A stretch of DNA of 45,522 nucleotides from Deltaproteobacteria bacterium (lineage in GTDB: Bacteria > Desulfobacterota > JAFDED01): assembly GCA_019310535.1 (NCBI GenBank), contig JAFDED010000027.1:1-45522 (forward strand), written 5' to 3'. The position numbers were made by a program, and so were the translations under genes. The notes below the pieces were generated by a model. The model worked only from the letters and a program-made list of their open reading frames with translations. It searched no databases and was not told the origin of the DNA. Each line of letters starts with the position of its first letter. Position 1 is the stretch's first letter. Positions 1 through 45,522 of the stretch are shown here, one piece after another.

Positions 1-34
1 GTGGAAAACCTCTTGGTCGAGGCACTCGCCACGC

Positions 35-63
35 TAGAAAATGATGCCAAGCGAGTTTATAAT
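35..63 (+). promoter_or_regulatory. Putative sigma70-type promoter of the small heat-shock gene
   Basis: A perfect -10 box TATAAT (58-63) lies 17 bases downstream of TAGAAA (35-40), a 4/6 match to the -35 consensus. It sits about 50 bases before the ATG of the Hsp20 gene. No clear sigma32 or CIRCE element was recognised. Pattern match only. Confidence 0.4.
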
Positions 64-112
64 CTCACAGCTTTTGAATGGATTATAAGTGTAACTTTGA
101 AAGCAACTTAGT

Positions 113-562
113 ATGAGCCTTTGCAGACCGGTGAGAGAAAGAGAAAGCTGGGAAGCTTCCTGGCTTGATGACCCTCCGTGGAGCATGAGAGATTGGGAAA
201 CCTTTCACTCCAGTCCCATGCGGGGTGAGCGCGATCACATCGGCCCACCTGCGGACGTCATCGACATGGAAGACCGCTTTGTAATCAAAATGGATATGCC
301 CTCCGCGGACAGGGACAGCATACAGGTCCAGGCCCATGACGGAATGCTGTCGGTCTTTGCGGAAAAGAAGGATAAAGAATCTGAAATGAAAGGATGGTAC
401 TGCCGTCATGAACGGCGGTCAGGGCACTTCGGGCGAAGCTTCCGCATGACTACCATGGACAGCGACAAAATAGATGCTTCTTACGAGGATGGGGTGTTAA
501 CTATATCCATTCCCAAAAGCGAGCAGACACCGGTGCGCCAGATCCCCATCAAGACGCACTGA
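113..562 (+). CDS. Hsp20/alpha-crystallin family small heat-shock protein
   Basis: This 149-residue protein is an ATP-independent holdase chaperone that binds unfolding proteins in the cytoplasm as a large oligomer. The alpha-crystallin domain runs from about residue 47 (PPADVIDMEDRFVI) to about 140. It contains the family's conserved DGVLTISIPK strand near the C-terminus, and the tail RQIPIKTH carries the I-x-I motif used for oligomer assembly. The first 45 residues are a Trp-, Glu- and Arg-rich variable N-terminal arm. No strong Shine-Dalgarno precedes the ATG at 113, and in-frame ATGs at 185 and 218 are possible alternatives. The gene is monocistronic, with a candidate promoter upstream and a hairpin terminator downstream. 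Confidence 0.93.
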   Translation: MSLCRPVRERESWEASWLDDPPWSMRDWETFHSSPMRGERDHIGPPADVIDMEDRFVIKMDMPSADRDSIQVQAHDGMLSVFAEKKDKESEMKGWYCRHERRSGHFGRSFRMTTMDSDKIDASYEDGVLTISIPKSEQTPVRQIPIKTH

Positions 563-605
563 AGTTCCGATGTGTATTTCATATTTATGCGGTTATGCCC
601 CTGTT

Positions 606-637
606 CGGTGGCCTGGCGTTGTCAGGTCGCCGTTTTT
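606..637 (+). terminator. Rho-independent terminator after hsp20
   Basis: A 12-bp stem (606-617 with 621-632, three G-U pairs) closes a 3-base loop and is followed directly by five Ts (633-637). It lies 44 bases after the hsp20 stop codon, as expected for an intrinsic terminator reading on the plus strand. Confidence 0.7.
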
Positions 638-784
638 GCATAGACCAAATCATTTGCATTGACCTCCAGGCCTTTTTCCAGTATCTTTTCTTTCAGCATC
701 TCATATGATCGGAATTACGGCCCACTCCGGGGCTAATTCAAGAACACTGTTTCTTTCTCAAGACTCGATGCAACGGTATCCATC

Positions 785-1795
785 ATGCACAACGCCATTA
801 CAGACGTAGAAGGCATACGGGTGGGGCACGCCCAGGACTTTTCGGCAGCCACGGGGTGTACCGTGGTGTTGTGCGAGGAAGGGGCGGTGGCTGGGGCATA
901 CATCGGGGGCAGTGCCGCAGGCATCCGCCAGGTGGAGGCTTTGATGCCCCTGCATCTTGTGGAGCAAGCCCATGCCGTCCTCTTATCCGGGGGGAGCGCA
1001 TTCGGTCTTGACGCCGCATCCGGGGTGATGCGCTACCTGGAGGAGCGAGGGAACGGGCTGCAGATTTTTAACTCCTGCGTGCCCATTGTGCCCACTGCGG
1101 TGATCTTTGACCTGTCCCTGAAAACGGGAAAACGCCGTCCTGATCCCGAGATGGGCTACACTGCTTGCATGGAGGCGAAAGCCGGCCCTGTTGACCAGGG
1201 AAGCATCGGCGTGGGAACCGGCGCCACGGCGGGAAAGCTCTTCGGCATCCAGCAGGCCATGAAAGGGGGCGTGGGCACTGCCGGCTGTAAAGCAGGCAAG
1301 CTTGTTGTGGGCGCCCTGGTGGTGACCAATCCTTACGGAGATGTTCTGGATCCTGAAAGCGGCCGGGTGCTATCAGGGCTGCGGGCGGCGCCCGACAGCC
1401 TGGTAGTGGCCGGAAGCGCCCGAACGATGGTGGAGTGCCTTTCCAGTGCGGAAGGGACCAATCACTCGCTGGCCAACACCACCCTGGCGGTGGTGGCCAC
1501 GAACGCTGCTCTGGACAAGAAGCAGGCCATAAAATTATCGCAGATGGCCCAGAACGGTCTGGCGCGGGTGATATCGCCTTTCCATACTATGTACGACGGC
1601 GACGTAACGTTCGCTCTGGCTACAGGCATTGTGAAGGCCTCCATTAACGCCATTGGCGTCCTGGCCGAGGCAGCCGTAATCCAGGCAGCACGGAATTCAG
1701 TCATTCACGCGGACGGCATGGGCCTTCTCCCGGCCTACCGGGATATGAAGGTCGGCACCTGGACACCGGAGACCGGCCGGGAGAGGAAATTGTAG
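785..1795 (+). CDS. P1 (S58) family autoprocessing peptidase, DmpA/NylC type
   Basis: This 336-residue protein belongs to the Ntn-fold P1 family (MEROPS S58: DmpA aminopeptidase, nylon-oligomer hydrolase NylC). It starts with the family's typical ITDVEGIRVGHA and contains GGSAFGLDAASG (about 69-80) and GVGTGATAGK (about 142-151). The stretch ANTTLAVVATN places the expected self-cleavage site between Asn231 and Thr232, so Thr232 would be the new N-terminal nucleophile, as in NylC. The likely role is hydrolysis of small peptides or amides; the substrate cannot be told from sequence. There is no signal peptide. The start ATG has no clear Shine-Dalgarno. It stands alone between the hsp20 terminator and a lipoprotein gene on the same strand. 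Confidence 0.88.
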   Translation: MHNAITDVEGIRVGHAQDFSAATGCTVVLCEEGAVAGAYIGGSAAGIRQVEALMPLHLVEQAHAVLLSGGSAFGLDAASGVMRYLEERGNGLQIFNSCVPIVPTAVIFDLSLKTGKRRPDPEMGYTACMEAKAGPVDQGSIGVGTGATAGKLFGIQQAMKGGVGTAGCKAGKLVVGALVVTNPYGDVLDPESGRVLSGLRAAPDSLVVAGSARTMVECLSSAEGTNHSLANTTLAVVATNAALDKKQAIKLSQMAQNGLARVISPFHTMYDGDVTFALATGIVKASINAIGVLAEAAVIQAARNSVIHADGMGLLPAYRDMKVGTWTPETGRERKL

Positions 1796-1870
1796 CTTTG
1801 AGCTTTATGAGACCGCGATGAATTTAAGTTTCCGGCACATACCACTTAACAAGGTAAGGAAAGTACCATT

Positions 1871-3445
1871 TTGAGATCATTGCACTGCACATTATCTCAC
1901 GTACCCGCGGGGCGGTTCATGAGCGCCCTGGTCGTCTTGAGTGCCCTGGCCCTGAACAGCGGCTGTATGAGCATGTATTTCCACGAGAGCCCCGCCCCTC
2001 TTGCCGGACCACCGCCGCCCTTACAAACACTGGACAACCTGGAAACACGCGAGGGATGGCACTTGATCTTCTTCAAAGGGAATGAAAAAATCGGATTTTA
2101 CCGCTACAGCATCTCGCTCATGGATGATGGGAATTATCGGGTGCAGTTTCAGTCCCTCCAGCGCTTCAGGATGCTGGGGATCAAGAAAGAGATTCATATT
2201 TTCGAAGAGGATGTGGTTACCCCTGATTTCCGGCTTGTCTCCACCGTTACACGCCAGGTGCTGGACGGCAAGGAGCAAACCACCAGGGGAACACTTGCGG
2301 GCGGCAGTCTCCGTGTGGAGGTGTCCACAGAGCATCAAGAAGCGGTGAAAGATATTCCCATACAGGCCCCCCTTTACCCCGAGGCGGCCATGGACTTTCT
2401 GCCTGTACTCAAGGGCCTGGTGCCGGGTCGGGAATACCGTTACCACGCCTTCAGCCCGGCGACTCAATCGGTGGGAGAGGTTGTCCAGCGGGTGGTGAGG
2501 TACGAACGGAGCGACCTGCTGAGCCACGACGCGTATCGGGTAAAAACCTCATTTCAAAATATTGAAGCCAATTCATGGTTCAACGACAAGGGCGAAAAGG
2601 TTCTGGAGATACTCCTCGGCGGAATATTCATTTCAGAGCGCCGGAACAAGGCGCAGGTTCAGCAATTTATCCTGGACAAAACGCTTGCCAAAAGCGATCT
2701 CATGCTTGACTTCAGCCGTGTAACAGCCGATCGACCCATTCCTTCTCCCGGTTCTGTGCGCTCCCTTACGGTAGAGATCCAGGGCTTGACCGATGAGCGG
2801 CTCGTCATCAGGGACCCCGAACAGGAAGCCATGGTTGAGGAGGATCGGTTGCTTTATGAAATCCGCCGCCTGGATGCAAAGGAGGAGAGATCTCTGAGAA
2901 TGCCCATGGTTCTGGGGCCGGAGATGGAGCCTTTCCTTTTGCCCTCATTCCAGATTCAGAGCCGTCATCCCGATATCCTGCGTCAGGCCAGGGAGATCGC
3001 GGGAGATGCCCCTGACAGCCTCACCGCCGTGCGGAGGCTGGCCATGTGGGTCGGTCGAGAAATTGAGGACGATCTGGTGGAATCGTTCAGCGCGGTGGAC
3101 GTTTTGAAAACCCGCAAGGGCGAATGCCAGGCCCATACATTTCTCTACACCGCCCTGGCCAGAGCGCTGAACATCCCCACCAGGGTGGTCAGCGGACTGG
3201 TATATGTGGAAGATGTGGGATTCCTGTTTCATGCGTGGGCTGAAAGCTTCGTGGGCTGGTGGATCTCGGTGGACCCCACCATGAAGCAGGTCCCATCCGA
3301 TGCAACGCACATTAAAATGGTCATCGGGGAAAAGCCCGAGGGCCTCCACCTCATGGTGAATGTACTGGGACAGCTTCGGGCCAGCATCAAGTCTTATGAG
3401 CATTGGAAAAATAATGAACATATTCCTGTCTCCGAGCGGCCTTGA
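1871..3445 (+). CDS. Lipoprotein with C-terminal transglutaminase-like domain
   Basis: This 524-residue protein has a lipoprotein signal ending in LNSGC (Cys32), so it is probably anchored on the periplasmic side of a membrane. The middle part (about 60-280) is a beta-rich region without a recognised family. The C-terminal part (about 380-480) is a transglutaminase-like fold with the full Cys-His-Asp triad: Cys419 in KGECQAHT, His454 in LFHAWAE and Asp468 in SVDPT. Such domains act as cysteine peptidases or amide hydrolases as often as cross-linking enzymes. The TTG at 1871 is preferred over the in-frame ATG at 1919 because it supplies the positive charge of a signal peptide and follows AAGGA by about ten bases. 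The target is unknown. Confidence 0.8.
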   Translation: MRSLHCTLSHVPAGRFMSALVVLSALALNSGCMSMYFHESPAPLAGPPPPLQTLDNLETREGWHLIFFKGNEKIGFYRYSISLMDDGNYRVQFQSLQRFRMLGIKKEIHIFEEDVVTPDFRLVSTVTRQVLDGKEQTTRGTLAGGSLRVEVSTEHQEAVKDIPIQAPLYPEAAMDFLPVLKGLVPGREYRYHAFSPATQSVGEVVQRVVRYERSDLLSHDAYRVKTSFQNIEANSWFNDKGEKVLEILLGGIFISERRNKAQVQQFILDKTLAKSDLMLDFSRVTADRPIPSPGSVRSLTVEIQGLTDERLVIRDPEQEAMVEEDRLLYEIRRLDAKEERSLRMPMVLGPEMEPFLLPSFQIQSRHPDILRQAREIAGDAPDSLTAVRRLAMWVGREIEDDLVESFSAVDVLKTRKGECQAHTFLYTALARALNIPTRVVSGLVYVEDVGFLFHAWAESFVGWWISVDPTMKQVPSDATHIKMVIGEKPEGLHLMVNVLGQLRASIKSYEHWKNNEHIPVSERP

Positions 3446-3450
3446 CATTC

Positions 3451-3525
3451 ACAGGACTTTCCCCAATAATTCACACAGATTTATCAAAATGTTTTGAATG
3501 TTAATCTCTTGCATTCATCAGTACG
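3451..3525 (+). repeat. Solo copy of the dispersed repeat's left flank
   Basis: This AT-rich stretch starts a few bases after the lipoprotein stop codon. It closely matches the segments left of the paired-hairpin elements at 24771 and 40287: all three share CAGGA, then AATTCA.ACAGATTTATCA and ATTCATCAGTAC. The hairpin core is absent here, so this is either a deletion derivative or an independent module. Confidence 0.75.
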
Positions 3526-3656
3526 TAAAAACTGTAATATCGTTGATTACTATGTTGCTGATCAAAGTAGATAATTCTATTTTTTACTGTTTCGTTGTGC
3601 TCGATAGGGCATGGTTGTTTAAATAGATATGTTCCTTTGGAAGGAGATAAGCGCCC

Positions 3657-4916
3657 ATGGCAATGACCATCACCGAGAAAATCCTGGCGGAGCACGCCGG
3701 AGAGGAACAAGTGGTCCCCGGCCAGATCATCAAGGCCCGGGTTGATCTGCTGCTGGCCAATGACATTACGGGACCTATGGCCTTCGAGGCTCTGGAAAAG
3801 GAGGGAATAAACCGGGTTTTCGATCCTGGGCGGGTCGTCATGGTCCAGGACCATTATGTGCCCGGCAAGGACATCTCCTCGTCTCAGCAGAGTTTGCTTT
3901 TGCGCAAATACTCCCGGATGTACGAAATCGTCCACTACTTCGACGTGGGTCGAGCCGGCATCGAGCACGCCCTTCTTCCACAGGAGGGGCTGGTTGTGCC
4001 CGGTGATCTGGTCCTGGGCGCGGACAGCCATACGGTCACATACGGGGGCATTGGGGCGTTCTCCACCGGAGTGGGAAGCACAGACCTTGCCGCTGCCATG
4101 ATCACCGGTGAGACCTGGCTCCGGGTGCCGGAAACGATCCGGTTCATATACCATGGCAAACGGCGCCGCTGGGTAGGGGGAAAGGACTTGATCCTGTATA
4201 CTATCGGTCTTATTGGGGTGGACGGCGCCCTTTACCGATCCATGGAGTTCTCCGGCCCCGCCGCTTCCGAACTCCGGCAGGCGGACCGGTTCACCATGTG
4301 CAACATGGCCATCGAGGCGGGAGGAAAGAACGGAATCTTCGTGCCTGACGACGTTACGCAACGCTACGTGGAGAAGCGCTCCATCCGTACCCCCCGCTAT
4401 TACACCAGCGACGCCGACGCCCGGTACGGGCGCGTGCTGGAGATCGATGTCGGGCAAATCGAACCCCAGGTGGCCTTTCCGCCCCTTCCGTCCAATACCC
4501 GCCCGGCAGGCGAAGCCGGTGATGTCCGCATAGACCAGGTTGTAGTGGGCTCATGCACCAATGGCTGGCTGGAGGACCTGCGGACTGCGGCGGAAGTTCT
4601 TAAAGGCCACCGCGTGCATCCGGATGTAAGAATGATCATCATTCCCGCAACTCCTCAAATTTACCGGGAGGCCATGCGGGAAGGGCTCTTTGAGATATTC
4701 CTGGATGCGGGAGCTGTTATCAGCCCCCCCACCTGCGGTCCCTGCCTTGGAGGCTACATGGGGGTTCTGGCAGAAGGTGAGCGCGCTGTTTCAACTACCA
4801 ACCGTAACTTCATAGGCCGTATGGGGCATATCAAGAGCGAAGTATACCTTGCAGGGCCTGCTGTAGCCGCTGCCAGCGCCGTCCGCGGCCGCATCGCTCC
4901 ACCAGATGAAATGTAA
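3657..4916 (+). CDS. leuC: 3-isopropylmalate dehydratase large subunit (LeuC, archaeal/HacA-like type)
   Basis: LeuC and LeuD together isomerise 2-isopropylmalate to 3-isopropylmalate in leucine biosynthesis; the large subunit carries the [4Fe-4S] cluster. The 419-residue protein has the aconitase-family motifs GADSHTVTYGGIGAF (121-135) and three cluster ligands, Cys300 in VVGSCTNG and Cys360/Cys363 in PPTCGPCLGG. Its length fits the short archaeal-type large subunits rather than the 465-residue enterobacterial form. Homoaconitase and dimethylmalate dehydratase share this architecture and cannot be excluded. AAGGAG precedes the ATG. Its partner leuD starts 632 bases downstream, an unusual gap that holds a repeat element. 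Confidence 0.9.
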   Translation: MAMTITEKILAEHAGEEQVVPGQIIKARVDLLLANDITGPMAFEALEKEGINRVFDPGRVVMVQDHYVPGKDISSSQQSLLLRKYSRMYEIVHYFDVGRAGIEHALLPQEGLVVPGDLVLGADSHTVTYGGIGAFSTGVGSTDLAAAMITGETWLRVPETIRFIYHGKRRRWVGGKDLILYTIGLIGVDGALYRSMEFSGPAASELRQADRFTMCNMAIEAGGKNGIFVPDDVTQRYVEKRSIRTPRYYTSDADARYGRVLEIDVGQIEPQVAFPPLPSNTRPAGEAGDVRIDQVVVGSCTNGWLEDLRTAAEVLKGHRVHPDVRMIIIPATPQIYREAMREGLFEIFLDAGAVISPPTCGPCLGGYMGVLAEGERAVSTTNRNFIGRMGHIKSEVYLAGPAVAAASAVRGRIAPPDEM

Positions 4917-5174
4917 TGCCGTAAATGGACACATTTTCATGTTCAAAACTGGCGAAAAGAATGTAATCATGAGAGCGACCAGGACCTGCGGTTACAACAA
5001 ACAGGTAAAGAGGAAGAGTTTTTGTTAGAATGACAGGAAAATCATTGTAAAATTAGCAAGTTCTTAAAATTTTAATAGTATTGTCAAGGTAAATCAGCAA
5101 TCAATTGGTAATATGTAATTGTTCGGGAACACCAGAGGCCCTAACCAGGCGATCAAAGATAGTGTCAAGCGGGT

Positions 5175-5311
5175 AGCCCAGACGACCTGTCGTCTGGGTC
5201 GCGAAGCGACAAGAGGATTTACCCGGCGCAACATAACACTGCAACCCTCCGTGAAAAGAAAACGGTATCACCTTTGCTGCTGCGCAGCCCGGACAATTTA
5301 TTGTCCGGGCC
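5175..5311 (+). repeat. Paired-hairpin repeat element, copy A (short form)
   Basis: This is a 137-bp REPIN-like element between leuC and leuD. The left unit has a 9-bp hairpin (5177-5185 with 5190-5198). The right unit has an 11-bp hairpin (5287-5297 with 5300-5310). The two units are inverted relative to each other and each is flanked inwards by an (C)AAGAGG-like sequence. The left stem carries A and T where copy B has G and C at paired positions, so pairing is kept. The spacer between units is shorter than in copies B and C and not clearly related. A further small hairpin CCGCG/CGCGG follows at 5315-5329. Short reading frames across it are not considered genes. Confidence 0.85.
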
Positions 5312-5441
5312 ACCCCGCGGAGAGCGCGGTAGTGTATACGTTTCAACATTGTTGAATCATGGTTTTCGGCCCAATATTTCTATTCTAAAAGGCTTTTTAC
5401 AATGGAGTAATCAGTAAACATTTCTCTGAACCAAGTTGATA

Positions 5442-5458
5442 ATTCTAAATTTTAGAAT
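5442..5458. promoter_or_regulatory. Perfect palindrome upstream of leuD
   Basis: ATTCTAAA-T-TTTAGAAT is an 8-1-8 perfect palindrome about 90 bases before leuD. It directly follows TTGATA (5436-5441), and TACTTT lies 19 bases after that hexamer. A palindrome inside a 19-base spacer is the layout of MerR-type promoters. Because leuD is separated from leuC by a repeat, a private promoter and operator here is plausible but unproven. Confidence 0.35.
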
Positions 5459-5548
5459 GTTACTTTTGCATTTTGCAATGTAAAATGTCGTTCATTCTGT
5501 TAGCCTGTCAAAAAAATCTTTTTGGCACAGAAACATGGGGGTACATGT

Positions 5549-6040
5549 ATGAAATTGACTGGAAAAGCCTGGAAATTCGGTGATGATGTGAATACGGACG
5601 TAATCATCCCGGCGCCATACCTCGTCACTTCAGACCCGAAAGAGCTTGGCAGCCACTGCATGGAGGGGGCCGATCCGGAATTCTCGAAAAAGATCAGCCG
5701 GGGCGACATTGTTGTAGGCGGTAAAAATTTCGGATGTGGATCGTCGCGAGAACATGCGCCTGTTGCTCTAACGGGAGCTGGAGTAGCCTGCGTTATCGCT
5801 AGGAGTTTTGCGCGCATCTTCTACCGAAACTCCTTCAATAAGGGCCTACCGCTTTTTGAGTGCGCCCCGGCAGTAGACGACATACAGACCGGCCATAGAC
5901 TTGAAATAAATGTTGAGAATGGAGAGATTCGAAACCTGGATACCGGCCGCACGTTCAACGCCAATCCCATTCCACCTTTCATGCAGGAAATCCTGTCTGA
6001 CGGCGGCCTGATGAATTATGTCCTGAAAGGGCGGCGATAA
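5549..6040 (+). CDS. leuD: 3-isopropylmalate dehydratase small subunit (LeuD)
   Basis: This is the swivelling small subunit partner of LeuC. The 163-residue protein begins GKAWKFGDDVNTDVIIPA, typical of archaeal-type LeuD, and contains GCGSSREHAP (about residues 61-70), the substrate-recognition loop of the family. The ATG at 5549 is chosen because it follows a GGGGG tract at normal distance; an in-frame TTG at 5522 would add nine residues with no family match. The length equals that of short LeuD proteins. The gene probably depends on its own promoter because of the repeat and AT-rich sequence that separate it from leuC. Confidence 0.92.
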   Translation: MKLTGKAWKFGDDVNTDVIIPAPYLVTSDPKELGSHCMEGADPEFSKKISRGDIVVGGKNFGCGSSREHAPVALTGAGVACVIARSFARIFYRNSFNKGLPLFECAPAVDDIQTGHRLEINVENGEIRNLDTGRTFNANPIPPFMQEILSDGGLMNYVLKGRR

Positions 6041-6232
6041 TCTCCCATCAAAAACGGGGGCTTTACGCAACAATTTTCAGTGTGCTGGAATCCAGTGTCA
6101 AAGGCAATGTTGGATTTTTGGCGAACAGTCAAAATAGTGCTTGATCTTGCACTTTTTACCAGCGGAATAGAGCAACGAATCCTCTTTTAGTATACAATAC
6201 AACGGTATTTTCACTAAAGAGAGGAGAAAGAA

Positions 6233-6643
6233 TTGAGCACACTGGTGCAACGTACCAGCGCCGCCTTTGCCGGTGGCTGTCTGGGTGGACTTGTCAACAG
6301 TTTTTGTGTGTGGATATTCGGCCTTCTGGGCATCACAACATCGCTGGGTGTACAAATCGCCCCGGCCATCGCACCTGCCTGGCTTTATCCCAGAATCGTC
6401 TGGGGGGGAATCTGGGGGATTCTCTTTTTGCTTCCCTGGAAGCGCGGGTCTGTCATCCTTCGCGGTTTGATTTTCAGCCTTGGCCCGACAGCAGTCCAAC
6501 TCCTGGTTGTATTCCCGCTTAAAACGCAAAAAGGTGCACTGGGATTATCCCTGGGTGCATTAACTCCTTTGTTCGTCGTAATTTTCAACGCGGTATGGGG
6601 AATCGCGACGGCATGGTGGGTTGTTCGGGTTGTTGAAAAATAA
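6233..6643 (+). CDS. Small integral membrane protein of unknown function
   Basis: This 136-residue, very hydrophobic protein has about four membrane segments (roughly residues 10-35, 42-66, 72-95 and 105-133), with a glycine-rich first segment (AFAGGCLGGLVNSF). It starts at a TTG preceded by GAGGAG seven bases away, a strong Shine-Dalgarno. No catalytic motif is visible and I do not recognise the family. It lies alone between leuD and the convergent flavoprotein gene. The coding call rests on the ribosome binding site and the regular membrane pattern. Confidence 0.65.
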   Translation: MSTLVQRTSAAFAGGCLGGLVNSFCVWIFGLLGITTSLGVQIAPAIAPAWLYPRIVWGGIWGILFLLPWKRGSVILRGLIFSLGPTAVQLLVVFPLKTQKGALGLSLGALTPLFVVIFNAVWGIATAWWVVRVVEK

Positions 6644-6765
6644 GTAAACGCGGGCCATGGGAACTTGGGCAGAGAAATTGACGGGGCATGGTAAACTTTC
6701 CCGAATTCCAGAAACAATTACTTTCCCTTAAAATCAATCCGGTTGATGATGTTCCGGAGAGGATA

Positions 6766-7296
6766 TCACTGACCTGGAAGTGAAGTTAAAAATCGGTTAG
6801 GAAGGATTTTATGCCTGGAACTTATACGGTTGGCTTTGCTGGTCATCCAATCCACGTGAATTTTTACCACAGCGGTATTTATGATTCCCTTTTCCTCCAT
6901 GGGCTTAGAATAATTAGAAGGGTCGAACTTTCGGATCATTTGCTCTAAGATACGTCTTTTTTCCTCATCGTCCTCTACGACCTCAGCCGTCCCGAAACAT
7001 ACGACACTTTCGTAAATCTGGCTGATGCCACAGCCCTGATCCCATGTCACCTGCGGGCCCGGCTCATCCACCAGGAAACAAACGCGGGGATTGTCCCGCA
7101 ATATATCCATCTTTCTGCCTTCCAGACCACTATGGAGGTATATGGATTCGTCGGCATACAGGTAATTCATGGGCACCACGTAGGGACCTTCATCAGTGTT
7201 CATCCCCAGGCGGCCAACGGGCATGCGGGCCAGCAAGGCTTCTATTTCCCTTCGATCCTGCATCATTCTCTCCTTGCGACGCGGATATACCTTCAT
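6766..7296 (-). CDS. Pyridoxamine 5'-phosphate oxidase-like flavin-binding protein (NimA type)
   Basis: This 176-residue protein has the split-barrel FMN-binding fold of the PNPOx-like superfamily. It starts MKVYPRRKERMMQDRREIEA and has GRLGMNTDEGPYVVPMNYLY and IYLHSGLEGRKMDIL, the pattern of the nitroimidazole-resistance (NimA)/PNPOx-like branch. Members bind FMN, F420 or haem; the substrate is not predictable. The start at 7296 is set by AGGAGGT eight bases upstream. An upstream in-frame extension to 7368 has no such site. Its first 104 bases overlap the 3' end of the murG-HEAT gene in another frame on the same strand, so the two are probably translated from one transcript. Confidence 0.82.
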   Translation of the reverse strand: MKVYPRRKERMMQDRREIEALLARMPVGRLGMNTDEGPYVVPMNYLYADESIYLHSGLEGRKMDILRDNPRVCFLVDEPGPQVTWDQGCGISQIYESVVCFGTAEVVEDDEEKRRILEQMIRKFDPSNYSKPMEEKGIINTAVVKIHVDWMTSKANRISSRHKILPNRFLTSLPGQ

Positions 7297-9367
7297 GCGG
7301 TAACCTCCTGTTTTGGGATTCATTGGCAGTGATTGATGAAAAATCGCTTTTCTGCATTGAGGCAACAAGTGCTTTAAGCTCCGTTAAACTCTGCTTCAAG
7401 GGGAAGTTGGGCTTGAAGTCATTGCAGGTGACCAGGAAGGCTTCCATATGAAGAGAAACCTGAGGCCCTTTCACCACCCGTCGCCTCAGTAAATCCGCCA
7501 TGGCATCAATCGCTGCTTTTCGGATCTTCCACGATGGATGATAACGGAATGCCGCTATCACCCCCATGAAACCGGCATCCCGGCAAATCTTCCCCAGCGC
7601 AAGCAGCGACTCCCAGACCACCTCAACGTTGGAATCCTCCAGACAACGCCGGAGTAAATTCTCAAGGCTTCCCGGGTCGTCAATTTTTTGAGCCAATGCC
7701 GTTACGGCCCGGGCCGCTGCGGAGCGGGTTTCAAAATATGGATCCTCCAGGCCCAGATGGAGAATCCGGCGAACCGTCTCGTTCCAAACCCCCAACCATT
7801 GTAAAGCTTCCATGATGTCGCGGCGTACAAAACCAACAGGAATAAAATCCGCCCCCAGGAAACGCTGCCACACAGGAGCCGGCCGCTTTTTCTCCATGAG
7901 TTCCAGCAACAGGGGAAGCTTCTCGGAATATTTAATCAATCCCGCCACGCGAGCCCCCCTGCATAGTAAAAGAAAATCCTCCGTACTCAGTGCACAATCA
8001 ACTTTGTATTGAATATAGCGACGCTCCATATTCGACATGCCACTCACCGCTCTCGTTCCGCGGGCTTTCAATAAGGTGGCAATACGGTCCAGCGGCAGCG
8101 CGGCCCATGCAGTCTCATTGTTATTATTATAGGCGGCAGGAGAAGGGAAAAGCACGCCTCTTCCTTCTAAAAGAGCCTGTACTTGACGCACAACACGATC
8201 CCTGGCATCCTGAAAAGCCATATCCCTGGCCTTGTGTCCCATATCGCGGAGCTTATCCGGATCGCTCAGGAGGCGTTCGATAGTCATGAACAGCTCGCGA
8301 CCTTTTACTTCAAATACCCTCTGACCGTTATCCAGGACAGGATGTTCGAAAAGTACCACGGCCGCCCCTTTTCGCTGCAAAACCATTGCATTGTGCACCT
8401 GGTGGTCTGCTGCTACCTCAGCCTTGGGCACAACGACCGATGGAAGGCCGCAGAGCATGATCTCATTGAGCGTCCCCGCCCCTGCGCGGCAGATTATCAG
8501 GTCAGAGGCTGCATAATATTTATCAATATGCTCTATATATCCGACCTGCCGGTACCAGGAAAGATCTGACTCGCGGAGACCAAATTCCGCCATGCGCCGG
8601 GTCGTATCGGCCTGTGGATCATAGTCCCACCCCTCTCTTCCCTGTCCGGTGGCATGGATGAAGGTCAAGCCCTCCAACCCTGAAAGGTGTGCCAATGCCT
8701 CAACCGCGGCATGATTGATGGCGCGAGAACCCTGGCTGCCCCCGAAGGCAAGAATCACTTTATTCCTGACATCTATCCCCAGCTCTTTTCGACTTGACTC
8801 TTTATCCCGTCTTTGAATTTCCTTGCGGACGGGGTACCCCACTAGAGAAACTTTTTCTATGGGAAAATGATCTGCACTCTCCGCAAAGCTAATCCCGATG
8901 CAATCCGCCATGGCTCCGGCAAGTCGGTTCATTTTGCCAGGAATCACATTTTGCTCGTGGATAAAGCAGGGTATCCTCAGAAGCCCGGCTTTTTTGAGTA
9001 GAAACCAGGCAAGCACAGTAGGCGCGGCAACATATCCACCCATAGCGATCAGCAGATGAGGCCGGAACGAGAGAAGAATACGGATGGCCTGAGACACCCC
9101 CACGGCATTGACTGCGGACATTTTAAGAAATCGCAAGGGGTTTTTTACTGAAGAAAAGGGTTCCGAACGAATGAAGCGGATCGGGTATCCACGCCGAGGG
9201 ATCACCTGTTCTTCGATATTCTTTCGGCTTCCCACGAAAAGGAACTCGCTGCCCGGGTGCTTCTCTTTAAGAGCGTCAGCAATGGCTACGGCGGGATAAA
9301 TATGTCCTCCCGTCCCTCCTCCGCACAGGAGAAATCTAAGATTATTTTTTGAAGTTTTCATATCCAC
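7193..9367 (-). CDS. murG: MurG glycosyltransferase fused to a C-terminal HEAT-repeat-like region
   Basis: Residues 8 to about 402 are a complete MurG: UDP-GlcNAc transfer to lipid I to make lipid II, on the inner face of the cytoplasmic membrane. Visible motifs are LLCGGGTGGHIYPA (13-26), GGYVAAPT (110-117), HEQNVIPGKMNR (137-148), FGGSQGSRAIN (208-218) and the UDP-GlcNAc site RAGAGTLNEIMLCGLPSV (294-311). MurG is normally about 360 residues; here roughly 320 more follow. After a linker with NNNN (414-417), residues about 440-665 are alpha-helical with HEAT-like units (EDPYFETRSAAARAVTALAQ, DSNVEVVWESLLALGKIC, PSWKIRKAAIDAMADLL). The last 34 residues lie out of frame within the next gene and look unlike protein under selection. 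Start is GTG 9367 or ATG 9361. It lies away from murE/murF. Confidence 0.88.
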   Translation of the reverse strand: MDMKTSKNNLRFLLCGGGTGGHIYPAVAIADALKEKHPGSEFLFVGSRKNIEEQVIPRRGYPIRFIRSEPFSSVKNPLRFLKMSAVNAVGVSQAIRILLSFRPHLLIAMGGYVAAPTVLAWFLLKKAGLLRIPCFIHEQNVIPGKMNRLAGAMADCIGISFAESADHFPIEKVSLVGYPVRKEIQRRDKESSRKELGIDVRNKVILAFGGSQGSRAINHAAVEALAHLSGLEGLTFIHATGQGREGWDYDPQADTTRRMAEFGLRESDLSWYRQVGYIEHIDKYYAASDLIICRAGAGTLNEIMLCGLPSVVVPKAEVAADHQVHNAMVLQRKGAAVVLFEHPVLDNGQRVFEVKGRELFMTIERLLSDPDKLRDMGHKARDMAFQDARDRVVRQVQALLEGRGVLFPSPAAYNNNNETAWAALPLDRIATLLKARGTRAVSGMSNMERRYIQYKVDCALSTEDFLLLCRGARVAGLIKYSEKLPLLLELMEKKRPAPVWQRFLGADFIPVGFVRRDIMEALQWLGVWNETVRRILHLGLEDPYFETRSAAARAVTALAQKIDDPGSLENLLRRCLEDSNVEVVWESLLALGKICRDAGFMGVIAAFRYHPSWKIRKAAIDAMADLLRRRVVKGPQVSLHMEAFLVTCNDFKPNFPLKQSLTELKALVASMQKSDFSSITANESQNRRLPHEGISASQGENDAGSKGNRSLAGPHARWPPGDEH

Positions 9368-9668
9368 AATCTACTATGTTTGTATTTAACCCTGCTTGAA
9401 CATGTGGGCCAAAAAAAACTTTTTTTGTATATCCGCATTATTACTCTATTACTGTCGTAAAATCAATAAGAAAGTGCATTATGCCATGAAGCGATGCCGG
9501 ACTGTCGCTGCCATGGGCCGGAACCGCAATGCACGCTTAACCCTCACAGAAATCGAATCTACCGATTCGAAAACCTTAAGGAACATTGGCGCTCAAGGAG
9601 ACCGTTGGCCGCCGCGGTCGATCGTTGAGCCGATATCTGCCGATCACGGATTGAATGGAATAAACCCG

Positions 9669-9697
9669 TTGACAATTCCCGGCAGATAAGCTATTGT
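9669..9697 (+). promoter_or_regulatory. Putative promoter of purQ
   Basis: A perfect -35 TTGACA (9669-9674), 17-base spacer and -10 TATTGT (9692-9697) lie about 160 bases before the purQ start. The remaining 9368-9856 stretch between the divergent murG and purQ holds no convincing gene; a 97-codon frame at 9396-9689 shows no domain or ribosome binding site. Confidence 0.5.
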
Positions 9698-9856
9698 TAA
9701 TAAAGAAAATAAAATAAATCCGCACAATTATGCACGGTGGTTTTCTCCGGGAATTAGCGTGCAGGTGTGGATATGTTGGTGCGGTCACCATTTGTAAACA
9801 AATGGGCATTCAGGCCGGTAGCGGAGACACTGTTTTTCGCGAAAGAGGAATCAAAG

Positions 9857-10687
9857 ATGGCTGGCAAGGCGGTTCGATGCATTGTGATCTCAGGGCATGG
9901 GACCAACTGCGAGATGGAGACCGCTCACGGGTGCCGAATGGGTGGTGCGGAGGTTGCGGACATTGTCCACATCAGCCGATTAATCCATGGCGAGGTGTGC
10001 CTGGAAGATTATCACCTGCTGTGCCTTGCCGGAGGATTTCTGGACGGCGACGATCTGGGAGCCGCCCAGGCCGGTGCCAACCGGATCCGCCACGCCCGCG
10101 TTGCTTCCACGGGAGAGCGACTCTTTGATCACTTTATGCGTTTCATCGAAGCCGGTAAACTGATCCTGGGCATCTGCAACGGCTTCCAGATCATGGTCAA
10201 GCTCGGCCTGCTGCCAGCCCTTGATGGATGCTACGGCCAGCGCGATGTGACCATAACCTTCAATGACTCGGGTCGGTTCGAGGACCGATGGGTTTATATG
10301 AGGGTGGAGCAATCGTCTCCATCTGTCTTCACGCGGGACTTGAAAAAGTTGTACCTCCCCGTGCGCCATGGTGAGGGAAAATTCTTTCCCCGCGACGATG
10401 AGGTCATGAGGGTTATTGAAGACCGCCACCTGGTCAGCCTCCGGTATTGCGACAGAAATTACCGCAGTCCTATCATGTCGTATCCCGAAAACCCCAACGG
10501 ATCCATACGGGCCGTCGCGGGCATTTCCGATGAAAGCGGGCGGCTCATGGGACTCATGCCTCATCCTGAAGCCTACCTTTATTTCACCAACCACCCCCGC
10601 TGGACACGTGGCGAGGCGGAGGAAGAGGGCATGGGTGTGGCCATTTTCCGCAATGCTGTGAACTACATCCGAAAAAACCTTTTATAA
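9857..10687 (+). CDS. purQ: Phosphoribosylformylglycinamidine synthase glutaminase subunit-like (PurQ)
   Basis: This class I glutamine amidotransferase would release ammonia from glutamine for the FGAR to FGAM step of purine synthesis, with PurL and PurS. The 276-residue protein shows the triad: nucleophile Cys107 in LGICNGFQIM, and His236/Glu238 in MPHPEAY. The N-terminus VISGHGTNCEMET matches the PurQ type (G.G.NC..E). It is somewhat longer than typical PurQ (about 225-260). ATG 9857 is preceded by GAAAGAGGA at good spacing; an upstream frame to 9767 lacks this. No purL or purS lies nearby, so the assignment to PurQ rather than a related amidotransferase rests on motifs. The downstream radical SAM gene starts five bases after its stop. 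Confidence 0.85.
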   Translation: MAGKAVRCIVISGHGTNCEMETAHGCRMGGAEVADIVHISRLIHGEVCLEDYHLLCLAGGFLDGDDLGAAQAGANRIRHARVASTGERLFDHFMRFIEAGKLILGICNGFQIMVKLGLLPALDGCYGQRDVTITFNDSGRFEDRWVYMRVEQSSPSVFTRDLKKLYLPVRHGEGKFFPRDDEVMRVIEDRHLVSLRYCDRNYRSPIMSYPENPNGSIRAVAGISDESGRLMGLMPHPEAYLYFTNHPRWTRGEAEEEGMGVAIFRNAVNYIRKNLL

Positions 10688-10691
10688 GAGA

Positions 10692-11864
10692 TTGGCCGCC
10701 ATGGGAGGACCTTCTTCCGGATGGGCCATGGGTAAAGAAAAGAGCAATTGCGCTCAATGCGGGCGCGCCGTAGGGCCTGTTTCCAGCGCCCTGGGCCTGT
10801 GCGGGCCTTGCCTGCGGAATGTATCCCCCGCCCACGAGCAGCGCGTAGCTCTGGCGCACGCCCGTACCCGGGAGCCATATGGCCTTCCTCAGGCCGTGCC
10901 CCGGAATCAGGAAGGGGTCCGGTGCCCGCTGTGCGGCAACGCCTGTGTCGTGGGAAAAGGAGAGAGAGGCTTCTGTGGCCTTCGGGAGAACCGGGGCGGC
11001 AGGCTGCGGCACGTGGCGGGCGGCCGACGTTCAGGGCGAGTGAGTTGGTACCTGGACCCCTTGCCTACCAATTGTGTGGCGGGGTGGGTGTGCCCCGCGG
11101 GAGACATGGAGGGGAAGAAGGGCCCGGAGTGGCGTCGATTTTCGGTATCCCCCGGCCCTGAGTACGGGTATACGAACCTGGCTGTCTTCTACGAGAGTTG
11201 CACGTTCAATTGCCTGTATTGCCAGAACTGGCATTTCCGGGCCTCCAGTCAAGACGGGCCGCTGAGCACCGCTGAGCAACTGGCCGCGGCGGTGAGGGAC
11301 AATACCTCGTGCATCTGTTACTTCGGGGGCGATCCCGCCTCCCAGCCCGGGCATGCCATTTCCGCCTCCCGCCTGGCGCTCAGGCAGGCCCGGCAGCGTG
11401 GAAGGACTCTCAGGATCTGCTGGGAGACCAACGGCTCCATGGCTCCGGGCATCTTGCGGTGCGCCGCACGGCTCTCAATGGACTCGTTCGGGTGTGTGAA
11501 ATTCGACCTGAAAGCCATGGACGAGGGGCTGCACCGCGCCCTCACCGGCGTGAGCAACCGCAGGACCCTGGAAAACTTTCGCCGTCTGGCCTCCATGGGG
11601 CGAAAGCGACCGGCACCTCCGTTTCTCGTAGCCAGCACCACGCTGGTTCCGGGATACATCGATGCTGAGGAAGTGGCACGCATCGCCCGTTTCATAGCGG
11701 AGTGCGACCCAGGCATTCCTTACTCCTTGCTGGCCTTCCAGCCCCAGTTCTCCATGTCGGACCTGCCGGTCACATCGAGAAAACTGGCCCAGGAGTGTCT
11801 GGAGGCCGCACGGGGTGCGGGACTGTGGCGTGTTCACGCGGGCAACATCCACCTCCTGACTTAA
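10692..11864 (+). CDS. Radical SAM protein of the PflA-like/AmmeMemoRadiSam-like group with N-terminal zinc-ribbon-type cysteines
   Basis: The core is a radical SAM domain with the cluster motif CTFNCLYCQNW (Cys170, Cys174, Cys177), as in pyruvate formate-lyase-activating-like proteins (COG1180/COG1313). Ahead of it is a family-typical segment CPLCGNACVVGKGERGFCGLRENRG split over about 78-102. At the very N-terminus is an extra pair of CxxC motifs (Cys20/23 and Cys37/40) resembling a zinc ribbon. It should cleave SAM to a 5'-deoxyadenosyl radical; the substrate is unknown. The TTG at 10692 gives 390 residues; ATGs at 10701 and 10728 are equally possible. It follows purQ by four bases, so the two are probably cotranscribed, and converges on the AI-2E permease gene. 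Confidence 0.85.
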   Translation: MAAMGGPSSGWAMGKEKSNCAQCGRAVGPVSSALGLCGPCLRNVSPAHEQRVALAHARTREPYGLPQAVPRNQEGVRCPLCGNACVVGKGERGFCGLRENRGGRLRHVAGGRRSGRVSWYLDPLPTNCVAGWVCPAGDMEGKKGPEWRRFSVSPGPEYGYTNLAVFYESCTFNCLYCQNWHFRASSQDGPLSTAEQLAAAVRDNTSCICYFGGDPASQPGHAISASRLALRQARQRGRTLRICWETNGSMAPGILRCAARLSMDSFGCVKFDLKAMDEGLHRALTGVSNRRTLENFRRLASMGRKRPAPPFLVASTTLVPGYIDAEEVARIARFIAECDPGIPYSLLAFQPQFSMSDLPVTSRKLAQECLEAARGAGLWRVHAGNIHLLT

Positions 11865-11872
11865 TCCCGGCT

Positions 11873-12979
11873 TCACGGTGTATTTTCAGAGGGTGAATCT
11901 TTTGCAGTTCCCGGCTCTTCGCTCTGGATTTGCGACCACTCCTGCACGATGTTCACCAGCGTAATGCAGAGCACCACCACAATGGGTCCCAGTGCCAGCC
12001 CCATCACCCCGAATACTTTTAATCCGCCCAGGGCACTGAAAAAGACCAGCATGGTGTGCAACTTGGTGGAGCCGCCGATAAGGAAGGGGCGCAGAAAATT
12101 GTCAACAAGTCCGATGGCGAACATTCCCACCCCGAACAGAATAACGGCCTTCAGAAGCGTGCTCGTGAGAATCAGATAAATTCCAGCAGGAATCCACACC
12201 AGCCAGGCTCCCACAAAGGGCAGCAACGAAAGTGCGCTCATCACCGTTGCCCAGAAAATGGGCTGGGGCAGTCCCAAGAAAAAGAAGGTAAGCCCGCCTA
12301 TCATGCCCTGGACAAAGGCGATGATCAGCCCCGCGCGCATGGTCGCGTTGATCAGTACGGTAAGGCGCGAAGAGATGAAAGACTTCTGCTCTTCGGTCAA
12401 GGGCAAGAGGGTGCGAATCCAATTGATAAGTCTAGGGCCGTCGCGGAAAAAGAAAAAGAGAGTGAACAACGTAATGAACAGGTTGAAGATGAAGATGGCA
12501 AATCTCGCGAAAATCTGGCTTGACTGCCGGGCCGCCCATCCGCTCAGTTTCCGGATCAAATCCAGGGCCACCGACTCGAAATCCAGGGTGGAAACATTGA
12601 TATACTGCCTGGCATACTCCAGGATGGGCGCCACTGAGGGATGATCCCTCATACGCAGCAGGAATTCGATACCCCCGCGCCGTACCTGCTTCTCCAGGGA
12701 TTGATACATTGTAATGAGCTCGTTCCCCAGGGCTAACAGCAGGTAGATGGTCGGGATAATTACCATGACCGTGACCAGGAGGATGGATAGCATTGCCGTG
12801 GCGTTCTGCCACCGAGGGAAAAGCCCGTGAAGGCGGCGGTAAACGGGGTAGAAAATGATGGCGATCAAGGCCGCCAGGAAGATGGAGCCTGCAAAGGGCT
12901 CGAATATCCTGTACGTCAGGTACAGGATCGCGGCCACAAAAAGGAAAAAGATCAAATGAAAAAACCCTTGCTTATCCAA
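11873..12979 (-). CDS. AI-2E family transporter (PerM/YdiK-like permease)
   Basis: This 368-residue integral membrane protein has about eight membrane segments in the arrangement of the AI-2E exporter superfamily: two N-terminal pairs, a soluble stretch (about 95-150), a hydrophobic FNLFITLFTLFFFFRDG segment and a C-terminal block with LPFVGAWLVWIPAGIYL and the conserved DNFLRPFLIGG (about 308-319). Members export autoinducer-2, exchange Na+/H+ or move other small solutes; the substrate cannot be read from sequence. It starts at a TTG (12979) with AAGAGG seven bases upstream. It converges on the radical SAM gene with only eight bases between stops and diverges from the nuclease gene region. 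Confidence 0.88.
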   Translation of the reverse strand: MDKQGFFHLIFFLFVAAILYLTYRIFEPFAGSIFLAALIAIIFYPVYRRLHGLFPRWQNATAMLSILLVTVMVIIPTIYLLLALGNELITMYQSLEKQVRRGGIEFLLRMRDHPSVAPILEYARQYINVSTLDFESVALDLIRKLSGWAARQSSQIFARFAIFIFNLFITLFTLFFFFRDGPRLINWIRTLLPLTEEQKSFISSRLTVLINATMRAGLIIAFVQGMIGGLTFFFLGLPQPIFWATVMSALSLLPFVGAWLVWIPAGIYLILTSTLLKAVILFGVGMFAIGLVDNFLRPFLIGGSTKLHTMLVFFSALGGLKVFGVMGLALGPIVVVLCITLVNIVQEWSQIQSEEPGTAKDSPSENTP

Positions 12980-13281
12980 TGCCTAACCTCTTGCTTTGTA
13001 ATGCCCTCTTATGCCCGTGGGCTTTTGTGGATGTTAATTCCTGCTTTTCCGATCCCAGACATTCTTTTTCTGTTTATCACGATTCGTTTTGCTACTCCAT
13101 TACAAATTTGTCTCCTTGTGGTATAATAACTGAAAAGAGTGGTCAAGGGAAACAAAATCACTTCAAACATCCGTGGGTCGGACGTCTCGCCCTGCCTGCC
13201 CGGGACGGAGATACCGCACGGCTCTTGCTTTTTTTCCCGCAGGTGTCATGTGCACCTGCCCGGGAGCGAGCGAGGTTCAGC

Positions 13282-13824
13282 ATGACGGATGCTCACTGGA
13301 GAGCAGCGCGTTGGGGTGTCCTTGCTGCGGCCCTGGCGATGGTCGCTCTCCTGGTGCAGGACACCCCTAGAGCGACTCCCCAGACGCTGGGACTTTTTCG
13401 GGTGAGAGAAGTGCTGGACGGCGACACGGTGGTGCTGGAAGGGTGCAATATTTACTTCAAGGCCCGCCTGGCGGGGATCGATGCACCCGAGCGGGGATGG
13501 AAAAATGTTCCCGGACAACCCTACGCCAGACGCTCCCGGGAGTATCTTTCCTCGCTGATCCGCTCCCGCGACGTAGAGGTCCGGCAGGTCGCTCTCGACG
13601 ATTATAACCGACCACTGGTTTTTCTCCGGTGCGGAGACGCGGACGTGAACCTCCGCATGGTGGAGCAAGGGATGGCCGAGGCGTATCGCGGTCGGACCGA
13701 GTTCGACGTCAGGCCCTTTTTCCAGGCTGAGGAGCGGGCGCGGCGACAGAGGCTCAACATCTGGTCTCTTAAGAATTATGAGAGCCCGCGGCGATGGCGC
13801 GGCCGCAGGCGTCAGAGGCCGTGA
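13282..13824 (+). CDS. Secreted or membrane-anchored thermonuclease (SNase-like)
   Basis: This 180-residue protein has an N-terminal hydrophobic segment (WGVLAAALAMVALLV, about 11-25), then a staphylococcal nuclease domain. The family's calcium and active-site features are visible: VREVLDGDTVVL, RLAGIDAPERG, a DDYNRPLVFL strand and DVNLRMVEQGMAEAYRG. It would hydrolyse DNA or RNA outside the cytoplasm with Ca2+. The ATG at 13282 follows CGAGG and begins a proper signal or anchor sequence; the open frame reaches back to 12979 but the extra 101 residues look non-coding. The basic C-terminus (RRWRGRRRQRP) could contact nucleic acid. Confidence 0.85.
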   Translation: MTDAHWRAARWGVLAAALAMVALLVQDTPRATPQTLGLFRVREVLDGDTVVLEGCNIYFKARLAGIDAPERGWKNVPGQPYARRSREYLSSLIRSRDVEVRQVALDDYNRPLVFLRCGDADVNLRMVEQGMAEAYRGRTEFDVRPFFQAEERARRQRLNIWSLKNYESPRRWRGRRRQRP

Positions 13825-13872
13825 GGCTTCGCTCTGAACTCTCCGGCGAAACATCTCTTCCGGCCACTGGAC

Positions 13873-14772
13873 ATGAGTGAGATATACTGCCACACAGGAA
13901 AAGGAAAAAATCTGAAGATGAGTTGGAATGAGACATTCAATAATGAGGTGCCCGTGGGCATGGAGCAGATTGTACTCGGCCCTCTGAACTACGCGGATTG
14001 TCTGGATTTTGCCCGGAAGAACGGTTTCAGGTGGGTGGAGTTTAAATACGAGCCGGATTTTATGGACGTTCCCGGTAAGGCGGAACTTGATCGAATCAGG
14101 AGGGATCTCGACTTGGCCCGCATTGGTTGCTCGGTCCATGCTACGTACCACAACAGGGAGAACCTGGGCGCCGTGGATGATGAAATATACCACAGAAGCC
14201 TTCGGCTCACCCGAGAATCACTGCGGTTTGCAGCGGATATGGGAGCGAATTTCCTGACACTGCATCCGGGAGATGCCCCAAAAGAACATGGAGAAGGCCC
14301 TGTGTGGGATCTTTGCCGCAGACGGACGTGGGAAGCGGTGGGCGGCCTGGCCGACGAGGCGGAAAAGCTGGGGGTGGTCATAGCGGTGGAGAACCGCAAC
14401 GGATGCGATCCGGGGCTTCGCAAGTACGGCAAGACGCCGGAAGAACTGCTGGAGATAAGGAAGGTCGCGGACGGGCGGGTGCTCTTCACACTGGACTGGG
14501 GTCACGTGCTCACCACGGGCCAGGACCCTCTGGAATTCGCCCGCGCCCTGGGCTATCACAACTTGGGACTCTGCCACATCCATACCAATAACGGCCGCGA
14601 CGACCTTCATCAGCCCCTCGGACGAGATGATCATTCTTTTCGGGTATTCCTGGAGGAATACATGGAAACAGGGCTCTCAGTTCCCCTGAATGTTGAATCG
14701 AAAAACTTGTCTGATCTTTTATCCGGAGCCCGGGAAATCACGGCGGCATGGAAGGAGATCAACGGAGAATAG
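13873..14772 (+). CDS. Sugar phosphate isomerase/epimerase-like TIM-barrel protein
   Basis: This protein belongs to the xylose-isomerase-like/AP-endonuclease-2 superfamily. Metal-binding and barrel motifs in order are WVEFKYEP, SVHATYHN, FLTLHPGDA, GVVIAVENRNG, VLFTLDWGHV, LGLCHIHTNNGRDD and PLNVESK. The pattern of His, Glu and Asp fits a divalent-metal isomerase or epimerase; the sugar is unknown. The ATG at 13873 gives 299 residues; an ATG at 13918 after an AG-rich stretch is an alternative. It lies directly before murE on the same strand, with 52 bases between them, so shared transcription with the murE-murF pair is likely. No functional link to peptidoglycan is evident from sequence alone. 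Confidence 0.8.
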   Translation: MSEIYCHTGKGKNLKMSWNETFNNEVPVGMEQIVLGPLNYADCLDFARKNGFRWVEFKYEPDFMDVPGKAELDRIRRDLDLARIGCSVHATYHNRENLGAVDDEIYHRSLRLTRESLRFAADMGANFLTLHPGDAPKEHGEGPVWDLCRRRTWEAVGGLADEAEKLGVVIAVENRNGCDPGLRKYGKTPEELLEIRKVADGRVLFTLDWGHVLTTGQDPLEFARALGYHNLGLCHIHTNNGRDDLHQPLGRDDHSFRVFLEEYMETGLSVPLNVESKNLSDLLSGAREITAAWKEINGE

Positions 14773-14824
14773 CGAAAATGATGCTTCCTTTTGTCAATGC
14801 GGAATCGGTGTGTGGAGTGCCTGC

Positions 14825-16342
14825 ATGGACTTAGGGATGCTGGCGGAAGAATTTCATGCGCATGGCATACTTCGGGAGGTCATCGGCGATATCCGCGGGC
14901 TCGATGTGGAAAGCATGGCTGACGACTCCCGGGCGGTGAGACCCGGAGCACTGTTCGTGTGCATCCGCGGCCTGGAGTTCGACGGTCATCGCTTTGCTCC
15001 GCAGGCCGTCTCCAAGGGAGCGGCAGCCCTGGTGGCGGAAGAGTATATTCCGAGCATCCAAATCCCGTGCCTGGTTGTCTCCGATACGCGCCGCGCAGCT
15101 GCATTGGCCGCCGCGATCTTACATGGGTACCCCTCCCGGGCGCTGAATCTCATCGGCGTCACCGGCACCAACGGCAAAACCACGACAACCTATATTATTC
15201 GTGCCATCCTGGAGGCACACGACGTCCCCGCGGGCATAATAGGTACTAATGCTTACCTCTGGGCAGGCCAGCACCATCCGGCCGCCACCACCACACCGGG
15301 GATGCTCCGGATCCACGAACTCCTTGCCCGCATGCGGGACGCAGGGTGCAGGGCCGCAGCCATGGAGGTCTCTTCTCACGGACTGGATCAGGGGCGGACG
15401 CTGGGGCTGGAGTTCGACGTGGCGGTTTTTACCAATCTCAGCAGGGACCACCTTGACTATCATCGGGACATGGAGGAGTATTTTCTCGTCAAGCGACGGC
15501 TCTTCGAAACTCTCACCAGCGGCGGTTTTTCCGTTGTCAACGCCGATGACCCATACGGCCGTCGGCTGCTGGCCTGGATGAAGGAAACGGGCATGCCTGC
15601 ACTGGCCTACGGCCTGTCTGATCACTGCCCGGTCAGAATGGAGATGAATCCGGTCCCCGAATACACGCTCAACGGCACCCGGGCCGTCTTCAGAGCGGGA
15701 GGCAGGATGTTTCCCCTCCATTTGCGTCTCATCGGCTCCCACAACGTATACAACCTTCTGGCGGCGCTGGGGGCATGCCAGGCGCTGGGCATAGAGATGA
15801 AAGCGGATCGGCTGCGGGTCGCCCTTGAGGGGCTGGCATGGGTGAAGGGAAGACTTCAGCCCGTCGCGGCGGGCCAGCCTTTTCACGTGCTGGTGGACTA
15901 TGCCCACACACCCGAGGCCCTGCGCTCAGTGCTGGGCGCGTTGCTGCCCCTGCGGGGCCGGGGCAGGATCATCACCGTTTTCGGGGCCGGGGGTGACAGG
16001 GACCCGGGCAAGCGGCCTTTGATGGGCGAGGCGGTGGCCTCGCTGTCCCAGGTGGCGGTGGTTACATCCGACAACCCGCGCACCGAGGACCCCGAAGCCA
16101 TCATCCAGATGATCCTCTCCGGCATCCCGGCTCGCCGCAGAGGAGATGTTCTGGTGGAACCAGACCGCGGAAAGGCCATCGCCCGGGCAATCCGGATGGC
16201 GCAGCCGGGCGACGTGGTGCTCATCGCGGGCAAGGGGCACGAAAATTATCAGATCATGGGGAAGGAAAAGCTCCGCTTCGATGATGCGGAGAAAGCCGAA
16301 AAATACATCATCCAGTGGGTAAGGGAAGGAAAGTGGAACTGA
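14825..16342 (+). CDS. murE: UDP-MurNAc-L-Ala-D-Glu:meso-diaminopimelate ligase (MurE)
   Basis: This cytoplasmic Mur ligase adds the third residue of the peptidoglycan stem peptide. The 505-residue protein has the ATP loop GVTGTNGKT (111-119), the lysine expected to be carbamylated (Lys223 in FLVKRRLF), the conserved VDYAHTPEAL (357-366) and DNPR (416-419). DNPR is the signature of meso-DAP rather than lysine addition, consistent with a Gram-negative cell. ATG 14825 is chosen because it follows GGAG at good distance and matches the family's N-terminus; the open frame starts earlier at 14690 but overlaps the upstream gene. murF follows with a short overlap. murG, mraY, ftsW and other dcw genes are not adjacent. 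Confidence 0.96.
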   Translation: MDLGMLAEEFHAHGILREVIGDIRGLDVESMADDSRAVRPGALFVCIRGLEFDGHRFAPQAVSKGAAALVAEEYIPSIQIPCLVVSDTRRAAALAAAILHGYPSRALNLIGVTGTNGKTTTTYIIRAILEAHDVPAGIIGTNAYLWAGQHHPAATTTPGMLRIHELLARMRDAGCRAAAMEVSSHGLDQGRTLGLEFDVAVFTNLSRDHLDYHRDMEEYFLVKRRLFETLTSGGFSVVNADDPYGRRLLAWMKETGMPALAYGLSDHCPVRMEMNPVPEYTLNGTRAVFRAGGRMFPLHLRLIGSHNVYNLLAALGACQALGIEMKADRLRVALEGLAWVKGRLQPVAAGQPFHVLVDYAHTPEALRSVLGALLPLRGRGRIITVFGAGGDRDPGKRPLMGEAVASLSQVAVVTSDNPRTEDPEAIIQMILSGIPARRRGDVLVEPDRGKAIARAIRMAQPGDVVLIAGKGHENYQIMGKEKLRFDDAEKAEKYIIQWVREGKWN

Positions 16343-17706
16343 CCCTTGAGGAAATAACCGCCGCCGTTGGGCCCCTTCAAGTCACGGGCATGGGGGGAAC
16401 GTTCGCCGCTGTGTGCACGGACACGCGTAAACTGAAGCCGGGCGAGCTTTTCGTAGCATTGAAGGGGGAGCGGTTCGACGGCGCCCGATTTATTCCACAG
16501 GCCCTGGAGATGGGCGCCGGCGGGGTGGTGTGCCGGCACGGGGCCACGGATAATTCGAAATTTACAAAAGCCGGGCGCGCTCTCATCATCGAGGTGGAGG
16601 ATACCCTTCGGGCACTGGGCGACATGGCCCGCTTCGTCCGGAACAAATACATGCCGCGCGTGGCGGCTGTTACGGGTTCCAATGGCAAGACAACGGTCAA
16701 GGAGATCGTTGCGGCCATGTGCCGTGCCCGCGCCCCCACGGCCGCGAGCCGAGCGAGTTTCAATAACGCCGTGGGTCTGCCCCTCTCCCTGCTGGCCATC
16801 TCAGGGGATGAACGATACGTTGTGGTGGAGATGGGGATGAACAGCCCCGGAGAGATCGATTACCTGGCGGGCATCGCCACGCCAGACGTGGGGCTGATCA
16901 CAAACGTGGGACCGTCGCACATAGGCCCGATGGGTTCCCTGGAGGCCATCGCCCGGGCGAAGGCCGAGGTCTGGAGCCATCTGCGTCCGGACGGGACAGC
17001 GGTCATCGCCGGCTCCGATCCCCTGGTGGTGCGGTACGCCGGGGACCTGCGGTGCCGCCGTATCACCTTCGGCACCGAGGAGTGCCACGACGTGCATCCC
17101 CTGGCCCAGGAGGGGGAAATGCTTCGGGCCTCTGTGACGGGCAAGCTCATTTGTTTGCCCATGCCGGGCCCGGGCCCTCACGCGGGCGCCAACCTGCTGG
17201 CGGCCCTGGCCGTTGCCGCGGCCCTGGGCGTCGATCCGGAGACGGCCTCCCGCTATGAGGCGTTCTATACTCCACCGCCTGGGCGGCTCCGGGTGCAGGA
17301 GGCGCCCGGCGGCCTCACCCTCATAGACGACACTTACAACGCCAACCCGGCTTCCATGAGGGTCGCTCTGGAGGTGCTCAAGGGGCTTGAGGGCCGGCGG
17401 AAGCTGGTCGTCCTGGGAGAGATGGCCGAACTGGGCGATCATGCCGTCCACGAGCATAGAGAGATCGGGAAGGCGGCGGCATTTGCTGATTTCCTCTTCT
17501 GTTCGGGGGAACATGCTTCCCAGTATTCTTATGGGGCACGCGAGGGAGGAATGCCTGCAAGCCGCGTGATGACCGGCGGCGATGCCATGGACCTGGCCCA
17601 CCCCCTGCAAGAAGCGGTACGGGAAGGCGACGTGGTGCTGGTGAAAGGCTCCCGCGTGGCGCGGATGGAGCGGCTGGCGACGGTTCTCATGAGAGAGAAT
17701 CAATGA
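16333..17706 (+). CDS. murF: UDP-MurNAc-tripeptide:D-Ala-D-Ala ligase (MurF)
   Basis: MurF attaches D-Ala-D-Ala to complete the UDP-MurNAc pentapeptide. The protein of about 457 residues has CTDTRKLKPGELFVAL, the ATP loop VTGSNGKTTVKE, MGMNSPGEI, NVGPSHI and the MurF-typical DDTYNANPASM. The start is taken as GTG 16333, which follows AGGGA and overlaps the murE stop by ten bases; GTG 16315 in the same frame is an alternative. In most genomes mraY follows; here the next 370 bases contain no gene and then comes a convergent HNH nuclease gene, so the cluster is broken at this point. Confidence 0.95.
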   Translation: MELTLEEITAAVGPLQVTGMGGTFAAVCTDTRKLKPGELFVALKGERFDGARFIPQALEMGAGGVVCRHGATDNSKFTKAGRALIIEVEDTLRALGDMARFVRNKYMPRVAAVTGSNGKTTVKEIVAAMCRARAPTAASRASFNNAVGLPLSLLAISGDERYVVVEMGMNSPGEIDYLAGIATPDVGLITNVGPSHIGPMGSLEAIARAKAEVWSHLRPDGTAVIAGSDPLVVRYAGDLRCRRITFGTEECHDVHPLAQEGEMLRASVTGKLICLPMPGPGPHAGANLLAALAVAAALGVDPETASRYEAFYTPPPGRLRVQEAPGGLTLIDDTYNANPASMRVALEVLKGLEGRRKLVVLGEMAELGDHAVHEHREIGKAAAFADFLFCSGEHASQYSYGAREGGMPASRVMTGGDAMDLAHPLQEAVREGDVVLVKGSRVARMERLATVLMRENQ

Positions 17707-18075
17707 ATTTTTATAAATCCAGATGCAGGACCCAACCCCATAATCCCCTCCCTGGAGATGGGAAAAAATGCCATTTACAGGAGCGGGGATAAACCCGTCC
17801 CTATCATCGAAAATTCATTAGAAATTAGAAAGAGGATGAGCGCTTGCAATGGTTCTCCTGTGCTTCGCGCACACCCAGTCTCCACTATTTTCAGGCAAGG
17901 TACGCCACCCCCAAAAAATTCTTGGTGATTATCTCTGGGACAAGTCAGCCAATCTTTCCTCGCTAATTTTGGGGAAAGTCCTGTTTAGAGGGGATTGCCA
18001 AGGTCCGCAGCTATACCAAACCCAAGTCTTCCCGTACACCACCGGATCAAACGAGCAACCCCCGTTTCAGTCCCT
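17707..18075. other. Intergenic stretch without recognisable gene
   Basis: This region lies between the convergent murF and HNH genes. It contains the short GCGGGGATAAACCC motif (17783-17796, shared with 28 kb and 34 kb) and a small hairpin TGTGC-TTCGC-GCACA near 17860. No ORF here has a ribosome binding site or domain, and no strong terminator was seen. Confidence 0.5.
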
Positions 18076-18408
18076 TTAACTCCCCTCCTCTCCCCTCAGG
18101 TAATCCGCCAGAACGCCGCGGCTATGCTCGTCTTCATGGCAGTAAGCGCAGAGGTTTTCCCAGTTGCTCCCGTCGGGAGGGTTGTTGTGGGGATTGCCGT
18201 CCTTGTGGTGGACGGTCAGCAGGTGGAGATTGGAGCGATCGAACTCGCGGCCGCACTTGGCGCAGATCCAACCGTGTATGGCAAGGGAACGGGTACGGTA
18301 GTCCCCTTCCTTTTTCCGCTGGTTGCGGACCATTTCTTGCAGCACGTCGGTACGGGACGGCTTTGAGGGCTTGCGTCCCCCTCCCTTCATTCCGAAATAT
18401 CTGGGCAT
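18076..18408 (-). CDS. HNH endonuclease-like protein (YajD type)
   Basis: This 110-residue protein has the zinc-coordinated HNH fold: CAKCGREF (two ligands), VHHKDGNPHNNPPDGSNW (catalytic His pair and the N) and LCAYCHEDEH (second ligand pair and last H). Size and order match YajD-like stand-alone HNH proteins, whose biological role is poorly defined; they may nick or cut DNA. It starts 46 bases after the aminotransferase stop on the same strand, so the two may share a transcript. I see no toxin-antitoxin or phage context. Confidence 0.85.
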   Translation of the reverse strand: MPRYFGMKGGGRKPSKPSRTDVLQEMVRNQRKKEGDYRTRSLAIHGWICAKCGREFDRSNLHLLTVHHKDGNPHNNPPDGSNWENLCAYCHEDEHSRGVLADYLRGEEGS

Positions 18409-18453
18409 TTTTCAGACCTCCGAAAGGTCTCGATCCGTGTAAACAGGGTCTCC

Positions 18454-19791
18454 TTATTTCGCCGCCATGGCGCTGGCGGCATCCTCGGTCGCCGAGATGA
18501 TAGCGTCGATGTCCCGGTCGGTGTGGGCCATGGAGACCGCGCCGCCCCCATGTTGTGTGTACACTCCGCGGTTCATCATGTGGAGTTTGAATTCCTGTTC
18601 TATCCGGGGCACGTCGCATTTCTCCAGGACATCTCTGGGTGAACGGATGGAAGCATCCTCTTCATGGGGGATGATCATCCCAAAGAGCGAGCCCACGCCA
18701 GTGGCGCGCGCGGGGATGCCCGCTTTGCGGAAAGCGCTCTCCATCCCTTCTCTCAGCCGTTTGCCCTTTCGCTCAAGTTCGGGGTATATCGTCCCAGCGT
18801 TCTCTGCCAGGTAAGACACGACGGCATGTCCCAACTCCATGCTCACGATGTCGCAGGAGAACGTGCCGCCGCCCACCAGGGCTTTCCGTCCTTTGAAGTC
18901 TCCACCGACCATGTTGCCCGCATCCATCACGTCGGTCCGGCCCGCCACGCACCCCAGCGCCGCACCTCCTCCCGCTACCTTTCCCAGGGTGGCAAGGTCG
19001 GGGACAACGTCCCAGAGCCCCTGCGCACCGCTCAGATCAAGCCGATAGCCGGTGATAATCTCGTCGAAAATCAACAGCGCCCCCACGCGGCGCGTTTCCT
19101 CCCTGAGAAAACGGAGATAGTCCGGACGGGCAGGCCAGAAGCCTGTACTGCCGGCCGCCGGCTCAAGGATGACGGCGGCCAGGTCGTGGGCGTAACGGTC
19201 GATTATTGCCCTGGTGGCCTCCTCGTCGTTGAAGGGGAGGACATCCGTATAGCGGTGGAACTCAGGAGGAATTCCCCCCGATTGGGGAGCATCCAGCGGC
19301 GGCTTGATGGAGAAGGTCAACTCAGTGTTTGCCCCGTGCCAGCCCCCTGCCGTCTTGAGGATGACGTTTCTGCCGGTGAAGGCCCGTGCCAGCCGTACGG
19401 CATACATGGTTGCCTCGGTCCCCGTGACGCCGAACCGCACGCGCTCTGCGCAAGGGACCGTGCGCTGTATGAGCCGGCCGAACTCAAGCTGTGAGGGACT
19501 CGGCACTCCCCAGTGCAGACCCATCTCCGTGATCCTGGAGAGCCGCTGCCTGAGCAGAGGCGGATTGTGACCCAGGATCAAGGCATAGTGCCCCATCCAG
19601 AGGTCAATGTATTCGTTGCCGTCCAGGTCCCACATCCGACCGCCGTCCACCCGCTCCATGACAGCGGGATAGGGCGGATAGTATCGATAATTATGGCACA
19701 CTCCTCCGGGAAACACGCCCTGGGCTTCCCTGAACCACCGCTCCGATCGGGGTGTACGCCGACGATATTCCTCCACGGGATTTACTTTCAT
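18454..19791 (-). CDS. Class III PLP-dependent aminotransferase, glutamate-1-semialdehyde aminomutase-like
   Basis: This 445-residue fold-type I PLP enzyme resembles glutamate-1-semialdehyde 2,1-aminomutase: FPGGVCHNYRYYPP, DLDGNEYIDLWMGH (55-68), GTEATMYAVRLAR (124-136), FDEIITGYR (242-250, Asp243 to the pyridine nitrogen) and PDLATLGKVAGGG, where Lys271 should form the Schiff base. It is probably not HemL itself, since its context is catabolic-looking: the DapB-like dehydrogenase gene is upstream on the same strand and an amino acid ABC transporter lies beyond. An aminotransferase or aminomutase acting on an amino acid is the likely role. ATG 19791 follows GGAGGATGGGGG; the frame extends to 19839 without a better site. 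Confidence 0.85.
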   Translation of the reverse strand: MKVNPVEEYRRRTPRSERWFREAQGVFPGGVCHNYRYYPPYPAVMERVDGGRMWDLDGNEYIDLWMGHYALILGHNPPLLRQRLSRITEMGLHWGVPSPSQLEFGRLIQRTVPCAERVRFGVTGTEATMYAVRLARAFTGRNVILKTAGGWHGANTELTFSIKPPLDAPQSGGIPPEFHRYTDVLPFNDEEATRAIIDRYAHDLAAVILEPAAGSTGFWPARPDYLRFLREETRRVGALLIFDEIITGYRLDLSGAQGLWDVVPDLATLGKVAGGGAALGCVAGRTDVMDAGNMVGGDFKGRKALVGGGTFSCDIVSMELGHAVVSYLAENAGTIYPELERKGKRLREGMESAFRKAGIPARATGVGSLFGMIIPHEEDASIRSPRDVLEKCDVPRIEQEFKLHMMNRGVYTQHGGGAVSMAHTDRDIDAIISATEDAASAMAAK

Positions 19792-19999
19792 GCCCCCATC
19801 CTCCGCATCCGTTGAAATATTAAACAATGGAATTCCCACTGATAACTACACAGCCGATTCCTTACTAATACCGGATCGCGTTTTAATCAGCAACCTAAAG
19901 CACAGCAGTAAATACTTCCGGCATTCTGAATCATTATTATTATTCACCCCTCACCTCAAGCACGCGGAGGGGAAGCAGTCACGGCATTCGCCGAGACGA

Positions 20000-21010
20000 C
20001 TACGAAGCGGTCACCTCGGCCAGGCATGTAAGCGTTGGAATGTCCGTCATGATCACCAGGCCGGGGTGGGCCCTGGAGACCACCGGAATGGCGTTGACCA
20101 CCAGGGACGTTGTGGCCACATCGCCGTGCAGCCCGCCCCGGATGGTGGATTCGATGTCCGGCTCGCCCACGATGATAACCGTGTCCCGCGGGTCCGGCTC
20201 ACCGAGGGACATGCGCATCTCCATGTAGATTCGCTCGCGGCCGCCCACAAGACCCCTCCCTACCTGGCGGGTGCCGGCGGCATGGCCTCTGGGGACAGTG
20301 ATCTGGGGGCTGGAGACCTGTCGGGTGGCCTCGATGGGCTCTATAATCTCCTCCACCCGGTCCAGCTTCCACCCCAGCCCGCAAGCCACCATCTGGATTG
20401 AGTCCACCAGGCCTACGTGCTTGATTTTCCCCGCATCGCGGAGACGGGCATACTCTTCAAGGTTATAACCCGCTCCGATCTTTTTCTGGAATGGCAGCCG
20501 CCGATGCGATGCATCCTGAATCCGATATACCTCAACCCGGTCGATCCGGCGGCAGGGTGAGGAGAGAACCAGGGGCAGGTAATCCATGATATACCCGGGG
20601 TTCACCCCTACTCCCAGCACCTGGACGCCTCGCTGCCGGGCTTTCTCGTCTATCCGGCGGGCCAGATCGGGCCGGGCCAGCCAGGGGAAAACCAGCTCCT
20701 CACACGTGGAGACCACGGGCAGACCAGCATCTATCACCTGTTCCAGCAATGGCATCATGCCCTCCAGGGATGAAACTGTGCAGATGACCGCGACATCAGA
20801 CTTCACCCCCAATGCCTCCTTCGCGGAAGTTGTCACTCGAACGCCTACCTGTCCAGGAATCCCAGCCACTTCTGCCACATCACGCCCCGCCTTGTCGGGG
20901 TCAACGTCCACCGCCGCTACCAGCTTGAGTAAACCTCGCCCTTTCATGTCCCGAATTACACCGGCCCCGATGGGCCCCAGACCGAAATGCGTCACGCGAA
21001 TCTCCTGCAT
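20000..21010 (-). CDS. DapB-like NAD(P)-dependent dehydrogenase (2,4-diaminopentanoate dehydrogenase-like)
   Basis: This 336-residue protein has an N-terminal Rossmann domain (VTHFGLGPIGAGVIRDM, residues about 6-22) and the fold of the dihydrodipicolinate reductase family. It also has VGVNPGYIMDYLPLVLS and a long C-terminal half typical of the branch containing clostridial 2,4-diaminopentanoate dehydrogenase (ornithine fermentation), rather than true DapB of about 270 residues. It may oxidise or deaminate an amino acid derivative. The start ATG 21010 follows GGGAGA by seven bases. A good minus-strand promoter lies 80 bases upstream. The aminotransferase gene follows after about 210 bases. The substrate assignment is tentative. 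Confidence 0.78.
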   Translation of the reverse strand: MQEIRVTHFGLGPIGAGVIRDMKGRGLLKLVAAVDVDPDKAGRDVAEVAGIPGQVGVRVTTSAKEALGVKSDVAVICTVSSLEGMMPLLEQVIDAGLPVVSTCEELVFPWLARPDLARRIDEKARQRGVQVLGVGVNPGYIMDYLPLVLSSPCRRIDRVEVYRIQDASHRRLPFQKKIGAGYNLEEYARLRDAGKIKHVGLVDSIQMVACGLGWKLDRVEEIIEPIEATRQVSSPQITVPRGHAAGTRQVGRGLVGGRERIYMEMRMSLGEPDPRDTVIIVGEPDIESTIRGGLHGDVATTSLVVNAIPVVSRAHPGLVIMTDIPTLTCLAEVTAS

Positions 21011-21086
21011 CGAACAATCTCCCATCCTCAAATCATCTCAGCGCCGCCATTTCGAAAAGCACCTGCATTTGCACAAAACTTTTTAC

Positions 21087-21115
21087 AGTATATACATCAC
21101 AGAAGGAAAAATCAA
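21087..21115 (-). promoter_or_regulatory. Putative promoter of the DapB-like/aminotransferase genes
   Basis: On the minus strand, TTGATT (21115-21110), a 17-base spacer and TATACT (21092-21087) form a good sigma70-type promoter about 77 bases before the ATG at 21010. Confidence 0.5.
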
Positions 21116-21287
21116 ACACTCCGATGCCGCCATTTGATGGATGTGAAACGCGCCTTCGCGGAGCGGATTCCCCTCCGGGCCATGCTACCGACCCTGTGTG
21201 CTTTTTGATCCTTGAGAGGTTGTTCCAGGATTATGAAACATAAGCCAAAAGTATTGAATACTCAAGCACCTGGCATATAATTTTTTC

Positions 21288-21316
21288 TTGACAAATGATG
21301 GCTTCGCATATATAAA
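21288..21316 (+). promoter_or_regulatory. Strong sigma70-type promoter of the amino acid ABC operon
   Basis: Perfect TTGACA (21288-21293), 17-base spacer and TATAAA (21311-21316). It lies about 190 bases upstream of the binding-protein start, so the mRNA would have a long leader. Within the leader, AAAGGAGG at about 21379-21386 is a strong Shine-Dalgarno-like sequence but has no gene attached. Confidence 0.65.
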
Positions 21317-21508
21317 GGGCTTGTTTTGGTTTGCAGAGGGATGACTATCAATTCTTACAATTTTCAGCATTTATCATCAAAGGAGGTTTTTCAACCGAGA
21401 TAATTTTTGGGGAAAGGGCATGATTACAAGATTACTGGCTTCCATTACGGGCTTTGCAGAGGATTATACAAGATTATACAACCTGAATGGTAGGGGGAGG
21501 GTAATGTC

Positions 21509-22384
21509 ATGAAAAAATTTGTTATTTCAATTGCATGCATGATGGTGGCAGGGTTGATGATTGCCGGTGCAGCCAGCGCCGAGGACGCACTGGATAAAAT
21601 CGCCAAAAGGGGCAAATTCATAGTCGGCGCGCGGGAGGGCTCGATACCATTCGGCTATTATGACAAGGATGGCAAATGGGTGGGCTTCTCGCTGGATATA
21701 GCAAGGGAAATTCATAAGGCAGTGGAGAAAAAGATAGGAAAATCCGTAAAGCTCACATTCAAGCCCGTCAACCCGAAAACGCGCATTCCCCTGGTCGCCA
21801 ACAGAACCGTTGATATGGTATGTGGCTCCTCCACGCATACGGTACGCCGTGATGATATTGTAGACTTCTCAATAACCTTCTTCCTCACGGGAACCCGTCT
21901 TCTTGTCCCCAAAGGAAGCCCCGTCAAAGACTTCGAAGACCTGGCGAACCGGAGAGTTGGAGCCGCGAGAGGCTCCACAAACGAAGCCGCTCTCAGGGAT
22001 GCCAACCAAGATAAGACAATTTCTCCGCCGGCGAAGATCATGGTGTTTGACGAGCATTCTAAGGGTTTTCTTGCCCTTCGTCAGGGAAAGATCGACGCCT
22101 ATTGTACTGATGGAAGCCTGCTGGCAGGTATAAAGCAGAAGGCACCTGATCCGGACAAATGGGCGTTGGTCGGACGTCTGCTGACCTATGACCCGTATGC
22201 GTACATCCTGCCTGAGAATGAATCCAACTTAAGGGATCTGGTGAATTTTACCCTGATCGACATGATCAAGAGCGGAAAGTTTTTTGAGTTGTACGATAAA
22301 TGGATGGGCCCGAAAGGAGTGGTTCCCATCCCCATGACAGAGGAATACAAGACACTTCTCAAATTGCAGGCCTGGCCGCACTGA
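21509..22384 (+). CDS. Periplasmic amino acid-binding protein of an ABC transporter
   Basis: This 291-residue solute-binding protein of the polar amino acid (glutamate/aspartate GltI-like, PAAT) family captures the substrate in the periplasm. The signal peptide MKKFVISIACMMVAGLMIAG ends in ASA-ED (cleavage after about residue 24). Mature motifs include IVGAREGSIPFGYYDKDGKW, GFSLDIAREIHKAV, DMVCGSSTHT (arginine/acid-binding region), GAARGSTNEAAL and DAYCTDGSLLAG. The mature N-terminus (EDALDKIAKRGK) and spacing fit GltI-type proteins, so glutamate/aspartate or glutamine is likely, but ligand choice is inference. GGGGGAGG precedes the ATG. It heads an operon with two permeases and an ATPase, separated from them by a strong hairpin. 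Confidence 0.9.
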   Translation: MKKFVISIACMMVAGLMIAGAASAEDALDKIAKRGKFIVGAREGSIPFGYYDKDGKWVGFSLDIAREIHKAVEKKIGKSVKLTFKPVNPKTRIPLVANRTVDMVCGSSTHTVRRDDIVDFSITFFLTGTRLLVPKGSPVKDFEDLANRRVGAARGSTNEAALRDANQDKTISPPAKIMVFDEHSKGFLALRQGKIDAYCTDGSLLAGIKQKAPDPDKWALVGRLLTYDPYAYILPENESNLRDLVNFTLIDMIKSGKFFELYDKWMGPKGVVPIPMTEEYKTLLKLQAWPH

Positions 22385-22475
22385 ACAATTTAGGAGCGGG
22401 GTAAACTTCTTTATCGTCAAAAGAGTTCGAGGCTGGTTCTTTAAATATGAGGAGATCCATAGTAAAGGGAGTATA

Positions 22476-22514
22476 GAGAGAGCGAAGGTACCCGTTTTCA
22501 ACCTTCGCTCTCTT
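22476..22514 (+). other. Intercistronic stem-loop between binding protein and permease
   Basis: A perfect 13-bp stem (22477-22489 with 22501-22513, extendable by a G-U pair) closes an 11-base loop. It is followed by TATATGC rather than a T tract, so it is more likely an mRNA-stabilising or partial-termination structure than a full terminator. Such hairpins are known to give high binding protein to permease ratios in ABC operons. Confidence 0.75.
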
Positions 22515-22557
22515 ATATGCATCTCAATCTAGTCAAAGAGTTTGTGCAGAAGCGGCC

Positions 22558-23280
22558 ATGTTCAGTTATGATTTCGATTGGAGCGTTCTCTGGAGGCATC
22601 CCTACGGCGAGTGGATGCTGAAAGGTATATTCACCACCCTTCATCTCTCGCTTCTGGCCTGGATGATCGCGTTGATGCTGGGGTTGATAGTAGGGGTCTT
22701 CCGAGTTCTTCCCAACAAGCCCACCAGGTTCATTGGAACGGCCTATGTGGAATTGATCCGCAACACTCCTTACCTGGTGCAGCTTTTTTTCTGGTATTTC
22801 GCCGTCCCTTTACTGCTTCCCCAGAGTGCACAAAAGTGGCTCTATGACAGTGTACCCAACCTCCCATACTGGACGGGAGTGATCTGTCTCGGAGTGTATA
22901 CCGCATCCCGTGTGGGAGAACAGTTGAGAGCGGGGATGATGTCCATATCCAGGGATCAGTACCAGGCGGCTTATTCAACGGGATTGACTACCTACCAGAC
23001 ATACAGATATGTCATCATACCCTATGCCATTCGGATCATCATCCCTCCCTTTACCACCGAGTTTTTGACCTGTTTCAAAAATTCGGCCCTCACCATGACT
23101 ATCGGGGTTACGGAGACCACCGGTGCGGCCTACCTTATCGATTCTTACACGTGGCACGGCCTGGAGACGACCACTGCGGCATCCGTTGTTTACATCGTGA
23201 TTTCCATGACCGTTGTTTTATTTATGGCGCTGGTTGAAAAAAGAATTTATATGCCCGGCATGATAACCAGAAGGAGGTAG
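22558..23280 (+). CDS. Polar amino acid ABC transporter permease (GltJ-like)
   Basis: This 240-residue membrane protein of the His/Glu/Gln/Arg permease family forms half of the transmembrane channel. It has about five membrane segments and the family's VELIRNTPYLVQLFFWYFAVP and the EAA-like loop SRDQYQAAYSTGLTTYQTYRYVIIPYAIRIIIPP (split over about 138-172), which docks onto the ATPase. It follows the binding-protein gene by 173 bases, with a hairpin between, and precedes the second permease by eight bases. The Shine-Dalgarno is weak, so its expression may be lower than that of the binding protein. Confidence 0.9.
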   Translation: MFSYDFDWSVLWRHPYGEWMLKGIFTTLHLSLLAWMIALMLGLIVGVFRVLPNKPTRFIGTAYVELIRNTPYLVQLFFWYFAVPLLLPQSAQKWLYDSVPNLPYWTGVICLGVYTASRVGEQLRAGMMSISRDQYQAAYSTGLTTYQTYRYVIIPYAIRIIIPPFTTEFLTCFKNSALTMTIGVTETTGAAYLIDSYTWHGLETTTAASVVYIVISMTVVLFMALVEKRIYMPGMITRRR

Positions 23281-23288
23281 CCTCGTTC

Positions 23289-23939
23289 ATGGATTGGGCC
23301 GTAATCCCCCGTAATATCAACTTCCTGCTGGGCGGTCTTGTGCTCACCTTCGAACTGGCCGCCATTTCGCTGGCAGGAGGGTTTTTGCTCGGTATCATAT
23401 TGGGAATGGCTCGCCTCTCCTCCAGGAAGTGGATATATTACCCCGCCACGATTTACATCAATTTATTTCGGAGCCTCCCTCTCATTCTGGTGATCTTCTG
23501 GTTTTACTTTATGGTGCCATTTATCATCGGGAGGCCTTTGGGGGATTTTTTATCGGCAATCATTGCATTCATTGCCTTTGAGGCGTCATATTTTGCTGAA
23601 ATCGTCAGGGGAGGCATTCAGTCCATTCCGCACGGACAGGTGATGGCAGGATATTCCACGGGCCTGAATTATTATGAAACCATGCGCTTCATCGTGCTTC
23701 CTCAAGCGCTCAGGAACATGGTCCCTCCCATAGTGACCCAGTGTGTTATCATCTTCCAGGATACCTCGCTGGCCTATGTCATCGGGCTGAAAGAATTTCT
23801 GAGGCGCACCAGCCTGGTGGATGCGCGGGAGCTTCGGTCCGTAGAACTGTATCTCTTTGCAGGTTTAGTCTATATTGTATTCTGCTCCATAGGCACCATG
23901 GCGAGCCGGCGCCTGGAAAAACGGCAGACAGAAGGGTAA
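23289..23939 (+). CDS. Polar amino acid ABC transporter permease (GltK-like)
   Basis: This 216-residue second channel subunit has the same family traits: about five membrane segments, INLFRSLPLILVIFWFYF and the EAA-like loop GQVMAGYSTGLNYYETMRFIVLPQALRNMVPP (split over about 116-148), then SLAYVIGLKEFL. AGGAGGT precedes the ATG by ten bases. It lies between the first permease and the ATPase, six bases before the latter's TTG, so the three are tightly coupled. A heterodimeric permease pair is typical of glutamate/aspartate-type systems. Confidence 0.9.
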   Translation: MDWAVIPRNINFLLGGLVLTFELAAISLAGGFLLGIILGMARLSSRKWIYYPATIYINLFRSLPLILVIFWFYFMVPFIIGRPLGDFLSAIIAFIAFEASYFAEIVRGGIQSIPHGQVMAGYSTGLNYYETMRFIVLPQALRNMVPPIVTQCVIIFQDTSLAYVIGLKEFLRRTSLVDARELRSVELYLFAGLVYIVFCSIGTMASRRLEKRQTEG

Positions 23940-23945
23940 TGCGAT

Positions 23946-24671
23946 TTGATTGAGATAAGGAACGTCAGCAAGTGGTACGGCGACTTTCAGGTTCTGGAAG
24001 ACATCGATGAGGAAGTCAACCAGGGCCAGACAGTGGTGATCTGCGGGCCAAGCGGGTCGGGTAAAAGCACGCTTCTCCGGTGTATCAACGGCCTGGAGCC
24101 GTTTCAAAACGGCGAAATCATCGTTGACGGCCATTCTTTGACCGATCCGAAGACCAATATATACGAACTGCGGGCTGAGATAGGCATGGTATTCCAGAGG
24201 TTTGAGCTTTACCCCCACATGACGGCCCTCCAGAACATCACTCTTGCCCCCATGAAGGTCAGGAAGAAGTCCAAAAAAGAGGCGGAAGAGCGTGCCATGA
24301 GCCTTTTAAAAAGGGTGGGCATTCCTGAAAAAGCCAATGAATACCCGGGAAATCTCTCCGGCGGGCAGCAGCAACGTGTGGCCATCGCCAGGGCGCTGGT
24401 CATGGAACCCAAGGTCATGCTTTTTGACGAGCCCACCTCGGCGCTGGACCCTGAGATGATCAAGGAAGTTCTCGATGTCATGATGAATTTATCCAGAGAA
24501 GGGATGACGATGATCGTCGTTACTCACGAGATGGGCTTTGCCCGCGAGGTCGCCGACGAGATCATCTTCATGGACGAGGGAAGAATCATCGAGCGCGGCA
24601 CAGACGTCAGCTTTTTTGAGAACCCGAAGGAACAGAGGACAAAGGATTTCCTGGATAAAATCCTGCTTTGA
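23946..24671 (+). CDS. Polar amino acid ABC transporter ATP-binding protein (GltL/GlnQ-like)
   Basis: This 241-residue ATPase powers the importer from the cytoplasmic face. It has Walker [10 protein letters not shown] (about 35-43), Q-loop [13 protein letters not shown], signature LSGGQQQR, Walker [15 protein letters not shown] and switch VTHEMGFA. Length and motifs match GlnQ/GltL. It starts at a TTG; GAAGGG lies upstream within the last codons of the permease gene. It is the last gene of the operon. About 100 bases later comes a paired-hairpin repeat, and no terminator was found before it. Confidence 0.94.
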
Positions 24672-24770
24672 CGCGCTTAAAGCGGATATCCACTTTTGGA
24701 AAAATTACTGGTCATCAGCCCTGCACTGATAGAAAAATAATTTGCAACGCAAATGGCTGGCTGCATATTA

Positions 24771-25172
24771 CAGGACATTCACCGATAATTCACACAGATT
24801 TATCAAAATGCTTTGAATGTTAATCCCTTGCATTCATCAGTACGCGAAAAAGAAATCTTTGAGAGAGTTTTCAAAAAGGGAAGGCGGCCCGGACGACCTG
24901 TCGTCCGGGTCGCGAAGCGACAAGAGGCTGTCCACGCAAAGTCCTTGTTCTGCCGGCATACAGGTGAACATGAAAGGAATATCCAGGCAATCTTGATGAC
25001 AGATGCAGCAACAGCACCCGGCGGTTTGCCATGACCTCTTGCTGCTGCGCAGCCCGGACAATAAATTGTCCGGGCCACCCATGGGCTCCGTTACTTCACC
25101 CCGGAGCGGGAGGTGATCAACCAGAGCCACAATTACCACTTTTCCCTTTGAAAATTTTGGGGGTAACTCCTG
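24771..25172 (+). repeat. Paired-hairpin repeat element, copy B (long form)
   Basis: The core at 24886-25076 has inverted 42-base ends (24886-24927 and 25035-25076) that match at 32 of 42 positions by hand count; nine of the ten differences are transitions. Each end folds into its own hairpin: 9 bp at 24888-24909 and 11 bp at 25052-25075. The spacer is 107 bases. Homology to copy C extends on both sides, from CAGGA near 24771 to the GGGGGTAA near 25165, making a unit of about 400 bases. Small reading frames across it (for example one beginning MARTIYCPGC on the minus strand) are produced by the repeat and are not counted as genes. Confidence 0.88.
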
Positions 25173-25186
25173 GTTGCACATTACCG

Positions 25187-25215
25187 TAGACAAATGGCGC
25201 CAAATGCAGTAAAAT
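25187..25215 (+). promoter_or_regulatory. Putative promoter of the kor operon
   Basis: TAGACA (25187-25192), 17-base spacer and TAAAAT (25210-25215) match sigma70 promoters at 5/6 and 5/6 positions. The inferred transcript would pass through the hairpin at 25239 before reaching korD. Confidence 0.4.
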
Positions 25216-25238
25216 AAATAAAGAATCCTAACAAAGGA

Positions 25239-25268
25239 GACACTCTAAGCGGTAAAGAGTGTCTTTTT
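25239..25268 (+). terminator. Terminator-type hairpin in front of korD
   Basis: GACACTCT (25239-25246) pairs with AGAGTGTC (25256-25263) around a 9-base loop and is followed by TTTTTCTT. It is a textbook intrinsic terminator reading towards korD, which starts 57 bases later. It may end transcription from the ABC operon, displaced by the repeat, or act as a leader attenuator of kor. No alternative antiterminator pairing was identified. Confidence 0.6.
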
Positions 25269-25324
25269 CTTACGGATAATCGGTTTAGCCGCTTATACGA
25301 TCGGATTGGAGGCGGGGAACGGTC

Positions 25325-25579
25325 ATGCACCGAATTCGAGTGTATCAGGAATTGTGCAAAGGGGTTGAGTTGTGCGGTATCTGTATGGCATTATGTCCTG
25401 TCGACGTTTTTGAGCCATCGGAGACGCTAACCCCGCGGGGGGCTCGGCCTCCTGTGCCCCGCTGGATAGAACGCTGCACAGGTTGCGAGAATTGCATGCT
25501 TTACTGCCCGGACCAGGCCATTGTGGTTATCCGGGAAAAGAGTGAGCAGCAGCAGGCCTTGGAGGTAGACCAGCCATGA
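25325..25579 (+). CDS. korD: 2-oxoacid:ferredoxin oxidoreductase delta (ferredoxin-like) subunit
   Basis: This 84-residue protein carries two [4Fe-4S] clusters. The first set is Cys11, Cys17, Cys20 and Cys24 in ELCGICMALCP; the second is Cys51, Cys54, Cys57 and Cys61 in CTGCENCMLYCPD. It passes electrons from the catalytic subunits to soluble ferredoxin. GGAGGCGG precedes the ATG at good distance. Its stop overlaps the korA start (ATGA), showing translational coupling in a D-A-B-C order typical of KGOR operons in deltaproteobacteria and archaea. Confidence 0.9.
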   Translation: MHRIRVYQELCKGVELCGICMALCPVDVFEPSETLTPRGARPPVPRWIERCTGCENCMLYCPDQAIVVIREKSEQQQALEVDQP

Positions 25580-26733
25580 TGCAAGAATCGCGAGTGTGGA
25601 CCGGAAAGCATTTCCTCCAGGGCAACGAAGCCCTTGCGGAAGGGGCTTTGGCGGCTGGTTGCCTCTTCGCGTCGGGTTATCCCATCACTCCGGCCACAGA
25701 GATCACCCATGCGTTGGCCCGACGGCTACCCCAGGTAGGCGGGACGTATTTGCAGATGGAGGATGAACTGGGAGCCGTAGCTTCCGCCATTGGCGCTTCG
25801 TGGACCGGGAAAAAGGTCATGGTTGCTACCTCGGGCCCCGGCATCAGCCTGATGCTCGAGAATATAGGGTATGCCCTGGGCGTGGAGACCCCTCTGGTCG
25901 TCGTAAACGTCCAGCGGGGAGGACCCACCACCGGCATTCCCTCAATAGAGCTGCAGGGGGACATGATTCAGCCGAAATTCGGCTCTCATGGAGAATACGA
26001 GATTTTGGCCCTGGCCCCCGCATCTCCCCAGGAGATGTTTGACCTGGCGGTGCGCGCGTTCAACATGGCAGAGAAGTACCGCACACCCGTCTTCGTTCTG
26101 GCCGATGCCTTCATAGGCCACATGCGCGAAGAGGTTGTCATTCCGCGGGAAGAGGAAATCCTGTTGGTGACGCGCAAGCTGGCTGCGGAAGGCCTGTATG
26201 CCTCGCAGTTCAAGGGTTTCCTGGATCCCGAGGTGGCGCCGATGCCCGTTTTCGGTCGGGGTCATCGGGCGCACGTGACCAGCTCGTGTCATGACGAATG
26301 GGGCCGGCGGAACGTGACCGACGCATCGGCGCTGGATCGCTTCATCCGGGGACTGAGGGAAAAAATCCTCCGCCACCTGTCCGACATCATCGATGTGGAA
26401 GTGCAGCACGAAGACGCACAGGTTATGCTCTTCGCATGCGGGAGCGTATCCCGCTCAGCCCGCCACGCCATGACCAGAGCACGGCAGGAGGGCCTGGACG
26501 TCGGCTTGATCAGGCCCTTAACCGTCTGGCCTTTTCCATCGGAAGAGGTGCGCAGAGCAACCCGGAGGGCCCGGGCCGTGGTGGTCCTGGAAAACAACAT
26601 GGGGCAACTGGTCCATTTCGTGCTAGCCAGCATGACGGACTCATCAAGGGTGACATTCCTCCCACCGCAGATTCTGGGCACTCTCCACCGAGTGGATTAT
26701 GTCCTGGACGCGATTCGAAAGGCGGTCCCATGA
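25576..26733 (+). CDS. korA: 2-oxoacid (2-oxoglutarate-type):ferredoxin oxidoreductase alpha subunit
   Basis: This 385-residue subunit belongs to the pyruvate/2-oxoglutarate:ferredoxin oxidoreductase alpha family. It shows GNEALAEGALAAGCLFASGYPITPATEI (split over about 16-43), a conserved MEDELGAVASAIGASWTGKK region, TSGPGISLM and VVNVQRGGPTTGIPS, the motif near the substrate and CoA site. With KorB it oxidatively decarboxylates a 2-oxoacid to acyl-CoA, CO2 and reduced ferredoxin. The 2-oxoglutarate assignment follows from operon form (separate D, A, B and C) and the GPTTG motif; branched-chain 2-oxoacid enzymes look alike and cannot be excluded. It overlaps both neighbours by four bases. Confidence 0.9.
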   Translation: MMQESRVWTGKHFLQGNEALAEGALAAGCLFASGYPITPATEITHALARRLPQVGGTYLQMEDELGAVASAIGASWTGKKVMVATSGPGISLMLENIGYALGVETPLVVVNVQRGGPTTGIPSIELQGDMIQPKFGSHGEYEILALAPASPQEMFDLAVRAFNMAEKYRTPVFVLADAFIGHMREEVVIPREEEILLVTRKLAAEGLYASQFKGFLDPEVAPMPVFGRGHRAHVTSSCHDEWGRRNVTDASALDRFIRGLREKILRHLSDIIDVEVQHEDAQVMLFACGSVSRSARHAMTRARQEGLDVGLIRPLTVWPFPSEEVRRATRRARAVVVLENNMGQLVHFVLASMTDSSRVTFLPPQILGTLHRVDYVLDAIRKAVP

Positions 26734-27560
26734 ATGACGATAGGCTCGAACATCCTCTGCATCAATACATCCGGCCGGGGGCATTTGTAACCGCCGCCTG
26801 TCCGGGTTGTGGCAACGGCATTATCGCCGGTGCCGTCTTGCGGGCCATTCAGAACCTCGGCCTCTCCATGGATGATTTTGTATTCGTCTCGGGCATCGGC
26901 TGCTCGGCCTGGATCCCGAGCCCTTACTTTCATGCCGATATGCTCCACACGACTCACGGAAGGCCGCTGGCTTTTGCAACGGGCATCAAGTTCGGTCTGC
27001 CGGAAAAGCACGTGGTGGTCATAAGCGGGGACGGCGATCTGGTGGCCATCGGCGGCAACCATTTTATTCAATCCGCCCGGCGGAATTTGCCGGTGCTCTG
27101 TATTCTGGTCAATAATTTCATCTACGGCATGACAGGCGGACAGGTTGGACCCACCACGCCAACCGGCTACCGCACTACAACCACACCGTATGGAAATCCG
27201 GAACCTAACTTCGACATCCCCAGGCTGGCCGAGGGTGCGGGTGCTTCTTTTGTGGCCCGGTGGACGATTTACCACGTTCGCCAGTTGACGCGAACACTGC
27301 AGAAAGCCTTGCAGAAAGACGGATTCCGGTTGGTGGAGGTCATCACCCAGTGCCCCACCCACGTGGGACGGCGGGCCGCACTGGGGAGCGCCGTGAAGAT
27401 GCTTGAACTATTTCGCGAAAGCAGCGTGCCCGTCAGCCGAGCGCAAAAGATGAGCCCGGAGGAGCTGGAAGGAAAGATTGTAGTGGGGGAGATGGTGGAC
27501 AAGGAAGGCTACCCCCTTATGGCCGAATACGGCCGGATGGGGAAAAAAGCATCCGGTTGA
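26730..27560 (+). CDS. korB: 2-oxoacid (2-oxoglutarate-type):ferredoxin oxidoreductase beta subunit, TPP-binding
   Basis: This 276-residue subunit binds thiamine pyrophosphate: CPGCGNGI (cluster/TPP region), GIGCSAW, THGRPLAFATGIK and the diphosphate motif GDGDLVAIGGNHF with VNNFIYGMTGGQ. The start ATG 26730 overlaps the korA stop (ATGA); the open frame extends 430 bases further upstream but that part shadows korA in another frame. The C-terminal segment VITQCPTHVGRR matches KorB. It is followed after 110 bases by korC. Confidence 0.92.
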   Translation: MNDDRLEHPLHQYIRPGAFVTAACPGCGNGIIAGAVLRAIQNLGLSMDDFVFVSGIGCSAWIPSPYFHADMLHTTHGRPLAFATGIKFGLPEKHVVVISGDGDLVAIGGNHFIQSARRNLPVLCILVNNFIYGMTGGQVGPTTPTGYRTTTTPYGNPEPNFDIPRLAEGAGASFVARWTIYHVRQLTRTLQKALQKDGFRLVEVITQCPTHVGRRAALGSAVKMLELFRESSVPVSRAQKMSPEELEGKIVVGEMVDKEGYPLMAEYGRMGKKASG

Positions 27561-27670
27561 AAAAAGCAAACGGATGATCGGATGGGCTATACCAATCGAA
27601 ATTTTTCTGAGAAATTCCCCAGGCGCAGGGGCGGGGTTCAAACCTGCCCATACAATGAAAGAGGAATTCC

Positions 27671-28225
27671 GTGCAGCGTATGGAGATAAGATTCAGCGGT
27701 TTCGGGGGGCAGGGAGTCGTGTTCGCATCGATTCTCCTGGGCACAGCGGCGGTGGAATACGATGGGCTGAAGGCCGTTCAGACGCAGTCATACGGGGCGG
27801 AGGCCCGCGGGGGCGCTGTCCGGGCGGAAGTGATTATTTCACGGGAGCCAGTGGAGTATCCCCTGATCACGGCCACCGACGCGCTGGTGGTCATGTCTCA
27901 ACAGGCCATGGATCGCTACCTTCCGGAGGTTGCATCCGGAGGGCTGGTCATCTATGACCCCGACCTAGTCAAGCCCCCGGAAAAAGACGGGATTCGTTCC
28001 GTCCCCATTCACGCCACCCAGACGGCTAACCAGGAGCTGGGCCAGAGCCTCGCCGCCAACATCATCATGGTGGGCGCCCTGCTGTCCCTCACCCAAGCCG
28101 CTTCGGAAGGGGGGGTCCGCAATGCACTTTCCTCCATGAGTCCGGCAAAGGTTCTGGAGACCAATATAAAGGCTTTCCAGCTCGGCCTTGAGATGGGAAG
28201 GAAAATCAGCGAACGATCAGCATAA
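27671..28225 (+). CDS. korC: 2-oxoacid:ferredoxin oxidoreductase gamma subunit
   Basis: This 184-residue subunit has RFSGFGGQGVVFASILLG (about 6-23), QTQSYGAEARGGAVRAEVIIS and a second half with AANIIMVGALL, the KorC/PorG pattern. It completes the four-subunit complex. Translation starts at a GTG preceded by GAGGA. The 110-base gap before it is larger than the other junctions in the operon and contains no recognisable terminator, so cotranscription is still expected. Confidence 0.9.
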   Translation: MQRMEIRFSGFGGQGVVFASILLGTAAVEYDGLKAVQTQSYGAEARGGAVRAEVIISREPVEYPLITATDALVVMSQQAMDRYLPEVASGGLVIYDPDLVKPPEKDGIRSVPIHATQTANQELGQSLAANIIMVGALLSLTQAASEGGVRNALSSMSPAKVLETNIKAFQLGLEMGRKISERSA

Positions 28226-28310
28226 CAATCCCACGGACGCCGATCGTCAAAAAATTTCCACTGGCAAGGATAAAGCCCGCGGCTACACCCTTTGATCGTC
28301 TTCCAAACAG

Positions 28311-28332
28311 CGGGGGAGGGGTTTATCCCCGA
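28311..28332 (-). repeat. Short GGGGATAAACCCC-type motif
   Basis: On the minus strand this reads CGGGGATAAACCCCTCC, matching motifs at 17783 and 34551. It lies in the 133-base gap between the convergent korC and radical SAM genes. GGGG and CCCC could pair around a 5-base loop. Confidence 0.5.
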
Positions 28333-28358
28333 CCGTAATAACAAGCCAGATAAATGAC

Positions 28359-29855
28359 CTAACTATTGTCAACCGATACGTTGCTCTCTTTTCCTGAAAG
28401 CCTGTGGGCAAGGAGCCTGCCCCACATGGGGAGAGACCGGCGAAAGGCCATCTCGCCCTTGGTCTCGTACCGGCCCGTGATAACACGCAGCCAGCTCCGC
28501 GCCAATTCTAGTGGGTGAAATGCGGCCTTCCACAGGAAGAATTCCCCGTACAGGGTCATGCGTTTTCGCCGGCACAGGGCATAGTCGGGGCGCCAGCGCG
28601 GGGACCAGCAAAGGTCCTCGTAATTCTCATACTGCATGAGAGAGGGGTCCGCAGGCGGCCGCGCGCCGGGCAAAGGCGTATAGATGAATACGGAGAATTC
28701 GTCCACCCCAAGCCGCGTAAGCTTTCTGACCAGAGCCCGCGTCTGCCGGAACTCCTCCCGCGTTTCCCCCTCGTAGCCCACCATGATGAAGGCGTTGGTG
28801 CGAATCCTCGCTTCCCTGAGCCACTGCATCACCCGTTCAAGGTGCTGGAGATCCACCGGCTTCTTCATTCGGCGGATAACCTGGGTCGATCCCGATTCAG
28901 GGGCCAGACAGATGGAATGAAAGCCGCTGCGGCCCATGTGGCGCACAATTTCCTCGTCCAGCAGATTGGCGGTGACCCCGGAAGGGAGATGGATACTGAC
29001 ATCCAGCCCTCGCTCCCGGATCAATGAACATATATCCCCAACCCTTCCCCGATCAACGGCGAAATTGTCGTCCTGGAAAAAGAAATCCCGCACCCCGTCG
29101 CGCCGGTACACCTCCTCTATTTCCTGAACCACGCGGCGGGCGGTGCGACCCCGCCATTGTTGACCGGAGAGCAGCGGGGTCGAGCAAAAAGCACATTGAA
29201 AAGGGCATCCCCTTGACGTAACCATGGGGTGATACCGCGCCCGGAAAGGTGCATGGGCAACTCCCAGCTTCCAGTAGTTTTGCCTCGGGATCAGGTCGAA
29301 GGCTGGATGAGGCAAAGAATCCAGATCCGTCGCGGGTTGAGGTGAAACCCCGGGCAGGCGCGCATGAAGGGCGCCATGTTCAGGCTCCAGGGCGGCAATC
29401 TGACCGTCAATGAAACGGCAGATATTCCATGCCGCCTTCTCTCCTTCCCCCGGCACCACGAAATCCGCACCGCCGTGAAGAAAAGGCTCAGGAAGCACCG
29501 CAGCGTGGGGCCCGCCCACCATTACGGCAATCCCCGGGAGCCTGGACTTCAGTCGCCGGATCAGACCCAGGGCAAGACGGTGAGAGGCCCCGGCCAGCAC
29601 GCTGATCCCCACCAGGTCAACGTCTGCCGGGATCCGCTCCACCACCTGGGCCAGCGTGAGCCCAGAGATCATGTAGGGGCCTGAAAAGCGCATTCGGGTG
29701 GGCGCTTCGCCATACCCGTCAATGACCGCGATTTCAACTCCACGGCTGCGGAGAAAAGCGGCAACGCTCAGGAGGCCCACAGGCATGAAGGGAATCGAAC
29801 CAAAGGGGTCTCCCGCCAGGCCCAGCATGGGAGGATTGATGAGGACTACCTTCAT
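28359..29855 (-). CDS. B12-binding-domain radical SAM protein (BchE-like class)
   Basis: This 498-residue protein has an N-terminal cobalamin-binding-like domain (about 1-150: VVLINPPMLG, LVGISVLAGASHRLAL, VMVGGPHAAVLPEPFL, DFVVPGEGE) followed by a radical SAM domain with SRGCPFQCAFCS (Cys217, Cys221, Cys224), DDNFAVDRGR and CLAPESGSTQVIRRMKK. The strict DxHxxG cobalamin motif is not present, so cobalamin may bind base-off or not at all. Members methylate unactivated carbons or remodel lipids and tetrapyrroles. It lies 46 bases downstream of a methyltransferase gene on the same strand, at the end of a four-gene block that also holds a second radical SAM enzyme and a GT39-like glycosyltransferase. 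The substrate is unknown. Confidence 0.85.
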   Translation of the reverse strand: MKVVLINPPMLGLAGDPFGSIPFMPVGLLSVAAFLRSRGVEIAVIDGYGEAPTRMRFSGPYMISGLTLAQVVERIPADVDLVGISVLAGASHRLALGLIRRLKSRLPGIAVMVGGPHAAVLPEPFLHGGADFVVPGEGEKAAWNICRFIDGQIAALEPEHGALHARLPGVSPQPATDLDSLPHPAFDLIPRQNYWKLGVAHAPFRARYHPMVTSRGCPFQCAFCSTPLLSGQQWRGRTARRVVQEIEEVYRRDGVRDFFFQDDNFAVDRGRVGDICSLIRERGLDVSIHLPSGVTANLLDEEIVRHMGRSGFHSICLAPESGSTQVIRRMKKPVDLQHLERVMQWLREARIRTNAFIMVGYEGETREEFRQTRALVRKLTRLGVDEFSVFIYTPLPGARPPADPSLMQYENYEDLCWSPRWRPDYALCRRKRMTLYGEFFLWKAAFHPLELARSWLRVITGRYETKGEMAFRRSLPMWGRLLAHRLSGKESNVSVDNS

Positions 29856-29901
29856 AATAAATTTCGAAGTTTTTTTATCATAATATCTCTAATGTCCCGG
29901 G

Positions 29902-30654
29902 TCAGACTTTTCTCCAGATCACAAGAAATCGCAGAGAGAGCACCTTGAGAGGGGTTGCTTCCAGCGTTCGGAAGAACGCTTGGATAGGCCTTGCCAGCCA
30001 TCCAGGCTGTCGGCTGGTGATGTGATTCAGGTAGACCGTGGACTCCAGCCGAAAACGGGATGCAATATGACGGAACGCACGGGATCGGCGATGGCGAAGC
30101 AGGGCCAGCCGCTCTTCCCTGGGAATCAGGTGGGCCGCGAACATCAAGGGGTTCCAGATGTTGGGCTCCAGCAGGGCCAGCCTGCCGCTGGAAGCCAGGA
30201 GAGGATGGAGGGCCGAGACCATCCGGGGCACATCTTCCACGTGGTGCACAACATCAAGCCCCATGACCAGGTCAAAGGGGCCACCCACAGGCCCGGGCTC
30301 CTCTGCCGAGCCGAGGCGAAGCTCCACGTTGCGGATTCCCTTTGAGTTCAGCATGCCCTTGCCGGCCTCCAGCATCTCGGGGCTGATGTCGATTCCCACT
30401 ATGGAGGCCACCCGGGGCGCGAACACCGGGTAATACAGGCCGGTTCCGCAGCCCACGTCAAGCACGCGCTCGTCGCCTCGTGTGAACAGCAAATCGGCAA
30501 ACTCCCGATAAAAACGGGCAAGCTCGGGACGGTTGTCCAGGAGGAAGGGGTCGAATCGCTCCTCCCATCCGCAACTGAAAAGGGAGCGCGTGGGACGGCG
30601 GGACAACACCAGGTCCCGGTAATGTTCCCTCTGCAGGCGGCTCCCCAGCATCAT
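29902..30654 (-). CDS. Class I SAM-dependent methyltransferase
   Basis: This 250-residue protein has motif I VLDVGCGTGLYYP, motif II region VGIDISPEMLEAGKG, and FDLVMGLDVVHHVED with LALLEPN, as in small-molecule or lipid methyltransferases (UbiE/COQ5-like fold). The start is set at 30654 because ATG overlaps the stop of the upstream radical SAM gene (ATGA), showing coupled translation; the frame runs on to 30735 inside that gene. The C-terminal half is basic and contains hydrophobic stretches (PLKVLSLRFLVIW), which could allow membrane association. Confidence 0.85.
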   Translation of the reverse strand: MMLGSRLQREHYRDLVLSRRPTRSLFSCGWEERFDPFLLDNRPELARFYREFADLLFTRGDERVLDVGCGTGLYYPVFAPRVASIVGIDISPEMLEAGKGMLNSKGIRNVELRLGSAEEPGPVGGPFDLVMGLDVVHHVEDVPRMVSALHPLLASSGRLALLEPNIWNPLMFAAHLIPREERLALLRHRRSRAFRHIASRFRLESTVYLNHITSRQPGWLARPIQAFFRTLEATPLKVLSLRFLVIWRKV

Positions 30655-31766
30655 CCCCTCACGGCCAGTTCTCTGAAGATGTTGAAAGCCATCCAGGCCT
30701 TGCTCCGCAGCAACAGCGAGGGCATCAGATCGCACTGGGAGAAACAGGCGCAGGCACCGGATTGTATGAACCTGCGCACCTCCCGGGCCTGTACCGAGTC
30801 CCAGATGAACTCCAGGGTGTGCTCCCGCAGGTCGCCCACGGGTTTCATCAACTTGGGACAGCTATAAATCTTCCCATCGCAGTGGACCATCACGGATATA
30901 AATGATGAATCGCAAGGATACAGCCCACGTGTCTTACCCTTCAGATAATAATTTTTCAGGTACCCGATCAACTCCCGGTGGAACATCCGGTCTGCGTGCT
31001 TGGCGATGCCCCGCCATATCTGAAACGGCCGGACAGGGTGATCTCTCATGGCCTCATCGATCTGGTTGATTTGACGTTCAATACTGCTGATCTGCTCCGG
31101 AGAAAATTGGACCTCGCCGGTGTTTCCCAGAATGCCGCTCAACAGGTAAGGCTTGGCCGTGAACCCAAAACCCCTGGATTGAGCAATATCGAATGTCTTC
31201 CGGATATATTGCCAATTCTCCGGCATGATGGTGTATTTGATGGAGATGTGGAGCCTCGAATGGTCTTGGGCCATGAGGGCCAGTCCCTCCAGGGTTTCAA
31301 TGGCGCGGCGATACGTGCCCTCAAGGCCGCGGAGACGGTCGTGGACCTCATTCGGGCCGTCAAGGGAGACGCCGATGAACAGGCGAAAGCCGCCTTTGCT
31401 CTGGAGAATCTTCCCGGTCTGTTCCAGGATGTGCCGAGTTAGAACGCCATTGGTGGTCAAATAAACGGACTGGATGTTTTCGGTACGGAGGGTTTCCACC
31501 ACCGAGGCAACATCCACCAGGAACGGCTCTCCGCCCGTAAGATCCAGAATCCGGATGCCCGGCCAGAGACGGGAGGCCCTGAGCCTGTGCAACACACTCG
31601 GGGGAAGATCCTCCTTGGGCGACATGGCCCACATATTGCACATGGAGCATCGCAGGTTGCACCTGTTCGTCAGCGTCAGGTGGGCGATAAACGGCCGTAT
31701 CAAAGCGTTCCACCCCAGCGCTTTACCAACCTGCACTCCCAGCGCCCGACATGCCAGCCGGATCAT
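30651..31766 (-). CDS. Radical SAM protein with SPASM-type C-terminal cysteines
   Basis: This 371-residue enzyme has the cluster motif LTNRCNLRCSMCN (Cys36, Cys40, Cys43), DLTGGEPFL, and VSLDGPNEVHDRLRG, typical of MoaA/PqqE/HpnH-like proteins. C-terminal cysteines (LYPCDSS, YSCPKL, ACACFSQC) form a SPASM-like auxiliary cluster region. ATG 31766 follows GAAGGA by seven bases; the frame extends nine codons further. It is translationally coupled to the methyltransferase. Together with the neighbouring genes it suggests modification of a lipid or envelope molecule, but peptide substrates are equally common in this family and no precursor peptide was seen nearby. Confidence 0.87.
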   Translation of the reverse strand: MIRLACRALGVQVGKALGWNALIRPFIAHLTLTNRCNLRCSMCNMWAMSPKEDLPPSVLHRLRASRLWPGIRILDLTGGEPFLVDVASVVETLRTENIQSVYLTTNGVLTRHILEQTGKILQSKGGFRLFIGVSLDGPNEVHDRLRGLEGTYRRAIETLEGLALMAQDHSRLHISIKYTIMPENWQYIRKTFDIAQSRGFGFTAKPYLLSGILGNTGEVQFSPEQISSIERQINQIDEAMRDHPVRPFQIWRGIAKHADRMFHRELIGYLKNYYLKGKTRGLYPCDSSFISVMVHCDGKIYSCPKLMKPVGDLREHTLEFIWDSVQAREVRRFIQSGACACFSQCDLMPSLLLRSKAWMAFNIFRELAVRG

Positions 31767-31836
31767 GGCGTTATCCTTCGAAATGCATGACAACCAAGCG
31801 GATTAAGATGCCGCTGCAGCGCCATATAATGAACGA

Positions 31837-33573
31837 TCATGAGGTCAGCCTTCGATATACATGGTAGTAGGGTCTCTTCCCTCTGCCGCCTTCACGAAAG
31901 ATCACCCGGTCCAGCACGTAGTGTCTCTTGATAAACCAGTAGAGCCGAAGATAACGCTGGATGGGGTATTTCCCGTAGGCCGCATAGTTCCCCGGCGATG
32001 TGTCCACGATAAACAGCGGCTTTGTCGCTTCCAGCTCCTCCATCAATAGTTTCCAGCTACCGGGCAGTATCCACGGGCTGGTGTCAGTATCGGGATCGAT
32101 GTTGACCCAGGGAATCTGTCCGGTGAGGGCATGGCAGATGATAAACTTCGAGGCTGGCCTGCGGCCGGAAGCCGCGTATATAATGGGTTGGAACCCCCAG
32201 ACGAAGATGCGGTGGTCCTCCCGGGAGTTCTGCCGGATGTACCGGGCCAGCTCGAGGTAGGTGGGGTCCAGGTCGGGGGAAGGGTCCCCGATGACATATG
32301 AGGCGCTGAGCTGCCGGATGCTGGCTGGAAGCACGTTTACCACCGGGGCGACCATGCCTGCCGCCAAGATGCAGGCAAGCAGGATCCGCACCGCTTTTCC
32401 GGGCCGGGGATTTTGCGCTCTCTGGGGCCAGGTTACACGATGGGGGGGCATGTGGCGCGGCGGTATATAAGGCTCACCTTGTTTTTTCAGATGGGTGAAG
32501 ACCCCCAGGCGCTGGCGAATCCACTTCAGGCTGAACGCCCCCAGGAGGCAGAGGGGCGGGAGCATCTGCAGATAGTAATGTCCGAACCCCCTTCCGCCCA
32601 TTGATGCCCCAATAAAGGCAAAAAATGCCCACAGGAAGAAAAGAGAATCGCTTCGCGGCCAGAAAGTGCGTCGGTGCAGGACATGACCGATGCGAAAAAG
32701 CGCAAGTCCCCACAGGAGCCAGTTCAAAGGGAGAAGGGGAAGCGGGTTGACCAGAGCCAGCGCCGCCTGTTTTTGCAGCGGAATGGCCGGACCGTAAATT
32801 TTCAGGTTGTACGTTACCGTGAGGAAAATAAGATCATCAAGGGCGCCGCGAAATGCGAAATAGGCCAGCACGCCCAGGGTGGGCAGGACGAACCCTGCGG
32901 ACATGAAAATCAGTGTTTCTTTCCACCTACCGGACCGGCCCCCTCTCCAGCCCCCCAGGAGCAAGAACGCGCCGATGGCCGCTGCGTCCATGGCCCCCTG
33001 CGGTTTAGCCAGAAATGCTGCCCCCAGGCAGAAACCGGCCAGGAAAATCCGCCTCCTCCTCCGGTCGCTGCTGAAATGGCCCGTCAGGAACAGGTATACC
33101 GCCCCCGATGTGAAGAGCAACATGACGATCTCCGCATCGGTAGCCAGGGCATCCATTCTCAAGAAAGCAACGCTGAATATGGCGTAAAGAAAGGCGGCCA
33201 GGTTCCCCACCTCGGAATCGGAAGATTCCCGCCCGATGCGCTGAAGAATCCAGGCGGTGGCCATGACCCATCCGATGGTGACCAACCGTATGGCCACCAT
33301 GTTGCCTCGTCCCGCCACGGCAAACACGGCGGCATAGAGGTAATAGACCAGCGGAGGATGATGGTTCCACGCATCCCGATAAGGAAGACCTCCATCCAGG
33401 ATGGTGTTGGCCATCACTCCCATAATGCCCTCGTCCATGTTCAAGCAAAAGACGTTGACGTAGGGAAGGCGAGATACCAGGATGATCCCCGCAGCCAGAG
33501 GTATCCAGAATCTTTCATTTGCCGGATGAAGAATATGGAGGAGTCTGCTACCCATGTTCACAGGTGATTGCAA
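31837..33573 (-). CDS. GT39/ArnT-like integral membrane glycosyltransferase
   Basis: This 578-residue protein has about ten membrane segments. Near the N-terminus is the GT-C signature: Asp-Glu in NMDEGIMG and YRDAWNHHPPLVYY, which in this family contact the polyprenyl-phosphate sugar donor. The last 170 residues are mostly soluble. It should transfer a sugar from a lipid carrier to an acceptor on the outer side of the membrane. The TTG at 33573 or the ATG at 33555 may start it. It is first in a same-strand block with two radical SAM enzymes and a methyltransferase. Acceptor and sugar are unknown. Confidence 0.82.
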   Translation of the reverse strand: MQSPVNMGSRLLHILHPANERFWIPLAAGIILVSRLPYVNVFCLNMDEGIMGVMANTILDGGLPYRDAWNHHPPLVYYLYAAVFAVAGRGNMVAIRLVTIGWVMATAWILQRIGRESSDSEVGNLAAFLYAIFSVAFLRMDALATDAEIVMLLFTSGAVYLFLTGHFSSDRRRRRIFLAGFCLGAAFLAKPQGAMDAAAIGAFLLLGGWRGGRSGRWKETLIFMSAGFVLPTLGVLAYFAFRGALDDLIFLTVTYNLKIYGPAIPLQKQAALALVNPLPLLPLNWLLWGLALFRIGHVLHRRTFWPRSDSLFFLWAFFAFIGASMGGRGFGHYYLQMLPPLCLLGAFSLKWIRQRLGVFTHLKKQGEPYIPPRHMPPHRVTWPQRAQNPRPGKAVRILLACILAAGMVAPVVNVLPASIRQLSASYVIGDPSPDLDPTYLELARYIRQNSREDHRIFVWGFQPIIYAASGRRPASKFIICHALTGQIPWVNIDPDTDTSPWILPGSWKLLMEELEATKPLFIVDTSPGNYAAYGKYPIQRYLRLYWFIKRHYVLDRVIFREGGRGKRPYYHVYRRLTS

Positions 33574-33902
33574 TGATGATTCCCAGGAGGCCGTAATTCT
33601 TGTCGTCCCGCATCATGAAGGGACAGGTTCCAAACCCGCCTTTACCTCTTGTAGGTCAAGAGCACAATCCTGACCGGACTGTTTTGAAAGTACCATTTGC
33701 ACCAGCAAGTGTCAATTACCTGTGATCTAACGCTGTTAATTGTATAACATCCGATCACCATATCTTCCGATTTTTCATAATTGACGCACAAGCCTCTCTC
33801 CTCTCTATTTCGTTCCGCAAAAAGTAGTGGTATATAATATTTGGGTGGCATACAAACGTAATTTCACAGATAACCCCTGAGGAGAATATGAGGAGAAATT
33901 CT

Positions 33903-34535
33903 ATGGTAGAGCCCGTCAGTCTCACTGTTTATAGCTGCTATATCTGACCCTATGCTTACAGGGCCATGGAGTGGCTCTATAAAGTCAGAGAGAGTTCGGA
34001 CGGAAAGCTGCGCCTGGTGTGGAAATCCTTTCTCCTGGAGCAGATAAATTCAACACGGGGACCTGAATGGAAGGTATGGGAGGACGAGGGTTTCAAAAGC
34101 CGCGATCTGCCCCCTCTGGAGGCGGCAAAATGCGCCGCCCTTCAGGGAGAGGCCGCGTTTGACGCCTTTCACCAGCGATGTTTCCGCGCCCGGCACCGGC
34201 AAGGCAGATCCGTTGCCGAGAAGGAGGTGTTGCTGGATGTGGCCCGCGAGGCAGGCCTGGATGTGGATCGCTTCCGAAGGGATATTGAGAGCGGAATCCA
34301 GCGCCCCCTCGTGGCCGGGGATCATGAGGAAGCCGTAAAGCAATGGGGAGTCTTCGGAGTCCCCACCCTAGTCTATCCCGCGGGCGAGGCCGTGTATTTA
34401 AAACTGGCCCCAGGAGAGTGGGAAAGTCGAGAAGACGACGGCCTCTTCGACCAGCTCTTAGCACTTTTCGCCACAAGGCCGTATTTGCTTGAGGTCAAAA
34501 AGCCTGAGCCCGTGAGGGTCACCAAGAAGCGTTAA
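33903..34535 (+). CDS. DsbA-family thiol/selenol oxidoreductase, probable selenoprotein (in-frame UGA)
   Basis: Read through TGA at 33945-33947, the frame gives 210 residues starting MVEPVSLTVYSCYI-U-PYAYR. This is the thioredoxin-fold beta strand and active-site helix of the DsbA/FrnE (2-hydroxychromene isomerase-like) family, with selenocysteine where homologs have the first Cys of CPYC. Cys12 and Sec15 form a CxxU motif, while the usual second Cys is Ala18. The cis-proline loop VFGVPTLVYP (Pro154) is present downstream. The ATG at 33903 has an excellent AGGAG seven bases upstream; the only start after the UGA, ATG 33966, would give a protein with no active site and has no ribosome site. 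A SECIS-like hairpin follows the UGA. A -10-like TATAAT lies at 33833-33838. Recoding is inferred, not shown. Confidence 0.85.
33956..33982 (+). promoter_or_regulatory. Bacterial SECIS-like hairpin
   Basis: Twelve bases after the UGA begins a 7-bp stem AGGGCCA/TGGCTCT (33960-33966 with 33972-33978, one G-U pair) closing a 5-base loop TGGAG. After a single C-A mismatch, three more pairs (TTA/TAA) extend the stem. The loop begins 19 bases after the UGA and has G in its second position. This fits the published bacterial SECIS consensus (apical loop 16-37 bases downstream, G among the first two loop bases). Confidence 0.7.
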
Positions 34536-34550
34536 ATGCGCCTTGTACAA

Positions 34551-34573
34551 GCGGGGATAAACCCCATCTCTAT
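34551..34573 (+). repeat. Short GGGGATAAACCCC-type motif
   Basis: GCGGGGATAAACCCCATCTCTAT starts 16 bases after the selenoprotein gene's stop; the similar copy at 17783 also lies soon after a stop codon (murF). GGGG-ATAAA-CCCC is a small hairpin without a T tract. Confidence 0.5.
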
Positions 34574-34619
34574 GCTGAATTTCATCCAACTCTTTCTGTT
34601 AAGAGGGAATGTACCCCCG

Positions 34620-34684
34620 GGCTTGAGGGCCCAGGAATGCTGCATTATTGGCGTTGATGATGAAATTTACTGAGCCCTCAAGCC
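34620..34684. other. 11-bp inverted repeat between convergent genes
   Basis: GGCTTGAGGGC (34620-34630) and GCCCTCAAGCC (34674-34684) are perfect inverted copies 43 bases apart. They lie between the convergent selenoprotein and ridA genes and could form a long hairpin serving as a bidirectional transcription stop, or mark the ends of a tiny insertion. Confidence 0.5.
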
Positions 34685-34719
34685 AGATAACCTCGCTTCC
34701 GTCGGCAATCCCAACGAGA

Positions 34720-35181
34720 TCAGTCTGTTACCTCAACGATCAGTTCTATTTCAACGGGAATGCAGCCCGGCAACGCGGCCATCCCTATGGCGGAGCGCGC
34801 GTGGCGTCCCTTGTCCCCGAAGACTTCCACCAGCAGATCTGACGCGCCGTTTATTACCTTGGGCTGATCATAGAACCCGGGTGCGCTGTTGACAAATCCC
34901 GTCACTTTTATAGTCCGTTTGACTCGATCCAGATCGCCCAGGGCGCTTTTGAGAGTACTCAGTAAATTAAGCGCCACCTGCCTTGCTGAGGCGTATCCAT
35001 CCTCGATGTTCAAATCTTCACCCAGTCTTCCCTTGAACATTTTACCCTCGCCCTTGCCCGGGCCGTGACCCGACAGGAACAGCAGATTCCCGGACTGAAC
35101 GGAAGAGACGTAATTTGCAACAGGTGTTGAAGCGGGGGGAAGAGTCAATCCCAGTTCCTCAAGACGTTTTTCGATGTGCAT
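34720..35181 (-). CDS. RidA/YjgF family protein
   Basis: This 153-residue protein belongs to the RidA (YjgF/YER057c/UK114) family, the longer YjgH/Rid4-like group. It begins IEKRLEELGLTLPP, with VQSGNLLFLSGHGP, NLLSTLKSALGDLDRVKRTIKVTGFVNS and a C-terminal RSAIGMAALPGCIPVEIELIVEV. True RidA hydrolyses reactive enamine/imine intermediates from PLP enzymes; its Arg (equivalent to R105) may be the R in RSAIG, but activity of this subgroup is less certain. AGGAGGT directly precedes the ATG. It lies alone between a convergent gene and a repeat fragment. Confidence 0.9.
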   Translation of the reverse strand: MHIEKRLEELGLTLPPASTPVANYVSSVQSGNLLFLSGHGPGKGEGKMFKGRLGEDLNIEDGYASARQVALNLLSTLKSALGDLDRVKRTIKVTGFVNSAPGFYDQPKVINGASDLLVEVFGDKGRHARSAIGMAALPGCIPVEIELIVEVTD

Positions 35182-35223
35182 AGTAACCTCCTGTTTGTGT
35201 TTGATGTGTAGAACAACGCAGGC

Positions 35224-35266
35224 GGTCCAGACAATTTATGTCCGGGCTGCGCAAAAGCTGCAAGCA
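35224..35266 (-). repeat. Degenerate single unit of the hairpin repeat (fragment E)
   Basis: Read on the minus strand it matches the right-hand hairpin unit of the elements at 5, 25 and 40 kb (GCGCAGCCCGGACA...). A 2-base loss in the central part and a C-to-T change weaken the hairpin. It lies between ridA and the AtpI-like gene and no partner unit is present. Confidence 0.65.
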
Positions 35267-35322
35267 ACACCGGTTTCGTAGGACGGCCGTGCCTACTATA
35301 AATAACTGAAGCCGCTGACTTC

Positions 35323-35724
35323 TCAGGCTTCCGAACGCGGAGAGCGATATAATTGTACGATCCCCTCCAAGACAATACCCATCACAACGGTGGACAGACC
35401 CGCCAGAAAGCCCAGAATGTTGACTATGCCCATATAAACCACGAGAAAGATCGCGGCCAGCAGTGCCGTCATCTTCACGACAAACCGCAAGACGAATTGC
35501 CCTTTGGGCAGTGCTCCGGTACGAAGAAAAACCGGCTCAGCAATCTTCCAGAGCAGACGGAAGTTGACAAGAGAGATGGCAGCCCCCAGCACCACTCCCA
35601 ATGTGATGGACACAGAGCGGTACATCAGGCTCCCGATGATCAGCACGCAAGCGATCGCCAGGCTGTTCCGTTCGATGGAGCGGAGTCCTCTCCTCACGCC
35701 ATCCCTCGAATCCTCTTGTGCCAT
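35323..35724 (-). CDS. ATP synthase protein I-like membrane protein
   Basis: This 133-residue protein has four hydrophobic segments (about 20-37, 41-60, 82-101 and 104-123) grouped as two hairpins, and GVVLGAAISLVNFRLLWKIA resembling AtpI/Atp1-type proteins that help assemble the c-ring. ATG 35724 follows CAGGGGAA by about seven bases. It is not in an atp operon; pyruvate kinase is 49 bases upstream on the same strand. The family assignment is by general pattern. Confidence 0.55.
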   Translation of the reverse strand: MAQEDSRDGVRRGLRSIERNSLAIACVLIIGSLMYRSVSITLGVVLGAAISLVNFRLLWKIAEPVFLRTGALPKGQFVLRFVVKMTALLAAIFLVVYMGIVNILGFLAGLSTVVMGIVLEGIVQLYRSPRSEA

Positions 35725-35773
35725 GTTTATTCCCCTGGCTCCGGCGATCCTTTGCAAAGGACGGCCACTATAC

Positions 35774-37174
35774 TTATTCCACCCGCTCGACCTGGATGAG
35801 GTTTGTGGTACCAGGTTTTTCCAACGGTGTACCCGCGGTGATCACCACCAGACCTTTCAACCTGGGCCGAGCAACTTCCAGGCAGATCTTTATCATTTCG
35901 TCCACGTTCCGCATGCAGGGAACCAGGAGGGGAGTCAGGCCCCATGACAACGCCAGTCGCCTCACAGTGGCCGCATCTGGACTGATGGCCAATATGGGCT
36001 GTTTCGGGCGGTGCTTGGCGATTCTCCTGGCGGTGCTGCCTGATTGGGTGGATGTAATGATTGCCGAAGCGTTCAAATCCCTGGCCACGCAGCAGGCGGC
36101 ATATCCGATGGCTTCTTCTACCTCCGCGTGCGCGGCATGTGTGCGGTCCAGGAAATCCTCGTGAGGGAAGATTTCCTCCGTGGCTTCCGCTATTTTTGCC
36201 ATGAACCGCACGGCCTCAGCAGGATACTTGCCCACGGCCGTCTCCTCGGAGAGCATCACAGCATCGCTCCCATCCAGTATGGCGTTGGCCACGTCCGTGG
36301 CTTCAGCGCGGGTAGGTCTTGGACTATTGACCATGGATCGCAGCATCTGGGTGGCGGTGATGACAGGCTTTCCCAGCGCATTAGCCTTGCGGATCAACAT
36401 CTTTTGCACCTGGGGAATCCGCTCCAGGGGGCTTTCCACTCCCAGGTCGCCCCGGGCCACCATGATGCCGTCCACCGACTCCAGGATGGCGTCAATGTTT
36501 TTCAGTGCTTCATGTTTTTCGATTTTGGCAATGACCGGGACGTCGGAACTTCTTTCGTGAATCACCTGTTTGGCCATGAGTACATCCTGAGCATCTTTCA
36601 CAAAGGAGAGGGCCACCATATCAACGCCATGGGCGATACCGAAGGAGAGATCCTGAACATCCTTATGGGTAAGCGCCGGGGCCTTGATAGTGGCGGTGGG
36701 AAGGTTGATCCCCTTGTGGGAACTCAGGGCACCGCCAACCACAACCTCGCATGTAATATCCCGAGCATCCGTTTGGATAACTTTCAACTCAAGAGCGCCA
36801 TCTGCCAGAAGGAGTGTGTCCTCCACGCTGACCTCTTCGGGCAGGGATGCGTATGAGACCGATACCTCCCGCTCGTCCCCGGGAACCTCCCGGTTAGTAA
36901 TAATGAATCGACTGCCGGGTTTCAACATCACCTCACCCGTCGCGATTTCGCCTATGCGGATTTTGGGTCCGGCAAGGTCCTGAAGAATGGCAATCGGCTC
37001 CCCGAGCTCGCGGGAAAGCTCCCGGACGGTATCGATCTTCTTCAGGTGTTCACCGGCGGTCCCGTGAGAGAAGTTCAGCCGGGCCACGTTCATCCCGCAC
37101 TCGATCAACTGTCTCAGGGTTTCAGGAGATTGGCTGGCAGGCCCGATGGTGCAGACGATTTTAGTTCTGCGCAT
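35774..37174 (-). CDS. pyk: Pyruvate kinase
   Basis: This enzyme catalyses phosphoenolpyruvate plus ADP to pyruvate plus ATP, the last step of glycolysis. The 466-residue protein has RRTKIVCTIGPAS, GMNVARLNFSHG (active-site Arg and Asn), DLAGPKIRIGE, SFVKDAQD, IAKIEKHEALKNID (catalytic Lys), MVARGDLGVE (substrate and metal) and NAILDGSDAVMLSEETAVGKYP. The C-terminal allosteric domain is complete. ATG 37174 follows GAGGAGGGG; an in-frame extension to 37243 adds no homology. It precedes the AtpI-like gene and follows the two M16 peptidase genes on the same strand. Confidence 0.96.
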   Translation of the reverse strand: MRRTKIVCTIGPASQSPETLRQLIECGMNVARLNFSHGTAGEHLKKIDTVRELSRELGEPIAILQDLAGPKIRIGEIATGEVMLKPGSRFIITNREVPGDEREVSVSYASLPEEVSVEDTLLLADGALELKVIQTDARDITCEVVVGGALSSHKGINLPTATIKAPALTHKDVQDLSFGIAHGVDMVALSFVKDAQDVLMAKQVIHERSSDVPVIAKIEKHEALKNIDAILESVDGIMVARGDLGVESPLERIPQVQKMLIRKANALGKPVITATQMLRSMVNSPRPTRAEATDVANAILDGSDAVMLSEETAVGKYPAEAVRFMAKIAEATEEIFPHEDFLDRTHAAHAEVEEAIGYAACCVARDLNASAIITSTQSGSTARRIAKHRPKQPILAISPDAATVRRLALSWGLTPLLVPCMRNVDEMIKICLEVARPRLKGLVVITAGTPLEKPGTTNLIQVERVE

Positions 37175-37255
37175 TATCGTTCCCCTCCTCGATATCTTTT
37201 GGATCGGCCCGGCCACAGAGCGAACCGCTCGATCCTCCATCACGGGGGCCGCGGC

Positions 37256-38602
37256 TTATTTCAGCCCTTTCAAATCGGCCTTTTTCTGGTCTGCAACCAC
37301 CACCAGAACATACGTATCAGGATCGAGATACCAGCCGGCCGCTCGCAGCACTTCCCCGGCTGACACCTGGCGGATGATAGAGGGATATCGCTCCATGTAC
37401 TCCAATCCCAGGTCGTAGAACTCCACCAGACTCAAGAAAGAGACTAACTTTGTGTTGCTGTCAAGCCGAAGGGGGAAGCTTCCTATGAGGTAGCGCTTCG
37501 CTCCCTCCAGTTCCTTGTGGGAAACAGGAGACCGGCGAATTTTTTGGATCTCCCCGAGCACAAGTTCAACGGCTTTTCCGGCCGATTCATTCTTGGTCTG
37601 GAGCACGACCTGAAAGCTTCCGGGATATGCGCGTGCATCCACAACACTGTTAACGGAATAAGCCAACCCCCTCCTGGTCCTGATCTCTTCCATAAGCCGC
37701 GATGCAAATCCACCGCCGCCCAGGATGTAATTCATGATCGATAGTGGATAATAATCGGGGTTTGAGCGCTTAATACCCTGCATACCCAGGACGATATTGG
37801 CCTGTGTGATGCTCATGTCTTTCAGGATGATTTTTCTCGATTCAGGAAAGTCCGCGCGGTAGTCCTCCTGGGGAACAGGGGCCGAAGCCCATTGCGCCAG
37901 CTTGCTTTTCAAAAGGGTCTGAAACTCTTCGAGATCAAAATCTCCTGCCGCCACCAGAATGGCGTTATTAGGGCGGTAATATTTCCGATAATGGGTCACT
38001 ATGTCCTGTCGACCTATTCCGGGAAGGGAGGTTTCCTTTCCCTCTGGGGGGTGCCCATAGGGCGTATCACCGAAAAGGGCCTCCAGAAACGCCCGCTGGG
38101 CCACCTCGCCGGGATCGTCATTTTTCGCCAGGATGGCCGCCTGAATCTCGGTCTTTTTCTTTACCACTTCCTCTTCCGGGAATGCGGGGTTGAGCAGAAT
38201 CTCGCTTAACAATGAAATCCCGCGGTTCAGGTCCTTTGTAAGCACCTTCAGAGAAAAGGAGGAAAAGTCCTCAGTACATTCGCTTCTCAGCGATGCTCCC
38301 AGGAAATCAAGCGCTTCGCTGATCTCCGCCGCCGTATGGGTACGCGTCCCTGAAGAAAGCAGAGACGAGGTAAGGTTAGCCAATCCTTCCTTTCCCCGGG
38401 GATCAGCGCTGGAACCGCCTTTGATCAACAAGCGCAAATAGACCATGGGAAGATGACGCTGTTCTGAAGCGATGAAGGTGAGGCCGTTCTTCCAGTGAAC
38501 TTTCTTCACGGCGGGGATGCCGGATGCCTGGGAAATTCCGAAAATAAGAATACAAAGCATACAGCCGGCGGTCCATCCCATTGTTTGTTTTCGCACCCTC
38601 AT
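37256..38602 (-). CDS. M16 family peptidase-like protein, lacking the zinc site
   Basis: This 448-residue exported protein (signal peptide about 1-27, GWTAGCMLCILIFGISQASG) has the two-domain M16 fold: HLPMVYLRLLIKGGSSADP, then the segment where active members have HxxEH but here reads GKEGLANLTSSLL. The zinc ligands are therefore missing. The C-terminal domain keeps the R/Y pair in RTRRGLAYSVNS used by M16 enzymes for substrate carboxylate binding. This is the arrangement of heterodimeric M16B peptidases: an inactive subunit with R/Y beside an active subunit with HxxEH. AGGAGG precedes the ATG. It starts 12 bases after the stop of the active partner. Confidence 0.88.
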   Translation of the reverse strand: MRVRKQTMGWTAGCMLCILIFGISQASGIPAVKKVHWKNGLTFIASEQRHLPMVYLRLLIKGGSSADPRGKEGLANLTSSLLSSGTRTHTAAEISEALDFLGASLRSECTEDFSSFSLKVLTKDLNRGISLLSEILLNPAFPEEEVVKKKTEIQAAILAKNDDPGEVAQRAFLEALFGDTPYGHPPEGKETSLPGIGRQDIVTHYRKYYRPNNAILVAAGDFDLEEFQTLLKSKLAQWASAPVPQEDYRADFPESRKIILKDMSITQANIVLGMQGIKRSNPDYYPLSIMNYILGGGGFASRLMEEIRTRRGLAYSVNSVVDARAYPGSFQVVLQTKNESAGKAVELVLGEIQKIRRSPVSHKELEGAKRYLIGSFPLRLDSNTKLVSFLSLVEFYDLGLEYMERYPSIIRQVSAGEVLRAAGWYLDPDTYVLVVVADQKKADLKGLK

Positions 38603-38614
38603 GACAGCCTCCTT

Positions 38615-40018
38615 TTACCGGCACTGAGTTGTTTTGGAATGCAATTGAGATTTCTCGAGAGGTGCCGACTTTTTTGTTTTTTCTGGAACCAGAATGCCTA
38701 TTGTTCTGTTTTCGCTTCGAAAATACTTCCTTGCCACCTTCTGGATGTCCTGGGCGCTGACATTTCGAATCCCGGTGAGATACTGTTTGAGTTTTCTCCA
38801 CCCTCCGCTGATCTCGTAACGGGCCAACAGCATGGCCTGGTAAAAGAGCGAATCCAGCCCGAATATGAATGAGGCCTCCAACTGGTTTTTGGCCTTCTGG
38901 AGTTCCGGGCCTTTTATCGGCTCGCGTTTGAATGCGTCCAACTCCTGCTCGACGGAGTTCTGAACCTGTTCAAAGGTTTTGCCAGGAAGGAGTTGGGCAA
39001 ATACTGAGAAGAGCCCAGGGTCATGCGAGATTCGATTATAGTCAGCATTCGCCTCCAGGGCAAGAGGAGTATCGCTGACCAGCGCACGATAGAGGCGTGA
39101 GCTCTTGCCGGTGGAAAGGACGGCGTTCAGCACCTCAAGGGCGAAGCTGTCGGGATGGCTCAAATTGGGTACGTGGTAGAGAAAAGTGCATGCGTGTAAA
39201 CGAGACTGCCTCCTCAATGTAACACGGCGTTCTCCGATTTGGGGTGGCATCAGTCCCCGTACGGAGGGAGGTGTGGGTCCCCTGGGAATGGAACCGAAGT
39301 ATTTCTCTATCTGCGCGAGAAGGCGATCGGTTTGAAAATCTCCCGCCACGACCAGGAAAGCGTTGTTGGGAATGTAATACGTCTCATAGTAGTGCCGGAT
39401 ATCATCCAGTGTCAACCGGGCAATATCCGACATCCAGCCCACAACAGGCCACTGGTAGGGGTGAGACCGATAAGCCAAGGCATTGGCTTCCTCCATCAGG
39501 ATCGCCAGGGGTTGATCCTCTGTGCGCAGGCGCCGTTCCTCCATGACCACCATCTTTTCTGTCCGGAAGTCTTCTTCCCGCAGGGCCAGGTTGGCCATTC
39601 GATCGCTCTCCAATTCCATGGCAATGGATATCCGATCTGCGCTTAGTGTCTCAAAATAGGCGGTATAATCCTTGGAGGTGAAGGCATTAATCCTCCCGCC
39701 AGCCTCCTGGATGATCCGGGAGATCTCCTCCGGTCCCACCTTCTGCGTGCCCTTAAACATCATGTGCTCAAGCAGATGGGAAAGACCGGTTTTCCCCGGC
39801 TCCTCATTCCTGGATCCCACCCGGTACCATACCTGAAAGGTAATCACCGATGCCTTATGATTTTCCAGCAGGATAACCTTTAACCCGTTATCCAGAGTTT
39901 TTTCCCTTACCTGCAGTCCGATACCAGCAATAGAAGAAAAGGGAAAAAGGATCATGGGCAGGAGGATCACCATTGCCCACCAGCGATGCCAAAGCTTTAT
40001 GCCGAATTCCGTCTTCAT
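38615..40018 (-). CDS. M16 family zinc peptidase, catalytic subunit
   Basis: This 467-residue exported protein has the inverted zinc motif HLLEH in GKTGLSHLLEHMMFKGT, followed by the downstream glutamate region EKMVVMEERRLR. The signal or anchor segment is about residues 8-30 (WHRWWAMVILLPMILFPFSSIAG). The C-terminal domain is present but the clear R/Y signature seen in the partner is not obvious. It likely forms a heterodimer with the next gene's product in the periplasm to degrade peptides. ATG 40018 follows AAAGGAGAG by nine bases; the frame extends to 40114 without a site. Confidence 0.9.
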   Translation of the reverse strand: MKTEFGIKLWHRWWAMVILLPMILFPFSSIAGIGLQVREKTLDNGLKVILLENHKASVITFQVWYRVGSRNEEPGKTGLSHLLEHMMFKGTQKVGPEEISRIIQEAGGRINAFTSKDYTAYFETLSADRISIAMELESDRMANLALREEDFRTEKMVVMEERRLRTEDQPLAILMEEANALAYRSHPYQWPVVGWMSDIARLTLDDIRHYYETYYIPNNAFLVVAGDFQTDRLLAQIEKYFGSIPRGPTPPSVRGLMPPQIGERRVTLRRQSRLHACTFLYHVPNLSHPDSFALEVLNAVLSTGKSSRLYRALVSDTPLALEANADYNRISHDPGLFSVFAQLLPGKTFEQVQNSVEQELDAFKREPIKGPELQKAKNQLEASFIFGLDSLFYQAMLLARYEISGGWRKLKQYLTGIRNVSAQDIQKVARKYFRSENRTIGILVPEKTKKSAPLEKSQLHSKTTQCR

Positions 40019-40286
40019 AAAGGCAACTCTCCTTTGTAACTGTTTAATCATTGTGTAACAAACCCTTGGCTGTACTTGGATTCGGGCCTCAACAGGACCG
40101 TGTTCCCGTCTCAAGAAAAGGTTGAGGAAAACCGGAAATCATGCTTTCAACGATCATCAGTATTATTGTGGTCTATTTGAACACACTTAGCAACTTTTTT
40201 TCACCTGGATGTTTCTGAAATGCCCAGGGAATCATAGGGAATGGAGCACTAAGGTATTTATAAAAAAAAATTTGAAACTTTCATTT

Positions 40287-40693
40287 CAGGAGTTTCCCCA
40301 ATAATTCATACAGATTTATCAAAATGCTCTGAATATTAATCCCTTTTATTCATCAGTACATAAAAAAAGGAATAAGGAATTCTGGAGAGACTTTTCGAAA
40401 AAGGGGGGACGGCCCGGACGACCTCGTCCGGGCCGCGAAGCGACAAGAGGCTGTCCGCGCAAAGTACCTGTTTTGCCGGCATAGCTGTGAAATGAGAGGA
40501 ATATCCAGGCAATCATGATGATAGACGCAGCAAAGGCACCCGGCGTTTCGCCATGACCTCTTGCTGCTGCGCAACCCGGACAATAAATTGTCCGGGCCAC
40601 CCATGGGCTCCGTTACTCCACCCCGGAGCGGGCGGTGATTCTCCAAATCCATAATTAACACTTTTTCCTTTGAAATTTTTAGGGGTGACACAA
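40287..40693 (+). repeat. Paired-hairpin repeat element, copy C (long form)
   Basis: The core at 40411-40598 (188 bp) has a left unit with an 11-bp stem (40411-40421 with 40424-40434, loop two bases) and a right unit with a 10-bp stem. The left unit lost two loop bases relative to copy B, yet pairing is extended. Flanks match copy B on both sides. After it, the phrase AGGGGTGACA.AATCATA occurs twice in tandem (about 40680-40730). It lies between the divergent M16 and dksA genes. The remaining 40019-40286 shows no gene. Confidence 0.87.
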
Positions 40694-40753
40694 TCATATT
40701 GCAATTTAGGGGTGACATAATCATAGTGCATTAACACAAAGTTTTTATTTGTG

Positions 40754-40782
40754 TTGACAAGTTACATTTTTTATGGTTAATA
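40754..40782 (+). promoter_or_regulatory. Putative promoter of the dksA-like gene
   Basis: TTGACA (40754-40759), 17-base spacer and TTAATA (40777-40782), about 90 bases before the ATG. The -35 is perfect and the -10 is weak. Confidence 0.45.
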
Positions 40783-40872
40783 AACTATCTCTTTTTACTT
40801 GCCGGATCGAATAAACTGGATCTTCGAGCGATGGATTTTTCGGTTAGTAGCGGACGGAAGGGGTGAGCAAGC

Positions 40873-41283
40873 ATGATACAGGAAATCAAGGACAAGCTCC
40901 TGGAGATGAGAAGGCAAATCCTGGATGAGCTCGTCGAGACTTTAAAGCAGGAGGCCGATACGGGAAAATCAGATATTGGCGATATTTTCGATCTTGCGGG
41001 AACAGAGCGGGATCGGGAGCTGGGACTGCTTCTTTCAAATCGGGATCGGGCAAAGCTTAAAGCCATTAATGATGCGTTGGAAAGAATCGAAGATGGTACT
41101 TATGGAGTCTGCGAGGAATGCGAAAAGAAAATCCGCCTGGAAAGGTTGAAAGTGATGCCCTTCGCCCGATACTGCGTTGACTGCCAGTCTAAAATGGAAA
41201 AAGAAGAATCATTACGGAAAAGTACCGCAGAGAGCAATATCTATCGAAAGCTAGCAGCCACAGAGTTCGATGAAGAGACCTAA
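40873..41283 (+). CDS. dksA: DksA/TraR family zinc-finger transcription factor
   Basis: This 136-residue protein resembles DksA, which inserts a coiled coil into the RNA polymerase secondary channel and works with ppGpp in the stringent response. Residues about 1-70 form the coiled coil, with the acidic tip motif DIFDLA (pattern D-x-x-D-x-A). The four-Cys zinc finger is CEECEKKI and YCVDCQ. GGAAGGGG precedes the ATG. It is shorter than E. coli DksA (151) and could be one of several paralogs. It is monocistronic with its own promoter. Confidence 0.9.
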   Translation: MIQEIKDKLLEMRRQILDELVETLKQEADTGKSDIGDIFDLAGTERDRELGLLLSNRDRAKLKAINDALERIEDGTYGVCEECEKKIRLERLKVMPFARYCVDCQSKMEKEESLRKSTAESNIYRKLAATEFDEET

Positions 41284-41880
41284 GAGTTGATTCTTTCGGT
41301 AACAATATCTCGTCCTGAGTTACAGGCTTTACTTTAAAAACCAGAAAAGAGATCCAGGAGTTTTAACAGAGACGAAATTTCCGGGCGTTTTAAACTGATT
41401 GTTTAGCGGAAGATTCCTCACGGGTTGAGAAGAAATAGCCGTTTCTTTTTCACAGAGTCGTGTGTTCTTTTCCCGATTTTCCGATGTGCCCCTCTCGTGT
41501 GATGTGTTCAGCCTGAATTCACCCCCATCCTGCAAAATAAAAGCTGCAGCCCTTCAAATCGTCCGCCTTTCTCCATGCTCGGACGAGAGCCCTCGATGGG
41601 CAGTGTGCTTGTTTTGAATTCTTAAAAAGTGCCGCTTTACTATTAAATTACGTTCTCCATCACGCAGTTTTTGACAACAGTACCGTCAACAAATTACTAT
41701 AGATTTGTGTAATTCAGTACAAATTCATAGAGAACACCCATGCCCCTTCAGGCACAACAAAACATGAAAAGGTTAAAAGTTTTGAGTAGGGGAGAGGAGC
41801 AGGAGACAATGATTAGGCTTCGGCCTACCTCTGTTCCAGGGTTTCACCGTTGTGGCTCACTATCCGCATGTCGTTCATTG

Positions 41881-42190
41881 AGTTCTCCTCCCCCCTCATC
41901 GAACCGGGCGTACGGATTTCCCGCATCCGGCTCTCACGGGCTGGGGACGATAGATCTTGGTGCGCAAAGATTCCTGAATCTCCTTCAGGAACGCCTCCGG
42001 GCCGCCTTGGGGTTATGTCTTCCCCCCGGGCATTGTGGCTGGGGCCGCGCTCCAACGGGCCTCCCGGGCTCCCCGGCCAATCTGTCAACACGCGCCGTCC
42101 CACGCTCGGTGGGCTACATGTCAAACGGGCAATTTACACGGCGAACTCCTCTCAGTTCGCAAGATTGACCAGGCTTGGCCTGGCGCTACC
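41881..42190 (-). mobile_element. Remnant of a group II intron (5' region, start of RT, domain V)
   Basis: Read on the minus strand, 42190 to about 42020 carries domain I-like sequence known from bacterial group II introns (GTAAATTGCCC, CCCACCGAGCGTGGGACGG, GGCCGGGGAGCCCGGGAGG). Then a short frame at about 41997-41937 encodes [20 protein letters not shown], the N-terminal RT segment of intron maturases. This runs straight into a domain V hairpin at 41933-41901 (GAGCCGG...CCGGTTC with the AGC triad and a GAAA loop). Over 1 kb of reverse transcriptase is therefore missing. The 5' intron end is cut at an ACAGGATA repeat (42191). It is inactive. The rest of 41284-41880 shows nothing recognisable. 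Confidence 0.75.
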
Positions 42191-42269
42191 AAGATAACAG
42201 GATAGAAATAACAGGATAGAAATAATATATATCCGGTCAAAAAGATCAAGTTCATCTTGTTATCCTGTC
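42191..42269. repeat. ATAACAGGATAGA tandem with inverted partner
   Basis: AATAACAGGATAGA-like units occur twice in tandem (42194-42221) and the inverted form TTGTTATCCTGTC lies at 42257-42269, giving a possible hairpin. It abuts the intron remnant exactly at its truncated 5' end. The following 150 bases up to the next gene hold no other feature. Confidence 0.6.
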
Positions 42270-42425
42270 AAAACACTCTCTGCACTATCTACCATTTTCT
42301 CTCCATGGCGGCCTTAAACCTATTGTGTTCTCTATAGCTTTGATACATAATTTTTTCTATAAAAGGGTTGAAGTTATTGCTTTTATAACTTTTATCAACC
42401 TTGATCCAAATATAAGGAGACGAAC

Positions 42426-44951
42426 ATGGAACTAAAAAACTCTACCCGGGGACTCATTGCAATATTCTGTTGCATTGTTTTTTCGTGGAGCACCTCAAAT
42501 GCGGACACATCCACCCACTGGGAGCCGGCGGGTTACAGCGGCGGAGGTTTGTTTCTCCAGATTGTGGTGGATCCCGTGGAGACCAATGTTGTCTACCTAG
42601 GGAGCGATGTGGCGGGGATGTATAAGAGCACGGATCATGGGGAAACCTGGAGTTCCATAAACGTGGGGCTGGTAAGCAGAGAGATAGCCGGTATCGACAT
42701 GGATCCATCGAATCACCTGCAACTTTGGCTTGGAACCCCTACAGGGCTCTACAAAAGTCAAAATGGCGGAAGTTCGTGGTCCCTGGTCAACGCTGATATT
42801 CATTGTTTTAAACATGTAAATTACCATGCGATAGACATCAGCCGGGACGGTCAGACCATTCTTGTGGCAAGCCATGATCTGGCCGGTGATACGGATGGTT
42901 CTGGAAGCGGCAATTTTAGTGGAAAACTCTACCGGAGTCCGGACGGAGGGGCAACCTGGAGATTGATCCGACAATTTCCAGGTACCCGAATCCCCTCGGT
43001 TATGTTCGACCCTTATACATCCAATCGAGCATTTCTCCTTGTTGTCGGACAGGGCGTTCTCCGTTCTATGGACGGCGGCCTGACCTGGGAGGATTTTTCC
43101 ACCGCTTTACCGTCAGGCCTGAATTTGAAAAATTTGGATATCGGCCAAACGACGGTTTACATTACCGCTGCTCCCACCCGGCCCTTTAAAAGCGGCAAGG
43201 ACAGCGCCGCATGGGAATCCATTCGCACGAACTTACAGGAGGAAGATACAGATGATTCCAACTTTGATCCCATAAGAGTCTCACCCTCATCCGATAATAC
43301 CGTCTACCTGGCACACGCCGGGTGGCCGTCGGTCTTCTACAAATCCACCAACGGCGGCCAGAGCTGGGTTGGCACGGAGGTCAGCGGCCATTACCGGTTC
43401 GACACAATCAATGCTCCCCACCAAACCTGGAATAACCCTTTTCAGGGAGCCACCTGCATTACCATCGATCCGTCGAACTCAAACCGCCTCTATTACACAA
43501 CATGGTGGGGTGTCTGGCGGAGCGATGACGGGGGGATTAATTGGACGGAAAAGGTAGTCGGGGCTCAAAACACCTGCTGTACCGATGTAGAATTCATCGA
43601 TAATACGCTCCTTTCCTCCCACATGGATACCGGTGTTTTACGCAGCGTCGATCAGGGCGCCCATTGGCTTCCGGGGTTCCCGCAGGAAGGTCAGGACACG
43701 GGCTTGATCGACCTACATGCATGGGGCATCGAACGAGGCGCTGATGGAAAAATCTATTCCGGTCTGGCTACCAATCTCGGCCCCAGAGTCTATCGAAGCG
43801 ATGACAATGGTGTGTCATGGCAAAACAAGTCAGGTGGACTTCCCGCTGCAGCGGCTAACGTAGTGGATAACCAGGATATTTTTCTTGTTTCACTGGCTGC
43901 TGATCCTAACAATTCTGGGACTCTCTATGTGGGCATTGACAACTTATTAGAGAATGGACTATTCCGTACGACAAATTACGGTGATACCTGGGTCCAGCTT
44001 TCCAACCCGCCCGGGTCCGGAACCAGCATTGAAAACGTTTTGATCAAGTGCCTGGAGGTTGATCCCACCGATTCAAATCGGCTCTTTGCGGGGCTCTACT
44101 GGGACGGTCTGTGGTACAGCGAAGACGGAGGGCAGAGCTGGTATCTTGCCAGGGGCAACAATGTAAACCTGGATAACAGCAGTGTGCAAATGATCGTGGC
44201 CCGTGAGGATGGAACGGTCTTCGCTGCCTATGACGATGGGCTGTATAAAAGCGTGGATCACGGCCACACGTTTTCCCGGACTTTTCCTGTTTTGCAGAAC
44301 CTTGGGGAAAATACGATTGAATACGTGGAATCCATAGCCTTCAATCCCGCCGATACCAATGAAATATTTGTCTCCACAGCCAAAAGATATCCCCTCTGGT
44401 TCAATCGGGGTTCCGTGTGGCGTACTAATAACGGCGGGGCTGACTGGACAGAGATCACGGGAGACTTGCCTGTACGAAATGTCGTGGACCTCGCCTATCG
44501 GAACGGATATCTCTATGCGGCTACCTGGTGCGCCAATGTTTACCGTACGAATATATCTTCTATACAATCAACTCCAACCTGCCAGGTGAACCTCCGATCC
44601 GACAACCCTTCCTATTCCCCGTGGGACACCATGAACATTTTAGCAGACATTACTTGTAACACCACCGTGGACATCTACCTTGTCCTGCTCGACCCTGACG
44701 GGTGGATGATCTCCTGTATCTATCCCGACGATGTCAACTGGAACAATCAAGTTGTCTCGTATTTTAGAAACGTCCCATTGAACGGATACTGGCGGAACAT
44801 CCCCATCTTCCGGTTCCCGTTCGAATCGGACGACACTCTCGGTATGTATACAGGGTACCTGGTCTTCACTCGTTCCGGCTCGGACCCTTCCCGGTTTGCC
44901 AACTGGCTGGCATATAGCAGTATGACCTTCAGTCTTAACCCTCAACAATAA
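42426..44951 (+). CDS. Secreted multi-Asp-box beta-propeller protein (BNR/GH74/sortilin-like)
   Basis: This 841-residue protein has a signal peptide (cleavage after SNA, about residue 26). About twelve Asp-box (BNR) motifs of the form SxDxGxTW follow at fairly regular spacing through about residue 700, for example STDHGETW, SPDGGATW, SMDGGLTW, STNGGQSW, SDDGGINW, SEDGGQSW and NNGGADW, plus one degenerate copy (SGKDSAAW). This count fits two beta-propellers, as in GH74 xyloglucanases or sortilin-type domains. The last 120 residues form a separate beta-rich domain. It could be a glycoside hydrolase or a binding/surface protein; catalytic residues were not identified. AAGGAG precedes the ATG. 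It is monocistronic and its low-GC leader differs from its neighbours. Confidence 0.82.
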   Translation: MELKNSTRGLIAIFCCIVFSWSTSNADTSTHWEPAGYSGGGLFLQIVVDPVETNVVYLGSDVAGMYKSTDHGETWSSINVGLVSREIAGIDMDPSNHLQLWLGTPTGLYKSQNGGSSWSLVNADIHCFKHVNYHAIDISRDGQTILVASHDLAGDTDGSGSGNFSGKLYRSPDGGATWRLIRQFPGTRIPSVMFDPYTSNRAFLLVVGQGVLRSMDGGLTWEDFSTALPSGLNLKNLDIGQTTVYITAAPTRPFKSGKDSAAWESIRTNLQEEDTDDSNFDPIRVSPSSDNTVYLAHAGWPSVFYKSTNGGQSWVGTEVSGHYRFDTINAPHQTWNNPFQGATCITIDPSNSNRLYYTTWWGVWRSDDGGINWTEKVVGAQNTCCTDVEFIDNTLLSSHMDTGVLRSVDQGAHWLPGFPQEGQDTGLIDLHAWGIERGADGKIYSGLATNLGPRVYRSDDNGVSWQNKSGGLPAAAANVVDNQDIFLVSLAADPNNSGTLYVGIDNLLENGLFRTTNYGDTWVQLSNPPGSGTSIENVLIKCLEVDPTDSNRLFAGLYWDGLWYSEDGGQSWYLARGNNVNLDNSSVQMIVAREDGTVFAAYDDGLYKSVDHGHTFSRTFPVLQNLGENTIEYVESIAFNPADTNEIFVSTAKRYPLWFNRGSVWRTNNGGADWTEITGDLPVRNVVDLAYRNGYLYAATWCANVYRTNISSIQSTPTCQVNLRSDNPSYSPWDTMNILADITCNTTVDIYLVLLDPDGWMISCIYPDDVNWNNQVVSYFRNVPLNGYWRNIPIFRFPFESDDTLGMYTGYLVFTRSGSDPSRFANWLAYSSMTFSLNPQQ

Positions 44952-45144
44952 AAAATATTCTCTCACGCCCCATTGGGGGGGAAGGGTTTGGTGGGAAGCT
45001 TTTACTCTAAATTGTCATTCAGGGGCTGCACCTGCGGAGCATGAAAATTGTGACCTGCGTACGGAACTTCGACTCCTTCCTCTCCTCCGCAAGCGTGGGC
45101 TAAGAATCGGGCGGCGATCAGATAACGGGTCTCGATGAACAAAC

Positions 45145-45390
45145 TCACATCACCGGGTGTTCGATAAGGATGCTTATGCCGATGCCGATGAGAATGAAAG
45201 CGCCCAGGATTTCCATCTTTTTGCCAAACCTGGTTCCCAGCCGACAGCCGTAAACCATTGCAATTGTAGTCATACCGGCCGCCACCAATCCGATAATAAT
45301 GCTGGGAAACCAGATGCCGGCATTCAGCATGGCTATGCTCACACCCACAACCAAGGCATCTATGCTGGTGGAGACGGACAGAATTACAAC
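45145..45390 (-). pseudogene. mntP: 3' half of a MntP-type manganese efflux pump
   Basis: The frame encodes STSIDALVVGVSIAML, then IIIGLVAAGMTTIAMVYGCRLG and KKMEILGAFILIGIGISIL up to the stop. This is the second of the two homologous halves of MntP (full length about 190 residues). Upstream the frame hits TAG at 45391-45393 and the sequence turns AT-rich without the first half. The gene is thus truncated at its 5' end and probably inactive. The rest of 44952-45522 contains nothing else firm. Confidence 0.7.
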
Positions 45391-45522
45391 CTACATTCAA
45401 CAGTTAATTTTTTAACATACTGATATTATTAGATTTAAATTTTTTAATTGTCACCACACCTTCTTGTTTTCTTTAACCTTGCTCCACCAAAATACGTGGC
45501 GGTGGCTTAATCCCCAGAGCTT

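What the first reader, a model, noticed from the sequence alone, without database searches (positions are those of the whole stretch)
33903..34535. Unannotated-looking selenoprotein: DsbA-family protein with CxxU active site
An in-frame TGA at 33945 sits exactly where DsbA/FrnE-like proteins have the first Cys of CPYC. The sequence upstream of the TGA encodes the expected beta strand and has a strong Shine-Dalgarno, the frame continues 195 codons after it, and a SECIS-like hairpin starts 12 bases downstream. The motif is unusual: CYIU-PYA, so the redox pair would be Cys12/Sec15 rather than the classic CPYC. Known selenoproteins include thioredoxin-fold members in deltaproteobacteria; I cannot say whether this subgroup is already described.
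Basis: partly seen in the sequence, partly recalled or inferred. Interest (0 to 1): 0.9.

Follow-up and report, generated by a model that had tools for sequence, protein, structure and literature searches.

The report
DsbA selenoprotein with displaced cysteine
This gene carries an in-frame UGA codon that is kept at the same place in 15 related genomes of the same subtype, so it likely makes a small selenium-containing redox enzyme of the DsbA type whose selenocysteine would pair with a cysteine on the opposite side from the usual one.

Summary
TGA 33945-33947 lies in an otherwise open 210-codon DSBA-domain frame (33903-34535), and the genome has tRNA-Sec (anticodon UCA), SelA, SelB and a SelD whose own gene has an in-frame UGA. 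The same codon is TGA in 15 other genomes with the same motif (phylum of records titled Nitrospinota) and in 3 more distant relatives; 106 database relatives have Cys there. Codons just upstream of the TGA vary largely silently. Sequencing error, pseudogene and chance are effectively excluded. The hairpin after the UGA is consistent with a bacterial SECIS but not proven.
Other relatives read Asp-x-x-Cys/Sec-Pro-x-Cys or Asp-x-x-Cys/Sec-Pro-x-Ala; this clade reads Cys-x-x-Sec-Pro-Tyr-Ala and also has Cys77. No member with Cys at the Sec place was seen.
Sec DsbA proteins are known: a 2026 catalogue lists UxxC (form 1) and DxxUP (form 2). CxxUP was not in the passages I read. Most likely an unannotated monoselenol oxidoreductase with an internal Cys12-Sec15 step (inferred). 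New variant of a known kind.

The parts
33879..33902 (+). translation start region: GAGGAG (33879-33884) before in-frame ATG 33888, and AGGAGA (33891-33896) before ATG 33903
   Evidence: sequence; which ATG is used is not settled
33903..34535 (+). read-through gene: 210-residue DSBA-domain protein with predicted Sec15, stop TAA at 34533-34535
   Evidence: translation; Pfam DSBA above cut-off; model pLDDT 92, pTM 0.88
33936..33938 (+). Cys12 codon (TGC), three residues before the Sec; Asp in the relatives outside the clade
   Evidence: Cys in 16 of 16 clade loci, Asp in 107 of 107 aligned database relatives with Cys at the Sec place
33945..33947 (+). in-frame TGA, predicted Sec15, at the place of the catalytic Cys of DsbA-type proteins
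   Evidence: TGA in 16 of 16 clade loci
33960..33978 (+). SECIS-like hairpin: arms 33961-33966 and 33972-33977 (one further A-T pair 33960/33978), loop 33967-33971 TGGAG
   Evidence: all six pairs possible in 12 of 12 distinct clade sequences; no compensatory change; no Rfam match
34131..34133 (+). Cys77 codon (TGC), second clade-specific cysteine
   Evidence: 16 of 16 clade loci, 0 of 107 aligned relatives with Cys at the Sec place
33966..34535 (+). 189-codon ORF after the UGA, the form under which the nearest public relative (P0002, 189 aa, 98% identical) is listed
   Evidence: it would lack the first beta strand and the active site

Best explanation
The UGA at 33945 is likely read as selenocysteine, giving a 210-residue thioredoxin-fold (DsbA-type) enzyme predicted to act through one selenol, Sec15, at the start of helix 1, with Cys12 as its likely internal partner. 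Shown by sequence: the UGA is conserved; the Sec-insertion genes are present; the usual second active-site Cys at +3 is Ala; a Cys replaces the usual Asp at -3; a further clade-specific Cys77 is present. Inferred: the selenolate attacks a disulfide, persulfide or peroxide, and Cys12 then attacks the Se-bound intermediate to give a Cys12-Sec15 selenylsulfide, which a thioredoxin-like reductant reopens. The redox partner has thus probably moved from the +3 to the -3 side of the nucleophile. The substrate is unknown; the gene neighbourhood in the phylum titled Nitrospinota (siroheme synthesis, a nitrite/sulfite-reductase-type protein, DUF971) hints at nitrogen or sulfur assimilation there, but the window's own gene stands alone.
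Against: No selenium or protein measurement exists. SECIS support is weak: no Rfam match, fold energy not unusual against synonymous recodings for the clade, no compensatory pair change. tRNA-Sec presence is not diagnostic, as 344 of 395 genomes of the own phylum have it, and G354, one of the three DxxUPxA genomes (82% complete), has no match. P0006, a short metagenome contig inside the clade, has Trp at the Sec place, so Sec is not strictly kept. Codons -9, -8, -6 and -5 also carry replacements. Cys77 could be the partner instead of Cys12, or neither. No coordinates were available, so the Cys12-Sec15 and Cys77-Sec15 distances were not measured. The clade rows are related to each other, so 16 of 16 is far fewer than 16 independent events.
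Confidence: 0.6

Rival explanations
1. Same selenoprotein, but Sec15 is resolved by Cys77 in the helical part (or Cys12, Sec15 and Cys77 together bind a metal or metalloid), and Cys12 plays another part.
For: Cys77 is as tightly tied to Sec as Cys12: 16 of 16 clade loci, 12 of 14 further clade rows, and it also occurs in one of three DxxUPxA loci (L028), which lacks Cys12, so it may be the older partner.
Against: Position 77 is Ser in 2 of 14 further clade rows (P0031, P0045); Cys12 bounds the same loop as Sec15 in the model. No distance for Cys77 was measured.
Confidence: 0.25
2. Same selenoprotein without an internal partner: a monoselenol enzyme using an external low-molecular thiol, as the single-Cys DxxCPxA relatives may do.
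For: 98 of 108 motif-bearing database relatives have Asp at -3, Cys at the Sec place and Ala at +3; the nearest solved structure, DR2335, is single-Cys (PMC8945050 passages).
Against: Two cysteines absent from all 107 aligned Cys-type database relatives are kept in the Sec clade.
Confidence: 0.25
3. UGA is an ordinary stop; a 14-codon leader peptide is followed by a 189-residue protein starting at ATG 33966.
For: The nearest public relative is listed that way (P0002); 15 of 30 domain-bearing genes of the window end in TGA, so UGA is a normal stop here; a weak AGGG lies before ATG 33966.
Against: The stretch before the UGA is conserved as protein in frame and aligns with strand 1 of full-length relatives; the short form would lack that strand and the catalytic residue; the Sec machinery is present.
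Confidence: 0.03
4. Sequencing error or decaying pseudogene.
For: One clade row (P0006) has Trp at this codon and a long branch.
Against: The same TGA in separately assembled genomes of two phyla, with open frames on both sides.
Confidence: 0.01

Closest known systems
DsbA-like selenoprotein 'form 2' (PF01323, motif DxxUP, example MDP6049977.1) in the catalogue of PMC13188914
   Same: DSBA domain, Sec followed by Pro at the catalytic Cys place; loci L028-L030 found here fit the DxxUP motif
   Different: Cys instead of Asp at -3, plus Cys77; MDP6049977.1 itself was not available, so common descent was not tested
DsbA-like selenoprotein 'form 1' (PF01323, UxxC, example NIP15863.1); also DsbA 1 and DsbA 2 of PMC2398784
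   Same: Sec at the first catalytic place of a DSBA domain; 14 loci here read DxxUPxC
   Different: second active-site Cys at +3 is Ala here; the DxxUPxC and DxxCPxC loci form a separate branch (100/100)
DsbA 3 (pfam01323, UxxV, 5 sequences) of PMC2398784
   Same: Sec DsbA without a +3 Cys
   Different: Val at +3; residue at -3 not stated in the passages read
DR2335 of Deinococcus radiodurans (PDB 7DK9, 7DKA), single-Cys DsbA-like protein
   Different: Cys instead of Sec, Asp at -3; no experimental function reported according to PMC8945050 (passage)
FrnE (DR_0659; PDB 5CNW and others) and Rv2466c (PDB 4ZIL, 4NXI)
   Same: DsbA-type fold
   Different: FrnE has CP(W/F)C and, in D. radiodurans, a C-terminal CxxxxC proposed to regenerate it (PMC8945050 passage); neither feature here

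Membership tests
bacterial selenoprotein | in-frame UGA aligned with Cys or UGA in relatives, with coding sequence on both sides | tested here: met
bacterial selenoprotein | Sec synthesis and insertion genes in the same genome | tested here: met
bacterial selenoprotein | SECIS hairpin just downstream of the UGA | tested here: inconclusive
   six-pair hairpin with G in the apical loop possible in 12 of 12 distinct clade sequences, the lowest-energy fold in 11 of 12, but no compensatory changes, ordinary energy, no Rfam match; bSECISearch not available
bacterial selenoprotein | selenium in the protein | not testable with these tools
   needs mass spectrometry or 75Se labelling
DSBA domain family (PF01323) | score above Pfam gathering cut-off | tested here: met
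   55.6 against 25.6 bits
DSBA domain family (PF01323) | thioredoxin fold with helical insertion and conserved Pro (cis-Pro place) | tested here: met
   model pLDDT 92, DsbA-type structures as best matches, P154 invariant in the 23-row alignment; cis geometry itself not checked
classical dithiol DsbA (CxxC) and DsbA-like form 1 (UxxC) | Cys three residues after the catalytic Cys/Sec | tested here: not met
   Ala18; Ala in 16 of 16 clade loci
DsbA-like form 2 (DxxUP) | Asp three residues before the Sec | tested here: not met
   Cys12; Cys in 16 of 16 clade loci; motif taken from PMC13188914
DsbA-like form 2 (DxxUP) | homology with the example MDP6049977.1 | not tested
   the record was not available
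FrnE subfamily | CxxC (in many members also a C-terminal CxxxxC) | tested here: not met
   UPYA and no such C-terminal motif in the translation; feature from PMC8945050
Rcas_1661 family (seleno)lipoprotein (NF041057) | score above the curated cut-off | tested here: not met
   28 against 190 bits

The most novel reading that the evidence does not exclude
A Sec-obligate DsbA subfamily with a rebuilt active site: the redox partner jumped from +3 to -3 of the nucleophile (Cys-x-x-Sec-Pro-x-Ala) and a second partner, Cys77, was recruited, giving a Cys-Sec-Cys relay or metal site unlike the other DsbA proteins compared here; in the phylum titled Nitrospinota it would work with a DUF971 protein beside siroheme and nitrite/sulfite reductase genes.
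Probability: 0.35. Interest if true: 0.7.

Novelty: new variant of a known kind. Interest (0 to 1): 0.52.

Why it matters
If true, it shows that the resolving cysteine of a thioredoxin-fold enzyme can change sides in evolution, here in a clade where the nucleophile is Sec and no Cys version was seen. That makes testable what Sec allows that Cys does not. It also points to an annotation fault: the nearest public relative (98% identical) is deposited as a 189-residue 'DsbA family protein' without its active site, and 67 of the 175 database rows aligned have no residue at the Sec column or at -3, as expected if gene callers start after the UGA (for those rows the DNA was not seen).

Tried and rejected
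SECIS by energy: the mean z against synonymous recodings was -0.27 for 12 clade sequences, -1.08 for 3 DxxUPxA, -0.96 for 14 DxxUPxC and +0.34 for 5 DxxCPxC. The UGA-bearing outgroups lean the expected way, but the clade itself does not stand out, because the encoded Arg-Ala-Met/Thr-Glu-Trp-Leu itself favours the hairpin; dropped as proof. In one of the 12 (L077) another fold is lower in energy. A narrower count, all six pairs possible in 12 of 12 distinct sequences against a mean of 0.23 under synonymous recoding, is suggestive only, since the rows are related. Compensatory changes: none. Rfam: nothing.

tRNA-Sec as a discriminator: dropped, because 344 of 395 genomes of the own phylum have it.

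UGA read as Trp (because of P0006): rejected for this genome, since 15 of 30 domain-bearing genes end in TGA, the tRNA is a tRNA-Sec, and 106 of 108 motif-bearing database relatives have Cys there.

Functional neighbourhood: the window gene was not seen with those neighbours; the gene order in the phylum titled Nitrospinota (10 of 10 loci read, out of 15 clade genomes there) could not be carried over, and no relative of the DUF971 protein rang in the own genome (without a positive control).

Widening the sample: the held class of the window genome and that of G034 hold one genome each, so those searches added nothing.

Distances for Cys12-Sec15 and Cys77-Sec15: not possible, the tools return no coordinates.

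Literature: searches that showed me no paper on this subtype are 0 papers; 8 of 2,523 papers listed; two searches looked for DR2335 and its PDB codes. They cover an open-access library only. Ten papers were opened, by passages only (PMC13188914, PMC9312934, PMC2398784, PMC8318568, PMC9402790, PMC12013277, PMC5029168, PMC8945050, PMC1088965, PMC1794560). Of the nine papers listed four were not opened (PMC9404770, PMC7539508, PMC3527542, PMC2660430). Two papers on new selenoprotein families cited in PMC13188914 (PMC12013261, PMC9879109) are not held, and no supplement could be read, so the subtype may be in print unseen.

Rows dropped before counts: of 54 loci 9 had no motif (L027, L034, L036, L038, L048, L049, L051, L052, L056) and 7 (L009-L015) are second copies of genomes counted under L069-L076, leaving 38; one of 108 database motif hits (P0045) is a false motif; one search left out P0030 (134 aa). 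The tree used 38 loci, 21 full-length and 20 truncated database proteins, chosen by hand for spread. The hit lists behind the database proteins are capped at 120 rows each (173 and 4,225 hits).

Full report
What is there. The frame from ATG 33903 to the TAA ending at 34535 holds one in-frame stop, TGA at 33945-33947. Read as U it gives MVEPVSLTVYSCYI-U-PYAYRAMEWLYK..., 210 residues. An in-frame ATG at 33888 with its own GAGGAG is an alternative start. Pfam calls the product DSBA (55.6 bits, cut-off 25.6). The gene stands alone: a PMT_2 glycosyltransferase gene runs away from it on the left, and a RidA/YjgF gene on the opposite strand faces it on the right.

Can the organism insert Sec? The window is contig C9 of a 191-contig genome (95% complete, 5.9% contamination). 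That genome has tRNA-Sec above the Rfam cut-off, recognised by ARAGORN with anticodon TCA, selB above cut-off, selA above cut-off, and selD above cut-off with one internal TGA that reads ...ASGUASKM..., the stretch where I recall SelD proteins having Sec or Cys. UGA is otherwise a normal stop: 15 of 30 domain-bearing genes of the window end in TGA. tRNA-Sec is common in the phylum (344 of 395 genomes), so this is a necessary condition met, not proof.

Is the UGA conserved? One scan of GTDB genome contigs returned 7 loci, all with TGA at this codon; five carry Nitrospinota or Nitrospinae in the record title, two only 'bacterium'. A search of 395 genomes of the own phylum gave 3 further close full-length relatives (E 5e-58 to 2e-46), all with TGA here (L028-L030); L029 also shows a TAG and L030 a second TGA, which come 187 and 186 residues later and are taken as their true stops. 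A search of the 18 held genomes of the phylum of L009 gave 16 matches at E 1e-15 or better, all with one TGA: 15 are of the same subtype as the window protein, and one (G406, L080) is a DxxUPxC protein. tRNA-Sec is above cut-off in all 7 genomes of L009-L015; of the three own-phylum genomes G034 and G082 have it and G354 (82% complete) has no match. Counted once per genome, 38 loci with a readable motif are: CxxUPYA 16, DxxUPxC 14, DxxCPxC 5, DxxUPxA 3. Among 176 database proteins fetched by two searches (capped lists), 108 showed a motif: DxxCPxA 98, DxxC..S 6, DxxC..V 2, CxxWPFA 1, and one false motif; 68 showed none. An alignment-based count, free of the motif pattern, gives Asp at -3 in 107 of 107 database rows with Cys at the Sec place.

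Is the part before the UGA coding? In the 16 clade loci codons change while the residue stays: -7 Thr in 15 (four codons), -4 Asn in 15 (two codons), -3 Cys in 16 (two), -2 Tyr in 16 (two), -1 Val in 15 (two); -9, -8, -6 and -5 also show replacements, in part conservative (Ile/Val/Leu, Met/Val). With the loss of strand 1 and of the catalytic residue in a shorter product, this argues strongly against a stop followed by an independent start at 33966.

The subtype. A tree of 79 rows (selection stated under Tried and rejected) puts the 16 CxxUPYA loci in one supported clade (99/93) with 13 database proteins that begin only after the UGA and one protein, P0006, with Trp at the Sec place. No member with Cys at that place was seen. 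The DxxUPxC and DxxCPxC rows form a separate branch (100/100). Two cysteines mark the clade. Cys12, three residues before the Sec, stands where the others have Asp. Cys77, in AAKCAALQGE, is present in 16 of 16 clade loci and 12 of the 14 other clade rows, in one of three DxxUPxA loci, in 33 of all 67 truncated database rows, and in none of 107 Cys-type database rows, 14 DxxUPxC or 5 DxxCPxC loci. The second active-site Cys at +3 is Ala in the clade. So the clade lacks the ordinary partner and has two possible new ones. That these are tied to Sec rests on one clade, not on repeated events.

SECIS. After the UGA, 13 bases lead to a six-pair stem with loop YGGAR, possible in all 12 distinct clade sequences and the lowest-energy fold in 11 of 12. 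The Ala codon in the stem (+6) is GCC in 16 of 16, while the Ala codon at +3 is GCT 4, GCC 9, GCA 3. Relatives outside the clade form hairpins at the same place with other stems and G-containing loops (L028 GGUCUG, L030 GGUU). Against this: no compensatory change, no unusual energy for the clade, no Rfam match.

Neighbourhood elsewhere. In 10 of 10 loci read (of 15 clade genomes in the phylum of L009) the gene is followed directly by a stand-alone GBBH-like_N (DUF971) gene and lies near, in the other direction, a uroporphyrinogen-III methyltransferase and a nitrite/sulfite reductase gene; a DUF4202 gene lies between in 7 of 10, and in some loci a further unnamed frame. Names come from L013 alone: the methyltransferase is over the NCBIfam cut-off, while the reductase piece (413 aa, cut by the locus end) has NirA family as best NCBIfam match at 161 bits, below its cut-off of 523; the other loci were matched to L013 by tblastn. 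This suggests a role near siroheme-dependent nitrogen or sulfur assimilation in that phylum. No DUF971 relative was found in the window's genome (no positive control).

What is known. The 2026 review PMC13188914 (passages) lists DsbA-like form 1 (UxxC) and form 2 (DxxUP, MDP6049977.1, citing PMC5029168); 'CxxUP' and 'UPYA' do not occur in its text. PMC9312934 (passages) lists a DsbA-like UxxC protein and, separately, a crotonase/enoyl-CoA hydratase family entry; PMC2398784 (passages) lists DsbA 1-3 with UxxC, UxxC and UxxV; PMC1088965 and PMC1794560 (passages) list DsbA-like selenoproteins, in PMC1088965 with UxxC. The main text of PMC5029168 has no occurrence of crotonase, enoyl-CoA or DxxUP. 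The passages seen of PMC12013277, PMC9402790 and PMC8318568 name no CxxUP form. So Sec in DSBA proteins is known, and so is a Sec DsbA without the +3 Cys; the Cys at -3 was not in anything I read.

Verdict. A real selenoprotein gene by all sequence evidence (my odds for Sec decoding about 0.95), belonging to a new subtype of a known kind. The partner of the Sec is a choice between Cys12 (my pick), Cys77 and none, and needs chemistry to settle.

Noticed in passing
L009, L011, L014, L015, L081-L085, L089: Conserved order in the phylum titled Nitrospinota: DsbA-Sec gene directly followed by a stand-alone DUF971 (GBBH-like_N) gene, near uroporphyrinogen-III methyltransferase and nitrite/sulfite reductase genes, in 10 of 10 loci read.
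   Followed up: partly
P0006 (233 aa, metagenome contig of 1123 bases): A clade member with Trp at the Sec place but Cys12 and Cys77 kept, on a long branch: a decaying copy, an assembly error, or a natural loss of Sec.
   Followed up: partly
L031, L033, L035, L037, L040, L042, L045-L047, L050, L053-L055, L080: Fourteen further DSBA-type loci with in-frame TGA in a DxxUPxC motif, matching the catalogued UxxC form 1.
   Followed up: partly
L023: The genome's selD has an in-frame TGA (ASGUASK); another long frame of the same locus contains a stretch that looks TusA/SirA-like to me (by eye).
   Followed up: no
window 7193-9367 (-): Glycosyltransferase family 28 domains and HEAT repeats in one 723-residue frame.
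   Followed up: no
window 37256-40114 (-): Two adjacent Peptidase_M16 genes.
   Followed up: no
window 42426-44951 (+): 841-residue protein with Sortilin-Vps10/BNR repeats.
   Followed up: no
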